Under the pieces are notes generated by a model. It was not told the DNA's origin. It worked only from the letters and a program-made list of their open reading frames with translations, and made no database searches. Of a DNA stretch of 64,000 nucleotides, positions 1 to 64,000 are shown piece after piece (positions within the stretch are counted from its first letter, which is position 1; every line of letters starts with the position of its first letter). Where the stretch lies: assembly GCA_013289445.1 (NCBI GenBank), contig JABCZZ010000005.1, positions 3,700-67,699 of the forward strand, written 5' to 3'. A program made the translations under genes and the position numbers. The stretch comes from Alphaproteobacteria bacterium (GTDB taxonomy: Bacteria > Pseudomonadota > Alphaproteobacteria > Rickettsiales > JABCZZ01).

Positions 1-1062
1 GCGCAGGAATACATAAATGACCGCCACCACCAGCCCGATCGCCAGAAACAACTCAAACTCCACATCTTCCACCGAGGCACGGATAGTGGTGGTGCGGTCA
101 GTGAGTATGGAAACATCCAGCGCGGCGGGCAGGGTGTTCTTCAGCTTGGGCAGCAGTTTTTTGATGCTGTCCACCACCTGAATCACGTTGACGCCGGGCT
201 GACGCTGAATGTTAAGAATAATCGCAGGGGTCTTATTGCTCCAGGCGCCTAATTTGTTATTTTCTGCGGCTTCGACGACATCCGCGATGTCGCTTACGCG
301 AATCGGTGCACCGTTCTTATAGCCGACAATGACCTGAGCATAATCCGCGCCGTTGGAAATCTGGTCGTTGGCATCAATGGTTGAGGCACGTGTTGGGCCG
401 TCAAAACTACCTTTGGCTTGATTGACATTGGAGTTGCTGACGGCGGTGCGCAGTGTCTCCAGATCGAGCCCATAAGAAGCAAGTGCGGTGGGATTAGCCT
501 GAATGCGTACCGCGGGTCGTTCGCCACCGCTTATTGACACCAAGCCTACACCGGCAAGCTGCGAAAGCTTCTGAGCGAGACGCGTGTCCACCAGATCCTC
601 GACCTTGGACAGAGGCAGAGTTTTCGAGGTGATACCCAGCGTAACGATGGGCGTATCCGCAGGGTTGACCTTGTTATAAATGGGCGGCACCGGCAGGTCG
701 GTGGGCAGGAAAGAGGTGGCGGCGTTGATAGCGGCCTGCACTTCTTGCTCCGCGACATCGAGGCTAAGCGAAAGCGAGAATTGCAGCGTGATAACCGATG
801 CGCCGCCGGAACTGGTGGAAGACATCTGGTTGAGGCCGGGCATTTGGCCCAGCTGTGTTTCCAGCGGGGCAGTCACCGAGGAAGTCATGACGTCGGGACT
901 GGCACCGGGATAAAGCGTGACGATTTCAATCGTCGGATAATCGACTTCCGGCAGCGCGGAAAGGGGCAGGGAGGAATAGGAAACAACACCGCTTAAGAAA
1001 ATGGCCAGCATCAGCAGCCATGTCGCAACCGGTCTTATAATAAATATCCGCGAGGGATTCAT
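1..1062 (-). CDS. mdtB: RND multidrug efflux permease MdtB, N-terminal part (cut by window edge)
   Basis: First 354 codons of an inner-membrane RND proton/drug antiporter; the rest lies outside the window. The ATG at 1062 gives [19 protein letters not shown], the typical first membrane helix. It is followed by periplasmic porter-domain motifs such as [32 protein letters not shown] and [11 protein letters not shown], and by [14 protein letters not shown] sequence (here [14 protein letters not shown]) leading into TM2. These match the MdtB/MdtC branch much better than AcrB. It begins 18 bp after the stop of the adaptor gene mdtA, so the two are surely co-transcribed, with the MarR gene further upstream on the same strand. 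RND permeases work as trimers with an adaptor and an outer-membrane TolC-type channel; no channel gene is visible here. MdtB versus MdtC cannot be settled without the rest of the gene. Confidence 0.9.
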
Positions 1063-1080
1063 GCGTTTATCTGCTGCAAA

Positions 1081-2364
1081 CTACTCTTTACTCGCATCAT
1101 CATGCTTCTTGTGCTTGTGATGTTCCTTATCACTGCTGCTGTCATCACTCTTCTTGTCTTTTGCGTCTTTGTCTTTTGCGGATTCAACAGGGGTAACGGG
1201 CTGACTATCGCTTGTAGCGATTTCAATTTTTGAACCGTCTCTTAAACCGTCCGAACCGTCGACCACTACCTGATCGCCTGCATTCACCCCAGATTCAACC
1301 GATACGGTTTCACCGTCTGCCGGCCCCAGAGTGACATTTTGCACCGCCACCGTCTTATCCGGTTTGACGAGATAGACGAAGGTGCCCTTAGAGCCGCGCT
1401 GCACTCCTGAGCTGGGAATGGTCACGACATTTTTAAGCGTGTTGAGTTTTAGGCGTATATTGACGAACTGGCTGGGAAACAGGGAGTTGTCTTTGTTAGC
1501 GAATTCCGCCCTGAGCTTGACGGTGCCGGTAGTGGGATCCACCTGGTTATCCACCGAGATAAGCGCGCCTTTGGAGAGCTTGGTTTTATTGTCGCGATCC
1601 CACGCCTCGGCAGTAAGTTTATTGCCGGCATCGAGTAATTTCAGCACGGTGGGAATGCTATCTTCAGGAATGGTGAAAAGTGCGGTGATGGGCTGAAGTT
1701 CGGTGACGATGACAATGCCATTAGTATCGGTCGTATGCACGATATTGCCAGGATCCACCTGCCTAAGCCCGACGCGGCCGCTCACCGGCGAAGTGATTTT
1801 GGTATAGACGATATCTATTTTAGCCGTATCAATCTGGCCCTGATCGTTTTTCACCGCGCCTTCATACTGCTGCACCAGTGAAGCCTGGGTATCGAGCTGC
1901 TGCTTGGCGATAGAATCCTGCGCCCACAGGGTTTTGTAGCGTGCAAGATCGATTTTTGCTTCGGCCAGGAGCGCCTTGTCACGGGTAAGCAGACCTTCGC
2001 CCTGCTCCAGAAGCGCCTGATAAGGGCGATCATCAATGAGTGCCAGCGTGTCATTCTTTTTGACCATCTGACCTTCATCGAAGAGGATTTTCATCAACTC
2101 TCCCGTAATAAGGGTATGCACTGTGATGGTGCTGCGCGGCGTGATGTTGCCCAGCCCCTGAAGATACACTGATATGTTGCCTGTCTTTGCGGTAGCGACG
2201 CCTACGGGTACGGTGGCATTTTTCGCATCCCCGTGTTTGCCTCCGCCCGAGCCGCCGGAGGACTTGGTCTGATCGCCGCCTTCTGTATCGCTCTTAGTAT
2301 GGAAATAATACCACGTGCCAAGTACTGCTGCACATAACAAGATAACCCACAGTAGTTTACGCAT
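1081..2364 (-). CDS. mdtA: RND efflux periplasmic adaptor (membrane fusion protein) MdtA
   Basis: Periplasmic adaptor linking an RND permease to an outer-membrane channel, 427 aa. An N-terminal signal/anchor (residues 1-20) is followed by a Gly/Ser/Lys-rich linker. The core shows the split lipoyl/barrel motifs of the HlyD/MFP family: GLGNITPRSTITVHTLITGE near 70-90, a coiled-coil hairpin around 110-165 with LIDDRPYQALLEQGEG, and ITSPVSGRVGLRQVDPGN near 190. These match MdtA. The C-terminal ~45 residues are an extremely Lys/Asp/Ser/His-rich tail that is not part of the conserved fold and looks like a charged, possibly metal-binding or disordered extension. It sits between the MarR gene and mdtB on the same strand. 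Confidence 0.92.
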   Translation of the reverse strand: MRKLLWVILLCAAVLGTWYYFHTKSDTEGGDQTKSSGGSGGGKHGDAKNATVPVGVATAKTGNISVYLQGLGNITPRSTITVHTLITGELMKILFDEGQMVKKNDTLALIDDRPYQALLEQGEGLLTRDKALLAEAKIDLARYKTLWAQDSIAKQQLDTQASLVQQYEGAVKNDQGQIDTAKIDIVYTKITSPVSGRVGLRQVDPGNIVHTTDTNGIVIVTELQPITALFTIPEDSIPTVLKLLDAGNKLTAEAWDRDNKTKLSKGALISVDNQVDPTTGTVKLRAEFANKDNSLFPSQFVNIRLKLNTLKNVVTIPSSGVQRGSKGTFVYLVKPDKTVAVQNVTLGPADGETVSVESGVNAGDQVVVDGSDGLRDGSKIEIATSDSQPVTPVESAKDKDAKDKKSDDSSSDKEHHKHKKHDDASKE

Positions 2365-2468
2365 AATGCCCCATAGTTATTCACTTAACTTTATACGACG
2401 TTAACCACGATTACCTTCTCTTGCCCGTAAGATAATTATAACAAGCTATATCAATAGTCTGCGGGTGT

Positions 2469-2966
2469 TTACAAAACATCACGATTCTCATGTATTTTGC
2501 CTTTGGATTGCGGGCTCATGGGAGCGCTTCTGGTGACCAGATTGCCGCGAATTTGCTGAAGCACTTGCAATAGATGTCGCTGATCCTGGGCAGATACACC
2601 TGCGAACACTTCCTTGCGCACCTCGCTCTTTATCGATTCCATTTTTTCCAGTACCGGATCGACCTGCCTGGTAAGGTAGAGCAGGCGGACACGCCTGTCC
2701 GAAGGGTCATGGCGACGCTCCACCCAGCCGGCGCGCTCCAGCCGGTCGAGCAATCCCACCAATGTGATGGGCTCAATCTCCATAAGCTCGGCCAGACTCG
2801 CCTGATTTATTCCCTCATGCTGCATCAAAGTGCTGATAACGGACCATTGCGATTGGGTCAGCCCGACACTTGTGGCCTTGCGTTCAAAACGTTTGCGGAT
2901 AAGGCGTGAAACATCGCGCACTAATGCGCCAAAGCTGCCGTTTTCAGCCGATGAAGACTTTGCCAT
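2469..2966 (-). CDS. MarR family transcriptional regulator
   Basis: 165-aa dimeric winged-helix regulator. The wHTH spans about residues 35-105: LTQSQWSVISTLMQHEGI, then the recognition-helix region ASLAELMEIEPITLVGLLDR, then the wing with the hallmark DRR (residues 90-92 in DPSDRRVRL). It is the first gene of the mdtAB run, 104 bp upstream of mdtA and divergent from resB. By analogy with many MarR proteins next to pumps it probably represses the efflux genes and itself, and is released by a phenolic or drug-like ligand; this is inference. An AT-rich inverted repeat in the divergent gap is a candidate operator. Confidence 0.88.
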   Translation of the reverse strand: MAKSSSAENGSFGALVRDVSRLIRKRFERKATSVGLTQSQWSVISTLMQHEGINQASLAELMEIEPITLVGLLDRLERAGWVERRHDPSDRRVRLLYLTRQVDPVLEKMESIKSEVRKEVFAGVSAQDQRHLLQVLQQIRGNLVTRSAPMSPQSKGKIHENRDVL

Positions 2967-2996
2967 ATAGATGCCTTATATATAATATATAATATC

Positions 2997-3010
2997 ATAA
3001 GCTAACTTAT
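2997..3010. promoter_or_regulatory. Candidate MarR operator (inverted repeat)
   Basis: ATAAG-CTAA-CTTAT lies in a very AT-rich stretch about 30-45 bp upstream of the marR start codon, between the divergent marR and resB genes. MarR proteins usually bind short AT-rich palindromes over their own promoters. The arms are only 5 bp, so this is a weak call based on position. Confidence 0.3.
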
Positions 3011-3049
3011 AATCAAGCGTAACCTGTGTTTTGTGTCGTATGCTGCCTC

Positions 3050-3077
3050 TTGCACCGCTTAGGATTGTCAATATGAT
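3050..3077 (+). promoter_or_regulatory. Probable sigma-70 promoter of resB
   Basis: TTGCAC (-35), a 16-bp spacer, then TATGAT (-10, 3072-3077). The resB ATG follows 12 bp after the -10 and no Shine-Dalgarno sequence is visible. Transcription starting about 7 nt after the -10 would leave a leader of only ~5 nt. Confidence 0.5.
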
Positions 3078-3089
3078 ACCCACGATTTC

Positions 3090-4193
3090 ATGGCAGGCAT
3101 ATTTTACAAAATCCGGACAACCGCTCACGCGCTCGCCAGTCCTGTATGGCTTTTTTACGGACTGCCGTGGCTGATGCTGCTACTTGTGCTGGGCACGGTG
3201 GCGCAGCGTTACATCGGACTCTACGCATCGCAAAAACTTTTCTTTGGATCCTTTATATTGTGGGCAGGGCCATTTCCCTTGCCAGGCGCCTACAGCGTCC
3301 TTGCGTTCATTGCGTTCAGCATAAGTGCAAAACTGCTGCTGGCTTCGCCTTTTAGCAGGCAGCAGCTGGGCGTAATTCTTACGCATACGAGCGCGCTGGT
3401 ACTACTTCTCGGCGGGCTTATCACGGCGCTTTGCCGCGAAGAAGGCTATGTCGTGCTTGGTGAAGGGGAAAGTACGCATTTTGTATCCGACTACCATGAT
3501 CGCGCGCTTACCGTTTCACGAAACGGTGTAGAGCTGCTGGCACTTTCGCCGGAAGAAATGCATGTAGGAGACACCGTTGGCGTGGCACCTCTGCCATTTA
3601 CGCTTTCCATCACGCGGTATTGCTATCCCTGCATGCTTGTGCCGCGCCAGTTTACAAAAGCTGTGTTTAAAGGCCTTGCTAAGGATGTGGATATCACTGC
3701 CAAAACTCCCAGCAGCGAAGAATCCCAGAACCAGGCTGCTGTTCTTCTTGGCATAAGGGGGGCGGGCGCCGCCGACGGTATCTATCTCGCATCTGAAATG
3801 CTCAAGGAGCAGCCCGACATTGCCGCTGGATCCGATCATTACACATTCAAGATTGAGCCGACGCGCCGCGCGTTGCCCTTTAGCGTCAAATTGCAGCATT
3901 TTGATAAGTCCGATTATCCCGGCACGGACATGGCAAAAAGTTACACGTCACACGTAACGATTAATGATAATAGCGCTGAATGGAATGCAATCATCGAGAT
4001 GAATCAGCCACTGCGCTATCGCGGCTATACGTTATATCAATCCTCATTCGTGGAAAACGACGGCAAATTGCTCAGCGTGCTTGCCGTAGTCAATAATGCA
4101 GGCGCCTGGTTTCCCTATATTGCCATATCGATGCTTTGCGCCGGGCTTTTGCTGCATATAGTGGTGACCTTCATCGAAAAGGCCAGACGATGA
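3090..4193 (+). CDS. resB: Cytochrome c biogenesis protein ResB
   Basis: 367-aa membrane subunit of the System II (CcsBA/ResBC) cytochrome c synthase, which carries haem across the membrane and attaches it to apocytochrome c. Three N-terminal membrane segments (about 20-38, 63-85, 93-114) are followed by a long periplasmic domain and a last helix at about 340-362, the normal ResB topology. The segment LGVILTHTSALVLLLGGLIT carries a conserved histidine, and LRYRGYTLYQSSF near 305-318 is a ResB signature before the last helix. Its stop overlaps the ccsA start (ATGA), so the two are translationally coupled. Confidence 0.87.
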   Translation: MAGIFYKIRTTAHALASPVWLFYGLPWLMLLLVLGTVAQRYIGLYASQKLFFGSFILWAGPFPLPGAYSVLAFIAFSISAKLLLASPFSRQQLGVILTHTSALVLLLGGLITALCREEGYVVLGEGESTHFVSDYHDRALTVSRNGVELLALSPEEMHVGDTVGVAPLPFTLSITRYCYPCMLVPRQFTKAVFKGLAKDVDITAKTPSSEESQNQAAVLLGIRGAGAADGIYLASEMLKEQPDIAAGSDHYTFKIEPTRRALPFSVKLQHFDKSDYPGTDMAKSYTSHVTINDNSAEWNAIIEMNQPLRYRGYTLYQSSFVENDGKLLSVLAVVNNAGAWFPYIAISMLCAGLLLHIVVTFIEKARR

Positions 4194-6034
4194 AATGGCT
4201 CGCTATATTATTACTGTTGATCCCTTTTTCATCGGTGGCAGATAATCACACCGAGCTGGACTACAAAGATTTCATGCGCATTCCCGTACTGCATGAAGGG
4301 CGCATCAAGCCGATGGATAGCGTTGCGCGCATCATGTTCAAGCGCATAAGCGGGCATGACGCGCTGCCAGGCAACTCTGCCAGCGCATGGTTTGCCGGTG
4401 TGCTTTTCGATCCTGTGCGCGCCGGTGCTCAGAAATGGTTTTTAGTGCACTCGCCCGATGTCTTGCACATGCTTTCATTGCCTGAGAGCGCCGAAGGCAC
4501 CTATAGCTACGAAGAACTCGAAGGCGCGCTCGCGAGCCACACGCCCTTGCTTAAGTTAGTGGCTGCGAAAGATAAAAAAGACCAAACCGCAGCCGATCAG
4601 GAAGTACTGCGACTGTTTTTTCTGATGAACAATTTTGCCGAATTTATGGAAAGCTTTTCGCTACTCATGCCGCTAGCTGATATCGATCCGCAGGTGCGCG
4701 AAAAGTTGGGCGTGAAAGACAATGCAGACGTCACCTATTTCGATCTGCTCAAGATTCGCCAGACACTGCGTGAAGAACTTAAGAATATTGTGGTACGCAA
4801 GCAGGATCATATTGATAAATACAGCGCCCACGAACAGAGCATTGCAAGCCTGATGTACCGCATGGATCTGCTCGAAGCGGCGGATAAGGAAAATGCGTTG
4901 CTGCGCGTAATTCCTTCATCGTGGGATGAGAGTGGACAGTGGTTTTCGCCGTGGAGTGTGATCGAAAAAGGTGACGGCTCACCTGCCAGCGCGGCATTGT
5001 TTCAGCATTGGCATCTGCTTGCTCAGGCCTATCTGCACAAGGACGCCGCGTTATGGAAAGCCGAGTCAGAAGCCCTCAGCGCCACGCCGGCACGCACCTG
5101 GGCGCTCAAGCTTGAAGTGCTCTATCATCGTCTTAATCCTCTCGGCATCAGTCTTGCGCTTTATATATTGGCATCTGTACTGGGCTTTGTAGCGACCATA
5201 CGCCGTGCGCCAGCGATACTCACCGCCTCGTATGGGGCGCTGCTAACCGGGGCGGGTTTTCATGCCGCTGCCCTGTGCGCACGTATGGCCATACTTATGC
5301 GCCCTCCCGTGGGCACGCTCTATGAGTCGATGATTTTTGTGAGTTTTATTGCGAGTGCTTTTGGCCTTTGGCTTGAGCAGAATAAAAAAAATGGCGAGGG
5401 GCTTATCATCACAGGCCTTATTGCAAGTCTGCTGCTCGCCTGTGCCAGCGTATTTGCCGCCGATGAGGATACGCTGGGCGTGCTGGTAGCCGTGCTCAAT
5501 ACCCGTTTCTGGCTTGCCACACATGTGGTTTGCATCACCACGGGCTATGGCGCATCGCTGGTTGCGGCAATGCTTGCCCATATTTATCTGATCAAGCGTA
5601 CATGGCAACCGGCAAGCATGCTTGCGCTGCTTGAACAGCGTATTTATCGCGTGGCTATTGTGGCGCTGTTCTTCACTACGGTTGGCACCATGTTGGGTGG
5701 TATCTGGGCGGATCAATCCTGGGGACGTTTCTGGGGCTGGGATCCGAAGGAAAACGGCGCTCTGCTCATCGTGCTATGGCTCATTTGGCTGCTGCATGGA
5801 CGGGTGGGCGGCCAGATAAGCGTGCTGGGCTTTGTCATCGGCATGGCCTCCTTGAGCATTGTGGTCATGCTCGCCTGGGTGGGCGTGAACCTGCTAAGCG
5901 TCGGCTTGCATAGTTATGGCTTTACCAGTGTCGCCGCCAACGGCCTGCTTATCTTCTGTACCACAGAAGCAGTTTTTATCGTTGTGACGAGCATCGCTAT
6001 TTATACTCTGAGAAAAATAAAACATGCGGCGTAA
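4190..6034 (+). CDS. ccsA: Cytochrome c biogenesis protein CcsA/ResC (haem-handling subunit)
   Basis: 614-aa partner of ResB. I start it at the ATG that overlaps the resB stop, which gives a clean signal sequence (MKWLAILLLLIPFSSVADN); an upstream in-frame start at 4136 lies inside resB and is less likely. A periplasmic N-terminal region of ~310 residues precedes the multi-pass cytochrome-c-assembly domain. The WWD signature WGRFWGWDPKENGALL is near residues 510-525. Histidines in LATHVVCITTGYG (~444) and VGLHSYGF (~573) fit the external haem ligands of this family. System II is rare in alphaproteobacteria, which mostly use CcmABCDEFGH. Confidence 0.9.
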   Translation: MKWLAILLLLIPFSSVADNHTELDYKDFMRIPVLHEGRIKPMDSVARIMFKRISGHDALPGNSASAWFAGVLFDPVRAGAQKWFLVHSPDVLHMLSLPESAEGTYSYEELEGALASHTPLLKLVAAKDKKDQTAADQEVLRLFFLMNNFAEFMESFSLLMPLADIDPQVREKLGVKDNADVTYFDLLKIRQTLREELKNIVVRKQDHIDKYSAHEQSIASLMYRMDLLEAADKENALLRVIPSSWDESGQWFSPWSVIEKGDGSPASAALFQHWHLLAQAYLHKDAALWKAESEALSATPARTWALKLEVLYHRLNPLGISLALYILASVLGFVATIRRAPAILTASYGALLTGAGFHAAALCARMAILMRPPVGTLYESMIFVSFIASAFGLWLEQNKKNGEGLIITGLIASLLLACASVFAADEDTLGVLVAVLNTRFWLATHVVCITTGYGASLVAAMLAHIYLIKRTWQPASMLALLEQRIYRVAIVALFFTTVGTMLGGIWADQSWGRFWGWDPKENGALLIVLWLIWLLHGRVGGQISVLGFVIGMASLSIVVMLAWVGVNLLSVGLHSYGFTSVAANGLLIFCTTEAVFIVVTSIAIYTLRKIKHAA

Positions 6035-6542
6035 TGTTATTCTTTTGTTTGTGGCAGCGGTATTGCTCACGTCTTTCTGGATGGTGTTTCAGGAAACACC
6101 CCAGACGACTGTGCAAATGCAGGAGGCGCCGGATTTTTCCTGGCAGGGTGCGGATGCATCACATCATAGGCTCTCAGAGCTGGGTGCCAAGCCGGTGGTA
6201 TTGCATTTCTGGGCATCATGGTGCGCCCCATGCCGCGAAGAGTTTCCCGCATTGATTGTCGCTGCACGCCGCAATAAGAACATCATTTTTCTGACCGTTT
6301 CGGGCGATGAAGATGGTGCCAGGGCAGAGGCGTTTATTCATCAATACGCTGGACAAGAGCTTCCGGACAATCTGCTGGTCGCCGTCGACAGCACGCATGC
6401 GCTTGCATTCGATATGTTCCAGACCGTACAGTATCCCGAAACTATCCTGCTTGATTCCGCGCATCACTTGCGCCGCAAATTTCCCGGACCCGTTGACTGG
6501 AAGGGCAAAGACGTTCAGGATTACCTGAATCAGTTACGCTAA
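6024..6542 (+). CDS. TlpA/ResA-like thioredoxin, membrane anchored
   Basis: 172-aa periplasmic thiol-disulfide oxidoreductase. An N-terminal anchor (residues 4-21) precedes a thioredoxin fold with the active site WASWCAPC (Cys67 and Cys70), then FLTVSGDED and the cis-Pro strand VQYPETILLD. It overlaps the end of ccsA by 11 bp and is the last gene of the resB-ccsA run. This supports a ResA/CcmG role: keeping the CXXCH motif of apocytochrome c reduced for haem attachment. Confidence 0.87.
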   Translation: MRRNVILLFVAAVLLTSFWMVFQETPQTTVQMQEAPDFSWQGADASHHRLSELGAKPVVLHFWASWCAPCREEFPALIVAARRNKNIIFLTVSGDEDGARAEAFIHQYAGQELPDNLLVAVDSTHALAFDMFQTVQYPETILLDSAHHLRRKFPGPVDWKGKDVQDYLNQLR

Positions 6543-6553
6543 GGCGGGCGGGT

Positions 6554-9500
6554 ATGGACAGCTTAAGCTACGACAATGATGCAGCGTTGCTGCGCGTAAG
6601 CAAGGAAGCATTTGCTGAAGAAGCGCAATGCGTAAAGCAATTGCATGCGCAGGCCCAGTATTTTTCTGCGAAATCGGCCAGAATTGATGCGCGTACCCGC
6701 CAGTGCATCGAAGCGGTGCGCGCGCGCAAGAAAATCGGTGGCATCGAAGCATTTCAGCAGGAATATAATTTAAGCAGCCAGGAAGGCATCATGCTCATGT
6801 GTCTGGCTGAAGCGCTCCTGCGCATTCCCGATGCGGCGACAGCCGATGCGCTGATCCATGACAAACTTATGTCGGGCGACTGGGACAGGCATATCGGTCT
6901 TGGCCGCCCGTTTCTGGTGAATGTCGGCAGTTGGGGCCTCGAACTGGCAGACAAAGTAACCGATGGCGGCGGTCTTACGCAGTCGGCCGGAGAGTTTATA
7001 GGCGGGCTGATTCATCGGCTGGGCGAGCCTGTGGTGCGCGGCGCACTCAAACAGGCAATGAAATTGATGGGCAGCGTTTTTGTGCTGGCGGGCAGCATGG
7101 AAGTGGCGAAGAAAAAAGCAGCAGCCTTACATAAAAAAGGCTGGCTCTTTTCTTTTGATATGCTGGGCGAAGGGGCACGTTCAGCGGCACAGGCCGAAGA
7201 ATATTTTGGCAAGTACCTTCATGCGATTGAAACGCTTTCTTCCCAGAAAGCATCGTCGCTGTTCGCGCGCGATGGCATTTCAATCAAGCTTTCCGCTTTG
7301 CATCCGCGTCTGGAGCTAAGACAGTACCGGACGCTGGAAAAAGTACTCATGCCAAAACTGAAAACGCTGGTGCGTGCGGCGGAAAAACAGCAGATATTAC
7401 TGACGATTGATGCCGAAGAATCGACCCGGCTGGATATATCACTGATACTATTCAAGGCGTTGTTTACTGATCCGGAATTTGCCCGCTATGAGGGACTTGG
7501 CCTGGCAGTGCAGGCGTATCAGAAACGTGCGGCCTATGTGATTGATTATCTTGCGGCGATTGCAAAACATACGGGCAAACGTATTGCATTGCGGCTCGTA
7601 AAAGGGGCGTATTGGGACAGTGAGATCAAACGCGCTCAGGCTGATGGTCTGGCCGATTACCCGGTTTTTACAAGCAAAGCTCATACGGATATTTCATATC
7701 TTGCCTGTGCGGCTAAGTTACTTAAGCAGCCGCGTTATTTTTATCCGCAATTTGCCACGCATAATGCACGCAGCATCGCAAGCATTCTGGAAATGGCTGA
7801 GGATAATGAATATGAATTTCAGCGGCTCTACGGCATGGGGGAAGCTTTATACGAGGTAGTGCTGGCTGAATCTAAACGTCCTTGTCGCATTTATGCGCCT
7901 GTCGGTACGCCGGCACATCTGCTTTCCTATCTCATTCGCCGCATTCTTGAAAACGGCGCCAATAATTCATTCGTACGCGGGCTTTACGATGCGCCTATAG
8001 AAATACTTTCAGCCGATCCGCTGTCCTCTAAACAGGCAGCCACCGCAACGTTGCCGTTGCCGCAAGCGCTCTATCCCGATCGCAAGAATTCGCGAGGATA
8101 TGACCTGGGCAATTGTGCCGAGTTGATAGCGCTTACCAAAAATATCGCTACCGCTGCGCAGAAGCCGCAAAAACTCCAAACCGCAACGAAAGCGGATTGC
8201 GATAAGGCATTTATACGTGCGCAGGAGGCTTTTGCCGCATGGAACGCCATAGACCGCGCCAGTTGTCTTGAGCGTATTGCCGAATGTTATGAAAAAAATG
8301 CCGATACGTTGATGGCGCTTTGTGTGCAGGAAGCGGGCAAGACGATTGCCGACAGCATTGCCGAAGTGCGTGAAGCCATCGATTACTGTCGTTATTACGC
8401 CGAGCAGGCGCGCCGGATTCTCATGCCATCGGTGCTGCACGGCCCAAGCGGCGAGCGTAATCTGCTCAGTTTGCATCCGCGTGGAACTATCGTTGCCATT
8501 AGCCCGTGGAATTTTCCTCTCGCCATATTTACCGGGCAAATTGTTGCAGCACTGGTTACAGGCAATTGTGTTATCGCCAAGCCAGCTGAACAGACTCCCG
8601 CCATTGCTGCACTGGCTGTTAAGCTTATGCACGGAGCGGGCGTACCGCAAGGGGCGTTGCAACTCCTCTGCGGCAGTGGCGAAGAGATAGGTCAGCGTTT
8701 GGTAAAGGACGAACGCACGGATGGCGTGGTTTTTACTGGCTCTACTGCGGCTGCCTTCTTGATTAATCAGGTTTTGGCTGCGCGCAAGGCGGCCATTGCG
8801 CCGCTGATTGCTGAAACCGGCGGGCAGAATTGCATGATTGTCGATAGCTCGGCGCTCATCGAGCAGACGGTGGATGATATCATACTCTCCGCGTTTGGCA
8901 GTGCAGGCCAGCGTTGCTCGGCTTTGCGCGTTGTATTCGTGCAGGAAGAAATTGCCGATGCATTGCTTAGCGTGCTGGCGGGTGCGATGGAGCAGTTGCG
9001 GATCGGATCGGCTACGGATGTGAGTATGGATATTGGCCCGGTCATCGACAAAGAGGCCTATGACAATCTCCTGCGGCATATCAAAAGGCTCAAAAAAGAC
9101 GCCAAGCTGATTGCCGTGACCAAACTGCCGCGGGATGCCTCTTCTACGCGGCTGGTGGCGCCGCATGTCTTCGAGATAGCGTCTATCGATGTGCTTGAAG
9201 GCGAGGTGTTCGGCCCGGTGCTGCATGTCGTGCGCTTTAAGGAGCGCGCGCTCGATAAAGTCATCGCGCAGGTCAATTCTACCGGCTACGGATTAACGTT
9301 TGGCATTCAGAGCCGCATCGATGAAAAAATCCGTGAGATTACCGCGCGTATCAAAGCCGGAAATATTTATATCAACCGCTCGATGATTGGTGCCACGGTA
9401 GGCGTGCATCCCTTTGGCGGCATGGGACTCTCAGGCACCGGGCCCAAAGCGGGCGGTCCTCATTACCTGCAGCGTTTCTGTGTGGAGAAAACCGTAAGCG

Positions 9501-9556
9501 TCAATACTGCAGCGGTGGGCGGCAATCTTGAATTACTGGTGGGCAGGCCTGACTAA
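6554..9556 (+). CDS. putA: Bifunctional proline dehydrogenase / L-glutamate-gamma-semialdehyde dehydrogenase PutA
   Basis: 1000-aa trifold-less (short) PutA that oxidises proline to glutamate in two steps, FAD- then NAD-linked, with channelling of pyrroline-5-carboxylate. The N-terminal arm and alpha domain (about 20-180) lead to the PRODH barrel, with RLVKGAYWDSEIKRAQ near 346 and the FAD/substrate-end segment PVGTPAHLLSYLIRRILENG near 450. The aldehyde dehydrogenase half starts near 530: SPWNFPLAIFTGQI, the catalytic Glu in AETGGQNCM (~753) and the catalytic Cys in GQRCSALRVV (~787). It lacks the N-terminal ribbon-helix-helix DNA-binding domain of the long E. coli form, so it should not autoregulate. 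It starts 11 bp after the thioredoxin gene. Confidence 0.95.
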   Translation: MDSLSYDNDAALLRVSKEAFAEEAQCVKQLHAQAQYFSAKSARIDARTRQCIEAVRARKKIGGIEAFQQEYNLSSQEGIMLMCLAEALLRIPDAATADALIHDKLMSGDWDRHIGLGRPFLVNVGSWGLELADKVTDGGGLTQSAGEFIGGLIHRLGEPVVRGALKQAMKLMGSVFVLAGSMEVAKKKAAALHKKGWLFSFDMLGEGARSAAQAEEYFGKYLHAIETLSSQKASSLFARDGISIKLSALHPRLELRQYRTLEKVLMPKLKTLVRAAEKQQILLTIDAEESTRLDISLILFKALFTDPEFARYEGLGLAVQAYQKRAAYVIDYLAAIAKHTGKRIALRLVKGAYWDSEIKRAQADGLADYPVFTSKAHTDISYLACAAKLLKQPRYFYPQFATHNARSIASILEMAEDNEYEFQRLYGMGEALYEVVLAESKRPCRIYAPVGTPAHLLSYLIRRILENGANNSFVRGLYDAPIEILSADPLSSKQAATATLPLPQALYPDRKNSRGYDLGNCAELIALTKNIATAAQKPQKLQTATKADCDKAFIRAQEAFAAWNAIDRASCLERIAECYEKNADTLMALCVQEAGKTIADSIAEVREAIDYCRYYAEQARRILMPSVLHGPSGERNLLSLHPRGTIVAISPWNFPLAIFTGQIVAALVTGNCVIAKPAEQTPAIAALAVKLMHGAGVPQGALQLLCGSGEEIGQRLVKDERTDGVVFTGSTAAAFLINQVLAARKAAIAPLIAETGGQNCMIVDSSALIEQTVDDIILSAFGSAGQRCSALRVVFVQEEIADALLSVLAGAMEQLRIGSATDVSMDIGPVIDKEAYDNLLRHIKRLKKDAKLIAVTKLPRDASSTRLVAPHVFEIASIDVLEGEVFGPVLHVVRFKERALDKVIAQVNSTGYGLTFGIQSRIDEKIREITARIKAGNIYINRSMIGATVGVHPFGGMGLSGTGPKAGGPHYLQRFCVEKTVSVNTAAVGGNLELLVGRPD

Positions 9557-9576
9557 GGCTGCGACACTAAGGGCTG

Positions 9577-10170
9577 CTACGGTGCAGGTTTATCACGCCA
9601 GAGCTGCTCGATGCGGTCATCACGGCCGCATCCGCCACGGTACATTTTGTAGCGTAGCTTGTTCTTGATGTAATAGTCCTGGTGATAATCTTCTGCCGGA
9701 AAAAATTCTGAGGCCGGCGTGATAACGGTGGCGAGATCTTGCTTAAATAAAGCCTTCACCTTTGTTTTGGAAGCCTCGGCAAGCGCCTTCTGCTCCGGGC
9801 TATGATAGAAAATGCCGGCGCGATATTGCGAGCCTTTGTCGCAGAACTGGCCGTATTCATCGAGCGGATCAATATTGTGCCAGAAGATGTCAAGTAACTG
9901 GGCATAGGTGACTTTCGCCGGGTCATAAGTGACTTCAATGGCTTCGACATGACCGGTGCTGCCCGATGACACTTCCTCATAGCTCGGATTTCTGACATGG
10001 CCGCCCGTATAACCGGAGACGACCTTGCTTACGCCGGGAATAGTGGAAAACTCTGCATCCATGCACCAGAAACATCCCCCGGCGAAGGTCGCGGTTTCGT
10101 TATGGGTTTCAGCCATGACAGCTCCTGCAGCGAATAGAAAGAATAACGCGAAAAGAGGCTTCAGCGCCAT
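9577..10170 (-). CDS. msrA: Exported peptide-methionine (S)-S-oxide reductase MsrA
   Basis: 197-aa repair enzyme that reduces methionine-S-sulfoxide. The chosen ATG gives a signal peptide (MALKPLFALFFLFAAGAVMA) followed by the catalytic motif GGCFWC (Cys33 is the nucleophile), the family segments GYTGGHVRNPSYEEVSSGST and EVTYDPAKVTYAQLLDIFW, and a resolving-type Cys181 near the end (MYRGGCGRDD). An upstream in-frame extension exists but overlaps the preceding gene and would hide the signal peptide. Export implies protection of periplasmic proteins. It starts 4 bp after the small exported-protein gene, so they form an operon. Confidence 0.92.
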   Translation of the reverse strand: MALKPLFALFFLFAAGAVMAETHNETATFAGGCFWCMDAEFSTIPGVSKVVSGYTGGHVRNPSYEEVSSGSTGHVEAIEVTYDPAKVTYAQLLDIFWHNIDPLDEYGQFCDKGSQYRAGIFYHSPEQKALAEASKTKVKALFKQDLATVITPASEFFPAEDYHQDYYIKNKLRYKMYRGGCGRDDRIEQLWRDKPAP

Positions 10171-10174
10171 TGCT

Positions 10175-10462
10175 TTAATGTGCGCCGCGAATGGTGTCGG
10201 GCTGCAGGTTCGGCGTACTGAAGGCGGCGTTGCTCGGATCGTAACGATTGGGAGCCGGGGCCTCGGGTGTTTCCTGCTGGTAGCTGAGCGGCTGGCCGGG
10301 TTCAAAAACAATCGTAGGCATTTTTTCATCCGGATCGGCAAAGTCCTGTGCCTTCGTCGGGGTGTTCATGGTCTTATCATCTTCAGAAAAAGCGGAAGCG
10401 CTTACAAGGCCAAAGGTAGCAAATGCCAGAGCTGCAATAAGTGCCAGACGTAACGATTGCAT
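10175..10462 (-). CDS. Small exported protein of unknown function
   Basis: 95 aa. The start is set by GGAGA six bases before the ATG at 10462; another in-frame ATG lies 6 bp upstream. A clear signal peptide (MQSLRLALIAALAFATFGLV, cleavage probably after ASA) is followed by a short, acidic, Pro/Gln/Asn-rich mature part of about 70 residues without cysteine, probably disordered. It lies between dnaE and msrA on the same strand, 4 bp from msrA. I recognise no family; the position suggests a role alongside exported MsrA. Confidence 0.65.
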   Translation of the reverse strand: MQSLRLALIAALAFATFGLVSASAFSEDDKTMNTPTKAQDFADPDEKMPTIVFEPGQPLSYQQETPEAPAPNRYDPSNAAFSTPNLQPDTIRGAH

Positions 10463-10566
10463 ATTCATTCTCCATGAAATTGGATGCAGAGCATACCACG
10501 TCTCTTCAGGGTATGGCAAATGAAAGCACATACGCCGACCCGCCTAAATTCTGCGCAAATGCAGCT

Positions 10567-13500
10567 TTACGCGGCTTCGGCAAATCCGGCTACGCCTTCA
10601 AGGGCGGGAATCTGCATAAGTATTTCTGGCGTAAGCGCATATTGGCCGGGCAGGGCAATTTCCGCCTTTTTACTGTCTGCCAGCTGTGCCCACAGCGTGA
10701 TGCGTGTGCCGACACCATTGGCTTCGCCAATAAGCTTGCGCAGTTGAGGAAGCACGCGTTCCGAATCAATGGTGATGCGGATTTTTTTGGGCATGCCCGC
10801 AGATTTCACTGAGGCGATGGCTTCTTCGAGCGGTTGCAGAGATTGCAAAATCAGGCGTGCGCCCGATTCTTCACGTTTGCCGTCGACCTGCGCTACGATC
10901 ATGGCGCCGCCTTCAAGCAGCGGGCGATAGCGGTTAAGAATCTCTTCTTTAAACACCGACATTTCGAAGACGCTGGTTTCGTCGGAGAGTGTCACGAAGG
11001 CGAAACGGCCTTTTTCCGATGAACGGATTTTAATTTTACTCACCAGTCCGGCAATTTTAAATGAACTGTAAGCAGTACCGAGGAAACTGGCGAATTTGCT
11101 GGAAGGTACGACGCCAAGGCGCTTTAACACGCCGCGATAGCCTTGTATGGGATGAGAAGAGAGATAAAAACCCAGCGCCTCGTTCTCGCATTCCATGCGC
11201 TCACTCAGCTTCCAATCATCCGTAGGGGTTAAGGCGGGCAGGGTCGCAGGTATGTCAGAGCTGTTGCCACCAAAAAGACTCGTCTGCTTGCTTTCTTTTT
11301 CACGCGTGGCCGTATTGTTGTAGGCGATGATGGTATCAAGTGATTCAAAAAGCTGCCTGCGGTTGCGGTGCAACGAATCGAAGGCACCTGACTTCACCAG
11401 AAATTCCATCTGGCGGCGGTTCATCACGCGCGCATCCAGCCTGGAGGCAAGATCCCAGATGGATTTAAACGGGCCACCTTGCGCGCGTTCGGCCACCAGC
11501 AATTTCATTGCTTCCTCACCGACATTTCTCACCGCCGATAGTCCGTAACGAATCGCACTCTCTCCTTCAGGAGCGAAATAGACATCCGACGCATTAATAT
11601 CAGGTGGCAGCAATTTAATGTTCTCACGCACTGCCTCTTCGCGGAATATCGAAAGCTTGTCGGTGTTCTGCATGTCGTAGGTCATCGACGCGGCGAAGAA
11701 TTCTACCGGATAATTCGCTTTCATGTAGGCGGTCTGATAAGAAATCACAGCGTAGGCGGCAGCATGCGATTTGTTGAATCCATATTCAGCGAATTTGGCG
11801 ATGAGATCGAAAATGCCCGTCGCCTGTGCTTGCGGCACGCCGTTTACCACGGCACGCTGCACGAAAATATTGCGTTGCGCTTCCATCTCGGCGCGGATTT
11901 TCTTACCCATCGCGCGGCGCAGCAGATCGGCTTCGCCCAAGCTGTAGCCCGCAAGTAACTGAGCGATTTGCATCACCTGCTCCTGATAGATGATGACGCC
12001 GAACGTTTCCTTGAGTATCTGCTCAAGCTTGGGATGCAGATATTCCGGCTTTTCTTGCCCGTGTTTGCGGTTGATGTAGGTGGGGATGTTGTCCATCGGG
12101 CCCGGGCGGTAAAGTGCGCCCAGCGCGATCAAATCTTCCAAGCAGTCGGGTTTGAGGCGCTTGAGCGAATCGCGCATGCCCTGGCCTTCAAACTGGAACA
12201 CGCCCACCGTGCTGCCCAGACCCAGCATCGTATAGGTCTTAAGATCGCCCTCGGGAAGTTTGAGCAGATCGATCGCGATGCCGCGCCGCGCCACAAGATC
12301 GACGGCATTTTTAAGTACGGTGAGCGTCTTCAGTCCCAGAAAGTCGAACTTCACCAGCCCGGCGATTTCAGCGTATTTCATCGAATATTGCACGACGCGC
12401 ATGTCTGACTTGGGATCGCGATACATCGGCACCAGTTCTTCCAGCGAACGATCGGCAATGACCACGCCCGCTGCGTGGGTGGAGGCGTGGCGGTTGAGTC
12501 CCTCGAGCTTGAGCGCAATATCCATCATACGTGCGACGGATTCGTCTTCATCCACCGCCTTCTGCAGTGCTGGTTCTATCTCAAGGGCCTGGGCGAGTGT
12601 GACGGGCTGCGCCGGATTATTGGGCACAAATTTACAGATGTTGTCGACCTGGCCATAGGGCAGCTGCAGCACGCGACCGACATCGCGCAGCACGGCGCGT
12701 GCCTGGAGTTTTCCGAAGGTAATGATCTGCGCTACGCGATCGGCGCCGTATTTTTCCTGCACGTAGCTGATGACTTCATCGCGCCGATCCTGACAGAAAT
12801 CGACGTCGAAGTCGGGCATGGAAACGCGTTCAGGATTGAGAAAGCGTTCAAACAGCAAGCCGTATTTAAGCGGGTCGAGATCGGTGATGGAAAGCGCCCA
12901 TGCGACCACCGAGCCGGCACCCGATCCGCGGCCCGGCCCCACGGGTATATCATGTTCCTTACTCCAGCGTATGAAGTCCGACACGATAAGGAAGTAGCCG
13001 GGAAACTGCATTTTGATGATGGTCTGCATCTCAAACTCGAGACGCTCGCGGTAAGGTGCGGCCACGCGTTCACGCTCAGCGTCATTCATGCCCTCAGCAA
13101 ACACATGATTCTCAAGCCGAACGACAAGGCCCGCGCGCGCCTGCGCACGCAGCAGTTCCGCTTCATCTTCGGCGAATTTAGGCAAGATGGGCTGGCGCGC
13201 CGCTGCCATCACCGCACAACGTCTGGCGATGGCAAGCGTGTTTTCAATTGCTTCGGGAATATCCGCAAACAATGCGCACATCTTTTCTGCTGATTTGAAA
13301 TGATGCTGTGGCGTTAGTCGCCGGCGCTCGGTTTCAGTGACATAGCGTCCATCGGCAATGCAGAGCAGTGCATCATGCGCCGCATACATATCTTCGCTAG
13401 CGAAATAGATGTCATTGGTGGCGACAAGAGGAATGTTATGCATTTGCGCAAGTTCGATGAAGCCGCGCTCAATGCGTTTTTCTTCCTCAACTCCGTGACG

Positions 13501-14031
13501 CATAAGCTCGATATACAAACGTCCGGGAAACCATTGCATAAACTGCAATAACATCTGCTCGGCAGCATCCCTGCGGCCGGAAAGCAATCGCTTTCCAAGC
13601 GCACCTTTGATGCCCGAAGTCAGCGCAATCAGTCCTTCGGTGCGTCCTTCAAGATCCGCGTAATTTAGCAGCGGCGCACGGTCGTCGGCAGGCTGCAGAT
13701 AGGCCTTGCTGCACAGCCGGATGAGATTGTGATAGCCGGTTTCGTTCTTAGCGAGCAGCAGAAGCTGGTCGGGCTCGGGCTGCACACCGGAGCGGTTATC
13801 ATTCTGCTCCATAGCGACAAAAGACAGGATGCTGCCGATGATGGGCTGCACACCTGCGCCAGCAGCGGTGAGCGAGAAATCGAGCGAGGCAAAGAGATTA
13901 TTGTTATCGGTAAGTGCCAGCGCCGGCATGTGGCAGGCGACTGCCAGCTCGGTAAGCTGTTTGATGCGCATGGCGCCTTCGAGCAGGGAATACGTGCTGC
14001 GCGCGCGCAGATGAACAAACGATGCAGGCAT
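10567..14031 (-). CDS. dnaE: DNA polymerase III alpha subunit DnaE
   Basis: 1154-aa catalytic subunit of the replicative polymerase. The N-terminal PHP domain (1-~205) begins FVHLRARSTYSLLEGAM. The polymerase core has GRGSGAGSVVAWAL (~363), the catalytic aspartates in PDFDVDFCQDRRDEV (~405-410) and the third acidic site in VKFDFLGLKTL (~562). An HhH region (~830-900) and a C-terminal OB domain follow. Length and motif order are normal for DnaE1. It is followed on the same strand by a small exported-protein gene and msrA, an unusual pairing that is probably not functional. Confidence 0.97.
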   Translation of the reverse strand: MPASFVHLRARSTYSLLEGAMRIKQLTELAVACHMPALALTDNNNLFASLDFSLTAAGAGVQPIIGSILSFVAMEQNDNRSGVQPEPDQLLLLAKNETGYHNLIRLCSKAYLQPADDRAPLLNYADLEGRTEGLIALTSGIKGALGKRLLSGRRDAAEQMLLQFMQWFPGRLYIELMRHGVEEEKRIERGFIELAQMHNIPLVATNDIYFASEDMYAAHDALLCIADGRYVTETERRRLTPQHHFKSAEKMCALFADIPEAIENTLAIARRCAVMAAARQPILPKFAEDEAELLRAQARAGLVVRLENHVFAEGMNDAERERVAAPYRERLEFEMQTIIKMQFPGYFLIVSDFIRWSKEHDIPVGPGRGSGAGSVVAWALSITDLDPLKYGLLFERFLNPERVSMPDFDVDFCQDRRDEVISYVQEKYGADRVAQIITFGKLQARAVLRDVGRVLQLPYGQVDNICKFVPNNPAQPVTLAQALEIEPALQKAVDEDESVARMMDIALKLEGLNRHASTHAAGVVIADRSLEELVPMYRDPKSDMRVVQYSMKYAEIAGLVKFDFLGLKTLTVLKNAVDLVARRGIAIDLLKLPEGDLKTYTMLGLGSTVGVFQFEGQGMRDSLKRLKPDCLEDLIALGALYRPGPMDNIPTYINRKHGQEKPEYLHPKLEQILKETFGVIIYQEQVMQIAQLLAGYSLGEADLLRRAMGKKIRAEMEAQRNIFVQRAVVNGVPQAQATGIFDLIAKFAEYGFNKSHAAAYAVISYQTAYMKANYPVEFFAASMTYDMQNTDKLSIFREEAVRENIKLLPPDINASDVYFAPEGESAIRYGLSAVRNVGEEAMKLLVAERAQGGPFKSIWDLASRLDARVMNRRQMEFLVKSGAFDSLHRNRRQLFESLDTIIAYNNTATREKESKQTSLFGGNSSDIPATLPALTPTDDWKLSERMECENEALGFYLSSHPIQGYRGVLKRLGVVPSSKFASFLGTAYSSFKIAGLVSKIKIRSSEKGRFAFVTLSDETSVFEMSVFKEEILNRYRPLLEGGAMIVAQVDGKREESGARLILQSLQPLEEAIASVKSAGMPKKIRITIDSERVLPQLRKLIGEANGVGTRITLWAQLADSKKAEIALPGQYALTPEILMQIPALEGVAGFAEAA

Positions 14032-14091
14032 GTCTCTTGTCTAACAAACCTTATCATCGCTCACAAGCAATCAATCTACAAGGTCAGCAAA

Positions 14092-14120
14092 CAAAAAAAT
14101 GCGGCCTTAAAAGACCGCAT
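14092..14120 (-). terminator. Rho-independent terminator of the small lipoprotein gene
   Basis: The stem ATGCGG/CCGCAT with CTT/AAG extension (14099-14120) is followed, reading the minus strand, by a run of seven or more T. It lies 57 bp beyond the stop of the minus-strand gene at 14178 and just upstream of dnaE, isolating the two transcripts. Confidence 0.8.
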
Positions 14121-14177
14121 GAGTTGTGGCGCAGGGCGCCAGTTCACCGGATGGGCAGGGAGCCACCGCGGCGAAAA

Positions 14178-14351
14178 CTAAAAATTTGACGACGAGAATA
14201 TAGTTCGCGTGTAGGGGAGGTTAAAACTATCGCCGCCTGCATAATATGCCTGGTCGACCGGCGAGCCGGTGCTGACGCTGCAGGCATTCATGACGACGGT
14301 AAGAAGCAGGAGCATGCTTAGCGTAAAAATATTTCTAGAGGTCTGCGGCAT
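14178..14351 (-). CDS. Very small putative lipoprotein
   Basis: 57 aa from the ATG at 14351, chosen because GGAGG sits 5 bp upstream. A hydrophobic signal (SMLLLLTVVMNAC) ends at a single cysteine that could be lipidated, though the box (V-M-N-A-C) is not ideal. The mature part is only ~30 residues, Ser/Tyr-rich, with no recognised domain. It has its own terminator and no partner gene on its strand. It could be an entericidin-like or other tiny envelope lipoprotein; I cannot say which. Confidence 0.55.
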   Translation of the reverse strand: MPQTSRNIFTLSMLLLLTVVMNACSVSTGSPVDQAYYAGGDSFNLPYTRTIFSSSNF

Positions 14352-14403
14352 AAAATCCTCCACGTGGTGTGCCGCCACTTACTTATCCGCTGTAGCTGCA
14401 AAT

Positions 14404-14425
14404 CAGTACCGTTGAAACGGTGCTG
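14404..14425. promoter_or_regulatory. Inverted repeat upstream of the small lipoprotein gene
   Basis: CAGTACCGTT-GA-AACGGTGCTG, two 10-bp arms with one mismatch and a 2-bp centre. It lies about 50 bp upstream of the lipoprotein start at 14351, in the 335-bp gap between it and the divergent phosphate genes. The near-zero centre fits a dimeric repressor site better than an RNA hairpin. Apart from this and the PHO-box-like site, nothing is evident in 14379-14713. Confidence 0.35.
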
Positions 14426-14654
14426 GACACATGTAGTCGTTGCAAGCCATCACAAATAATCATCTAATATTATGTTTATTAATGCGAATCGGCATTCCTA
14501 TTTTGCTGCATTCCGACCCGGCGCCTTAGGAAACACTTGTTTTTATAACTATATTTGGTAGGGTTAAAAGATGCGCCCCAACAAAATATAGTGAGTAAAA
14601 ACAGCGAAAATGAAGTTTTTGCCTGAATTTCCGCCATATTGTTTTTTTATGCCT

Positions 14655-14688
14655 TTGTCATCAAGCTGTAACGACGATTTGCTATAGT
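14655..14688 (+). promoter_or_regulatory. PHO-box-like promoter of the phoR-pst locus
   Basis: TTGTCAT-CAAG-CTGTAAC (14655-14672) consists of two 7-bp direct repeats with 11-bp periodicity and matches the PhoB box CTGTCAT-N4-CTGTCA(C/T) at 12 of 14 repeat positions. A -10 TATAGT (14683-14688) follows after 10 bp, which is the classical geometry in which PhoB replaces the -35 contact. The first gene behind it is a 41-codon ORF, then phoR. No competing -35 at 17 bp is evident. Confidence 0.55.
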
Positions 14689-14713
14689 CGCCTATGTATT
14701 AAAGGAGACCGTC

Positions 14714-14839
14714 ATGCACACGCCGCATCGTAACGCTTCCGCCAAAGCCCTCGCAGCCGCCAACCACACGCGGTTTGCCTTATTTGCCTCTATGTCGGTG
14801 CTCACCTTTGTGCTTTCGCTCCTGCTGCTGAAAATCTGA
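14714..14839 (+). CDS. 41-residue single-pass membrane protein in the phosphate locus
   Basis: Short ORF with an excellent Shine-Dalgarno (AAAGGAGA, 6 bp before the ATG). The first ~20 residues are basic and Ala/His-rich (MHTPHRNASAKALAAANHTR), followed by one hydrophobic helix (FALFASMSVLTFVLSLLLL) and a terminal KI. It lies directly behind the PHO-box-like promoter and 120 bp upstream of phoR on the same strand. Position and RBS argue that it is translated. A regulatory membrane peptide acting on PhoR or the Pst permease is a guess from context. Confidence 0.6.
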   Translation: MHTPHRNASAKALAAANHTRFALFASMSVLTFVLSLLLLKI

Positions 14840-14901
14840 TATCCCGCTTTATTAAGTTTCATGACGCGTTGAACTGAAAGTACGACGCAAAATTCCTATG
14901 G

Positions 14902-14919
14902 CGATTGCGCCAGCAATCG
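14902..14919 (+). other. Intercistronic stem-loop before phoR
   Basis: CGATTGC-GCCA-GCAATCG, a perfect 7-bp stem with a 4-nt loop, located 62 nt after the small ORF and 40 nt before the phoR start. No T-tract follows, so it is not a normal terminator. It could stabilise or process the mRNA, or attenuate phoR relative to the small ORF. Confidence 0.45.
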
Positions 14920-14959
14920 GGCAGAATACGGCGCCAAGACAGAAACATAATCGGGAAAT

Positions 14960-16369
14960 ATGCCAACAGGTTCTAAACCGAGCGTGCCGTTTTCGATTTT
15001 GCTCAGGACGGTAGCGCTGGTAACCAGCCCCGCACTGATCACGCTTGCAGTACTGGTAGGGGTGGGCACGCTGAGCCTTAATCAGTTTCTCTATTCGTAT
15101 GCTGCCATCCTCATTGCCACCACGCTCTTTTTGCGCCCCTTTCTTGCAAGCGTGGGCACGCTTACCGTCTATGTCAACGAGCTTGCGGAAGACAAGCAGG
15201 TGCAGGAGCCCGATCTCGGTTTTCTCAGTGCCATGAGCGAGCTTTCAACATCGCTGGTGCGGTTACACCATTCCTGGGAAAATAAAAAACAGCAAATGGG
15301 TAACATCATCACCGAGCGCGAAATTCTCGTCGATTCCTTGCCTGATATTCTGGTGATGTGCAACGATGACCACGTGATCGTGCGCACCAACAAGGCGGCA
15401 CGCACCATCTTTGGCCAGAACCTCGCCAACAAGCCGCTTAGAACCGTGATTCCCAATGATGTGCTTGCCAACGGCGTCTCTGCGGTCATTGAGGAACTTA
15501 AGGGCCGTGAAGTGGAATTCCGCCTTGATGATCCGGTGCCACGCGATTTTCGCGCCATCATTGAGCGTTTTCCGATTGCTTCGACCGGTGGCATTTCGGT
15601 GATCATCACGCTTAACGATGTTACGGAACTCAAGCGTGTGGAAAAAATGCGCGCCGATTTCGTTGCCAATGCCAGCCATGAGATCCGTACGCCGCTTGCC
15701 AGCATTAAAGGGTTTGTTGAGACGTTGCGCGGACCGGCGAAGGATGACCCCGAAGCGCGCGATGAATTTCTTAAGGTCATGGACGAGCAGGCGACGCGCA
15801 TGACCAACCTGATTACCGATCTGCTGTCGCTCTCCAAGATCGAGATGAATGCCCATTCCACGCCGCAAGGTAAAGTGGATGTGTTGCGTATCATCCGTAA
15901 TGAAAAGGAAACCTTCTCCTGGCTGGCGAAAGAAAAAGACATGACGATTCGTATCGAACTTTCCGATACGCTGCCGCCCGCACGCGGTGAAGAACGCGAA
16001 CTCATGCAGGTGGTGCATAATCTTATCGGCAACGCGATCAAATACGGCAATGCCTCCACCGAAGTCACCGTAACGGCACGCGTGACCTCCATGCTGCCTC
16101 AGGATCCCAACTTTGTTAACCAGGACCGGGCGATTTGCGTCTCTATCACTGACCGGGGCGAGGGTATTCCCAAGCAACATCTGCCACGCCTGACGGAGCG
16201 GTTTTACCGAGTAGATTCAGCACGTACGCGCACCATCGGCGGCACCGGTCTTGGCCTTGCCATCGTCAAACATATCATCAACCGCCATCGCGGTGTACTT
16301 GCCATAGACAGTGTGGTAGGTGAGGGCAGTACTTTCAGCGTGTTTCTGCCGATTTATGGTGAAGAATAA
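14960..16369 (+). CDS. phoR: Phosphate-regulon sensor histidine kinase PhoR
   Basis: 469-aa inner-membrane sensor kinase. Two closely spaced N-terminal membrane helices (about 12-32 and 40-62) are followed by a PAS domain (about 115-230; LVDSLPDILVMCNDDHVIV). The HisKA motif [19 protein letters not shown] holds the phospho-accepting His near 240, and the HATPase has the N box HNLIGNAIKYG and GGTGLGLAIVKH. The lack of a large periplasmic domain and the position directly upstream of pstCAB fit PhoR. Its stop overlaps the pstC start. The cognate regulator PhoB is not in this window. Confidence 0.88.
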   Translation: MPTGSKPSVPFSILLRTVALVTSPALITLAVLVGVGTLSLNQFLYSYAAILIATTLFLRPFLASVGTLTVYVNELAEDKQVQEPDLGFLSAMSELSTSLVRLHHSWENKKQQMGNIITEREILVDSLPDILVMCNDDHVIVRTNKAARTIFGQNLANKPLRTVIPNDVLANGVSAVIEELKGREVEFRLDDPVPRDFRAIIERFPIASTGGISVIITLNDVTELKRVEKMRADFVANASHEIRTPLASIKGFVETLRGPAKDDPEARDEFLKVMDEQATRMTNLITDLLSLSKIEMNAHSTPQGKVDVLRIIRNEKETFSWLAKEKDMTIRIELSDTLPPARGEERELMQVVHNLIGNAIKYGNASTEVTVTARVTSMLPQDPNFVNQDRAICVSITDRGEGIPKQHLPRLTERFYRVDSARTRTIGGTGLGLAIVKHIINRHRGVLAIDSVVGEGSTFSVFLPIYGEE

Positions 16370-17279
16370 AGCCTTTTTGAGCCGGTTCCTGATGGCGCTG
16401 TTTTTATTCTCAGCGTTATTTTCGATATTTATTACGGCGGCGATTCTTCTGACGGTGCTCATCGAGTCGCTGCATTTTTTCCATACGGTACGACTTGGCG
16501 ATTTTCTGTTCGGGCTGCATTGGAGTCCGCAACTTGCCATTCGCGCTGACCAGGCAGGAAGCTCAGGTGCCTTTGGCGCTATTCCGTTATTTGCCGGAAC
16601 ATTCCTTATTATGATTGTAGCGATGTGCGTTGCGGTGCCGCTGGGCCTGTTCTCGGCGATTTATATGGCGGAATATGCAGCGGTGAACACGCGCGCCACC
16701 GTCAAGCCGTTGCTGGAAATTCTGGCGGGCATACCGACCGTGGTTTACGGCTATTTCGCCATTATTGCAGTGACACCGATGTTGCGCATGCTGGGCAATG
16801 CGCTGGGCGTGGATGTTTCGACCGAAAGCGCACTTGCCGCAGGGCTGGTCATGGGCGTGATGATCATTCCGTTTGTCTCTTCGCTATCAGACGACATCAT
16901 CACGGCCGTGCCACAATCGCTGCGTGATGCATCGCTTGGCCTAGGTGCCACGCGATCGGAAACCATCTGCAATGTCGTACTGCCTGCCGCGCTGCCGGGC
17001 ATCATGGGTGCGATTATGCTTGCCATCTCACGCGCGATGGGAGAGACGATGATTGTCGTCATGGCCGCGGGATTCGCTGCCAATCTCACCGCCAATCCGC
17101 TGAGTGCAGTTACCACCGTCACCGCGCAGATCGTGGCATTGCTGGTGGGCGATCAGGCCTTCGACAGCCCCAAGACGCTGGCCGCCTTTGCGCTCGGACT
17201 CACGTTGTTTGTCATTACGCTGATACTGAATGTCATCGCCTTGCATATCGTCAAAAAATATCAGGAGGCGTATGAGTAG
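16356..17279 (+). CDS. pstC: Phosphate ABC transporter permease PstC
   Basis: 307-aa inner-membrane permease of the high-affinity phosphate importer. I use the ATG at 16356, which overlaps the 3' end of phoR by 14 bp; an earlier start lies deeper in phoR. It has six hydrophobic segments, with the MetI-type permease signature in the second half (QSLRDASLGLGATRSETI followed by LPAALPGIMGAIMLAISRAM). ILAGIPTVVYGYFAI is a PstC hallmark. It is of ordinary length without the long N-terminal extension found in some alphaproteobacterial PstC. Confidence 0.92.
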   Translation: MVKNKAFLSRFLMALFLFSALFSIFITAAILLTVLIESLHFFHTVRLGDFLFGLHWSPQLAIRADQAGSSGAFGAIPLFAGTFLIMIVAMCVAVPLGLFSAIYMAEYAAVNTRATVKPLLEILAGIPTVVYGYFAIIAVTPMLRMLGNALGVDVSTESALAAGLVMGVMIIPFVSSLSDDIITAVPQSLRDASLGLGATRSETICNVVLPAALPGIMGAIMLAISRAMGETMIVVMAAGFAANLTANPLSAVTTVTAQIVALLVGDQAFDSPKTLAAFALGLTLFVITLILNVIALHIVKKYQEAYE

Positions 17280-18522
17280 GCCCGACCTGCTTGCCAGCCG
17301 CCATCGCGCAGAACGCCGTTTCCAGATGTACGGACGCGCGGCAATTGTGTTCGCGTTGCTTGCGCTTGTGCTGCTGCTGAGCACGATTATTGAAAACGGC
17401 TGGAATGGATTTTATCATACCGAACTTCGCCTGACACTGAGCGTAGATGAAAACGTCGTGGGTCATGATCCGGCACAATTGCGCCATACGGATATGACCC
17501 CCTATATTAAACATGCGCTGCTCGCAAAATTCCCGGCCGTAACAGAGCGGCGCGAATTGCGCGAGATGGTGGGGCTGGTGAGTTCCGGCGCTTCCGTCAA
17601 GATGCGCAAAGTACTCATTGCTGATCCAGACAAGTTGCATAAGCCGTTTACGCTGTGGCTGCCGGCGTCCGATACTATCGACCGGGCGATGAAATCAGGT
17701 GTTGATGAGAAAACACCTGAACTTCAGCGCAAGATCAGCAACCGTCAGCTTGGCTGGCTTGCGTTGTTTAAACAGCAAGGCGACGTACGTGTTGTCTTCA
17801 ATCCATATTTGCTGAGTAGTGGCGATTCGCGTGAGCCTGAGCTGGCCGGTTTCATGGGCAGCATGGTGGGCTCGTTCTTCACCCTGCTTGCCTGCATGTT
17901 CGTTGCATTCCCGGTGGGAGTGATGGCGGCAATTTACCTCGAGGAATTCGCGCCCAAGGGCCGCCTGACCGAATGGATTGAAATCAATATCAATAATCTC
18001 GCGGCCGTGCCTTCTATTGTTTTTGGTTTGCTGGGGCTTGCGGTGTATCTGGATATTGTCGGCATACCGCGTTCGGCATCGCTTGCGGGCGGCCTCACGC
18101 TGGCGCTCATGATTCTTCCCACGATCATTATCGCTACGCGTGCAAGCCTCAGGGCGATTCCCGATACTATCCGTGACGCTGCGCGTGCGCTGGGCGCCTC
18201 TCCCTTGCAGGTGGTGCTCCACCATACGTTCCCGCTTGCCATCCCAGGCATCACTACCGGCACCATTCTGGGCCTCGCTCGCGCAATAGGCGAAACGGCG
18301 CCGCTACTCATGATTGGCATGGTGGCCTTTGTGGCGGATATCCCAAAGAATATCCTCGATCCGGCGACAACCATGCCGGTACAGATCTATCTGTGGGCCA
18401 CCAGCCCGGAAGCCAGTTTTGTCGAAAAAACCTCCACGGGCATTCTGATTTTGCTTGTCATACTTATCTCTATGAATTCATTGGCTATTTTTATCCGCAG
18501 GCGCTTTGAGCACCGGTGGTAA
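17272..18522 (+). CDS. pstA: Phosphate ABC transporter permease PstA
   Basis: 416-aa second permease subunit. The ATG at 17272 overlaps pstC by 8 bp and is preceded by AGGAGG. TM1 (about 22-42) is followed by an unusually large periplasmic insert (~43-195), then the permease core: AAIYLEEFAPKG, LAAVPSIVFGLLGL, the EAA-loop signature TIRDAARALGASPLQVVLHH and ARAIGETAPLLMIG. Alphaproteobacterial PstA often carries such an insert. It works with PstC and PstB. Confidence 0.92.
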   Translation: MSRPDLLASRHRAERRFQMYGRAAIVFALLALVLLLSTIIENGWNGFYHTELRLTLSVDENVVGHDPAQLRHTDMTPYIKHALLAKFPAVTERRELREMVGLVSSGASVKMRKVLIADPDKLHKPFTLWLPASDTIDRAMKSGVDEKTPELQRKISNRQLGWLALFKQQGDVRVVFNPYLLSSGDSREPELAGFMGSMVGSFFTLLACMFVAFPVGVMAAIYLEEFAPKGRLTEWIEININNLAAVPSIVFGLLGLAVYLDIVGIPRSASLAGGLTLALMILPTIIIATRASLRAIPDTIRDAARALGASPLQVVLHHTFPLAIPGITTGTILGLARAIGETAPLLMIGMVAFVADIPKNILDPATTMPVQIYLWATSPEASFVEKTSTGILILLVILISMNSLAIFIRRRFEHRW

Positions 18523-18575
18523 AAAAGGCATAGTGAGGCTGGACTTTCTGGGGGGCCTCTTGTACAACCCCGCCC

Positions 18576-19355
18576 ATGCAAATGCCTGCCCCGCAGACCC
18601 TGCCAAAAATCTCGAGTCGCGCGCTCAATGTGTATTATGGCGCCAAGCAGGCGCTCTTTAACATCGACATCGATATTGAATCCAATGCGGTGACTGCATT
18701 GATTGGCCCGTCGGGTTGCGGCAAATCGACGTTCCTGCGTTCGATCAACCGCATGAATGATACCATCGACAATTGCCGCGTCGAAGGCACGCTGATTATC
18801 GACGGCGAGAATATTTACGCACCGCATCAGGATCCGGTGCAGCTGCGCTCGCGTATCGGCATGGTGTTTCAAAAACCCAATCCGTTTCCCAAATCGATCT
18901 ACGACAATATCGCCTACGGGCCGCGCATCCACAGCCTATGCGACAATAAGGCTGATCTTGACGGACTGGTGGAAAGCAGCCTTTCCAAAGCAGGGCTGTG
19001 GAACGAGGTAAAGGATCGTCTGCGCGAACCGGGAACAAGCCTTTCCGGTGGTCAGCAGCAGCGACTATGCATCGCACGCACGATTGCAGTGAATCCCGAC
19101 GTGATTCTGATGGACGAACCCTGTTCGGCGCTTGATCCCATCGCCACGGCCAAAGTTGAACAGCTAATCCACGAACTGCAGGCGCATTACACTATCGTTA
19201 TCGTCACGCATTCGATGCAACAGGCCGCACGCATTTCGCAGAAGACCGCGTTTTTCTATATGGGGAAACTGCTTGAATTTGGCGATACGTCCTCGATCTT
19301 CACGCGCCCTTCGCTCAAGCAGACGCAGGACTACATCACCGGCCGTTACGGCTGA
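18576..19355 (+). CDS. pstB: Phosphate ABC transporter ATP-binding protein PstB
   Basis: 259-aa ATPase that powers phosphate import. Walker A is GPSGCGKS (44-51), the Q-loop is in [20 protein letters not shown], the signature is [13 protein letters not shown] (~156) and Walker B is [13 protein letters not shown] (~177), with the switch histidine in [11 protein letters not shown]. The PFPKSIYDN segment is typical of PstB. It ends at 19355, exactly abutting the convergent parE. phoU and phoB, which usually follow, are absent, as is pstS. Confidence 0.95.
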
Positions 19356-21347
19356 TCAGATATCGAGCTGTTCCTGAAGGGCGTTGCCGCGCAGCGCCGT
19401 TTCTTCCTGAATAAACTGGAAGCGCAGTTCCGGTTTTTTGCCCATGAGCTGGTCAACGCGGTTACGCGTGTCTTCAATCATCTCATCGGCAATCATGACG
19501 CGCAATAGTACGCGTTTGCCGGACTGCATGGTGGTATCCTTAAGCTGTGCTGCCGTCATTTCGCCCAGACCTTTGAAACGGCCGATTTCAAGCTTTCCTG
19601 GCTTTTTAGAAAGTTCGGCGACTAGTTTTTCTTTTTCCTTATCGTCGCGTGCGTAATGCGTGACCGTGCCATGGGTAAGGCGGTAAAGCGGAGGCAGAGC
19701 AAGGAATAAGTGCCCGCCTTTAATAATCTCAGGCATTTCCTGGTAGAAAAACGTCATCAGCAATGAGGCAATATGCGCGCCATCCACATCGGCATCGGTC
19801 ATGATGACGATGCGCTCGTAGCGTAATGCTGCTTCGTCGTAATGCACACCGGTGCCGCAGCCCAGTGCCAGCAGCATGTCGGAGATTTCCTGATTGGCGC
19901 GGATTTTTTCGGTAGTGGCGCTGGCCACGTTAAGAATCTTGCCACGCAGGGGCAGCACGGCCTGAGTTTCGCGGTCGCGTGCCTGTTTGGCGGAGCCGCC
20001 TGCCGAGTCGCCTTCCACGAGGAATATTTCCGTGCCCTTGCCCGAACCACGCGTGCAATCGGCAAGTTTGCCGGGTAAGCGCAAGCGCTGGGTGACCGCC
20101 TTGCGGCTGATATCTTTTTCTTGCCGGCGGCGGATGCGATCTTCGGCACGGCTGATGATGTAGTTCATCAGTTGCGTGGTGCTGTCGGGATTGCCGGCCA
20201 GCCAGTGATCGAAATGGTCGCGTACAACATTTTCCACCAGCCTTGCCGCTTCGGTGCTCACCAGTTTTTCTTTGGTCTGGCCCTGAAATTGAGGATCACG
20301 AAGGAACAGCGAAAGAATCACCACGGCATCGGTCAGCATATCCTCGCTGGTGATAACGCTGATTTTACGGTTGTTCACACGCTCGCCGTATGCCTTGAGC
20401 GCCTTGGTAAGCGCGGTTCTGAATCCGGCTTCATGGGTGCCGCCTTCGGCAGTGTGAATGGTATTGCAGTAAGAGCGCGAACTGCCTTCAAGATCAAGCG
20501 GCCATGCCACTGCCCATTCCACACGGCCTTGCTTTTCTGGCAGATCCGCTTCACCGTTGAAGGGCTCCGGTGTAACCGTGGCGCGTCCTGCGAGCGTTAC
20601 ACCCAGAAAGTCCTTAAGGCCCCCGGGAAAATGCAGCGTGCCTTCGGCAGGAATATCGCTGCCATCCTCAAGCAGGGAAGGATCGCACTTCCAGCGTATC
20701 TCGACGCCGCGATACAGGTATGCTTTGGAGCGGGCGAGCTTGTATAGTTTTTCCGGACGAAACTTGGCGCGCGCACCAAAGATTTGCGGATCGGGATGAA
20801 ATGTTATCGTGGTGCCCTTGCGGTTCTGCGCCTTGCCGTCTTTGGTCAGCTTGCCTTGCGGTTCGCCGCGTGAATAACTCTGGCGATAAATGGTCTGGTT
20901 GCGGATGACCTCGACTTCCAGCTTATCCGAAAGCGCATTGACCACCGAGATGCCTACACCGTGCAGGCCGCCGGAGGTTTCATAATTCTTGCCGCTGAAT
21001 TTTCCGCCCGAATGCAGCATGGTGAAAATGACTTCGAGTGCAGATTTTTTAGGAAATTTGGGATGCGGATCGATAGGGATGCCGCGGCCATTGTCGCGCA
21101 CAATAACGCGGTTGCCGGCATCCAGCTCTATCTCAATACGCGTGGCATGTCCTGCCACGGCTTCGTCCATAGAATTGTCGAATACTTCACTCGCCAGATG
21201 GTGCATGGCGTTCTCGTCGGTGCCGCCGATATACATGCCGGGACGGCGGCGAACGGGCTCAAGCCCTTCCAGAACCTCAATATCGCGGGCGGTATAGGCT
21301 TCGTTTTTGGCCGGTTTCCCTTTGGCCTGACTGAAGAGATCGCTCAT
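19356..21347 (-). CDS. parE: DNA topoisomerase IV subunit B ParE
   Basis: 663-aa ATPase subunit of the chromosome decatenase. The GHKL ATPase region has EVFDNSMDEAVAG (~54-66) and TSGGLHGVGISVVNALSD (~105-120). The TOPRIM part has VEGDSAGGSAKQARDR (~442) with PLRGKILNV, and TDADVDGAHIASLLMTFF (~516) carrying the metal-binding DxD. GAGGLHGVG-like and KGLGEMTAAQLKDTTM motifs with a length under 700 fit ParE rather than GyrB. The parC partner is not in the window. The start ATG lies 112 bp from a divergent promoter region. Confidence 0.93.
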   Translation of the reverse strand: MSDLFSQAKGKPAKNEAYTARDIEVLEGLEPVRRRPGMYIGGTDENAMHHLASEVFDNSMDEAVAGHATRIEIELDAGNRVIVRDNGRGIPIDPHPKFPKKSALEVIFTMLHSGGKFSGKNYETSGGLHGVGISVVNALSDKLEVEVIRNQTIYRQSYSRGEPQGKLTKDGKAQNRKGTTITFHPDPQIFGARAKFRPEKLYKLARSKAYLYRGVEIRWKCDPSLLEDGSDIPAEGTLHFPGGLKDFLGVTLAGRATVTPEPFNGEADLPEKQGRVEWAVAWPLDLEGSSRSYCNTIHTAEGGTHEAGFRTALTKALKAYGERVNNRKISVITSEDMLTDAVVILSLFLRDPQFQGQTKEKLVSTEAARLVENVVRDHFDHWLAGNPDSTTQLMNYIISRAEDRIRRRQEKDISRKAVTQRLRLPGKLADCTRGSGKGTEIFLVEGDSAGGSAKQARDRETQAVLPLRGKILNVASATTEKIRANQEISDMLLALGCGTGVHYDEAALRYERIVIMTDADVDGAHIASLLMTFFYQEMPEIIKGGHLFLALPPLYRLTHGTVTHYARDDKEKEKLVAELSKKPGKLEIGRFKGLGEMTAAQLKDTTMQSGKRVLLRVMIADEMIEDTRNRVDQLMGKKPELRFQFIQEETALRGNALQEQLDI

Positions 21348-21445
21348 GGCGGGGCAGTATAACGGCTTGCAAAGTCAATACAAGAGCCAATTTGGCTGGT
21401 TTATCAGAAAAATGAGCCGCCTTAATAATTCTGTAACCTAGCCTT

Positions 21446-21453
21446 GGTATAGT
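21446..21453 (+). promoter_or_regulatory. Extended -10 promoter, leaderless start of the 21460 gene
   Basis: TGGTATAGT (21446 onwards) is an extended -10 (TG-N-TATAGT). The -10 ends at 21453, six bases before the ATG at 21460, and no Shine-Dalgarno can fit. The mRNA should begin at or within about two bases of the start codon. Confidence 0.5.
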
Positions 21454-21459
21454 AAAAAC

Positions 21460-22122
21460 ATGGCTGAATCCGTCCCTTCAACATCCCCTGCGCCGATGGA
21501 CATAACTCCGCTTATTGCAAAACATAAAGTGGAAATTGACCGAGTTATGTCGCTTGATTCGCTTCCCCAGCAGGAAGCAATGATCAAATACGGTATCAAC
21601 CCGCGCGATCTGGAAGAGCATTATAAAGAATTTGGTATCAAGGCGGCTGAACTAAAGCAGCGGGATATTGCTGCTGCACGTAAGACGAGTTTCATGGGCT
21701 TTGGATCGTATTTTGCGACATTGGCGGCGCTTATTATTCCGTTCGGCAAGGAAAAGAGAAGTCTCAGCAACAGATTCAGCAGCGGCAATAAACTGATAGG
21801 TGGATTCTTAATAGGAATTGCGCCCCTTTTTATAGGCCTGTTTTCCGGCGGCTGGCTGGGCTCGCGCCTTTTCGGGCAAAGCATTCGTAAGGAAAGCGGC
21901 GAACTTGCGCACGCGGTACGCTCGGTACTGGAGCGGGAACTTGCTGTCGCCATTGAGAATAAGGAAATTGAAACGACGGCTCAGAAGCCCATGACCGCTC
22001 AGCAAAACGTTGCCGTCACCGAATCGCGCAAGACGACGTTGCAGCCACGTGAAAGCTTTGGGGCGGAAGTGGCTAAGGAAAAAGCAGCCAGCCAAGCAGC
22101 AGGTGCTGGCCAGGCGATATAA
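21460..22122 (+). CDS. Membrane protein of unknown function
   Basis: 220 aa. An acidic/amphipathic cytosolic N-terminus (~1-75) is followed by two hydrophobic segments (about 79-95, SYFATLAALIIPFG, and 112-133, LIGGFLIGIAPLFIGLFSGG) and a long helical, charged, Gln/Ala/Lys-rich C-terminal tail (~140-220). No signal peptide and no domain I recognise. It stands alone between parE and metX, and its start appears leaderless. Reads as a two-pass inner-membrane protein with both ends in the cytosol. Confidence 0.65.
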   Translation: MAESVPSTSPAPMDITPLIAKHKVEIDRVMSLDSLPQQEAMIKYGINPRDLEEHYKEFGIKAAELKQRDIAAARKTSFMGFGSYFATLAALIIPFGKEKRSLSNRFSSGNKLIGGFLIGIAPLFIGLFSGGWLGSRLFGQSIRKESGELAHAVRSVLERELAVAIENKEIETTAQKPMTAQQNVAVTESRKTTLQPRESFGAEVAKEKAASQAAGAGQAI

Positions 22123-22182
22123 TCTCATCTTCCGTGATGTTTCCCGTATAGCACGCATGCACAAAATAGGGTCAATAGACTC

Positions 22183-22219
22183 TGGACAGGCCCGATCTAC
22201 CTGCTAGTTTCTTGGGCCT
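22183..22219 (+). promoter_or_regulatory. metX promoter with flanking inverted repeat
   Basis: TGGACA (22183-22188), a 16-bp gap and TAGTTT (22205-22210) form a plausible promoter ending nine bases before the metX ATG. AGGCCC (22188-22193) and GGGCCT (22214-22219) make a perfect 6-bp inverted repeat bracketing the -10 and touching the start codon. It could be an operator or a start-site hairpin. No SD is visible. Confidence 0.35.
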
Positions 22220-23389
22220 ATGCCTATTGTAGAAAAAGAAACCATATTATCGGCGTTTGGTCCGCAGTACCATGAAGTGGCAGTGGGGCGCATCGCCATG
22301 CTCAAGGGACCGCTCAAACTTGAATGCGGCATGGAGGTTTCCGACTTTCCCGTGGCGTTTCAGACCTACGGCACGCTTAATGCCGAAAAATCCAATGCCA
22401 TTCTGGCGTGCCACGGCCTCACCGGCGATCAATATGCGTTGGGCACTCATCCCGTCACCGGCAAGCCCGGCTGGTGGGAACTGCTTATTGGTCCGGGCAA
22501 GGTGATCGATACCGATCGGTATTTTGTCATCGCTACCAATGTCATCGGCGGCTGCATGGGCTCGTTCGGGCCCAAATCCATTAATCCTGCGACAGGCAAA
22601 TCCTACGGGCTTGATTTTCCCGTCGTAACGATTGCCGATATGGTGCATGCGCAGGCGTTGTTGCTCGATCAACTGGGCATTAAACAGCTCTTCTGCGTGC
22701 TCGGCGGCTCCATGGGAGGCATGATCGCGCTTTCCTGGGCGGCGCTTTACCCTGACCGCGTGTTCTGTGCGATCCCGATTGCCACATCGGCGAAACATTC
22801 GGCGCAAAACATCGCGTTTCATGAAATCGGCCGCCAGTCAATCATGGTTGACCCTGACTGGTGCGACGGTAAATATTTCGAACAGAAAAAATTTCCGGTA
22901 AAGGGGCTTTCCGTGGCGCGCATGGCCGCGCATATTACGTATCTTTCCGAACATGCGCTGCATCGCAAATTTGGACGCAGCCTGCAAGACCGCGAGCGGA
23001 TTTCTTATGGCTTCGAGGCTGATTTTCAGGTGGAAAGTTATCTGCGTTATCAAGGAGCGGCATTTGTCGAACGGTTCGACGCCAATTCCTATTTCTATAT
23101 CACCCGCGCTATGGATTATTTTGATCTCACGCAGAACGGCGGTCTTACGCAATGTTTTCTGGGCAGCAAGGCACGCTTTCTGATCATTGCGTTTTCCTCC
23201 GACTGGCTGTTTCCCACCAGTGAAAGCCGTGTGATTGTACGCGCGCTTAACGCGGCGGCGGTCAATGTCAGTTTTGCCGAAATCACCACCGATAAGGGCC
23301 ACGATGCTTTCCTGCTCGACGAGCCGGAATTTTTTCTCACGGTAAAAGGATTCCTCCGCGGCGCTGCCGAAAAACGAGGTATCGCATGA
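22220..23389 (+). CDS. metX: Homoserine O-acetyltransferase MetX
   Basis: 389-aa alpha/beta-hydrolase-fold acyltransferase that activates homoserine for methionine synthesis. The nucleophile is in [13 protein letters not shown] (Ser ~165), the acid in FSSDWLFPT (~327) and the histidine in [15 protein letters not shown] (~360). [12 protein letters not shown] and [16 protein letters not shown] are family signatures. It overlaps metW by 4 bp. MetX may use acetyl-CoA or succinyl-CoA; MetX/MetW pairs in alphaproteobacteria are usually annotated as acetyltransferases, which the sequence does not settle here. Confidence 0.93.
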
Positions 23390-23991
23390 AATTGCGCGCG
23401 GATTTGCAAGCCATAGCCGATCTGGTGCCCGCGGGCAGCAAGGTGCTTGATATTGGCTGCGGTGAAGGTGAATTGCTTGCATGGCTTGCCGAAGAAAAGC
23501 ATGTCGATGGCCGCGGTATGGAGCTAAGCCAGGCGGGCGTGAATGCCAGCATCGCGCGCGGGCTTTCCGTAGTGCAGGGCAATGCCGATACCGATTTGCA
23601 GTATTATCCCACCAAAGCGTATGACTATGTGATTCTAAGCCAGACCTTGCAGACGATGGTGACACCGGCAGAGGTCATCAAAAACCTCGTGCGCATCGGC
23701 CAGCACGCGATTATCTCAGTGCCGAATTTCGGCTATTGGAAAAACCGCCTCTACTTGCTTTTTTTAGGACGCATGCCTGTGACCAAGACGCTCAGCTATG
23801 AATGGTATGACACACCGAACATTCACTTCTGCACGCTCAGCGATTTTGTCGCATTATGCGAGGTTACCGGTGTCGTAATTGAAAAACGCGTCTATGTCGA
23901 CGAGAGCGGCGTGCCTTCGTATTTTCAGGGCAGGGGGCTATTCGCCAATCTTTTTGGTGAGCAGGGCATCTTCATGCTGAGCGGAATCTAA
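23386..23991 (+). CDS. metW: Methionine biosynthesis protein MetW
   Basis: 201-aa class I SAM-fold protein. The SAM-binding motif [16 protein letters not shown], is at residues 20-34, and later segments match MetW ([43 protein letters not shown]). MetW is an accessory of MetX, needed for its activity in several proteobacteria, and does not have a confirmed methyltransferase reaction. Translationally coupled to metX; abuts the convergent gene at 23992. Confidence 0.93.
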
Positions 23992-24885
23992 TTACTTACG
24001 CGCGAATAGCTTTTTAAAGAAAGCAACCACTGCCAGCGCTCCCAGAATAACAAATTTCTTGAATGCAAGCAGCGCCAGAAAGAGTCCCTTAAACAATCCC
24101 ACTTTAGCGGCGGCAAAGCCCAGAATCATGGCGGCCATGCCATAGGCGGCCACTTTATCGACGCTCGGATCGAAATCGGCATAACGATGGGCAGGATTAA
24201 ATTCCACAAACGAAAGAATCTTGTCTTTATTTTTTTGCACCATGGGCAACTGATCCATACCGGCGACAATCGACATTACCAGCACGCCGTTTCTGCCGAG
24301 CGCGCGTATGTCGTAATTGAGCTCATGCGGAGCGCCGGGCGTTTCCAGTTCGCGTGCCCAGTATAGTTTATGTGAAGCTTTGTCATAGTGAGGCTCTTCG
24401 GCCCAACCCACGAGATTAAGCGGCGGATAACCGGCATCGTGGCGTTTTTCATTCTGCTTCTGGCTTTGCTCTTTCATTTTGCTGAGCAGATCATTGTAAT
24501 CGATCTTTTCCGCGTCATCGTCCTTAACGTAACCATCATCCATGTAATTTAAGATGATGCCCCAGGACTCACGCGAGGTAATGCTGACCTTGGTAGGAAC
24601 GATGGCACCATCCGTGTGGCTGCCCGATGGATTGCCCCAGATATTATGTAAAAGAATCTCAGTTTCGTCGGGCGTAAGATAGCCGAAATCTTCCGGCAGA
24701 TTGAGCGTGATCAGTCCATCTTTCAGGGTAATTTTGCCATGCTGGGGATGGAGTTTATCTGCCTGGGTCTTAAGATACTGCTGAATCTGTTCTTTTGTCG
24801 GTGCAGGCCGTTGAGCGCCGGCCACAGAAGGCTGGGGCACCAGCAGCGACAGGCCGATGGCGAAGGCAAAAAAATGTTTCAGCAT
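23992..24885 (-). CDS. DUF2167 family membrane protein
   Basis: 297 aa with a signal peptide (residues 1-23), a ~210-residue extracytoplasmic region and two C-terminal hydrophobic segments (about 245-275 and 276-292) ending in KKLFARK. Segments such as GDL-like LTPDETEILLHNIWGNP, WGIILNYMDDGYVKDDDA, NLVGWAEEPHYDKASHKLYWA and NYDIRALGRNGVLVMSIVAG match the DUF2167 family, whose function is unknown. It follows gltA on the same strand after only 3 bp, so it is probably read through from gltA. Confidence 0.8.
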   Translation of the reverse strand: MLKHFFAFAIGLSLLVPQPSVAGAQRPAPTKEQIQQYLKTQADKLHPQHGKITLKDGLITLNLPEDFGYLTPDETEILLHNIWGNPSGSHTDGAIVPTKVSITSRESWGIILNYMDDGYVKDDDAEKIDYNDLLSKMKEQSQKQNEKRHDAGYPPLNLVGWAEEPHYDKASHKLYWARELETPGAPHELNYDIRALGRNGVLVMSIVAGMDQLPMVQKNKDKILSFVEFNPAHRYADFDPSVDKVAAYGMAAMILGFAAAKVGLFKGLFLALLAFKKFVILGALAVVAFFKKLFARK

Positions 24886-24888
24886 GCA

Positions 24889-26178
<1,290 letters not shown>

Positions 26179-26269
26179 AAGTTTGCTCCTATGCAGGTTT
26201 ATTGAAGTATGGAACAGCTTTAGTGGCAAAAGGTAAAGAAATAGTTGCTAGATTGACAAATAAATACCG

Positions 26270-28189
26270 TCAGCGTGTCAAATCCTGCGCAATGGCAAGC
26301 TTGGTGGGCACTTTGCCTGCCAGCATAAAACGGTACACTTCGGTGTTTTCAAGCACGTGCTGGACATAATTGCGGGTTTCGGCGTTGGGAATAGTCTCAA
26401 TCCAATCCACCGTCTGGCGCACGTCATTACCGGGGCGGCCAAAACTACCCACCCATTCTTCGATGCGACCGGGGCCGGCGTTATAGCTGGCGATGGCAAG
26501 CACGTAAGACCCGCTGAAGGCATTGATCATACGATGCAGGTACAAACTGCCGATAGCGATATTATAATCTGCCTCGAACAATCGCGAAGAAGCGTAAGGC
26601 ATATGCGCCTTGCGGGCCGTTTCACGGGCCGTGCCCGGTAGCAGCTGCATAAGCCCGAGCGCGCCTGAGCCACTGATGGCATCGGTATTGAATTCGCTCT
26701 CCTGACGCATGAGCGCGAGCAATAGCGGTTTTTCCAGGCCTTCGCTATTGCTGAAATGGATCACGGGGTAGGCGTTATCCACCGAAATAATGTCGTTTTG
26801 CAGGACTTTTTTTGAGGCGCGCACACTAAAATCGATACGTTTGATGTCGCGGCCCAGCTCGGTGGTAAGGATGGCTTCGTCGAAGGTCTTGGCATTTTCG
26901 GCGAGGTAGAGAATGAAGCGGCCAGCCAGATCGCCCTGATGTGCGGCCCCCAGCGCATATACCAGCTGCACCAGTTCGCGCTTGGCAAAATGCTCTTTTT
27001 CTTCACTGCTGGGTGAGGCGCTAGAGGTGATGGTAGTGCGCCCGTTTTTGTCCAGCTCCCACAATGCCAGCTGACCATAAAATGTTGTGGGATAGTGTGC
27101 CGCTTCGGCAAACCAGCGATGCGCGGTTTCCTTGCCTTCTTTTTCGGCCGCGCGTGCCGCCCAATAGGCGATGCGTGCCTTGCCCGCGGGTGTTTGGGCT
27201 TTGCTAAACAGCCCGGTGAAGATCGTATAGGCTTTGCCGGGCGCATTCATCAGCTCCAGACTCATCCAACCGTTGAGCCACTGTGCTTCGCGGTAGGTAA
27301 GCGTGTCTTCAGGCTGAGCGTGACGCGCCAGTAGCGATGCCGCAAGCAGGGTTTTGCCTTCGCCGACGGCTTCGCGTATCTGGCGATCACGCAGTGGCCA
27401 CCATTTTTCAGGATAGGGCACCTCAGCGGGTGCCACCAGCAATAGTTCGCGCACACCCTCTCTGTCGCCTCTGCGGGCACGCCATCTGATGCGCTCATAG
27501 AGCAACCCGGCATCTGACTTGAGATGGGGCGGGACATTGACGACATCCACCGGAGCACGCTGTTTATCCTCGGCAAGCGAAAGGCGCGCTGAGAACAAAC
27601 GCTGATAATCGTAAGGCACCCATTTTAGCAAACGATTGGCTTCATCGTCCTTGCCTTCCCACAGCAGGCGCTCAATGCGGCGGATATGATCCTCCGGGCG
27701 CAGGACAGTATGATATTTCGCCAGCAATTTCTGCTCGGTGGTCTTGTCATAATCATCGCTCACCCAGGCCTCACGAATGAGGGTATGCAGTGCGACGGCG
27801 TCTTTGGCAGCCTTCATCTTGGCAAGGCTGGTATGGGGAGGATGGCTTGCAAACCAGTCGCTGAGCGCGGCATCGGAAGGATCGCTTGCCATCAGCGCCA
27901 CTTCGGCACGCCGCTCAAGCACTTTCTGGTCGGGCCAGTCAGGATTTTTGGTCATGAAATACACAATATCGTCAAAAGATGCGCCCGATTGCGGATCCTT
28001 GAGGGATTGCCAGGTAAAGAATTTAGCCAGGACAGGGCTTTTGCCAGCCTTTGCATGGGCTATGGCCTCATTCCACTCACCTTTTTGCGCAAAAGTAAAA
28101 GCAGATTCGATATACGAATCGCTGACAGAATCGGCGCCGGCGGTGCAGGGGAGTACAAAAAACAATAATGCGGCGAGATATCTCATCAT
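26270..28189 (-). CDS. slt: Soluble lytic murein transglycosylase Slt
   Basis: 639-aa periplasmic enzyme that cleaves peptidoglycan to 1,6-anhydro-muropeptides. The signal peptide is MMRYLAALLFFVLPCTAGA. A long alpha-helical superhelical U-domain (~30-450) precedes the C-terminal SLT domain (~470-600). The catalytic Glu is in LLALMRQESEFNTDAISGSG (~497), followed by ALGLMQLLPGTA, the AGPGRIEEW motif (IASYNAGPGRIEEWVG) and ETRNYVQHVLENTEVYR. The first ATG is at 28189 and another follows at once. It diverges from nnrDE; their 5' ends are 50 bp apart. Confidence 0.93.
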   Translation of the reverse strand: MMRYLAALLFFVLPCTAGADSVSDSYIESAFTFAQKGEWNEAIAHAKAGKSPVLAKFFTWQSLKDPQSGASFDDIVYFMTKNPDWPDQKVLERRAEVALMASDPSDAALSDWFASHPPHTSLAKMKAAKDAVALHTLIREAWVSDDYDKTTEQKLLAKYHTVLRPEDHIRRIERLLWEGKDDEANRLLKWVPYDYQRLFSARLSLAEDKQRAPVDVVNVPPHLKSDAGLLYERIRWRARRGDREGVRELLLVAPAEVPYPEKWWPLRDRQIREAVGEGKTLLAASLLARHAQPEDTLTYREAQWLNGWMSLELMNAPGKAYTIFTGLFSKAQTPAGKARIAYWAARAAEKEGKETAHRWFAEAAHYPTTFYGQLALWELDKNGRTTITSSASPSSEEKEHFAKRELVQLVYALGAAHQGDLAGRFILYLAENAKTFDEAILTTELGRDIKRIDFSVRASKKVLQNDIISVDNAYPVIHFSNSEGLEKPLLLALMRQESEFNTDAISGSGALGLMQLLPGTARETARKAHMPYASSRLFEADYNIAIGSLYLHRMINAFSGSYVLAIASYNAGPGRIEEWVGSFGRPGNDVRQTVDWIETIPNAETRNYVQHVLENTEVYRFMLAGKVPTKLAIAQDLTR

Positions 28190-28239
28190 ATACAAAGTAT
28201 GTTGATAAATTTATAGTGAAGGCAACTCAAGCAGTATTT

Positions 28240-29691
28240 ATGACACAGGAACTCTTATCGGTTGAACAGATGCAGGCGGCGGAACAGTACATGTTCGCGC
28301 ATGGCACCAAAAGCTATGCGCTGATGCAACGCGCGGGCGAGGCAGTGGCGGCCCTTATCCTCAAACGTTATAAGGGCAGACGCGTGGTAGTGCTGGTCGG
28401 GCCCGGCAATAATGGTGGCGACGGGTTGATAGCGGCACAAAAATTATTTACGGATGGTATGGATGTGCGCGTGGCGCTCCTCGAGAGTGCCAAGGGGTTC
28501 AAAGGCGATGCCGCGCATGCCCTTGCACAATATAAAGGCAAGAAGGGTGCGCTTACCGAGGCGAATCTGAATCACAATCCGGTGGTAATCGACGCGCTGT
28601 TTGGCACCGGACTGGCGCGCCCCATTGAAGGGATTGCCGCAGGAATATTACGCGAAGTGGCGGCAAGGCGCATGGACGTGGTGGCGGTGGATATGGCAAG
28701 CGGAATTCAGGGCAATTCCGCTGAGGTGCTCGGCATTGCGCTTAACGCCGCCGTAACCGTGACATTTGCGCGCAAGAAACTTGCTCATGCGCTGTTGCCG
28801 GGACGCGAATTGAGCGGCGAAATCGTCGTGGTCGATATTGGCATAAACAGCGACGCCATCGCATCAGTCAAACCACATGTTTTTGAGAATCATCCCGAAC
28901 AATGGCGTTCACGATTTGCTTTTCCTAAAACTCAAGGGCACAAATACGATCGCGGTCATACGCTGGTGGTGGGCGGCCCGATGCTCAAAGCCGGTGCGGC
29001 AAAACTGGCGGCGCTGGGGGCACTGCGCGCGGGCTCAGGTTTGGTAAGCATCGTCTGCGCCAAGAAAGACGAAATCGTGTATGCCACAAGCGCCCTGTCG
29101 CTAATGACCGAGTCGCAAAGCAACTGGGCAAAGTTATTAAAAGATCAGCGGTGCAACACAGTGGTTATCGGGCCGGGTGCCGGCGCTGATAAGCGTACGC
29201 GCGACCTGACACTTGCTGCACTCAAAACCCAGAAAAATGTCGTGCTCGATGCCGACGCGCTCACAAGTTTTGCGGGCAACGCACGCTTATTATTTGGCGC
29301 GATTAAGTCATCCTGCGTGCTCACGCCGCATGAAGGCGAATTCGCCAGGCTGTTTAAGCATATTGCCGGCAAAAGCAAACTGGAGAAAGCACTCAAAGCA
29401 GCAGCCCTGGCCCACGCTGTCGTGGTGCTCAAAGGGTCTGATACGGTCATTGCCGCGCCGGATGGACGCGCCTGTATTAACAGCAACGCGCCGCCTTATC
29501 TTGCCACTGCCGGTGCGGGTGACGTACTTGCAGGCATTATCGCCGGCCTGCTGGCGCAGGGAATGAACGCATTTGACGCTGCCTGTGCCGCTGTCTGGCT
29601 GCATGGCGAGGCGGCACGGCAACATGGCCCGGGCCTAATTGCCGAGGATTTGCCTTGTTACTTGCCCCGCGCGCTGCAAAGCCTTAAATAG
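28240..29691 (+). CDS. nnrD: Bifunctional NAD(P)HX epimerase / ADP-dependent NAD(P)HX dehydratase
   Basis: 483-aa repair enzyme that restores damaged hydrated NADH and NADPH. The N-terminal epimerase domain (NnrE, ~1-210) has MQRAGEAVA, VGPGNNGGDGLIAAQKL and VIDALFGTGLARPIEG. The C-terminal ribokinase-like dehydratase (NnrD, ~225-480) has GHTLVVGGP, GAAKLAALGALRAGSGLVS, LTPHEGEFARLF and the catalytic TAGAGDVLAGIIAGLL. I start at the ATG at 28240, where family homology begins; an upstream in-frame start would overlap slt. It is 5 bp from the malonyl-CoA decarboxylase gene. Confidence 0.93.
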   Translation: MTQELLSVEQMQAAEQYMFAHGTKSYALMQRAGEAVAALILKRYKGRRVVVLVGPGNNGGDGLIAAQKLFTDGMDVRVALLESAKGFKGDAAHALAQYKGKKGALTEANLNHNPVVIDALFGTGLARPIEGIAAGILREVAARRMDVVAVDMASGIQGNSAEVLGIALNAAVTVTFARKKLAHALLPGRELSGEIVVVDIGINSDAIASVKPHVFENHPEQWRSRFAFPKTQGHKYDRGHTLVVGGPMLKAGAAKLAALGALRAGSGLVSIVCAKKDEIVYATSALSLMTESQSNWAKLLKDQRCNTVVIGPGAGADKRTRDLTLAALKTQKNVVLDADALTSFAGNARLLFGAIKSSCVLTPHEGEFARLFKHIAGKSKLEKALKAAALAHAVVVLKGSDTVIAAPDGRACINSNAPPYLATAGAGDVLAGIIAGLLAQGMNAFDAACAAVWLHGEAARQHGPGLIAEDLPCYLPRALQSLK

Positions 29692-29696
29692 ATCCT

Positions 29697-31118
29697 ATGA
29701 GCTCAGCACAGGCACCAGGCACACTTACGCATCTGCGCCGCAAGACGGTGGTGGGAATCCTGCGCACCTGGCGCGATCTAAAAGGCACCGCACGGCTTGC
29801 CATTACCGGTGAAGTTCGTCCTTCGCTGCCCAAGGAAGACATGGATCATCTGCGCCGCCAGATGCAGCAGTGTCTCAACAGCAAAGGCGGCGAGATTACC
29901 GCGCGCCTGCAGACGGTGGAGCTGGGCAAGACCTATCTGAGCCTTACCGAATCTGGCCGCACGCGTTTTCTGCAAATGCTTGCTGAGGATTTCGATCTCG
30001 ATCGCGCCAAACTCGCCAAGCGTATCGATGCGCTCAGGGCCGCCGGCGACAAAACGGATCCGGCAAAATTGGAAAATGACCTGCGTGAGGCGCTGATTGC
30101 GCCGCGCAGCACTATCTTGCGCCAGTTCAATGCGCTGCCGGACGGGTTTAAATTCCTGGTCGATATGCGTGCCGATCTTATGCCGCTCATCGGCAAGGAT
30201 CCGGCGCTTAAAGGACTCGAATATGATCTCAAAACCATTCTTTCTGCATGGTTTGACATCGGGCTGCTCGATCTGGTGGAGATTACCTGGAACTCGCCCG
30301 CTGCGGTGCTCGAAAAACTTATTGCGTACGAAGCGGTGCACAAAGTGCGTTCGTGGGAAGATTTAAAAAACAGGCTGGATGCGGATCGCCGGGTCTATGC
30401 GTTTTTTCACAACAAGATGCCGACGGAGCCCCTGATATTCGTCCATGTGGCGCTGGTAAGCGGGCTTTCCGACAATGTGCAATCCATTCTTGATGAGTTT
30501 TCGCCGGTGGTGAACGTCAAGGAAGCCGACACGGCGATTTTTTATTCCATCTCCAATGCCCAGAAGGGTCTCGCGGGGATCAGTTTCGGCAATTTCCTCA
30601 TCAAGCGCGTGGTGGACAGGCTTACGCGCGAGCTAAAACGCATCAAGCATTTTTCTACGCTTTCGCCTGTGCCTGGGTTTCGCAGTTGGCTCGATCCCCT
30701 TCTTGCCAAGGGCGATGAATCTGTTTTTCAGGTGAAGGAACTCAAAGAACTCAAGGCGATTGGCAAAACCGACAATGCGGCAAAAAACCTGCTGCAACTG
30801 CTTGAAGGCGATTGGTACAAGGACGCCAAAACTGCCGAGAAGCTTAAACCCGTTTTGCTTCGCCTGTGCGCACATTACCTGCTTAATGAAAAGAAAAAGC
30901 AGACGCCGCTCGATCCTGTGGCGCATTTCCATCTTAATAATGGCGCACGCCTTGAGCGCATCAACTGGCTGGGTGACACCTCGGCCAAGGCCATGAAACA
31001 GGCGGCAGGCCTGATGGTGAATTATTATTACGACCTCGATGAGATCGACAATAACCACGAAGATTATGCCACCGAAGGCAGAATAGCCGCCAGCCGCACA
31101 GTGCGCGCGCTGGTTTAA
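29697..31118 (+). CDS. Malonyl-CoA decarboxylase
   Basis: 473-aa enzyme converting malonyl-CoA to acetyl-CoA and CO2. The N-terminal helical domain (~1-165) is followed by the acetyltransferase-like catalytic domain with MPTEPLIFVHVALVSGLSDN, IFYSISNAQKGLAGISFGNF, FSTLSPVPGFRSWL, the catalytic His in HFHLNNGARLERINWLGD (~408) and the C-terminal INNHEDYATEG-like NNHEDYATEGRIAAS. These are hallmarks of the MCD family. In rhizobia such enzymes serve malonate use (MatA); no malonate transporter or synthetase is next to it here. It overlaps the convergent truA by 4 bp. Confidence 0.9.
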   Translation: MSSAQAPGTLTHLRRKTVVGILRTWRDLKGTARLAITGEVRPSLPKEDMDHLRRQMQQCLNSKGGEITARLQTVELGKTYLSLTESGRTRFLQMLAEDFDLDRAKLAKRIDALRAAGDKTDPAKLENDLREALIAPRSTILRQFNALPDGFKFLVDMRADLMPLIGKDPALKGLEYDLKTILSAWFDIGLLDLVEITWNSPAAVLEKLIAYEAVHKVRSWEDLKNRLDADRRVYAFFHNKMPTEPLIFVHVALVSGLSDNVQSILDEFSPVVNVKEADTAIFYSISNAQKGLAGISFGNFLIKRVVDRLTRELKRIKHFSTLSPVPGFRSWLDPLLAKGDESVFQVKELKELKAIGKTDNAAKNLLQLLEGDWYKDAKTAEKLKPVLLRLCAHYLLNEKKKQTPLDPVAHFHLNNGARLERINWLGDTSAKAMKQAAGLMVNYYYDLDEIDNNHEDYATEGRIAASRTVRALV

Positions 31119-31858
31119 TAGACGACTTCTGTGAGATAAAGTCCGCATGCCGGGGCGGTTTCGCCGGCCTTGGATCGGTCTTTGGCGTCAAACGCCGTCT
31201 TCAGATCTTTTAATGTCCATTTGCCATTGCCGATGAGCCGCAGCGTTCCCACCATGTTGCGCACCTGATGATGCAGAAATGAACGTGCTGCAGCGTAGAT
31301 ATGAATTTCCTCGCCGATGCCGACGATATGGAGCACATCAAGCGTCTTCTCCGGCGATTTGGATTGGCATTCGCTGCTGCGAAAAGTGGTGAAGTCATGA
31401 TGGCCGGTAAGCATTTCAGCGCCCTTTTTCATAGCAGGCACATCGAGTATTTCAGGCACATGCCATGCCCGGTTCAGCGCAAGTGCAAGACGCGCCTGAC
31501 GGTTGATGATGCGGTAAAAATAGGTGCGGCCCGTCGCCGAGAAACGCGCATGAAAATCGTCTTTTGCCACTTCCGCAACGACGACCATGACCTGGGAGGT
31601 AATCGGCTGGAGATGGAAATTCAGGCCATGCATGACGTTATGCGCGGTGACGTCCTTATCAATGTCGACATGTGCGACCTGCGCTGTGGCATGTACTCCG
31701 GCATCCGTACGCCCGGCGCCGATGACGGTGGGAGCAAGTCCGCAGAATTTTTCCACTGCTGCCTCAAGAAGGGACTGAACGCTGGGCTGGTTGTCCTGAC
31801 GCTGCCAACCGGCCAGCCCGGTGCCATCATATTCCACAGTCAGTTTAAAGCGCGGCAT
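31115..31858 (-). CDS. truA: tRNA pseudouridine(38-40) synthase TruA
   Basis: 247-aa enzyme that modifies U38-U40 in the anticodon stem-loop. The catalytic Asp52 is in GAGRTDAGVHATAQVAH; other signatures are EYDGTGLAGWQRQ near the start, FHARFSATGRTYFYRI and FLHHQVRNMVGTLRLIG. It begins 3 bp after fmt, the common alphaproteobacterial fmt-truA pairing. Confidence 0.96.
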   Translation of the reverse strand: MPRFKLTVEYDGTGLAGWQRQDNQPSVQSLLEAAVEKFCGLAPTVIGAGRTDAGVHATAQVAHVDIDKDVTAHNVMHGLNFHLQPITSQVMVVVAEVAKDDFHARFSATGRTYFYRIINRQARLALALNRAWHVPEILDVPAMKKGAEMLTGHHDFTTFRSSECQSKSPEKTLDVLHIVGIGEEIHIYAAARSFLHHQVRNMVGTLRLIGNGKWTLKDLKTAFDAKDRSKAGETAPACGLYLTEVVY

Positions 31859-31861
31859 AGT

Positions 31862-32791
31862 TTACTCCAGCACGGTTCCAGACGGGATGGGAAAGCCCTT
31901 GAGCATATCGATTGCCCGCATGGGTTTTTTGCCCGGCCGCTGTACCAATGTCGGAATGAGCGCACCATCGCGACACTGGATAGTGAGTACGTCATTGGTC
32001 ACCGTGCCCAGCGTTGCAGGCGAAAAGATTGCCGCAATGTCCGCGCCGAGAATTTTTACGGCTTCATCCTTATAGACAAAGAATGCGCCGGGATTTGGGC
32101 TTAGCCCCAGTACCTGCTGGCGAATATGGTTCGCCGAGCCCTTCCAGTTGATGCGGCAGTCGTCCTTGGTGATTTTATGGGCATAGGTCACGCCCTCATC
32201 TGGCTGCTTTTTGGGTGTTATCGTGCCATTCTTAAGGCCTTGCAGCGTCTCAAGCACGAGCGGCCCGGCGATGCCGGCAAGCATGTCGTGAAGCTCACCG
32301 GCATTGCTGCCGTCTGGCAAGGTGATATGTTTGGTAAGCAACATATCGCCGGTATCCAGCCCCTTATCCATCCGCATGATGACAATGCCGGTTTCCCTGT
32401 CTCCCGCCATAATCGTGCGTTGAATAGGTGCGGCACCACGCCAGCGCGGTAAGAGCGAAGGATGTACATTGATGCAGCCCAGCGCGGTGGCCCCGAGCAC
32501 CGCTTCAGGCAGCAGCAGGCCGTACGCTGCCACAACGACCGCATCGGCTTTATGCGCCACAAAGGCATCCTGTGTCGCTTTGTCTTTAAGCGTGGCAGGG
32601 GTATAGACGGCAAGATTCCTGGAGAGCGCATATTGATGCACCGGGGAGAGCATTTCTTTCTGGCCCCGCCCGGCAGGCCGCGGCGGCTGGCTATAGACAG
32701 CCACGACATTGTGCCCGGCTTCACACAATGCTGCGAGTGTGGGGAGCGCAAAAGCCGGCGTGCCCATGAATATAAGATTTAGCGGAGTCAT
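31862..32791 (-). CDS. fmt: Methionyl-tRNA formyltransferase Fmt
   Basis: 309-aa enzyme that formylates initiator Met-tRNA. The formyltransferase core has LIFMGTPAFALPTL, Asn108 and His110 in GCINVHPSLLPRWRGAAPIQ, and the catalytic Asp in MRMDKGLDTGDML. A C-terminal OB-like tRNA-binding domain starts near 210. The peptide deformylase gene def, usually upstream, is not next to it; instead there is a terminator and a histone-like gene. Confidence 0.96.
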   Translation of the reverse strand: MTPLNLIFMGTPAFALPTLAALCEAGHNVVAVYSQPPRPAGRGQKEMLSPVHQYALSRNLAVYTPATLKDKATQDAFVAHKADAVVVAAYGLLLPEAVLGATALGCINVHPSLLPRWRGAAPIQRTIMAGDRETGIVIMRMDKGLDTGDMLLTKHITLPDGSNAGELHDMLAGIAGPLVLETLQGLKNGTITPKKQPDEGVTYAHKITKDDCRINWKGSANHIRQQVLGLSPNPGAFFVYKDEAVKILGADIAAIFSPATLGTVTNDVLTIQCRDGALIPTLVQRPGKKPMRAIDMLKGFPIPSGTVLE

Positions 32792-32829
32792 TTAGCGCCG
32801 CAGACTACGCCGAACCACTTGCATTGCAA

Positions 32830-32857
32830 GAAAAAAAGGGGTCCTTGCGGACCCCTT
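32830..32857 (-). terminator. Rho-independent terminator of the histone-like gene
   Basis: AAGGGGTCC-TTGC-GGACCCCTT (32836-32857) forms a 9-bp stem with a 4-nt loop and, on the minus strand, runs straight into eight T. It lies 26 bp beyond the stop of the histone-like gene and prevents read-through into fmt. Confidence 0.88.
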
Positions 32858-32883
32858 AAGTCAACTGAAAGGAGTTGTTGTAG

Positions 32884-33144
32884 TTATATCTTGGTGCGGA
32901 ACACCGAGATTCTGCGGCCAGCGGCAGCGCGGGCTACGAGCTTCATCATCGGTTTCGCACTTTTCTTGGTGATCAGTTTTTTCGAAGCGCTTTTCTTTGC
33001 CACGAGGCGGATAGTCGCCCTCTTTTTGGCAATTTTCTTCGAGGCTTTGATCTTCTTGGCCATCATCTTTTTGGCCATCGATTTCTTTGCTGCCATCTTC
33101 TTGGGGTGCTTTTTAGCAGCGGCTTTTTTCTTTGCTTTCTTCAT
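32884..33144 (-). CDS. Histone H1-like Lys/Ala-rich nucleoid protein
   Basis: 86 aa, start set by AGGAG seven bases before the ATG at 33144. Residues 1-~65 are repeated KKAxAKK/AKK/SKK units, the pattern of bacterial H1-like (KAKKA-repeat) proteins that bind DNA without sequence specificity. The last 20 residues (LVARAAAGRRISVFRTKI) are less repetitive and basic. It has its own strong RBS and terminator, as expected for an abundant protein. Low-complexity homology must be read carefully; a ribosome- or RNA-associated role is possible. Confidence 0.7.
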   Translation of the reverse strand: MKKAKKKAAAKKHPKKMAAKKSMAKKMMAKKIKASKKIAKKRATIRLVAKKSASKKLITKKSAKPMMKLVARAAAGRRISVFRTKI

Positions 33145-33340
33145 GATCCGTCTCCTGAGGGTGGGTTGAACAACGGAGGCGACCCTAGCGGCCAAAGAGT
33201 AAATTTTTTATTAACAGCGGATCTTGCGGATCATTTTGCGGTCACTTCGCGATCGACTGTGGCAAAAATGCCAAAAAACCTGTGTGGAATAAGCAACGGG
33301 CTGCTGGAGCGTGGTTACGCGCAGGAGTGCTTCACGACGA

Positions 33341-33387
33341 CCTCGCGAGGGAAATTTTGCCGAGCAAAATTGGGGGAAGCGTTCCCC
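33341..33387. repeat. Cluster of three adjacent palindromes
   Basis: Three inverted repeats in 47 bp: CCTCGCGAGG (33341-33350, perfect), AATTTTGC-CGA-GCAAAATT (33353-33371, 8-bp arms) and GGGGAA-GCG-TTCCCC (33373-33387, 6-bp arms). They sit immediately beyond the stop of the minus-strand DAHP synthase gene. They may be a REP-like element or a complex 3' end for that mRNA; no long T-tract follows. The rest of the gap 33145-33340 holds the histone-like gene's RBS and nothing else clear. Confidence 0.55.
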
Positions 33388-33391
33388 TAAA

Positions 33392-34753
33392 TTATTTCTT
33401 CTTTTTCAGCTCTTCAGCGATCAGGAAAGCGAGTTCCAAAGACTGCGATGCATTAAGGCGCGGGTCGCAATGCGTGTGGTAACGGTCGGCCAGATGCATT
33501 TCTGAAATGGCCTGCGCCCCGCCTAAGCATTCAGTGACGTCCTGTCCGGTCATTTCAAAATGCACGCCGCCGCCATACGTGCCCTCTTCTTTATGGATGG
33601 CGAAGAAGTTACGCACCTCGGCGAGGATGTCGGTGAACTTGCGCGTCTTGATGCCACCCGGCGATTTGATGGTGTTGCCGTGCATCGGGTCGCAGGACCA
33701 CAGCACGGCCTTGCCGGCATCTTTCACGGCGCGCACCAGCGAGGGCAGGGTGTCTTCGATCTTTTCTGCGCCCATGCGCGAAATCAGCGTCAGGCGGCCG
33801 GGCTCGTTGGCCGGGTTAAGAACGTCGCAGAGCTTGAGCAGTGAGTCCTTGGTCATCGACGGGCCGACCTTCATGCCGATGGGATTGGCCACACCGCGCA
33901 GGAATTCGACATGTGCTTCGTCGGGGGAGCGCGTGCGATCGCCTATCCAGAGCATATGCGCGGAGCCGACATAGTGCTTGCCGTCATAATCGTCAGAACG
34001 GGTCAGCGACGCTTCATAACCCAGCAGCAATGCTTCATGCGAAGTAAAGAAGCTCGCTTCGCTGAGTTGTTCAAGATCATCCAGTGGCAGACCGCAGGCC
34101 TGCATAAAACTCACGCATTCGTTGATGCGATCGACCAGCATATGGAAGCGTTTGCCTTGCGACGAGTTGGCGACGAAATCCATATTCCAGCGGCTGATCT
34201 GGCGCAGGGAGGCATAACCGCCCTTGGCGAGTGAGCGCAGGAAGTTGAGCGTTGCGGCAGACTGGTAATAGACTTTCAGCAGGCGCTCGGGATCCGGCGT
34301 ACGTGCACCTTCCTCGAACTCCATGGCGTTCACCATGTCGCCGCGATAGCTGGGCAAAGCCTTGCCGCCCTGTTTTTCGAGATCGTCCGAGCGCGGCTTG
34401 GAAAACTGACCGGCGATGCGCCCGACCTTGACCACCGGGCAGCCGGCGCCATACATCAGCGCCATCGTCATCTGCAGCAGCACACGGAAGAAGTCGCGCA
34501 AATTGCCTTCATTGAATTCGGCAAAGCTTTCAGCGCAATCGCCGCCTTGCAGCAGGAACGCCTTACCCTGACTGGCAAGCGCAAGCTGGGCTTTGAGCTG
34601 GCGCGCTTCACTGGCCGAGGCAAGCGTCGGCAGGGATTTAAGCGAAGCTTCCACTTCGCGCAGTTTATGCGCGTCGGTATAGTTGGGCTGCTGCTTGATG
34701 GGCAGGGTGCGCCAGCTATCGGTGGACCAGGGTTGTGCAGTATTCTTGGGCAT
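33392..34753 (-). CDS. aroG: 3-deoxy-7-phosphoheptulonate (DAHP) synthase, class II
   Basis: 453-aa first enzyme of the shikimate pathway, joining PEP and erythrose-4-phosphate. The type II (plant-like) family is clear from [100 protein letters not shown] and CDPMHGNT. The metal-binding Cys is in QGGDCAE. It is not of the AroFGH type I family despite the shared symbol. The pathway genes aroC and pheA are elsewhere in the window. No SD is obvious upstream; a weak promoter (TTGTTT-17-TATCTC) ends nine bases before the ATG. Confidence 0.95.
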
Positions 34754-34861
34754 GGTCTAGGTGAGATAGGGAGTTAAACAGTGAAAAACAAGGCAATTAT
34801 TGATTATTTCACTATACTGGGCTACGAAAGTGCTGGAAAGTGACAATAAGGAATACGGCTC

Positions 34862-35734
34862 ATGACCACCCAAAATAAGAAGATTTCCAAGCGTGATCCG
34901 GAAAACACCATTGCATTCATGGGGGTAGAGGGCACGAACGGCGATCTCGCCTGCCGCCAGAAATATCCCTACATGCACACGCTTGCCTGCCCGACTTTTG
35001 AAGATGTCATCCAGGCAGTCAGTGATAACGAGGCATCACTGGGTCTCATTCCCATCGAGAATTCACATGCTGGCCGGGTGGCGGAAATTCATCAACTGCT
35101 GCCCAAGATGAACCTGCATATCGTCGGCGAGCATTTTCAGGCCATCGAACATCATCTGCTGGCACCCAAAGGCGCAACGCTTGCTACGCTTAAGGAAGTC
35201 TATTCGCACCCCCAGGCGCTGCTGCAATGCCGCGCGCATCTGCGTGAACTTAAACTTGCCACGCATACCTATGCCAGCACGGCCGATGCCGCCGCCGACG
35301 TGGCGAAGTGGAACGACACTTCCAAGGCAGCCATTGCCTCTGAGCTTGCTTCCGAGCTTTACGGTTTGCAAAACCTGAAACCGCATATTGAAGATGCCAA
35401 GGACAACGTCACCGTCTTCGTCGCGGTGTCACGCGAGCCCGGCGATCCTGACACGGAAAAAGAAAAAGTGCTGACGACGCTTCTGTTCACTATCCGCAAT
35501 ATTCCTGCAGCGCTATACAAGGCACTCGGCGGATTTGCCACCAACGGCGTCAATATCCTCAAGCTGGAAAGTTACATTCCCGGTGGCATTTCTTCCTCAG
35601 CGCAATTTTTTCTCACTTTTGAAGGGCATCCCAAGGAGCGCTCGGTACAGCTTACACTCGAGGAGCTGGGGTTTTTCTGCAAAAAAGTGACGGTGCTGGG
35701 TGTCTACCCGGCCGATCCCGTGCGCTATAAATAG
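34862..35734 (+). CDS. pheA: Prephenate dehydratase PheA
   Basis: 290-aa monofunctional enzyme making phenylpyruvate for phenylalanine. The catalytic domain (~15-195) has IAFMGVEGTNGDLACRQKYP, DNEASLGLIPIENSHAGRVA and the TRF-like part NVTVFVAVSREP (the usual Thr-Arg-Phe is replaced by T-V-F, which is also seen in alphaproteobacterial forms). The C-terminal ACT domain (~205-285) has NGVNILKLESYIPGG, the ESRP-like site for phenylalanine feedback. There is no chorismate mutase domain. An AAGGA RBS and TATACT -10 precede it. Confidence 0.93.
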   Translation: MTTQNKKISKRDPENTIAFMGVEGTNGDLACRQKYPYMHTLACPTFEDVIQAVSDNEASLGLIPIENSHAGRVAEIHQLLPKMNLHIVGEHFQAIEHHLLAPKGATLATLKEVYSHPQALLQCRAHLRELKLATHTYASTADAAADVAKWNDTSKAAIASELASELYGLQNLKPHIEDAKDNVTVFVAVSREPGDPDTEKEKVLTTLLFTIRNIPAALYKALGGFATNGVNILKLESYIPGGISSSAQFFLTFEGHPKERSVQLTLEELGFFCKKVTVLGVYPADPVRYK

Positions 35735-35736
35735 CT

Positions 35737-36219
35737 TTAGCTGATCAGGCGGAGATTGCCCGAAAGGGCAGGCGAATCTTCGATGATGCCATCGTCATCG
35801 CTAAGCGTTATCGACGACTCGGAAGTGGCATTGAGCGTCTTCTCCTGGAAGCGCTTGAACTTGCCATCGATGAATGCGCCGTCTTCGACACTGAGCGAAT
35901 GATGCATAATGACACCTTCCACATGGCTGGAAGAATAAAGATGCACACTGAATGCGCGGATGAGTCCTTGCACTTCGCCGTACACATGCACTGCCTGGGC
36001 TACGACGTCGCCGCGGATTTTGCCATTGGCGCGTATGGTCACCTGTTCGGCTTTGATATTGCCTTCAATGGAGCCATCCACGTCCACGTGACCTTCGCTG
36101 ACCAGATTGCCAAGAATATGAAGGTCGCTGGAAATGACCGAGGGAACGCCTTTGCGGTTACCAGATGCGTTGCTGGCGCTAAGAGCGGCGGAGTCTGCTT
36201 TGCTAGTTTTCGAGAACAT
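35737..36219 (-). CDS. Bactofilin (polymer-forming cytoskeletal protein)
   Basis: 160-aa bactofilin. A disordered N-terminus (~1-25) is followed by the right-handed beta-helix domain (~28-115): VISSDLHILGNLVSEGHVDV, DGSIEGNIKAEQVTIRANGK, IRGDVVAQAVHVYGEVQG. An acidic/Ser-rich tail follows. The ATG at 36219 lies inside the 3' end of the M23 peptidase gene (17-bp overlap) with only a weak AGGTG RBS, so expression is probably coupled. Bactofilins polymerise on the membrane without nucleotide and localise cell-wall enzymes; the adjacent peptidase is the likely client. Confidence 0.9.
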   Translation of the reverse strand: MFSKTSKADSAALSASNASGNRKGVPSVISSDLHILGNLVSEGHVDVDGSIEGNIKAEQVTIRANGKIRGDVVAQAVHVYGEVQGLIRAFSVHLYSSSHVEGVIMHHSLSVEDGAFIDGKFKRFQEKTLNATSESSITLSDDDGIIEDSPALSGNLRLIS

Positions 36220-37501
36220 ATTCACCTGCATGTAGGAATTTAACGGGATTGACTGGACGGTCGTTGATGCGCACTTCAAAGTGCAGATGGGGACCGGTGC
36301 TGCGGCCGGTACTGCCCTGGATGCCGATAAGCTGGCCTTTGCGTACATACTGGCCTTCATGCACCAGCACTTGGCTCATATGCGCATAGCGCGTCACAAT
36401 GCCAAAGCCATGATCGATGTCCACGGCATTGCCGTAAGCGGCTTTGCGGCCGGCGGTGATGATTCTGCCCGCGCTTGCGCTAAATATGTGCGAACCGGCG
36501 GGGCCTGCGAGATCAACGCCGGGATGGATGGCCCAGCGGTGATTGAGCGGGTCAAGGCGCTTGCCAAAGGGACCGGTTACCTGCGCATCGGCAATCGGGG
36601 AGCGAATCGGCAATTGTTCCACGATGTCATGCAGCAGCACAAGACGATCGACATTGGCGAGCAGCTCGCGGTCGGCGTCGTTAAACGAACTGACATCAGC
36701 AGGAATGAACGGGCCGCCCTGATTTTCATGCGCGCGCGACTCTTTCTTGGCCGTATCATCATTGGGGTCGGCATCTACCGTCGGCTCAGGTGTCAGGTGC
36801 ACAGAGCCCGTGGCCTGCGCTGCTTCGGGAAGAGGCAGATGCGAGGCGGTATTGTCGGCATGCTTAGAGGCGGAGTCGGCAGTGGCAGCTGCATGTTCAT
36901 GCTCAAGCCGCTCCGCATCAAGGCCGGTCATGGTGATGATATCTTCGAAATAAGCGATCTTCTTGTCGGTGCGCTCGCGTATAGCGGTCACCAGATGATC
37001 ATTCTCATCACGAATTTCGCTGATGCGTGCTTCGAGATAGGTGATGCGGTCGGCAAGTTTGGAATTATTCTGGCCGAAAATATTTTCGGCGGAAAGATCG
37101 GTGGGCGAGATGGTGAAGCGCGAATCACGCGGTTCGCTTGAATACTGTTCGATGATAAACTTGTTGTAGGCGGAAAGTTCCTTGCCGTTCTGGCCGAGTT
37201 TCACGAGATCGCGCTTGAGGATGCTCATCTCTTCGCCGATACGGGTTTTCTCCAGCGTAGTGGAGACGATCTTCTGTTCTTTATCTTTGAGGGCGGAACG
37301 GGCGCTCATATAGCTGCCGGTGATGTAAGAGATGCCGGAGAAAAATCCCAGCAAGCCTACGAGTATTAATACCTGCATGGTTCCGCTGAGCGGAACATGG
37401 TCGACTTTATGCTCAGAGATGATGATGACGTTGCGCGCACGAAAGAGTCGTTTAACGACGGCGGTAAAAGCCTTAAATAGGCTGGTTTTTTTGCTATACA
37501 T
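36203..37501 (-). CDS. M23 family metallopeptidase (LytM type), membrane anchored
   Basis: 432-aa putative peptidoglycan endopeptidase. One membrane helix (~42-64, MQVLILVGLLGFFSGISYI) is followed by coiled coils (~75-180) and a Pro/Ala/His-rich linker (~200-260). The zinc peptidase domain (~310-425) has the ligands in HPGVDLAGPAGS and HLHFEVRINDRPVNP, with YAHMSQVLVHEGQYVRKGQ and GSTGRSTGPHLHFE conserved. Architecture and the overlapping bactofilin gene match the LmdC/Csd-type peptidases that shape cells with bactofilins. Confidence 0.92.
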   Translation of the reverse strand: MYSKKTSLFKAFTAVVKRLFRARNVIIISEHKVDHVPLSGTMQVLILVGLLGFFSGISYITGSYMSARSALKDKEQKIVSTTLEKTRIGEEMSILKRDLVKLGQNGKELSAYNKFIIEQYSSEPRDSRFTISPTDLSAENIFGQNNSKLADRITYLEARISEIRDENDHLVTAIRERTDKKIAYFEDIITMTGLDAERLEHEHAAATADSASKHADNTASHLPLPEAAQATGSVHLTPEPTVDADPNDDTAKKESRAHENQGGPFIPADVSSFNDADRELLANVDRLVLLHDIVEQLPIRSPIADAQVTGPFGKRLDPLNHRWAIHPGVDLAGPAGSHIFSASAGRIITAGRKAAYGNAVDIDHGFGIVTRYAHMSQVLVHEGQYVRKGQLIGIQGSTGRSTGPHLHFEVRINDRPVNPVKFLHAGEYVLEN

Positions 37502-37618
37502 CTCGATGTTGCCCTTTGTTGTTTGCAGTGACGCCCGGTGCTGAAAACATCGAAACAGCATGGGCAAACGTCGCAACGAATAAAAGAAGCCTTTTGATAT
37601 GCTTAGGCGCGTTCTGTT

Positions 37619-38932
37619 TTATTCGCAGCGTTGTAACAAAGAGGCAAAAAATCCGTCTGTCCCGTCTTGGTGCGGAGTTAATCGGAAACTGCTACCCTGT
37701 TTCACTGTTTGTTGGGGTAGGTTAGACCATATTTTTTCCGCGGAAACAACCCTGAATTTTTCGTGGTCTTTAACAAACTGCTCAATCTGCGACTCATTCT
37801 CGCTTTGAAGCAGAGAACAGGTGATATAAAGCAGGTGCCCATTCTTTTTTACGAGCCTTGCCGCGCTATCTAAAACCCGTTGTTGGATGGCCTGAATATC
37901 CTGCAAATCTTTTGGCCCGAATCGCCATTTCAAATCAGGATTGCGTCGCCATGTGCCGCAGCCACTGCAGGGTGCATCCACCAGTACGCCGTCGGCGGAG
38001 TCTTTGTGGCGTTTAATGAAAGCATCATGCTCTGAAGTAATAACATGCAGCTGCACATTATCTACTTTGGCGCGGCTTAGGCGCGGACGCATCTGCTCTA
38101 AGCGACGTTTGGACGTATCCCATGCGAGGATACGCCCCTTGTTTTTCATCTGTGCGGCAAGCGCCAGCGTTTTGCCGCCGGCGCCGGCACAAAAGTCGAT
38201 GACCTTGTCGCCGGGCTTCACCGGCAGCAACAGACTCACCAGCTGCGAGCCTTCATCCTGCATTTCAAACCAGCCTTTTTTAAACGTCTCACTGGTAAAT
38301 ACAGGTGAGCGCTTTTTTAAACGCACGCCTAGCGGTGAAAGCGTCGTGGGCTCGGCGTCATATTTTTCTTTTTTCAGCGCATCAAGTAATGCTTCGCGTG
38401 TGGTAAGCAGCGTATTGGTGCGCAGATCGACTGTGGCTTCTTCACTGAGCGCCGCCATTTCCTTTTTCCATTCGGGCCCAAGCGAGGTTTTTAGTTCCCC
38501 GAGCATCCATTCAGGGAAATTATAACGCACGTGATCGGGCATATCGCGATGAATGAGTGGCTTGCCTGCAATCGCTTTAGCGAAATTGATTTCGCCTTGA
38601 GATAAACGTGCTGCGGAAAATTTATCGCCATCCATGGCTTCGTACAGATCCGCAAGGGTATAGTGTTTTTGCAGTACCAGAGCGCCTATCGTAAGTGCGC
38701 GCGCGCCGCTCTGATTGTTCTCCTCGCACCACCAGTTAAGAAGGCCGTAATTACGGATGATGAAATAGATAAGCTCGGCAACATTGCCGCGATCCTTGGA
38801 GCCCATGAAGCGTCGCTGCTTGAAATAATGATGCATGGCGATGTCGGCGGGCAGGGGAGATTTGCTTCCCCAGGATGCAATGCAGGTCTCCAGTAACTCG
38901 ATGGTGGCGGCTACCCGCGCGGAATCACGCAT
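37619..38932 (-). CDS. RsmB/NOP family RNA cytosine-C5 methyltransferase
   Basis: 437-aa SAM-dependent m5C methyltransferase, probably acting on 16S rRNA. A helical N-terminal domain (~1-130) and a ferredoxin-like part precede the Rossmann domain: motif [20 protein letters not shown] (~240), motif IV with the first Cys in [16 protein letters not shown] (~315) and motif VI with the catalytic Cys in [14 protein letters not shown] (~368). It overlaps lipA by 8 bp (38925-38932). The exact target base cannot be read from sequence. Confidence 0.9.
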
Positions 38933-39854
38933 TGCTCTGTGTTAACTGGGCTTCGCGGGCTTTTTTCATCACTTCGAAATCCTCTCCCGCATGATACGAA
39001 GAACGAGTAAGCGGTGAGGCGGAGACCATCAGGAAACCTTTAGCCTTGGCCATGCGCGCGTAATAATCGAACTCGTCGGGTGTAACAAAACGCACGACCG
39101 GTGCATGCGCCGGTGTGGGTTGCAGATACTGGCCGATGGTAATGAAGTCGACTTCGGCAGCGCGCAGATCATCCATCACCTGCATCACTTCGTCTTTGTC
39201 TTCGCCGAGTCCCACCATCAGGCCGGACTTGGTGAAGATAGACGGATCGAGTTCTTTCACCGTCTTAAGCAGATGCAGCGAATTAAAGTAACGTGCGCCC
39301 GGACGGATGGTCTTATAAAGCCTGGGCACGGTCTCGATATTATGATTGTAAACGTCGGGCCGCGCCTTAACGACAACGGGAATCGCATGTTCCTTGCGCA
39401 GGAAATCCGGCGTCAGCACTTCAATCGTGGTGCTGGGCGCCAGCGCGCGCATCCTTGCTATACATTCAGCAAAATGTCCCGCGCCGCCATCTTCAAGGTC
39501 GTCGCGATCCACCGAAGTGACGACGACATGGCTGAGTCCCAGCTTGGCCACGGCCTGGGCAAGGTTTTCCGGCTCATGCGGATTGAGCGTTCCGGGCACT
39601 CCGGTCTTGATATTGCAAAACGCGCAGGCGCGTGTGCAGGTGTCGCCCATAATCATGACGGTCGCGTGCTTTTTGCTCCAGCATTCGCCGATATTTGGGC
39701 AGGCCGCTTCCTCGCAGACGGTGTTGAGCTTTAAGCCGTGAATCACGTCACGCGTCGCCTGATATTCTTTCGACACGGGCGCCTTCACCCGAATCCAATC
39801 GGGCTTGGGCAGTTTGGCGGCCTTTTTCTCGTTAAGTGCGATGAGGTTAGACAT
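38925..39854 (-). CDS. lipA: Lipoyl synthase LipA
   Basis: 309-aa radical-SAM enzyme that inserts two sulfurs into octanoyl groups on carrier proteins. The auxiliary cluster cysteines are C47, C52 and C58 ([16 protein letters not shown]) and the radical-SAM cluster cysteines are C73, C77 and C80 (CTRACAFC). The terminal Ser ligand region is in [15 protein letters not shown] use the ATG at 39854, where family homology begins; an ATG 30 bp upstream is also in frame. It diverges from rpoZ across a gap carrying a perfect 8-bp inverted repeat. Confidence 0.96.
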
Positions 39855-39895
39855 AGGCTGCCAATCTGTACGAAACCGTTGCATTTGGCAAGGAA

Positions 39896-39929
39896 ATGCG
39901 TATGTTTAGCACCCTTGAAATATACGCAT
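39896..39929. promoter_or_regulatory. Perfect 8-bp inverted repeat between lipA and rpoZ
   Basis: ATGCGTAT (39896-39903) and ATACGCAT (39922-39929) are separated by 18 bp. The right arm lies just 5' of the rpoZ Shine-Dalgarno (GGAGG) and the left arm 42 bp from the lipA start. Either a dimeric operator or a 5'-UTR hairpin controlling rpoZ translation is possible. Confidence 0.45.
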
Positions 39930-39942
39930 AGCTGGAGGAATC

Positions 39943-40341
39943 ATGGCCCGCGTTACCGTAGAAGACTGCATTATGAACATCCCGAACCGTTTTGAGCTGG
40001 TCATTACCGCTGCGCAGCGCGCCAAGCAGATTGCGTCCGGAACCCCCCTCACCATCGAACGCGACAATGACAAGGACGCCGTGGTGTCACTGCGTGAAAT
40101 CGCCGATAAGACCATTGACCTGGGCCAGACCAAGGAAGACATCATCCAGTCTTTCTGCAAAAAGCAGATGATTGAAGCCGCTTCAAGCGCGCAAGCCAAA
40201 GACAATTCGGAAGTCAAAGCCATGCTCGCCGAAGAAGGCGCGCAGGTGGCTGATGACGTTGCTGACCACCTCACTGTGGGTGTTGCCGGTGGCAAGTCTG
40301 GTCTTTCCTTCGAAGGCGATAACGTCGAAGTCGAAGACTAA
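39943..40341 (+). CDS. rpoZ: RNA polymerase omega subunit RpoZ
   Basis: 132-aa small RNA-polymerase subunit that helps fold beta-prime. The conserved start [20 protein letters not shown] is followed by [11 protein letters not shown] and [25 protein letters not shown] before the ATG is a strong RBS. The acidic C-terminal half beyond residue ~65 is longer than in E. coli (91 aa) and typical of alphaproteobacteria. spoT/rel, often next to rpoZ, is absent here. Confidence 0.96.
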
Positions 40342-40347
40342 GCATAC

Positions 40348-41565
40348 ATGCCCGCGGCTGCTTTCAAAAGTCGCCTAGCACTTATCTGCCAGAAGATGCG
40401 CCAGCCGCTTACGACGCGACAGGCATATTTTCTTATCTTTGGTATTTCAAGCGGCGTCTATTTTATAGACTTCCTCTGTTATTTATACCGTCACTATCTG
40501 CCGATCGCTGGCAATCTGGCACATGACCATACGGTCATAGGCCTGGATTTCTCAGAATTCTGGATGGCGGCGCGGTTGTTGATAACGCAGGGCGCACAGG
40601 CAGTATATGAACCGCTGGTATATGCCAATAAAATGATCGCGGAGTTTGATGATCCCGGCCGTGTGTGGGCGTATCCTCCGACTTTTCTTCTCATAGTGTG
40701 GCCTCTGGGAATATTGCCCTACAAGGCAGCGTTAATTATTTGGCTTGGCATTTCGTTAATCGTATTCGTTCTTGCCAATCGCCCGGCACATCTCAACTTT
40801 CTTGTATGTGCGGCGCTTTGCCTTTTAATACCCAATGTAAGCTACAGCATGTTTCAAGGACAAAATGGGTTGCTGACATCGGCATTATTGATAGCGGCAA
40901 TGCATTTAAATGCCCGCAAGCCTTACGTTGCCGGAATGTTGTTTGGGGCAATGATAATCAAGCCGCAACTTGCTTTAATGGTGCCGATTTATCTCTGCGC
41001 TACACGCAATTGGCGAACAATGGTGGCATCGTTTGCGAGCGCGCTTTGCATCATCTGCGCCAGCATCGCGGCATTCGGCACGAATGCATGGGAGGCCTAT
41101 TTTACGCAGATATCGACGTATGCGTCCTATTTAATGGGTGCATTATTTCATAGAGGGATGCCCACTATGTATATGTTCGTCTTATTCATTACCCACCATC
41201 CGATGGCGGCGATGGTTGCACAGGCCTGCTGCAGCGTAATAATACTTATCAGTAGCTATTATGCATTTACCGCCACTCGCAATTCAGGGATGCATTTTAT
41301 GATAGTTGCAGCCGGCATGTTTCTAATCACACCTTATACGTTCGTGTATGACCTGCCCATAGTATCTATCGCTGTTTTGTATCTATTGTGGCATGACAAC
41401 GAACCTCTGCGCTGGCAGAAGGTTTTACTGTATGGCGCGGTCTGGTTTCTGCCGCTTATTCAGCTTTCTTTGCCTATAGGCGCACTGGTGCTGAGCCTAT
41501 TTTATTGGCACGTATATGACATGGCCTTACGTCAGGAAGTGACGGCAACAGAGGTGGTCGGCTGA
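40348..41565 (+). CDS. DUF2029/GT87-like multi-pass membrane protein
   Basis: 405 aa with about 9-10 membrane helices. Near the N-terminus it has GLDFSEFWMAARLLITQGAQ and, after TM-proximal PPTFLLIVWPLGILPY, the segment SMFQGQNGLLTSALLIAAM and GMLFGAMIIKPQLALMVPIY, all typical of the GT87 (DUF2029) family of polyprenyl-phosphate-mannose-dependent glycosyltransferases. The putative catalytic acidic residue is in the DFSEF loop. It starts 6 bp after rpoZ and its 3' end overlaps the convergent cobA by 34 bp. Substrate unknown; probably an envelope glycan. Confidence 0.8.
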   Translation: MPAAAFKSRLALICQKMRQPLTTRQAYFLIFGISSGVYFIDFLCYLYRHYLPIAGNLAHDHTVIGLDFSEFWMAARLLITQGAQAVYEPLVYANKMIAEFDDPGRVWAYPPTFLLIVWPLGILPYKAALIIWLGISLIVFVLANRPAHLNFLVCAALCLLIPNVSYSMFQGQNGLLTSALLIAAMHLNARKPYVAGMLFGAMIIKPQLALMVPIYLCATRNWRTMVASFASALCIICASIAAFGTNAWEAYFTQISTYASYLMGALFHRGMPTMYMFVLFITHHPMAAMVAQACCSVIILISSYYAFTATRNSGMHFMIVAAGMFLITPYTFVYDLPIVSIAVLYLLWHDNEPLRWQKVLLYGAVWFLPLIQLSLPIGALVLSLFYWHVYDMALRQEVTATEVVG

Positions 41566-42335
41566 GTGGCGGAATTTGGTTTTTTGCTTCTATGGAGTGC
41601 CTTATGCAATGAAACCACTCTTCCAATAATGAGCAGGGTAGGCGGTTCTAATTGCGCTGCTTTCACATCGCTTGCAATATTTTTTAAGGTACTGACGATG
41701 ACGCGTTGTTGGGGGGTAGTGCCATCCTGAATGGCGGCGGCGGGAAAATTTTCGGGCAGCCCATACTCTATAAGTTTGCGCGCGATAATAGGCAGATTGG
41801 CAAGTCCCATATACACCACCAGCGTGCTGCTTGCATCGGCGAGCGACGGCCAGTCGAACTCGGTGTCCGGGTTTTTGCAGTGGCCGGTGATATAGCGCAC
41901 GGAGCTGGCAAGATCGCGGTGTGTCAGCGGAATGCCCGCATAGGCGCTGCAGCCTGACGCAGAGCTGATGCCGGGGACGATATCAAAAACTATGTTATGC
42001 TTGGCAAGGTATTCGGCCTCTTCACCGCCGCGGCCAAAAATAAACGGATCGCCACCTTTGAGCCGCACCGCTTTTCTGCCCGCACGCGCAAGCGACACCA
42101 GCAATTCATTGATTTCTTCCTGCGTCATGACGTGCTGCTTGCAGGATTTGCCGGCGAAGAATCGCGCCGCACCCTTGGGAATGAGATCCAAAAGCTCGGG
42201 GGGAATAAGCCGGTCATAGACCACCGCTTCTGCCGCGCAAAGCAGCCGATGGGCTTTAAGCGTTAGTAGTTCCGGATCCCCTGGGCCCGCACCGATGATG
42301 GCGACGGGATATATTTTTTTTCCAGCCTTTGGCAT
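41532..42335 (-). CDS. cobA: Uroporphyrinogen-III C-methyltransferase (SUMT)
   Basis: 267-aa SAM-dependent enzyme that makes precorrin-2, the branch point to sirohaem and cobalamin. Signatures: GAGPGDPELLTLKAHRLL at the N-terminus, VRLKGGDPFIFGRGGEEAEY, VPGISSASGCSAYAGIPLTH and VVYMGLANLP. It has only the methyltransferase module, not the dehydrogenase/ferrochelatase part of CysG. No sulfite or nitrite reductase or cobalamin genes are adjacent, so the end product is not decided. The C-terminal ~25 residues are Ser/Thr/Lys-rich and overlap the convergent gene. Confidence 0.93.
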   Translation of the reverse strand: MPKAGKKIYPVAIIGAGPGDPELLTLKAHRLLCAAEAVVYDRLIPPELLDLIPKGAARFFAGKSCKQHVMTQEEINELLVSLARAGRKAVRLKGGDPFIFGRGGEEAEYLAKHNIVFDIVPGISSASGCSAYAGIPLTHRDLASSVRYITGHCKNPDTEFDWPSLADASSTLVVYMGLANLPIIARKLIEYGLPENFPAAAIQDGTTPQQRVIVSTLKNIASDVKAAQLEPPTLLIIGRVVSLHKALHRSKKPNSATQPTTSVAVTS

Positions 42336-42399
42336 ATCCGCAGTATAATATTACACTTTAAAAATGCAATTAATAAATAATCACATTAATATTTTGTTA

Positions 42400-43326
42400 T
42401 TATGGCGTCTTATCGCCGTGAAGTGGATCCTGATGGATGATAATGTCGGTATTGGCAAACGCCTTCATCAGCGCATCTTCCACACGGTCGGAAATCTCAT
42501 GCGCACGCCTTAGGCTCATATTTTGGTCAAGATCCAGATGGAACTGGATAAAGCCATGGATACCCGACCTGCGCGTACGCAACTCGTGCAGGCCGATAAC
42601 TTCCGAATCTGCGCAGACGATGCGCTTGATTTCCTCACGTTCGGCATCTGAAAATTCGCGGTCCATAAGATTCTGAAAGGCTGACTGGCCAATGGTGAAG
42701 GAGCCATAGAGAATATAGGCGGCGATAAGCAGAGCGATGAACGGGTCGGCAACTTTGATTCCAAGTCCCGCTGTAAGGCACAAGGCGACAATAACTCCGA
42801 CATTGGTGAGGAAATCGACAAAATAATGCAGCGCGTCCGCGGCCACGACGCCCGAAGCCGTTTTGCGCACCACATGCCGCTGATAGCCCACGAGGCCGAG
42901 GCTGAGCACAATCGAGACGATCATGACGCCGATGCCGATAGCTGAATTGTAAATGGTCGAGGGTGAAATAATGCGGTGGATGCCTTCTATAACAAGGAAT
43001 ACGCCGGAGCCGCAGATAAATATAGCTTGTACAAGAGTGGCCAGATCTTCCGCCTTGCCGTGGCCGAAGCGGTGTTCGTGGTCAGGGGGCTGCAGCGCAT
43101 AGCGCACAGCCATAAAGTTAATAGTGGAGGCGATGACGTCGAGCATCGAGTCGGCAAGCGAAGACATCATGCTCAGCGAATCGGTCATCGACCAGGCAAT
43201 TCCCTTAAGCGTCACCAGAATAATGCCTACCACCAGCGACAGCAAGGTGGCGCGCCGCATCAGATGACCAGACGGGCTATCCGGCCCTTGGTCTTTCGTT
43301 TGAGAATTCTGGCTATAAATGGGCAA
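42400..43326 (-). CDS. fieF: Cation diffusion facilitator, FieF-like metal exporter
   Basis: 308-aa inner-membrane divalent-metal/proton antiporter. Six membrane helices, with metal-site residues in SLADSMLDVIAS and ADALHYFVDFLTN (H-x3-D), FGHGKAEDLATLVQ after TM2, and a cytosolic C-terminal domain with ELRTRRSGIHGFIQFHLDLD and IIHQDPLHG. It is very close to FieF (iron/zinc/cadmium). The best full-length start is TTG at 43326; the first ATG (43260) would truncate TM1's leading residues. A Fur-box-like sequence lies just upstream. Confidence 0.9.
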   Translation of the reverse strand: MPIYSQNSQTKDQGPDSPSGHLMRRATLLSLVVGIILVTLKGIAWSMTDSLSMMSSLADSMLDVIASTINFMAVRYALQPPDHEHRFGHGKAEDLATLVQAIFICGSGVFLVIEGIHRIISPSTIYNSAIGIGVMIVSIVLSLGLVGYQRHVVRKTASGVVAADALHYFVDFLTNVGVIVALCLTAGLGIKVADPFIALLIAAYILYGSFTIGQSAFQNLMDREFSDAEREEIKRIVCADSEVIGLHELRTRRSGIHGFIQFHLDLDQNMSLRRAHEISDRVEDALMKAFANTDIIIHQDPLHGDKTP

Positions 43327-43359
43327 GATGAATTTTATGCAATGTAGATTTAACGAAAT

Positions 43360-43378
43360 GATAATGATGATTTTATTG
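43360..43378. promoter_or_regulatory. Fur-box-like sequence
   Basis: GATAATGATGATTTTATTG matches the classical 19-bp Fur box in all nine left-half positions and 13 of 19 overall. It lies in the 144-bp gap between the divergent fieF-like gene and the 17-kDa-type lipoprotein gene. Iron control of an iron exporter would make sense, but alphaproteobacterial Fur-family sites differ and the region is AT-rich. Confidence 0.25.
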
Positions 43379-43470
43379 ATAACATGTCAGGCTTATGGAA
43401 TAAATAGGCAGTATTCTTTGTTGCGCATAGCACATTTATTTCTACCATCAATTTATAAGGAACAGGTTAT

Positions 43471-43983
43471 ATGAAATTTCATCGGTTTCTAGCCGTCTTG
43501 GTGGCGACCTCCATGCTGGCAGGCTGTAATCCGCCGCCTCCGGGCGCGGGTCAGGATACGGGCGGTATCTCCAAACAGGATATCGGTACGGTATTAGGTG
43601 GTGTCGGCGGTGCCGTTATCGGCTCGCAATTTGGCAGGGGAACCGGCCAGATTGCTGCCACAGCTGCAGGCGCGCTGCTCGGCGGATTTGCAGGCAGCTC
43701 GATAGGCAAATCGCTCGACAAGGCCGATGCGGCCGCGGCCAATGCCGCTGCGCAGAAGGCGATGGAAAATTCGCCGACCGGTCAGCCGACGTCGTGGAAA
43801 AACCCTGACAGCGGCAATTCCGGCACAGTGACGCCGCAGGCGCCCTACCAGAAAGCCGATGGCACCTATTGCCGCGAATTCAGCCAGACCATTGTGGTTG
43901 GCGGCGAGAAGAAGCAGGGTTACGGCACGGCTTGCCGTCAGCCTGACGGAAGCTGGCAGATCCAGAATACTAGCAGCAACTAA
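43471..43983 (+). CDS. 17-kDa surface antigen-type outer-membrane lipoprotein
   Basis: 170 aa. The lipoprotein signal ends at the lipobox LAGC (Cys19). A glycine-zipper region (~40-82: VLGGVGGAVIGSQFGRGTGQ then AGALLGGFAGSSIGKSLDKA) is the hallmark of the Rickettsia 17-kDa antigen / SlyB-like family. The C-terminal part (GTYCREFSQTIVVGGEKKQG then GTACRQPDGSWQIQ) has two cysteines likely to form a disulfide and matches the RT0821/Lpp0805-type domain. Probably an envelope-stabilising protein. Followed by a strong terminator. Confidence 0.88.
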   Translation: MKFHRFLAVLVATSMLAGCNPPPPGAGQDTGGISKQDIGTVLGGVGGAVIGSQFGRGTGQIAATAAGALLGGFAGSSIGKSLDKADAAAANAAAQKAMENSPTGQPTSWKNPDSGNSGTVTPQAPYQKADGTYCREFSQTIVVGGEKKQGYGTACRQPDGSWQIQNTSSN

Positions 43984-44001
43984 TTAACTTTTTTAAGAAT
44001 G

Positions 44002-44045
44002 CGCCCGCCCCTTATGCTTGACATGAAGGGCGGGCGATGTTTTTT
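44002..44045 (+). terminator. Rho-independent terminator of the 17-kDa lipoprotein gene
   Basis: CGCCCGCCC (44002-44010) pairs with GGGCGGGCG (44028-44036) across a 17-nt loop, followed by a T-run reaching 44045. It begins 18 bp after the stop codon. Confidence 0.88.
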
Positions 44046-44083
44046 GTGGGTCACGACATTTAAACCATAAAGTCAGACACATC

Positions 44084-44932
44084 ATGAACGACACTCAAGA
44101 AAAAGAATCGATTATTCCCACCGGCACTCTGATGAAGGGCAAACGCGGCATCATCATGGGCGTGGCCAACGACAAATCTCTCGCCTGGGGTATTTCCAGG
44201 TATCTGGCAGCCCAAGGTGCAGAGCTTGCCTTTACCTTTCAAGGCGAAGCGCTTGAAAAACGTGTGCGCCCGCTGGCTGGCAGCGTCGGTTCGACCATTA
44301 TTCTGCCGTGTGATGTGACTGACGAAGCGTCGATGGACGCGGTGTTCGCAGCACTTGCCAAAGAATGGGGTTCAATCGATTTTCTGGTGCATGCCATCGG
44401 TTTTTCCGACAAGAACGAGCTGCGCGGGAAATACGTCGACACATCCCCGGCCAATTTTGCGCTGACTTTGAACGTTTCCTGCTATTCGTTCACGGCGCTG
44501 GCCAAGCGGGCGGCTCCGCTGATGACCAACGGCGGCAGCATGCTGACGCTCACCTATTACGGCGCTGAAAAAGTAATGCCTCACTATAACGTCATGGGTG
44601 TCGCTAAGGCCGCGCTCGAAGCCAGCGTGAAATACCTGGCTGCCGATCTGGGCGGGCAGAAAATCCGTGTCAATGCCATCTCCGCTGGCCCGGTCAAGAC
44701 GTTGGCCGCTTCAGGGATCGGTGATTTCCGCTACATTCTTAAATGGAATGAACTCAACGCACCGCTACAGCGCAATACCACGCTGGCCGATGTCGGCGGT
44801 GCTGCGCTTTATCTGCTTTCGGAGCTGGGGCAGGGGACGACGGGTGAGAATCTCCACGTCGATTCCGGGTATCATGTGGTGGGCATGAAGCGAGTCGATG
44901 CACCGGATATTGCGGTGGTTCAAAACCACTAA
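44084..44932 (+). CDS. fabI: Enoyl-ACP reductase FabI
   Basis: 282-aa NADH-dependent enzyme completing each fatty-acid elongation cycle. The N-terminal cofactor motif is GKRGIIMGVANDKSLAWGIS, with LPCDVTDEASMDAVF, and HAIGFSDKNELRGKYVDTS follows. The catalytic pair is in YNVMGVAKAALEASVKYLA (Tyr ~168, Lys ~175), plus a second Tyr in LTYYGAEK. ISAGPVKTLAASGIGDF is the substrate loop. Target of triclosan-type inhibitors in other bacteria. Confidence 0.96.
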   Translation: MNDTQEKESIIPTGTLMKGKRGIIMGVANDKSLAWGISRYLAAQGAELAFTFQGEALEKRVRPLAGSVGSTIILPCDVTDEASMDAVFAALAKEWGSIDFLVHAIGFSDKNELRGKYVDTSPANFALTLNVSCYSFTALAKRAAPLMTNGGSMLTLTYYGAEKVMPHYNVMGVAKAALEASVKYLAADLGGQKIRVNAISAGPVKTLAASGIGDFRYILKWNELNAPLQRNTTLADVGGAALYLLSELGQGTTGENLHVDSGYHVVGMKRVDAPDIAVVQNH

Positions 44933-45008
44933 TCTTTTGATATTATAGTATTATTTATACGCGCCTCGCTTTAACGCTATTTTAAGCCGTGGAATGTATC
45001 ATTAGGGC

Positions 45009-46295
45009 ATGCCACTTCCGCCCCTCACTTCGCGCGAGCAGCTATACGTTCTTCTCGATGAGAACTACGAACGTTGCTATGACGGCAGGCAATTCTGGCG
45101 AGGTTTGCAAGCGCTCGATAACGAACTGACGCCCGGTTGCATTCATGTCGAGCCTTTTAAGGGCGAACCCGCCAAGCATCTTATCAGCGAAGAGGATACT
45201 AACGATTCCTTCATGAAGGGCGCGCCGACGCTCGTCTTTCGTGTAAGGCATAAAGAAGCCGCGGTGCGCGGTGCACAGCTACTCAACCGCATCTTCGATG
45301 ATTGCAGCACAGAATTCATTCCCGAATATACCACCAGGGACGGCGTGGAGACCTGCCAGATACGCAGTAATATCGATAAGCGGCACTGGGAAAAGCTCTG
45401 TCTTTTCTGCAGCTACCGCTTTGACCGTGAAGTGACAGCGCTTGATGAAAAGGATAAACTTTCGCTGGCATCGCAGAAAGCGTTAAAAGATTATACACGC
45501 GGCACGGATGCGAGTGACTGGCAGTCTATCGCGGGCGTGCCGGCATTCTGCATGGTGATGGGACTGCACGGTAATCTGCGTCCCAAAGAACATTACAAAC
45601 CCGACCGCCGCCGCAAGCAGCGCGAGCTCAACGAGCCTCATCCGCGCGGTACACCGCGCGTGTTTCAGGGCATCGTTATGCATGTGAACATGCGCAAAAG
45701 CGGCAGCGTAGAGATTGTGCCGTATGCATATGATATCGGGTTCGACCCAGGCGCCGCGGCAGCGGCAGAGGCAAGCGGCGGCGATCCTTATTGGCATCTA
45801 TTGCTCGAGACGTTTGGCGGCAATCCCGTTCCTAAAATGCCTGCAAGCCGTCGTGCCATCAACACGATTGGCCTTGGACTGGGAACGTATGGGCTCATAC
45901 ATTACAGCGAAGATTTGATTGGCATCATCGGCCCCGTCGCATCGGCGGCGACCGCAGGCGTCTGCTTGGTCGTTACCTATATAGATTATCGCCATAAGTT
46001 TATTGACCGGGTGGCGGAAGCCGTCCTAAAACGCAGTAAGAGTATTGCGCAAAAGCGCGAGCGCATCGCAGATAAAAACGCATTCACCAAGGTGCAAGAA
46101 GATGTATTACCCATCGATGCGGCGATTGCCGAAAACTGCGATTTAAGCATTGCCCCGATGAGCGAAGAGTTTGGTGAGCGCGTCATGCGCGCGGCGCTGG
46201 CGCGTATGAGCGCTCTGCCACCGCCGCAAGCCGCACCATTGGAATTTACCAAGCGCGCCGAAGCCAGAGACAGCGATAAAATCACGCAAAGATAG
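45009..46295 (+). CDS. Protein of unknown function with C-terminal membrane hairpin
   Basis: 428 aa, no signal peptide. Residues 1-~285 are soluble and polar, with repeated segments rich in Arg/Lys/Glu and several Cys (LCLFCSYRFD). A possible membrane hairpin lies at ~285-335 (INTIGLGLGTYGLIHY and LIGIIGPVASAATAGVCLVV), followed by a basic helical tail (~340-428). I recognise no family. A -10-like TATCAT sits six bases before the ATG and no good SD is present, so the mRNA may be leaderless. It is a lone gene between fabI and aroC. Confidence 0.6.
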   Translation: MPLPPLTSREQLYVLLDENYERCYDGRQFWRGLQALDNELTPGCIHVEPFKGEPAKHLISEEDTNDSFMKGAPTLVFRVRHKEAAVRGAQLLNRIFDDCSTEFIPEYTTRDGVETCQIRSNIDKRHWEKLCLFCSYRFDREVTALDEKDKLSLASQKALKDYTRGTDASDWQSIAGVPAFCMVMGLHGNLRPKEHYKPDRRRKQRELNEPHPRGTPRVFQGIVMHVNMRKSGSVEIVPYAYDIGFDPGAAAAAEASGGDPYWHLLLETFGGNPVPKMPASRRAINTIGLGLGTYGLIHYSEDLIGIIGPVASAATAGVCLVVTYIDYRHKFIDRVAEAVLKRSKSIAQKRERIADKNAFTKVQEDVLPIDAAIAENCDLSIAPMSEEFGERVMRAALARMSALPPPQAAPLEFTKRAEARDSDKITQR

Positions 46296-46316
46296 GTTTT
46301 AGCCTTGATTACGCCG

Positions 46317-46345
46317 TTGCATCCGCCTGCGCGTGCGGCTAGATT
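46317..46345 (+). promoter_or_regulatory. aroC promoter, leaderless
   Basis: TTGCAT (46317-46322), a 17-bp spacer and TAGATT (46340-46345), followed by only six bases to the aroC ATG. No SD exists. Transcription should start at or very near the start codon. Confidence 0.55.
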
Positions 46346-46351
46346 ATTCCC

Positions 46352-47419
46352 ATGGGTTCCAATACGTTCGGCACATTATTCTCCTTCACCACATGGGGTG
46401 AGAGTCACGGCGAGGCGATAGGTTGCGTGGTCGACGGCGTGCCCTCGCGCATTGCGCTGAGCGAAGCCGACATCCAGCCCTACCTCGACAAACGCAAACC
46501 GGGGCAATCGCGCTATACCACCCAGCGCCAGGAAACCGACACGATTAAAATTTTGTCCGGTGTATTTGAAGGCAAGACAACGGGCTCGCCCATCAGCCTT
46601 GTCATTTATAACGAGGATCAGAAGTCGAAAGACTATGCCGACATCAAGGATAAGTTCCGTCCGGGACATGCCGACTACACCTACTGGAAGAAATACGGCA
46701 TTCGCGATTATCGCGGCGGCGGGCGCAGTAGCGCACGCGAGACGGCGATGCGTGTGGCCGCAGGTGCCGTGGCACGCAAGATATTACCCAAAGAAATCGT
46801 TATCCGCGGAGCGCTTGTGCAGATGGGCACGGAGAAGATTGACCGCAAAAAATGGGACTGGAATGAAGTGAACAATAACCCGTTCTTCTGCCCTGACAAG
46901 GTGGCAGCGCAGAAATTTGAAAGCTATCTGGATGCTATTCGCAAAGAGGGCTCAAGCATCGGGGCGGTAATCGAAGTAGTGGCAGAAGGCGTGCCCGCAG
47001 GTCTGGGTGAGCCGATTTACGACAAGCTCGATTCTGATCTGGCGCGCGCCCTCATGAGCATCAACGCTGTCAAAGGCGTGGAGATTGGTGACGGATTTGC
47101 TGCCGCAGCAATTCGTGGCGAGGAAAATGGCGACCATATGCGCACGAAAGGCAAACAGGTGGAATTTCTGTCCAATCACGCGGGCGGCATATTAGGCGGC
47201 ATCAGCAGTGGCCAGCCGATAGTGGCACGCTTTGCCGTAAAACCCACCAGCTCGATCCTCACGCCGGTTCAGACGGTCGATATTCATGGCAATAATACCG
47301 AGATCATGACCAAAGGCCGCCATGATCCCTGTGTGGGTATACGCGCGGTGCCTATCGGCGAAGCGATGATGGCCTGTGTGCTTGCCGATCATTATCTGAG
47401 ATTCAAGGCAATGCAGTAG
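46352..47419 (+). CDS. aroC: Chorismate synthase AroC
   Basis: 355-aa FMN-dependent last enzyme of the shikimate pathway. Signatures: [19 protein letters not shown] near the N-terminus, [60 protein letters not shown] and [19 protein letters not shown]. Length and motif order are normal. It is followed 4 bp later by a small anchored protein gene. The 5' end carries no RBS. Confidence 0.97.
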
Positions 47420-47423
47420 CCCT

Positions 47424-47780
47424 ATGAACCTGCAATATGCAGTCATTTTTGTGGTGGCGATTTTTGTGGGCATCGGGTCGGCACTTTATATGAATCACGC
47501 TAATAACAATCCTGCTGCGACAACATCTTCGCCATCCGAAAAAGGCATGCATCATCCTATAGAAACCGTACCCTTCAATGCGCCATGGCAGGAAAAGTAT
47601 CAGGATTGCAAAATGATTGCCGCACTTGTTCAGAAAGATCCCAAAATGCAAAACACGCCGTTTGGGAATATATTTGGTGGCATTGATGCAAAATGTGAAA
47701 AAGGCCGCGCGGCCTGTGAAGGAGATCAGAATGGCGAAGAGTGCCATAAGTTCATGGATTCGATCACGAAACCAAAATAA
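47424..47780 (+). CDS. Small membrane-anchored or exported protein, Cys-containing
   Basis: 118 aa. An N-terminal hydrophobic segment (residues 4-22, YAVIFVVAIFVGIGSALYM) is followed by a Ser/Thr/Pro linker and a soluble domain of ~65 residues with four cysteines (DCKMIA, AKCEKGRAACEG, EECHKF) that could form two disulfides in the periplasm. No family recognised. It is probably co-transcribed with aroC (4-bp gap) and ends 3 bp from the convergent YdcH-type gene. Confidence 0.6.
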   Translation: MNLQYAVIFVVAIFVGIGSALYMNHANNNPAATTSSPSEKGMHHPIETVPFNAPWQEKYQDCKMIAALVQKDPKMQNTPFGNIFGGIDAKCEKGRAACEGDQNGEECHKFMDSITKPK

Positions 47781-47783
47781 AGA

Positions 47784-47984
47784 TTAGGCGATAATATCGG
47801 GGTAAATGGCATCCTGCAGCTTGCTGATCTCATCGCGCAGGTTGAGTTTTTCTTTTTTAAGCCTGTGTAATTGAAATTCGTCCTTGAATTTCTCGGCATT
47901 GAGTTTGTCGATCATGGCGTCGAGCTCCTGATGGTGCATCGTCAGCGCCTCAAGCTTTTTGAGCATTGCCAGCTCTTCTTCCAT
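47784..47984 (-). CDS. YdcH-like DUF465 small coiled-coil protein
   Basis: 66 aa, almost entirely one helix or coiled coil. EALTMHHQELDAMIDKLNAE and HRLKKEKLNLRDEISKLQDA match the DUF465/YdcH family (SlyX-like size). The ATG at 47984 has AGGGA close upstream; an upstream in-frame extension would add an unrelated hydrophobic segment. Function unknown; such proteins are common in alphaproteobacteria. Confidence 0.8.
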   Translation of the reverse strand: MEEELAMLKKLEALTMHHQELDAMIDKLNAEKFKDEFQLHRLKKEKLNLRDEISKLQDAIYPDIIA

Positions 47985-48262
47985 ATCCCTGTAACCTGCT
48001 GAGGAGGTGTATTTTTCTGCAAAGCGGACAGGTATTATAGCAAAAAACAACCCGCTGCACAGCCATTTTTTGTGCAAGTGCGAGCAGTTCTGTCACTTTT
48101 TCGCTACAGGCCGCCAGAATAAAGCATTGCCAAAGCAAGTTTCAGGCTTCCCGCCTGCCTTGTTAACCACTCGTTAAATTTTGCCGTGCCATACTCCATT
48201 TAAGGCCACAAACAGGCTAGTTTATGAATAAAAGCACAGTCACAGACTTACAGGACAACATT

Positions 48263-49435
48263 ATGTACCTGCTCATCAGGATCCTACTTCTCGCGGTCGT
48301 TTTTTCCTCCGCTGCCATATCTGCTGCAAGAGCAGTAGACACCGTCGCCGCACCTTCGATGCTGGCGCCGTTGCCTCCCGAATTACCCCCATTGCCGTCA
48401 GCTTCCACGCCGGCATCGCCTGCGTCTGCGACACCGGCCAGCCCGTCATCGTCATTGCCTCCCGCGAAGATTCCAGGCACGGGACTTACAGAATTAAAAC
48501 TCCCCAATGCGCCAGCGCCGACTCCTGCAGCATCTACAACACCGGCAACAGCTGCTAGCCCTACCGCGGCATTTCCCGAATTGCCCCCATTGCCTCCCTT
48601 GACTGGCACATCCCCGATAAGCGCTCCGCCCGCAAGCATCACCCCCGCATTACCCAAATCCGCAGCAGCGGTCGCTCCAGCTCCTGCTTTGCCGGCAACG
48701 CCTGGCACTCTTCTGCCCGCAACTGCTGCAGCCGCTCCAGCTGCACCGGCAGCGGTTTCCCCATTCCCGGCTCTTCCCCCTTTGCCGGGAACTACGCCGC
48801 CAAGCGCGGCTAAAATAGAAACACTGCCTAGCCCGCCGCCGCCTTCAATAGCCAAGACGACCAGTAATATTTTGCCGCCCTCGACGGTGACGCTGGCTCC
48901 GCCTCCTGCAGCGAGTGCAAAGCCGCCGCAGCCGGTAACGATTGCTGACAATAAGAAGGCAGATGCAGAGGCTCCAAAGAAAATTGCCAAGCATCACAAA
49001 AAGGCAGTGGTTGTGCATGCGCGCTCGGCCACCTATTTCCGTCATGAGCGCTTGTCTTCTGCGATCTACAAGCCAAAATACAACATCCACAACAAGCATC
49101 TTCCTGTGGAGCACACACTGCAGCAATATGATGCGCTTGTGTTCCTGACCACGTCACGTGACGATATCAATGGCCTGCGTGCGCTACTTGATGCCGGGCG
49201 CAAAGTGAATGTAGTCAATCATGCGGGCGACACACCGCTGCTCGTGGCCGTCAAGCACAACGCCATTAATGCTACCCGGTTGCTGATAGCGCGGCATGCG
49301 GATCTCAACGTTACGGATAAAGATGGGCTGACGCCGCTGGCGATTGCCACGCAGCATAATAATTACCCCATCATTCGTGCTCTGGAAGAAATGGGCGCCT
49401 CCGGCAGCGGCCAGCACGCTAGCGCTGCACAGTAG
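48263..49435 (+). CDS. Exported Pro/Ala-rich ankyrin-repeat protein
   Basis: 390 aa. The ATG at 48263 is chosen for its AGGA RBS and for giving a signal peptide (MYLLIRILLLAVVFSSAAIS, cleavage near AARA). Residues ~27-245 are low-complexity Pro/Ala/Ser/Thr with recurring LPPLP and PSxxK units, probably an extended stalk. A basic stretch (KKIAKHHKKAVVVHARS) follows. The C-terminal third (~285-385) has about three ankyrin repeats: INGLRALLDAGRKVNVVNHA, GDTPLLVAVKHNAINATRLL, DGLTPLAIATQHNNYPIIRA. Likely a periplasmic or surface protein-binding module on a wall-spanning stalk. Confidence 0.75.
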   Translation: MYLLIRILLLAVVFSSAAISAARAVDTVAAPSMLAPLPPELPPLPSASTPASPASATPASPSSSLPPAKIPGTGLTELKLPNAPAPTPAASTTPATAASPTAAFPELPPLPPLTGTSPISAPPASITPALPKSAAAVAPAPALPATPGTLLPATAAAAPAAPAAVSPFPALPPLPGTTPPSAAKIETLPSPPPPSIAKTTSNILPPSTVTLAPPPAASAKPPQPVTIADNKKADAEAPKKIAKHHKKAVVVHARSATYFRHERLSSAIYKPKYNIHNKHLPVEHTLQQYDALVFLTTSRDDINGLRALLDAGRKVNVVNHAGDTPLLVAVKHNAINATRLLIARHADLNVTDKDGLTPLAIATQHNNYPIIRALEEMGASGSGQHASAAQ

Positions 49436-49440
49436 CTTAA

Positions 49441-50877
49441 TTACATCATCGAGGGTGTTGCCGACAGCGTTTCTGCTTGCGCAGGCGTCATCTTTTTCTG
49501 CCAGCGTGTAGAAGGTTCTTCCGCTGGCTTTTCCATAGAAGGCGTCTGAGTTGCTGTAGGTGTGATCCAGGGATTGTTGGCGTATGTTGCCAGCTGTTCA
49601 CGAATGCCTTGGCTGATAGCGGAGGCTTCACCTCCCAGATGTTTCTTGCCCGAAAGGTATGAAGTAAGCTGCTCTATCAGCCGCTCACGATTTTCTGAAG
49701 GACTGCGCTGCACCAAGTCTGCCATAACAGCATAAACCGAGCGATCAAGGCTGTTATCAGATTTTACGCCTGCACCATGCCCCTTAGATGAAATAGCCAT
49801 CAGTCCTTCAGCGCTAAGGTTGGTAAACGAGAATACACCGCGGCCTGCCACTGCGCTGGTGCTGATTTCGCCCGCCTTATATTGAATGGCGGTGGCTGTC
49901 GCATGACCAAGTGTACTGATACCAAGTGCTGCACCGGCAGTGCGCAGAGGCTTTTCAGTGACGAATTGCCACGCGCGTGCGAGCCCGGTGTTCTTGGGCT
50001 CATTACGATTGGGTTCTTCTTCCTCGACAAACACCGATACCAGGCCGGAAAATACAGTGAACACGCCGATGCCCATATCGATGATAGCAGTAACAAGGCG
50101 CGAGCCTTTATTCTGCTTGCCGTTCTTGGCGATTTCCTGCCTGACATTTTTATAATCTCTGATGCCGGTCCATAGCATCATCGTGCCGGCAACCCCAAAA
50201 AGCCCATTGGTGATTTCCGCCGGATAACGTTGAAGAAAGTTTAGGACCCTTCTGCCGAAACTTGCGGTATGGCCACTGGACACGGCGCTGATGGCGGCGC
50301 CATCGGGGATACTAACGCCCTGTTTCTTGAGCTCGTTTAGTGTATTGTTGGAAATATCCTTGAGCTGGAAATCGGATTTGTCGCCGCGGCCGAAGAACAT
50401 CATGGCCGGTGTGCCCAGCGCATAGAAAATGCCGGCGATAAGCGCGGCCGGTTTGGTGAGCTTCTTGCCTTCAAAAGCTTCTTTCCAGCCATAGACGAGG
50501 AAGCTCATATCGCCGATGAAATACGCCCAGCCGCTGGCTTTAAGCGTGTTCTTTTTCAGGCTGTCTTCCAGGCTGATCTTATCGCCAATGGAAGCAGATT
50601 TCTGATAATTGCTGGTGACAGCGCCCTGCATTTTCAGCAGGCGCAACAAACTGCTTTCATCTTGCTTCAGGCCGCGCAGTTCAAGGACGGCGCGTCCGTC
50701 TTCGCTGGTGGGCGCCCACAGTATGCCGTGAGCGTTGAAAGCAGATTTAAGCGATTCAAGTTTGGCCGGGTCGCTGCCCGCTCGTGCAAATAGATAAGCA
50801 CGCATGCCGCCACCTGCGGAACGCTCGATGGTCACGTTTTCTATGAGCGAATGATCGTTAAAACGGTAGATGCTCAC
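49441..50877 (-). CDS. Membrane protein of unknown function
   Basis: 478 aa from a GTG start with AGGGA about ten bases upstream. A soluble ~105-residue N-terminal domain is followed by hydrophobic stretches near 115-133 (GWAYFIGDMSFLVYGW), 142-163 (KPAALIAGIFYALGTPAMMF), 222-240 (EITNGLFGVAGTMMLWTG), 262-285 (TAIIDMGIGVFTVFSGLVSV) and ~315-332. The C-terminus is helical and Pro/Thr/Ser-rich. I recognise no family. It converges on the ankyrin gene with a 5-bp gap. Confidence 0.6.
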   Translation of the reverse strand: MSIYRFNDHSLIENVTIERSAGGGMRAYLFARAGSDPAKLESLKSAFNAHGILWAPTSEDGRAVLELRGLKQDESSLLRLLKMQGAVTSNYQKSASIGDKISLEDSLKKNTLKASGWAYFIGDMSFLVYGWKEAFEGKKLTKPAALIAGIFYALGTPAMMFFGRGDKSDFQLKDISNNTLNELKKQGVSIPDGAAISAVSSGHTASFGRRVLNFLQRYPAEITNGLFGVAGTMMLWTGIRDYKNVRQEIAKNGKQNKGSRLVTAIIDMGIGVFTVFSGLVSVFVEEEEPNRNEPKNTGLARAWQFVTEKPLRTAGAALGISTLGHATATAIQYKAGEISTSAVAGRGVFSFTNLSAEGLMAISSKGHGAGVKSDNSLDRSVYAVMADLVQRSPSENRERLIEQLTSYLSGKKHLGGEASAISQGIREQLATYANNPWITPTATQTPSMEKPAEEPSTRWQKKMTPAQAETLSATPSMM

Positions 50878-50930
50878 GCCAGTTTTTCCCTATTACGACT
50901 ACTTTATCATAACGGGTATATGTTAAAAAA

Positions 50931-52415
50931 TTATGACAAACCGGCTGAATTTGCCCGGATTTTACTGTTTCGGCGGCCATAAAGAAAATATATCAGCAAC
51001 CCGGCGGGGATATAATATTCAAAAAGTAGCGCCATCATATTGAAAATGCCTGACATTAGCCAAATGCATGAAACAATGCCCAGCAGCGGTGTCCACGGGA
51101 AAAAGGGGACCTTGAATACACGTTTCATTTGCGGACGCGTATAGCGCAGATAGAGGACGCTAAAACAGACGATAGTGAAGGCAAGCAAAGTACCCAGACT
51201 TACCAGGTCACCCAGAATATCGATAGGTGTGAATCCTGCCACCAATGCAGTAATCAATCCGACGATGAGTGTGTTCCAATGCGGCGTTTTAAGACGGGAA
51301 TGGATGCGGCTGAAGATTTCAGGCAGCAGCCCGTCGCGCGCCATGCTGTAAAAAATGCGTGTCTGGCCGTAAAGCAATACGAGTGTCACAGAGAACATGC
51401 CGATGATGGCGCCGGTTTTGATTGTCCATTTAAGCCAGCCGATATGCAGAACATCCACGGCGACAGCTAAAGGATCGGGCACATTGAGATCTTTGTAGGA
51501 CACCAGACCGGTCAGCACGGCGCCCACCGCAATGTAAAGCACCGTGCAGATAGCCAGCGAGGCAAGAATACCAATCGGCATATCGCGCTGCGGATTCTTG
51601 GCTTCCTGCGCCGCAGTGGAAACGGCCTCAAAACCCACAAATGCAAACGAGATGACCGCGGCGGCGTGCAATATCCCGCCCCAGCCGTAATGCACGACCG
51701 GAATTTTTGTCTGGGTGTCGGCAATGATAACCGGATCGGGGATGAACGGATGCCAGAGCGCGGGATTGATGTAGGGCAGGCCAAAAGCCACTAACAACAC
51801 AAGTACCGTGACCTTGAGCACCACGATAATATTATTGGCTGTCGCTGATTCCTTGACGCCGGCAATCAGCAGTAGCGTGAGCAGCATTACAGAGGCAAAC
51901 GCCGGAAAATTGAACGCAGCACCTATGCTCACCGCTGCCATGCCACCAACATTGGGATCGTAAAGCAGGGTAGGCGTGGCGAACGATGCGGGGATCACGA
52001 TTCCCATGTCCTTCATCAGGCTGACGAAGTAACCCGACCAGCTCACGGCGACTGTGGAGGCGGCGATGCCATACTCAAGAATAAGCAGCCAGCCCATAAT
52101 CCATGCAGGCAGTTCGCCCAGCGTTGCGTAAGCATAGGTATATGCGCTGCCGGAGACGGGCAAGGTGGAGGCGAGCTCCGCATAGCACAAAGCGGCGAAA
52201 GCGCAGGCGATAGCAGCAAGCGCAAAAGAGATGAGAATGGCGGGCCCGGCATACACAGCGGTCTGTTCGCCGGTAAGCGCAAAGATACCCGCACCGACAA
52301 TGCAGCCGATGCCAAGGCTTACGAGATTCATCGCAGAGAGAGAGCGGTTAAGCGGGGACTCGTTGGTCTCGCTCTCAATCTGGTCGATGGGCTTTTTAAT
52401 AAGAAGCATGCGCAT
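50931..52415 (-). CDS. APC family amino acid permease (CAT/YfnA-like)
   Basis: About 494 aa with 12-13 membrane helices, the later ones near 430-485. TM1 is broken by the substrate-binding IGCIVGAGIFALTG, and AELASTLPVSGSAYTYAYAT, GWLLILEYGIAASTVAVSW and AVISFAFVGFEAVSTAAQEA are signatures of the cationic-amino-acid-transporter-like APC group. Start uncertain: two ATGs (52415 and 52409) lie 6 bp apart without a good SD; a TTG further upstream seems less likely. Substrate unknown. Confidence 0.87.
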   Translation of the reverse strand: MRMLLIKKPIDQIESETNESPLNRSLSAMNLVSLGIGCIVGAGIFALTGEQTAVYAGPAILISFALAAIACAFAALCYAELASTLPVSGSAYTYAYATLGELPAWIMGWLLILEYGIAASTVAVSWSGYFVSLMKDMGIVIPASFATPTLLYDPNVGGMAAVSIGAAFNFPAFASVMLLTLLLIAGVKESATANNIIVVLKVTVLVLLVAFGLPYINPALWHPFIPDPVIIADTQTKIPVVHYGWGGILHAAAVISFAFVGFEAVSTAAQEAKNPQRDMPIGILASLAICTVLYIAVGAVLTGLVSYKDLNVPDPLAVAVDVLHIGWLKWTIKTGAIIGMFSVTLVLLYGQTRIFYSMARDGLLPEIFSRIHSRLKTPHWNTLIVGLITALVAGFTPIDILGDLVSLGTLLAFTIVCFSVLYLRYTRPQMKRVFKVPFFPWTPLLGIVSCIWLMSGIFNMMALLFEYYIPAGLLIYFLYGRRNSKIRANSAGLS

Positions 52416-52544
52416 GCGGCAAGTTGTAGAATACCCGACAAGTCTCCGCAACCCGCATTTGCGGCCCGCTTTGCGGCTAAAAGTCGTCTATTGGGCTTGA
52501 AAGCTTGCAGTTCCTGCAGTAAACATCTGCCTCTTTGCAGCCTA

Positions 52545-52619
52545 GACCCCTTCGTCTAACGGTTAGGACACTACCCTCTCAAGGTGGTAATACGGGTTCG
52601 ATTCCCGTAGGGGTCGCCA
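52545..52619 (+). tRNA. tRNA-Glu (anticodon CUC)
   Basis: 75 nt including an encoded CCA. The acceptor stem GACCCCT/AGGGGTC has discriminator G. The anticodon stem CTACC/GGTGG encloses the loop CTCTCAA with anticodon CTC at positions 34-36. The T arm ACGGG-TTCGATT-CCCGT is intact. It reads GAG codons. Confidence 0.95.
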
Positions 52620-52700
52620 CATTTCTGGCTCCAGTCGTTTGCAAAGTGACTGTCTCTTGCCGATGCGAAAGCCCGCAACTGTCTAATCTCTTGAATGGCA

Positions 52701-53177
52701 CTATGTAATAATCATATTCGGCGCCAGATATAGCTCCGCTTTGCGGTGGGCTTCGGTCTGCTGCAGCGAAAATTTTATCTGTTTTTCCCTGAATTCCAGA
52801 TACTGGGCCAGATGCTGTTCTATCTTGGATTTGGTAAAGGGTTTTATGATATATCCTCGCGCTCCTTTTTTCTGCGAAAGCGACACGTCAGCCTCTACCT
52901 TACTGCCAGTAAGCATGGCAATATAGGCCTCCGGCTCGCGCTCACGAATAAAATCAAGCAACTCGAAACCCGTGCCGTCCGGCAAATCGATATCTAAAAA
53001 CGTCATGTGAGGTATATATTCTTCGTATTTTTGTTTTGCTTCTTCCACGCTGCGTGCAAACACTACCTTATGTTTGAATAAGGCGTGCTTTATATCTTTT
53101 CCAAACAGTATTTGGTCTTCCACGATTAAGATGACCAGCTCCGGATGATAGGCCCTCCGGATATTTTCTTCACTCAT
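52701..53177 (-). CDS. Single-domain response regulator
   Basis: 158 aa. The ATG at 53177 has AAGGAG eight bases upstream and overlaps the kinase stop (ATGA). The receiver domain (~14-130) has the acidic pair in ILIVEDQ, the phospho-accepting Asp in MTFLDIDLPDGTGFELLDF, the Thr in AMLTGSK and Lys in YIIKPF. No DNA-binding output domain follows, only a helix. It is presumably phosphorylated by the kinase just upstream and acts by protein contact. Confidence 0.88.
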   Translation of the reverse strand: MSEENIRRAYHPELVILIVEDQILFGKDIKHALFKHKVVFARSVEEAKQKYEEYIPHMTFLDIDLPDGTGFELLDFIREREPEAYIAMLTGSKVEADVSLSQKKGARGYIIKPFTKSKIEQHLAQYLEFREKQIKFSLQQTEAHRKAELYLAPNMIIT

Positions 53178-53941
53178 ATTTGCGTCTCCTTTACTGATGA
53201 CATTGGGAGTATAAATTGGAAACAGCTGCCTTTTCCCGGAGCAGATTCCAGCCATATCTTCCCACCATGCGATTCGACGATCTTACGGCTAAGCGCCAAT
53301 CCCATTCCATGACCGGGATATATCTGCGTGTCATGAAACCGCTGGAAAAGAATAAAAACGGCGTGATGGAATTCCTCATCAATGCCTATGCCATTATCTT
53401 TGATGCAAAACTGCCAGAAATCCCCGGCACGATGTGCGCAGAGGTGAATCCTGGGAACGGGATTGCGAAACTTCAGCGCATTATCGAGAAGCCCGGTAAA
53501 AAGACGTGTCAGCCGACCCTGGTGTCCATAAATCTGCGGCAGGACATCATAAGTTACCCTTGCCTCGCTGGCTCGTATTTTTTCCTCAAGCTCGGCAAGT
53601 GCCGATACGACAATTGCGCTACTGTCCAGCAAACGATACTTAGGGACATATGTATCCAGCCGTAAATATTCGCGCATCCCGTCCGATAATATCTTCAGCT
53701 GCTCGGCCTCATACTTGATGCTTTGCACCGCTTGCGCCATTTTATCCGAGCACGGATATTCGTTCACCGATTGTTCGCATATATTAAAAATCGCACGTAA
53801 TGGAGCCTGCAGATCGTGCGACAGTCCATAGCCTATGATTTCCAGGTCCGCCTTCATGCTTTCCCGGCTGGTCTCCATTGCCGCTTGATTGCAAAAAGAT
53901 GAAAGATTTTCTCTTTTATCGAAGGAGTGAATATCTGACAT
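53174..53941 (-). CDS. Soluble histidine kinase without sensor domain
   Basis: 255 aa, no membrane helix. The HisKA motif IIGYGLSHDLQAPLRAIFNI puts the phospho-His near residue 42, in the SHDLQxPLR form typical of phytochrome-associated kinases. The ATPase domain has the N box LFTGLLDNALKFRNP, the G1 box IKDNGIGIDEE, GHGMGLALSRKIVESHGG and GKGSCFQFILP. Only ~35 residues precede the dimerisation helix, so the signal must come from a partner. It overlaps the receiver gene by 4 bp and diverges from a hybrid kinase. Confidence 0.88.
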   Translation of the reverse strand: MSDIHSFDKRENLSSFCNQAAMETSRESMKADLEIIGYGLSHDLQAPLRAIFNICEQSVNEYPCSDKMAQAVQSIKYEAEQLKILSDGMREYLRLDTYVPKYRLLDSSAIVVSALAELEEKIRASEARVTYDVLPQIYGHQGRLTRLFTGLLDNALKFRNPVPRIHLCAHRAGDFWQFCIKDNGIGIDEEFHHAVFILFQRFHDTQIYPGHGMGLALSRKIVESHGGKIWLESAPGKGSCFQFILPMSSVKETQI

Positions 53942-54159
53942 CGTTAATATTTATAAAAATAAATCGTTAACAAAATTCTAATAATGTTAAATATTATACC
54001 TCACACAATGCAAAAAATCTACAAAACATCAAACCATTCAATATATTGATATATAATTAATTTATCTAAAATTTGATATGTTTTTGTATGTACTTCTTAT
54101 GGTTAACACATTTTTGTCATTATTATTAATTTATTAATATATATTAACTAAAATGATTT

Positions 54160-54176
54160 CCTACCTATGCTGTAGG
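54160..54176 (+). promoter_or_regulatory. Inverted repeat overlapping the hybrid-kinase RBS
   Basis: CCTAC (54160-54164) pairs with GTAGG (54172-54176) across a 7-nt loop; the right arm contains part of the Shine-Dalgarno TAGGAG. The rest of the 236-bp gap 53942-54177 is very AT-rich and holds the two divergent promoters, none clear enough to place. Confidence 0.3.
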
Positions 54177-54183
54177 AGTGGAA

Positions 54184-56148
54184 ATGTCCATTAAGCGAAA
54201 ACTGACGCTGATGACAATGGGAATCAGCATAGCTGCCGTTGTACTGACCGTCACTGCGATTACCGCCTATCTCATTTATGATATGCGCAGAAGCACGATT
54301 GAAGCATTGGCAATAACCACCACTATTACTGGCGATCATAACGCCGCCGCGCTGATATTTTTGGATAATGCCCAAGTCCAGCACAATCTGGAGATTTTCC
54401 ACATAAGTCCCTCCATCCAGCTTGCATGTATCTACGATATGCAAGGCGCATTATTTGCCGGATACCGCGCACCGGATCCCGGCAATGCTGTCTGCCCTGA
54501 TATTCACTTATTGCAACACGAACAGCCTTTGTGGCAGCACTCTATGACAGCGTTTCAGAAAATCAGCAGAAATAAAGAAACGGTGGGTCATATATTTATG
54601 ATGGCCGATGAGCGCGAGATCAATGCTTATGTTAATAAGATCATATTGATCAGTACCCTCACGTCGTTGATGGTACTAGGTGTTACTTTGCTGCTTACCG
54701 TATATTTTCGCCGCACTATCTCTAATCCTATTCTTGAGCTTGCGGGACGCGCGCAGTCTTTCACCCAGGGCCATGATACTTTACAGCAGGCACAATCTAT
54801 TTATCCGGATGAAACCGGTATTCTTGCCCAGGCCTTTAATGAGATGCTGCAAGAAGTGCGCAAGCGCGATCAGGAGCTTAAACAGGTAAATGAGACGCTC
54901 GAGGAAAAAGTAGAGGAGCGCACTTCCCAGCTCGAGGTGGCAAAACGCAAAGCCGAGACCGCCAATGACGCCAAAAGTGCTTTTTTAGCCAATATGAGCC
55001 ACGAGATCCGCACCCCGCTTAATAGTATTATAGGCCTGACCGAATTATTGCTCGATACGAAGCTGGCCGCAGAGCAGGTAAATACCCTTCACATGGTGTT
55101 AAGCTCAAGCGAAATTCTCATTGATATTATTGAAAACATACTCGACTTCTCCAAAATAGAAGCAGGAAAACTGGAGCTCGATTGCATTCCCTTCGATCTG
55201 CCCGAAACTCTTGAAGAGACGGTACGGGTATTTCTTCCCAATATGAAAGAAAGCGGGGTTAGACTGAGTATACAGCTAACGCCAGGCATACCGCGTTATG
55301 TAATGGGCGATCGGGTGCGAGTTCGTCAGATACTTTTAAACCTTATAGGCAATGCGGTTAAATTTACACATAAGGGTTGCATTCATGTCTTGGTGGAGGA
55401 AATGCGGGAAACTGCTTCACCAGGATATGCTAGGATCAAAATTGCCGTAAAAGATACCGGTATTGGCATTCCAACGGAAAAACTGCAGATTATTTTCGAT
55501 AAATTTTCGCAGGCCGATGCCTCTACTACGCGAAAATATGGTGGTACGGGGCTTGGGCTCTCTATCTGCAGGCAGCTTGTACAAATGATGCACGGGGATA
55601 TCGCCGTGGAGAGTATGCCTGGGGTGGGTTCTACATTTACAGCAACAATATTGCTGCAACACTTTGCGCAGGACGCCTTGCCGGTTACCCGTCGCCACCA
55701 GGATGAAGATGCAGATGACAGCAAAGAGGCATTTTTAGCAGGAGCGAACATACTGCTGGTGGAGGATAACAGCTCCAACGGTGAAATCGCAAACCGGATA
55801 CTTCAAAAATTCCATTGTAACACCATGACCGTGCATAACGGCGAAGAGGCATTGGAAATAGTAAAAAATCAACCCTTTGATCTTATTCTGATGGATTGCC
55901 AAATGCCCGAAATGGATGGATTCGAAGCAAGCGCCATTTTGCGCCGGATGCCGCAGCACATTAAAAATATACCTATCATTGCGCTTACCGCCAACGCTAT
56001 GAAAGGCGATAGAGAAAAATGCCTGCAAGCAGGAATGAACGATTTCATTACTAAACCACTGCGTAAGTCGGAATTACGTCACGTATTGATGCATTGGCTG
56101 CCACCTGTAGAAAAGCGTGTGGGAAACAAAGGGGATTTTAAACAGTAA
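54184..56148 (+). CDS. Membrane hybrid sensor histidine kinase with receiver domain
   Basis: 654 aa. The ATG at 54184 is chosen because TAGGAG lies 5 bp upstream. TM1 (~12-33) and TM2 (~152-174) enclose a ~118-residue periplasmic sensor. Then come a HAMP domain (~175-228), a coiled coil ([20 protein letters not shown]), HisKA with [20 protein letters not shown] (His ~276), HATPase with [16 protein letters not shown] and [19 protein letters not shown], and a C-terminal receiver (~525-645) with [17 protein letters not shown], the Asp in [17 protein letters not shown], and FITKPL. No Hpt domain, so phosphorelay needs another protein, possibly linked to the neighbouring kinase/receiver pair. Confidence 0.92.
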
Positions 56149-56222
56149 TGCCTGTCAGTTCCGTCGCGCACAGATAAGTAGCTCAGTGAAGCTGTTCGTT
56201 GTTGTGCTGTGCGCAGGATTCT

Positions 56223-56354
56223 ATGACCTATATCATGGAATGCATACACGTTCTGCAGACGCCTGTCCTTGGCTTTAGTATTGGCCTGCTGCTAAATAGT
56301 GCCTATTGGCTTCTCTTTAGCCTTTTGCAGCAGTGGCGGCGGGCTTATGTCTAA
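56223..56354 (+). CDS. Possible 43-residue hydrophobic ORF
   Basis: An ATG at 56223 with AGGA about four bases upstream encodes one hydrophobic helix (LQTPVLGFSIGLLLNSAYWL) and a basic end (QQWRRAYV). It fills most of the gap after the hybrid kinase and overlaps the convergent aldehyde dehydrogenase 3' end by 38 bp. It may be a small membrane protein or chance; nothing else supports it. Confidence 0.25.
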   Translation: MTYIMECIHVLQTPVLGFSIGLLLNSAYWLLFSLLQQWRRAYV

Positions 56355-58131
56355 AGTTCTTTGCCATCTCCGGCGACATCGCAATCATTCGAGGATTGCC
56401 CGTGCGTATGAGATACTGTTCCAAACTTCCATGGCCACCGGTTTCGCCTATGCCGCCCTGGTCTCTGCCTGCATGCAAACCGGCGGGCGATTGATCTTTA
56501 GGCGGCATGATATGCATCAAAGAGCCAAGATTTGTTTTGATGGCGTATTCTTCGAGTTCGGTTTTGTCATTTGTGTAAATAGCGCCCGATAAGTGCTCTT
56601 TGCTCAGATTGGTTTTGCTTATTGCTTCAGCGAGATCGGCCACTTTCTCAAGATTGGCGATGGGAGCGAAAATTTCCCTCTCATGCATCAGTGCTTTCTT
56701 TTCTTCAGGCACACCGTCCCATATCACCAGGGCAGGGGCCATGTATTGCGCTTTGGGAAACTTGTTTTCAAATATCCGCTGGCCGCCGATCACTTTTGCG
56801 CCGGCATTGCGGCACTTTTCAAGATATTCCTGCGCCATCTTGAAGCCGCCCTCATCCATCGCCCCGATTTTGGTATTAGGATCTAGAGGATTGGCAATGG
56901 CTCCGTCGGCGTTATTTTCGCTGCGCGTATATTCGGCAACGGCAAGGTCTCTCACCTTATCGTAGATATCCGCATGCACGAACCACCGGCGCGGGCTGGT
57001 GCAGCGCTGGCCGGAATTGCCTTTATTGCCTTCGGCAATTTCTTTTACTATTTTTTCCAGCCCCAGCTTCGCTCCGGTTTTATCAGCCAGATCTTGTGCG
57101 GAAGGCATTATTGCCACGGGATTGTTGCCCGCCAGTTCCAGAATAGTGCGATGCAGGCTGGGATCGACACCCGCAGTTTCGCGATAGTCGCGGTATATTT
57201 TACCCGCAGCGCCACCGCCAACCATACGGAAGGTGCTGGAGTCTTTTGTCCATTGCTCAATGACCCCTCTGCCGGAAATGATGCCCAATCCGTCCTTGAG
57301 TGATTGCAGGGTCGATGCCTCGGTGAAATCGATTCCTTTGCCTTTGGCTTCACCTGCCCATGCATAATCGTTAAATCGTGCTTTCATCAGTTCGAGCGCT
57401 TCTTCTTCGGCTTTTTTACGGATAAATAAAAATGCCGGTGCCTTGGCGGGTGCTTTTGCAATCAGCGCGTTGCCGCCCACGCGGCTGGAGGCGACATCCG
57501 GCATGATAAGCGCGCCGGGATAATTAAACCCGTTAGTGCCGCCTGCGACGCCGGCGCCTTTGGCTTCCGGCCCCATGTAGTAAAACACGTGCTTGGAGTC
57601 AGCAGGTATGGCATCGCTGGTAAATATTCTGCCTCTGTCATCCCTCAGGTACACGTTGCAGATATGGTCATGCACCGACTGTGATGCCGCCCATTTGTCC
57701 CACTCGGCAAGTTTGGCGAATTCAGAACCGGCCTTTCCCACGTCAAGGGTGATGGCAAGGTCGATTGCATCTTTGTATTTAGGCCCCACTTCTTCCGCCA
57801 TGATGCGAAAAAATTCCTGGCGAGCGACCAACGGCAATTCATTCCAGAGTTTATAGGCGCCGCGTGCTTTATCGCGAATACCCTCATATTCATTTTTTGT
57901 GGTGTCATGAATGGCATAAATAGGAACGCCATTGATCATGCTTTTGACGACGCTTGCGCCACTTTCCACGGCGTTGCCGTCTTCAGCTATCGCGACCGCA
58001 GGAACGCCGCAGGCGCGCATGAATTCCAGCGCCTTGGCTGCGTATCCCTGATCATTGCCATTTTCGGAAAGGTCGAGGAGCTCTTGGCGTACCGCTTTTA
58101 CCTGATCTGTCTTAAGAATATCTATTGTCAT
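56317..58131 (-). CDS. Divergent aldehyde dehydrogenase family protein
   Basis: 604 aa, start set by GGGGAG six bases before the ATG at 58131. A ~95-residue N-terminal region unlike standard ALDH precedes an ALDH fold. The catalytic Cys is in GNSGQRCTSPRRWFVH (~373) and the general-base Glu in ILELAGNNPVAIMPS (~332). The NAD-binding strand that usually reads PWNFP is changed to NGFNYPGALIMPD, with GGNALIAKAPAKAP for the usual GNxVVxKPxExTP. The C-terminal EIFAPIANLEKV and ETGGHGSLEQYL are recognisable. About 100 residues longer than a typical ALDH. Substrate unknown; a non-standard semialdehyde or acyl-CoA-linked reaction is possible. Confidence 0.82.
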   Translation of the reverse strand: MTIDILKTDQVKAVRQELLDLSENGNDQGYAAKALEFMRACGVPAVAIAEDGNAVESGASVVKSMINGVPIYAIHDTTKNEYEGIRDKARGAYKLWNELPLVARQEFFRIMAEEVGPKYKDAIDLAITLDVGKAGSEFAKLAEWDKWAASQSVHDHICNVYLRDDRGRIFTSDAIPADSKHVFYYMGPEAKGAGVAGGTNGFNYPGALIMPDVASSRVGGNALIAKAPAKAPAFLFIRKKAEEEALELMKARFNDYAWAGEAKGKGIDFTEASTLQSLKDGLGIISGRGVIEQWTKDSSTFRMVGGGAAGKIYRDYRETAGVDPSLHRTILELAGNNPVAIMPSAQDLADKTGAKLGLEKIVKEIAEGNKGNSGQRCTSPRRWFVHADIYDKVRDLAVAEYTRSENNADGAIANPLDPNTKIGAMDEGGFKMAQEYLEKCRNAGAKVIGGQRIFENKFPKAQYMAPALVIWDGVPEEKKALMHEREIFAPIANLEKVADLAEAISKTNLSKEHLSGAIYTNDKTELEEYAIKTNLGSLMHIMPPKDQSPAGLHAGRDQGGIGETGGHGSLEQYLIRTGNPRMIAMSPEMAKNFRHKPAATAAKG

Positions 58132-58407
58132 GCGTATCTCCCCATTTTTACTTTTGACTCCAAACAGTTGCACAGGTGATTCATAGACTTCTGTCATTAA
58201 TCATCCACAGAATATAACAGTTAATTCTTAATATATTATTACCTGTATACTAACGTTTGTGGGGCGTCGGATGAGGATAGCCTCGCCACTAAAACATCTG
58301 CCCGTATATTTTAACCCTAATAACTCAGCGTCTTATTTTATCGATTTGCGTAGCGTTGAGCAGTACGACATAAATCTTGCTCCTAATGAGCCCTAAGTCG
58401 AATTGCT

Positions 58408-59304
58408 TCAGTGAGACGTCACGCGACGCTGAATGAAATCCTCGATTTCACGTTCAGACTCCAGCTTAAAACGATCGTCATTGGGCGTATCCCCGTCATA
58501 GCGTTCAATGGAAATTCCATGAAAATAGGACTTAAAAAAATTGTCGTCTATATCTGGCGGGTTCTTTCCGGCGAATAGCTTGTTTTTAATGATAAGCGTG
58601 TATTGCAATATATGCTGCATGCGCCAACGCATCGAGGCCACAAGCCGCTCATCTCTTTCTCGAAACCATCGCGTGAAGGTGACGGGTGCAGGCAGGCTGG
58701 CTACAATAAAACTGTCTTCCATAGTATTTAGCTGCTTTACCGGCTTGCCAAAATAATCCTTTGCCGCCTGCTTCAGACCAAAAGAATCCGGGCCTACCTG
58801 CACAACATTGACGTAAAGCGTAAATATTTCGGCTTTGGAAAAATGTCTTTCCATCTTAAATGAATATATAATTTCAATGTATTTACGTAAGAATGAATGA
58901 TCAGCACCCGTGAAGACATTCTTCACCAGTTGTTGGGTAATGCAGCTGTTGCCGATTAAAGGCTCTCCCAGCCGGAAATGCCGCTCTATGCTCTGGTAAA
59001 TTTTATCAAGCGCAACGCCATGGTGGTAGGGAAATTCGGTATCTTCACCTACCATGAGGGCCAGTACGAGATCGGCCGGCATATCTTTTAGAGTAAGATT
59101 ATCGGGCAACCCCAGGCCTGCCTGGCGTAAATAACTTTTAAACGGAGGGCCATAAGTAACTACCCCGTGAAGTTCGTCCACCGGTGCGCTGATATAGATG
59201 CATAGCGTTACACCGGAGAATAGCAGGATGACTATCAAGCAAAAACAGGCCGATTTTCTAAAAAAGATTGTCAATCGTGCAATTCCCGAGTTCACGAGGT
59301 TCAT
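58408..59304 (-). CDS. Monofunctional GT51 peptidoglycan glycosyltransferase
   Basis: 298-aa inner-membrane lipid-II polymerase-type enzyme without a transpeptidase domain. The membrane anchor is ~20-40. GT51 motif 1 (VGEDTEFPYHHGV) has the catalytic Glu, motif 2 is GNSCITQQLVKNVFTG (usual form GGSTITQQL), motif 3 KYIEIIYSFKMER and motif 4 FSKAEIFTLYVNVVQVG, then FGLKQAAKDYFGK. A ~70-residue C-terminal extension beyond the usual MtgA length follows. It overlaps the Wzy/S9 fusion gene by 4 bp (ATGA), so it is translationally coupled to it. A 210-bp gap (58198-58407) downstream shows no gene. Confidence 0.88.
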   Translation of the reverse strand: MNLVNSGIARLTIFFRKSACFCLIVILLFSGVTLCIYISAPVDELHGVVTYGPPFKSYLRQAGLGLPDNLTLKDMPADLVLALMVGEDTEFPYHHGVALDKIYQSIERHFRLGEPLIGNSCITQQLVKNVFTGADHSFLRKYIEIIYSFKMERHFSKAEIFTLYVNVVQVGPDSFGLKQAAKDYFGKPVKQLNTMEDSFIVASLPAPVTFTRWFRERDERLVASMRWRMQHILQYTLIIKNKLFAGKNPPDIDDNFFKSYFHGISIERYDGDTPNDDRFKLESEREIEDFIQRRVTSH

Positions 59305-62300
59305 GGCAGAAACGCGGATATATCCAACATCAATAATCCGAAATCCTGAAAATGTGTAATATCATGTCCGTCGGGATAAATATATTCTGTCGCACTTCCA
59401 TGATAGCCAGGGTCGTACATTCCGCGTATGGAGAAATAGGGTATGTGCGCGCGCATCGCGGCATCGCGTAATCCCTGCTGCCCTATTCCTGATTGATCAA
59501 CCATTGCGACAATTCCCGGATTGTGGGCGGCAATCAATGCCTGCACCGTTGCTCCTGCAGAGATAGACCAACTGACAATCGTGCCGACCTTGCGCTGCTT
59601 TAGAAAGTCTACGGATGCGTCCAGGCAGTCTTGAAGATAGGGCTCGCTATATTCTTCTTCAAATTCACGCCCCCGGCCAACGCTGCCAGGATAATTCATG
59701 GCGAGAACGCCATATCCTTGCCGCGTTAGATAATGAAAATAGGGATTATAACGTGGAGATACGTTCTCTTTAGGCCCGCCGTGCCACCATAAAATAACTT
59801 TTTTTGTCTGCAGATTGCCGAAATAAAATCCCTGATACCGCTCTTTTTTGCCCGAGATTATGACTTCATGCGGAACCGGAATATCATTCGCCAGGGGCAG
59901 GTGCGACATGATTAAGGTTTGCCAGTGTCCGGCCTTCCATTGAGCCAGCGTTTTCGCATGTGTCTCACCAGAAGCTATGCTGTAGACCTCCGAGCCTATG
60001 TGTTTTGCTTTATATATAATCTCGTTTTCCGCTGGCTGGCGGTATCCCGTAATCCAGTAGTAGCTTTTCGCGCCTACACGGATGAGATTGTCTTCTTTAT
60101 CGAGAATATCAGCATTAATATTTTGGACGGCGTTTTCGGTAAGGTTATCGCCATTGCGATCTATCGCATATATCTTTCGGAATGTTTCGGAGCGTCTCAA
60201 GCCGGATATAAGCGGAATATCTGATGACTGTATGAAGCCATGCGTATCGACAAAACCGTCCAAAAGATGCGTAGGAGTGCAGGTAATTTTATCCTCGACG
60301 GCACAACGCCACAACACGGCGCCGGTTTTATTCTGTATGCCTAAAAGGTGAGTATTATCCACCCATTTACAAGAAGTAAAAAGCACAGGAGTGGTTTGCA
60401 AATGTGTTATAGCGGCTTCCTGCCCAATCTCGCCGAAAACCTGCTGCTTAGAGTTTTTCCACGACACTCTCGACGTATCTTTTGATACACAGGCATTACC
60501 ATTATCTTCAGAAGGCGGCGTCAGATCGGTAAGAGTATTTTTGCCCTTATCAAAAAGAAAAAGAGAAATTTTCCGCCCTTGCAATTTGTCCGCTCCATCA
60601 AGGAGGAAACGATTCTCCGACAGAGGCAGCGGGCTATAAAACTGAGTGGCTGGAAATGTATCGAGCAGCGCATCGCTGATAAGAGGCTCGAATGCCTTGC
60701 CTTTGATCAGATAAGGCTCGAAACGCCCTCTCCAGTTGGCTGAAACTAATGGATGGTCTTGCCATTCTGCAATATAACTCTGCGTTTGCGCCCATTGGAG
60801 CGAGGATATATTCGGACACGTTCCCAGTTCTCTGGCCGTAAGCTCGCGCGGCAGTACATAGGCATAGCGGGCAAGCAGATCGAGATAAGAGGTAAATGGA
60901 GCGCTGATGCACCCATGCTTGTAGGTGAATATTTGGCTGTAAAGCTGTAATGCATCTTCCCATCGATGATCTTGGGTCGCTTCAAGTGCCATCGAGTGTT
61001 TGGTGGAAACGCGATAGGGCCAATTCTTTTGCGATGCAGATACATATTCATGCAGATGCTTATTATGCGCCTGAGACAAACGATAAGCATAAAGATCGTT
61101 CCAATATATATCCCAAGGCCATAGGCGGAATGCATACCAAAGCGAGTCTGTTTCTCTGTAGGCGAGTCGGATGGTAAAAGTTGCGGCCTGCATAATCACA
61201 ATGCAGGTGAGCGCTATAATGCCAAGCCGAATAGGGATGGAGATATTCGCCCGAAGAGGCATTGTCTGAAGGCTAGGTGCGCGCGCAACCATGAAACATA
61301 CGGCAAATGCGAGGAGGTTGCCCGGCCTTTCAAATGGAAAGTCGGCGAAGGCGTCAATTGATAAGGCAATGCAGGACACAAAAAGCAGGTAACGAGAGAA
61401 ACTTTCATCACTCTGCTCAGAACTTCGCAATGCACGCATGCCCTCGCGTAGTGGAAAAAACAGCAAAGCAATCAGTAATAGCGTACCTCCTGCAAACCCA
61501 TTTTCTGCAAATGCCTGCAGATAGTCATTGTATAAACCCGGCATATTGTCAGAAAAATAACTGTGTGGAACGCTGGCTAAATCGGCATATTCAGGAAGGT
61601 AAACGCGCGCATTACCGCTGCCCACTCCATGAACAGGATGCTCTATCGCCATGGCCAGTCCTATGCTCCATAACTCTTCACGGCTGTTCCATTGGCTGAC
61701 ATGCGCAAATGAGATTATACTTTCTTGGTAGGGCATGGCGCTTCGCCATTTAAAAGGCGTGGGCATGACGGCAATCACGCCCATGATAATCACGCTGGCT
61801 AGCAAGAAGGCGATCCACGCTTTAATGGCTGAGGTAATTCTCAGGCCAAGGGCTGGGTATGCGATACCCATGGCAATGACCGCAGTCATTACCCATGCTG
61901 AGCGGGTACGCAAAGCAAAAATGAAATACACGTCTGCAAGAAGTCCAAGATATAATAGTATCTTCCATGAAGTGCGCTTGGCCCGCAGAAAGCAAAGTAT
62001 CTGCAATGGCAATAATTGCGCCAGAAGAACACAGACGGCATCGCGTGAGCCCAGTAACGAACTTAAAAAATCCATCTGTGGAATGGAAAATAAAGGCTCA
62101 TGTGCGAATATATTCCATAACAGTCCCGCCATAATAAGATGCGCGCAAACGACGAATGCAGTTGCTATCTTAAGGGGAGAAAGTTTAACGCAAGGCAACC
62201 CCAGAACGATGATGATAAATGCAAGAGTCATGCAGCAAGATTGCGCGTATAACCCAAAGTTAAATTCAGGTCGGTAAGTAAGCAACCGGCTTAGAAGTAA

Positions 62301-62519
62301 TAGAGTTAGGACGCCTATCCAGCTATCGCGATAAATGATGTGTGAGCGAAACAAGACCATGCCACCTACGAATATCGCGGCACAGAAAAAGCCCAGTCTT
62401 TTGACGGAATGAAACGTTTCTCCGAAATCAGGAAAAACCGCACACTCTACGATGACAAGTAAAAAACAAAATATAATTGCCGCGCTGGCGTCTCGTTTCG
62501 GATGTGTAACACTATTCAT
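59301..62519 (-). CDS. O-antigen ligase/polymerase-like membrane protein fused to an S9-like hydrolase
   Basis: 1072 aa from the ATG at 62519 (a TTG 60 bp upstream is possible; neither has a strong RBS). Residues 1-~460 hold about 10-12 membrane helices with a Wzy_C/O-antigen-ligase core: WNSREELWSIGLAM (~280), HPVHGVGSGNARVYLPEY (~294) and GLYNDYLQAFAENGFAGG (~329). Residues ~470-650 are helical and TPR-like. Residues ~650-900 look like a beta-propeller as in S9 peptidases. Residues ~906-1072 are an alpha/beta hydrolase with VILWWHGGP, NYPGSVGRGREFEEEY, a putative nucleophile in SWSISAGA (~Ser987), Asp in RGMYDPG (~1036) and His in PDGHDITHF (~1052). The S9 GxSxGG elbow is altered. Coupled to the GT51 gene behind it. 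Probably assembles and edits or transfers an envelope glycan or its peptide; this is inference. Confidence 0.8.
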   Translation of the reverse strand: MNSVTHPKRDASAAIIFCFLLVIVECAVFPDFGETFHSVKRLGFFCAAIFVGGMVLFRSHIIYRDSWIGVLTLLLLSRLLTYRPEFNFGLYAQSCCMTLAFIIIVLGLPCVKLSPLKIATAFVVCAHLIMAGLLWNIFAHEPLFSIPQMDFLSSLLGSRDAVCVLLAQLLPLQILCFLRAKRTSWKILLYLGLLADVYFIFALRTRSAWVMTAVIAMGIAYPALGLRITSAIKAWIAFLLASVIIMGVIAVMPTPFKWRSAMPYQESIISFAHVSQWNSREELWSIGLAMAIEHPVHGVGSGNARVYLPEYADLASVPHSYFSDNMPGLYNDYLQAFAENGFAGGTLLLIALLFFPLREGMRALRSSEQSDESFSRYLLFVSCIALSIDAFADFPFERPGNLLAFAVCFMVARAPSLQTMPLRANISIPIRLGIIALTCIVIMQAATFTIRLAYRETDSLWYAFRLWPWDIYWNDLYAYRLSQAHNKHLHEYVSASQKNWPYRVSTKHSMALEATQDHRWEDALQLYSQIFTYKHGCISAPFTSYLDLLARYAYVLPRELTARELGTCPNISSLQWAQTQSYIAEWQDHPLVSANWRGRFEPYLIKGKAFEPLISDALLDTFPATQFYSPLPLSENRFLLDGADKLQGRKISLFLFDKGKNTLTDLTPPSEDNGNACVSKDTSRVSWKNSKQQVFGEIGQEAAITHLQTTPVLFTSCKWVDNTHLLGIQNKTGAVLWRCAVEDKITCTPTHLLDGFVDTHGFIQSSDIPLISGLRRSETFRKIYAIDRNGDNLTENAVQNINADILDKEDNLIRVGAKSYYWITGYRQPAENEIIYKAKHIGSEVYSIASGETHAKTLAQWKAGHWQTLIMSHLPLANDIPVPHEVIISGKKERYQGFYFGNLQTKKVILWWHGGPKENVSPRYNPYFHYLTRQGYGVLAMNYPGSVGRGREFEEEYSEPYLQDCLDASVDFLKQRKVGTIVSWSISAGATVQALIAAHNPGIVAMVDQSGIGQQGLRDAAMRAHIPYFSIRGMYDPGYHGSATEYIYPDGHDITHFQDFGLLMLDISAFLP

Positions 62520-62555
62520 TTCAATATTGCACAGTAGCGTTTGTATGGAGGTCAG

Positions 62556-62586
62556 TGTAATGACCTTACAAGGAGCCAAAGCCCCT
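62556..62586. other. Inverted repeats between the Sel1 gene and the fusion gene
   Basis: TGTAA-TGACC-TTACA (62556-62570) and an imperfect AAGGAGC/GCCCCTT pair (62570-62586) lie in the 97-bp gap between the Sel1 stop and the fusion-gene ATG. No T-tract follows on the minus strand, so they are not a clean terminator. They may modulate read-through. Confidence 0.25.
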
Positions 62587-62616
62587 TAAAAACTTGAATG
62601 TATAAATTCTAGTGAA

Positions 62617-63501
62617 TTAATTTGCGGGATGTTGCGTGCGCCATGCATCGGCACGTTTTTTACCTTCCGATATTTGGTCTGGCGTTGCTTCTTTCTCGAC
62701 AGAAGCTAATGTGGCAATGGAATATTTATGGCCCTGCTGGGCTGAAAGGCTAAACCACATAATAGCTGCCGCCTCGTCTTTTGTTACACCTTGTGCCTCG
62801 TGATACGCATTGCCCAGCATCCATTCCGCGCGAGCATTGTTATGTTCGGCCGCTTTGAGCCACCATTTCACTGCTTCGGTATCATTTTTAGGAACCGCTT
62901 TTCCTGCATGGTATAAATTACCTAATAAAATTTGCGCCTTCACACTCCCAAGCATTGCCGCAGAGCGATACCATTTCAGGGCTTCCTCATTGTTCTTTGC
63001 AACACCTTCGCCAAGTGTATAGACATTTGCAAGGGAGAGCTGTGCATTGATATTGTTTTGTTGAGCTGCTTTGGTCCACAACATCATAGCTTTTGCGTTA
63101 TCCTGAGGCACGCCGTGACCCATGTAGTAAAGAAAGCCTAAGGCTGCTTGTGCTCTGGCGTTTCCCTGATCTGCCGCTTTCTGATACCAGCCTGCAGCAT
63201 AGGTAGGATTTTTTTCAACCCCATCGCCATCCTGATAGGCATAGGCAATTAATAATTCAGCGTCGGGATTGTTCTGAACGGCTGCTTTACTGTACCATTT
63301 GAGCGCCTCCGGCAAATCTTTGGCAACGCCTTTGCCGTCATGATACGCCATGCCTAAGCGAATCTGGGCTGCAGCATCACCACGCTGCGCATCGGCACGC
63401 AATTTGGCTATGTCGCCGGCATCGTCTGCCATTAGGCTCTGAGCCCAGACAAGTGAAAGGAGCATTAACAGGGAAGTCCCCAACCTTCTTCTGCTCATCA
63501 T
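62617..63501 (-). CDS. Exported Sel1-repeat (TPR-like) protein
   Basis: 294 aa. The ATG at 63501 is preceded by CTGGAG at 7-bp spacing. A signal peptide (~1-25, ending MADD) is followed by six to seven Sel1-like repeats of ~36 residues, each with the pattern A-x-x-x-LG-x-x-Y-x-x-G-x-GV-x-K(N/D)-x-x-EA-x-x-W-x-x-KAA. Such solenoids scaffold protein complexes, often in the periplasm at cell-wall machines. It leads the minus-strand run with the Wzy/S9 fusion and GT51 genes and diverges from a second GT51 gene. Confidence 0.88.
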   Translation of the reverse strand: MMSRRRLGTSLLMLLSLVWAQSLMADDAGDIAKLRADAQRGDAAAQIRLGMAYHDGKGVAKDLPEALKWYSKAAVQNNPDAELLIAYAYQDGDGVEKNPTYAAGWYQKAADQGNARAQAALGFLYYMGHGVPQDNAKAMMLWTKAAQQNNINAQLSLANVYTLGEGVAKNNEEALKWYRSAAMLGSVKAQILLGNLYHAGKAVPKNDTEAVKWWLKAAEHNNARAEWMLGNAYHEAQGVTKDEAAAIMWFSLSAQQGHKYSIATLASVEKEATPDQISEGKKRADAWRTQHPAN

Positions 63502-63619
63502 CTATTTACTCCAGAATATTATGAAGTCTCTTGTATAATAAGAGGTTACCTACAAATAATGTTTTATGCTATAGGATAATGCTTATCAAAGAATCCTATT
63601 TTTAGGGGGAGTATCCGGC

Positions 63620-64000
63620 TTGGGATTAATTAAAGGGGCCTGTGTAGTTGTATGTGGATGTCTGATGCTGCTCACCGCCTATTCTTTTTACCTATATCAA
63701 ACAGCACCCATAGAGCAGTTGGCTGATAAGGTTCTCTACCTTCCCATACATTCTTCGACCCCACGCTATATAGGTCTTAAAGAGCCTGCTTTGGTTACAT
63801 TCGAAAGCATTCCTGCCGACCAGGTGATTGCAATTACGGTGTGTGAGGACGGCGCCTTTTTCTTGCATAATGGTTTTAGCATTCAGTCTATTAAATCAGC
63901 GCTCTGGGAGGCATTAGCTGAAAAAAAACCCATGCGTGGCGCCAGCACTATTAGCCAGCAACTCGTTAAGAATATTTTTCTTACGCAGAAAAAAAGCTTT
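63620..64000 (+). CDS. Second monofunctional GT51 glycosyltransferase, N-terminal part (cut by window edge)
   Basis: 127 codons from a probable TTG start with AGGGGGA nine bases upstream; no ATG is available before residue 16. An N-terminal membrane anchor (LIKGACVVVCGCLMLLTAYS) is followed by GT51 motif 1 in ITVCEDGAFFLHNGF with the catalytic Glu and motif 2 in RGASTISQQLVKNIF. It is a paralogue of the GT51 at 58408 but not a recent copy. The divergent gap to the Sel1 gene (63502-63619) holds TATAAT-like elements for both directions. Whether a transpeptidase domain follows cannot be seen. Confidence 0.82.
   Translation, partial: MGLIKGACVVVCGCLMLLTAYSFYLYQTAPIEQLADKVLYLPIHSSTPRYIGLKEPALVTFESIPADQVIAITVCEDGAFFLHNGFSIQSIKSALWEALAEKKPMRGASTISQQLVKNIFLTQKKSF

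Follow-up and report, generated by a model that had tools for sequence, protein, structure and literature searches.

The closest described systems are the O-antigen ligase WaaL (structure 7tpg; PF04932; CAZy GT121) and the S9 acylaminoacyl peptidases (structures 5l8s, 2hu8 and 1ve6). S9 enzymes cut peptides, mostly L-peptides. An O-ligase fused to another enzyme is already known from WadA, in which it is joined to a GT25 transferase domain (PMC10920833). Here we describe one bacterial membrane protein that combines an O-antigen-ligase-like domain with a peptidase-type hydrolase half, so that its partner is a hydrolase, whereas that of WadA is a glycosyltransferase. The literature seen, in a scope without most subscription journals and without any bioRxiv preprints, yielded no description of this fusion.

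The fusion gene occupies positions 59301..62519 of the window (the whole stretch of 64,000 nucleotides analysed) on the minus strand, from an ATG at 62519 to a TGA stop at 59303-59301, and encodes 1072 aa; an alternative TTG start at 62579 would yield 1092 aa. The single open frame given in the preliminary description, which named no strand, is present on the minus strand, while a plus-strand reading of the interval meets many stops. Predicted structures and searches of solved structures gave the domain order WaaL fold, TPR, S9 fold. No NCBIfam family scored above its cut-off for the window protein or for 8 other proteins scanned, the best match among these eight being IctB-like (the Wzy_C protein of L047; E 4e-14, 52 bits versus a cut-off of 366). 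The stop of the fusion gene overlaps the ATG of a downstream GT51 transglycosylase gene (ATGA; 58408..59304, minus strand; PF00912, 298 aa, E 5.4e-37), and a Sel1-repeat protein gene lies directly upstream on the same strand (62617..63501, minus). A second, divergent GT51 gene is cut by the window end (63620..64000, plus strand); the two window GT51 genes are 35% identical over 119 aa. In a non-systematic reading by eye, no O-antigen genes were noticed among the window ORFs.

The full architecture is present in four relatives (P0010, P0014, P0019 and P0027) and part of it in the fragment P0012. The alignment with P0010 spans 1095 columns (30%, E 1e-143 and 7e-144) and that with P0014 spans 970 (27%, E 7e-77 and 4e-77), well beyond what chance would give. 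An assembly error joining two genes would be compatible with the window protein itself being known from one contig only. However, the same architecture recurs on other contigs in these four relatives, one of which sits on a contig of 1.28 Mb; artefact is refuted as a general explanation, and we consider its probability for the window protein negligible.

Residues 61-420 (61260..62339, minus strand) correspond to a WaaL-like GT-C membrane domain. Pfam Wzy_C (PF04932) matched residues 193-348 (61476..61943, minus strand; E 3.8e-13) with 49.9 bits versus a cut-off of 31.7, and structure prediction returned the WaaL fold in this N-terminal half, bearing out the multi-pass Wzy_C-like domain recognized earlier; the model of this half is modest (pLDDT 64.8). 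Besides the fold over residues 61-420, the protein shares with WaaL (7tpg) both diphosphate-binding arginines and the large loop carrying R280. By an alignment to WaaL with residue numbers counted by hand, R206 (61902..61904, minus) aligns with the first of these arginines (R191) and R280 (61680..61682, minus) with R265. Their diphosphate-binding role is given in PMC10920833. R206, R280 and E339 are invariant across a 7-row alignment. Unlike WaaL, the window protein adds an extra helix, the TPR and the S9 half, and its Y330-N331-D332 (61524..61532, minus) takes the place of the WaaL H313-N-D motif: the acceptor-activating His is replaced by Tyr330, and the acid at 332 is kept.

In the preliminary description this half was taken to be active as an O-antigen ligase or Wzy polymerase, with the attached hydrolase trimming what it makes. 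The PF04932 match above cut-off, the WaaL fold and the two retained arginines agree with such an activity, but the acceptor His is missing, and in relatives the partners of the S9-like module point to the cell wall and not to O-antigen. We consider this reading unlikely. What survives of it is the outline, in which a TPR connects an O-ligase fold with a propeller and hydrolase of S9 type; the standard Wzy/WaaL chemistry of polymerisation or ligation is not supported as it had been put.

The acceptor-His position was compared between eight TPR-type rows (window included), which carry Y, M, M, M, Q, L, L and L and in no case H, D or E, and 28 other Wzy_C matches forming a background from eight genomes, 25 of which have H or E at position 330. 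L032, being the L001 fusion itself, was excluded from this background, and ambiguous residues (X) were deleted before aligning. Four of the background matches score under the Pfam cut-off, and three of these (L031, L045, L046) count among the 25. Of three further N-half relatives, L071 retains the His and L070 and L072 are without it. D or E at position 332 was found in 13 of 14 rows lacking H, D or E at 330 versus 5 of 26 other rows; with near-copies collapsed, the counts were 10/11 versus 5/26 (Fisher p 8e-5).

This distribution bears on whether the WaaL-like half might be a pseudo-enzyme, an anchor and glycan sensor that delivers the hydrolase and leaves all chemistry to the S9-type half. 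Such a role would fit the absence of H, D or E in the TPR-type rows compared with the background, the existence of the module alone with a leader or simple anchor, and the membrane partner of another type in other loci. Against it stand the invariance of R206, R280 and E339, the acid mostly kept at 332, and the GT127 family, which, according to PMC10920833, is without an acid at this place while a Glu elsewhere likely serves; a protein without the His may therefore still be active. We regard a pseudo-enzyme as possible, if doubtful.

By eye only, D332 lies at a like place to the catalytic Asp of the H-T-D motif of the SEDS polymerases, a motif seen in 4/5 proteins (L075 is without a readable motif, and L078 lay outside the comparison). 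However, an hhalign comparison of SEDS with the N-half gave a probability of 2% and covered only residues after 332, which lends no support to equating D332 with the SEDS Asp. Unlike FtsW/RodA, the window protein has no match to the SEDS family PF01098 even with the Pfam E-value limit set at 1. It is improbable, in our estimation, that the protein represents a third kind of enzyme acting on a lipid-linked, peptidoglycan-like glycan, in whose WaaL-fold membrane domain the ligase His would have been swapped for a SEDS-like Asp, a cell-wall-type glycan would be made or attached, its own periplasmic S9-type hydrolase would trim the peptide as the strand emerges, and the same-chain muramoyl-alanine amidase of relatives would remove the whole peptide.

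The TPR spacer, with its tandem helix-turn-helix repeats, comprises residues 449-571 (60807..61175, minus strand). Predicted structures and searches of solved structures recovered it as earlier read, though Pfam TPR models had no match in the window protein. The S9 acylaminoacyl-peptidase-like half follows at residues 564-1072 (59304..60830, minus), with a beta-propeller part at about residues 577-884 (59868..60791, minus) and an alpha/beta hydrolase part at about residues 885-1072 (59304..59867, minus), the limits of both parts being set by eye. Although Pfam Peptidase_S9 (PF00326) alone remained below cut-off (17.3 versus 22.6 bits), structure searches confirmed the S9 fold of the propeller-like region and C-terminal hydrolase, and profiles of relatives recover S9 proteins. 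The HGGP, the NYPGSVGRGREF motif of the hydrolase part and the Ser/Asp/His candidates reported before are likewise present, HGGP in 33/33 aligned rows. From the family alignment and secondary structure we assigned a predicted triad of S987, the nucleophile in S-x-S-x-G (SWSISAG; 59559..59561, minus), D1036 (59412..59414, minus) and H1052 (59364..59366, minus). In the model, S987 stands between a strand (E980-986) and the helix that it opens (H987-999). All three residues are unchanged in 30/30 readable family rows; the 33-row alignment is without L006 and the fragments P0022, P0033, P0034 and P0035, and L007a, whose frame breaks before the triad, was left out of triad counts. S985 as nucleophile was rejected in favour of S987 on the family alignment. 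Position 985 is S in 27/30 rows, G in P0031 and P0032, and T in P0018.

The whole propeller and hydrolase fold, HGGP and the conserved Ser-Asp-His set, in that order, are common to this half and the S9 acylaminoacyl peptidases. It differs from them in an identity of only about 13%, in an S-x-S-x-G elbow in place of the G-x-S-x-G of S9, in four invariant cysteines of the propeller part (C677, C717, C739 and C747; unchanged in 31/31 family rows), in the leaders or anchors of most relatives, and in fused or adjoining envelope enzymes.

The hydrolase half likely faces the periplasm, as the preliminary description had supposed, because the structure model contains 13 membrane helices (our count), four cysteines are invariant, and a hydrophobic stretch, a sign of export, precedes the module in 19/24 relatives without the polytopic half. 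The first two of the 13 helices lie where pLDDT is below 50, and a further two are only 13-14 residues long. Hydropathy alone predicted 11 spans for the window protein and between 9 and 12 for five relatives, one P0010 span falling inside the soluble module, so that helix parity is not secure.

Envelope enzymes accompany the module in several relatives. Amidase_3 lies on the module's chain above cut-off in P0006, P0009 and P0015 and below cut-off in P0019; in L007 it scores above cut-off and is separated from the module by a frame break. Amidase_3 genes adjoin the module in L005 and L006, both Bdellovibrionales, and P0030 carries Amidase_2, which has another fold, on the module's chain. The metal ligands expected of Amidase_3 are retained in 9/13 aligned sequences of this type, and the amidase is degenerate in 4/13. 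The window protein is without a muramoyl amidase. TPR-bearing membrane genes adjoin the module in L002 and L004; in L007 one of their relatives (PMT_2-like, below cut-off) is fused. A GT51 gene stands by the module in the window and one other locus (L005) only, and of the 22 PF00912 matches across six module-bearing genomes, 1 is located next to a module. Because relatives have muramoyl amidase partners and the window a GT51 gene, association of partners makes a peptidoglycan-like substrate more likely than O-antigen. Given the preference of S9 enzymes for L-peptides, a muropeptide would be an unusual substrate.

The peptide-cutting activity of S9 enzymes would also suit a PglL-like protein O-oligosaccharyltransferase with an attached peptidase for processing the glycoprotein. 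PglL and WaaL are placed in one family (PMC3643930). The muramoyl amidase partners would be left without explanation. The His that PglL-class enzymes need is, moreover, missing here, and we give this alternative little credence.

The reading that we favour, tentatively and with somewhat less than even confidence, is a WaaL-fold domain coupled to a periplasmic serine hydrolase. The odd helix count of the model would place the C-terminal half in the periplasm. Judging from the alignment to WaaL, we infer that the membrane domain may hold an undecaprenyl-diphosphate-linked glycan via R206 and R280. With its acceptor-activating His gone, it would not be a standard O-antigen ligase, and might either use another base, for which D332 is the best candidate, or only bind the substrate. 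The TPR may position substrate or partner, and the S987/D1036/H1052 hydrolase would cleave a peptide, amino-acyl or acyl substituent off the glycan, whether this is held or has just been made; the glycan itself is probably rather peptidoglycan-like than O-antigen. The fusion adds a peptidase-type enzyme to the known activities attached to O-ligase-fold chains, and its hydrolase half defines a rare S9-like family with several members fused to envelope enzymes or encoded next to them. Should the substrate prove to be a cell-wall glycan linked to lipid, a single molecule would couple the handling of the polymer to the editing of its peptides. A clade that lacks the ligase His and keeps both arginines also offers a direct test of a change of chemistry in WaaL-fold enzymes.

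Among the matches listed, at most three per genome, those to the module that reached E 1e-30 came only from already known carriers, 2 of 339 genomes in the G003 group and 2 of 329 in the G001 group. An N-half profile at E 1e-25 matched 4/311 genomes, G001 among them, and 0/329 genomes in a second search, which was without a positive control. P0002-P0004, which combine Wzy_C and TPR with a weak GH18-like C-terminus, share with the window protein the N-half, the TPR and the missing His, and differ in their C-terminal domain (PF00704 below cut-off in 2/3). The tree requires 3 changes for the fusion and is compatible with one origin or several. A phage origin was rejected, none of five pattern matches in viral contigs being confirmed as relatives, as was a defence origin (no PADLOC match). 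A connection between ligase and hydrolase genes of the XrtA type was considered and not used, there being no such NCBIfam match and, in the literature searched, no paper joining its elements. A split version occurs in G001 (contig C171), where a Wzy_C gene precedes an anchored S9 gene. The six module-bearing genomes searched contain 14 Wzy_C matches outside fusions. Only one of these (L039/L047) has a PF00326 match on its contig, at a distance of about 2 kb, and the Wzy_C protein of this pair is also without the acceptor His.

The fusion gene lies on the minus strand, from 62519 to 59301 of the window, and is the single reading frame that the preliminary description had reported, with 1072 aa counted from the ATG; translation of the plus strand over these coordinates meets many stops. 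Wzy_C was found above the Pfam cut-off at residues 193-348, and the C-terminus gave hydrolase matches in Pfam only below threshold. A profile built from the window protein and six relatives was run against the sequences of solved structures, and matched WaaL 7tpg at E 7e-9 (profile positions 168-356); it also matched S9 enzymes, acylaminoacyl peptidases among them, at E 1e-7 and weaker. These data are best explained by a glycan-handling membrane protein that bears a serine hydrolase, predicted to be periplasmic. The parts of the fusion are already known, and the sections of PMC10920833 cited here provide a precedent in WadA, like the window protein an O-ligase fusion. A literature search returned no description of the combination or of the family of the S9-type module (propeller plus hydrolase).

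In the alignment with WaaL 7tpg (numbering counted by hand), R206 and R280 of the window protein correspond to R191 and R265, whereas WaaL H313 is replaced by Y330. According to the same sections of PMC10920833, the two WaaL arginines bind diphosphate, the histidine is the proposed acceptor activator, and Asp or Glu stands at the histidine place in almost every related polymerase family of the clan. None of the eight TPR-type rows, window protein included, had H, D or E there. Eight genomes supplied a background of 28 further Wzy_C matches, four of which fall below the Pfam cut-off; at this place 19 of the 28 showed H, 6 showed E, and L034, L039 and L044 had neither. L039 is the separate Wzy_C gene of the genome that holds module locus L001. 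Among three relatives found with the profile of the N-terminal half, L070 and L072 lacked H, D and E, and L071 kept H. A search with the whole protein gave four matches among 7996 scored candidates: the window protein itself plus P0002-P0004. The latter have the N-terminal half and TPR region in common with it and differ in the C-terminus, where two of the three carry a weak GH18-like domain. Since these Wzy_C plus TPR proteins also lack the histidine and end differently, the N-terminal half may serve as a platform for different hydrolases.

At place 332, D or E occurred in 13 of 14 rows without H, D or E at place 330 versus 5 of 26 others; with near-copies collapsed the counts were 10 of 11 versus 5 of 26 (p 8e-5, which overstates independence given shared ancestry). 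In the SEDS protein FtsW, H295A complements and D297A does not, as stated in the portion of PMC8765783 used here. Four of five SEDS proteins examined have H-T-D. The resemblance of the window protein's Y-N-D to this motif is suggestive, though it found no support when profiles were compared with those of SEDS proteins.

Residues 600-1072 as query yielded 11 matches at E <=1 among 4792 candidates, the window's own counted, including P0010 and P0014, which both carry Wzy_C. A profile of 15 module rows, scored against 7991 candidates, gave 43 matches at E <=0.01. Of these, 25 reached E 6e-55 or better, some of them being fragments, and two lay near 1e-34; the remaining 16 were no stronger than 1.5e-8, and each of those 16 has PF00326 in precomputed annotation. 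The figure of 25 is a lower bound, because P0010, P0014 and others from the residues 600-1072 search are missing from the profile-search list. The architecture for which the preliminary description proposed a search in other genomes, Wzy_C plus module, is present in P0010, P0014 and, among the matches of the module profile, P0019 and P0027. P0010 and P0014 align with the window protein over 1095 and 970 columns, respectively; P0019 (1291 aa) has Wzy_C above cut-off, the module and then, on the same chain, the amidase domain Amidase_3 below cut-off; P0027 (1086 aa, Competibacteraceae, 1.28-Mb contig) has Wzy_C above cut-off and the source name "O-antigen ligase family protein". The fragment P0012 aligns from residue 422 of the window protein onward. 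The module family is rare: when samples of 339 and 329 genomes from two groups were searched, no genome beyond those already known had it at E 1e-30 or better. The separate Wzy_C gene of the L001 genome (L039, whose C-terminus looks TPR-like by eye) and the S9 gene directly after it, which has PD40 and a start resembling a membrane anchor, form a split counterpart of the fusion (L047:3593-7115). Behind the pair come a UbiA-type gene and a gene whose product has no Pfam match.

Within the module, HGGP was present in all 33 aligned rows, including two outer rows without the four cysteines (677, 717, 739, 747) that are invariant across 31 family rows. The candidate Ser/Asp/His residues, like HGGP already singled out earlier, would be S987, D1036 and H1052, unchanged in 30/30 family rows readable there; the nucleophile elbow is S-x-S-x-G, with S at position 985 in 27 of 30. 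A hydrophobic stretch lies ahead of the module in 19 of the 24 relatives examined that lack a polytopic half. Of the other five, P0025 starts within the module, the leaders of P0031 and P0032 are very short and milder, and no stretch is evident in P0008 or P0017. The simplest reading of these sequences is that the module would be an exported, disulphide-bonded enzyme.

Amidase_3 follows the module on one chain above cut-off in P0006, P0009 and P0015, and at locus L007 above cut-off past a frame break near an ambiguous base; at L005 and L006, stand-alone Amidase_3 genes adjoin the module divergently. P0030 carries Amidase_2, a different fold from Amidase_3, N-terminal to the module (E 2.6e-25). 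Of 13 aligned Amidase_3-type sequences, 9 retain what we take to be the metal-ligand positions of Amidase_3, and P0010, P0007, P0008 and P0013 have lost them. In P0040 (1032 aa), Amidase_3 and an ordinary S9 domain share one chain, by eye in reverse order. In the window, the fusion gene is followed, with an ATGA overlap, by a GT51 transglycosylase gene; a second GT51 gene (63620-64000, cut by the window edge) is 35% identical to it over 119 aa. At L005 a GT51 gene lies ~1.5 kb from the module. This link between GT51 and module is weak, because it accounts for just 1 of the 22 GT51 matches found across six genomes. The partners, mostly those of relatives, point by association to a putative peptidoglycan-like substrate of the fusion; 13 tree rows are stand-alone with no visible partner, mostly without neighbourhood data.

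At L002 and L004, a divergent gene beside the module (L002:1760-4321, L004:1341-3932) encodes an 853- or 863-aa membrane protein with TPR matches; at L007:847-3447 the module is fused to a relative of this protein that is PMT_2-like below cut-off. With the L004 protein as query against ten genomes, matches at E 1e-50 or better occurred only in the L002, L004 and L007 genomes; three other module-bearing genomes gave weak matches only and four none. At L004:4002-4535, a gene lying between that of the membrane protein and that of the module encodes a small protein that looks secreted and has no Pfam match; an apparently similar one was seen by eye at L002. A putative esterase gene (PF00756, L003:6856-7860) abuts the start of the module gene on a Bacteriovoracaceae contig. 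Amidohydrolase-like proteins, with Pfam matches below cut-off and alike by eye, lie by the module at L001:7776-9242 (Myxococcales) and L007:4939-6369 (Bacteriovoracaceae).
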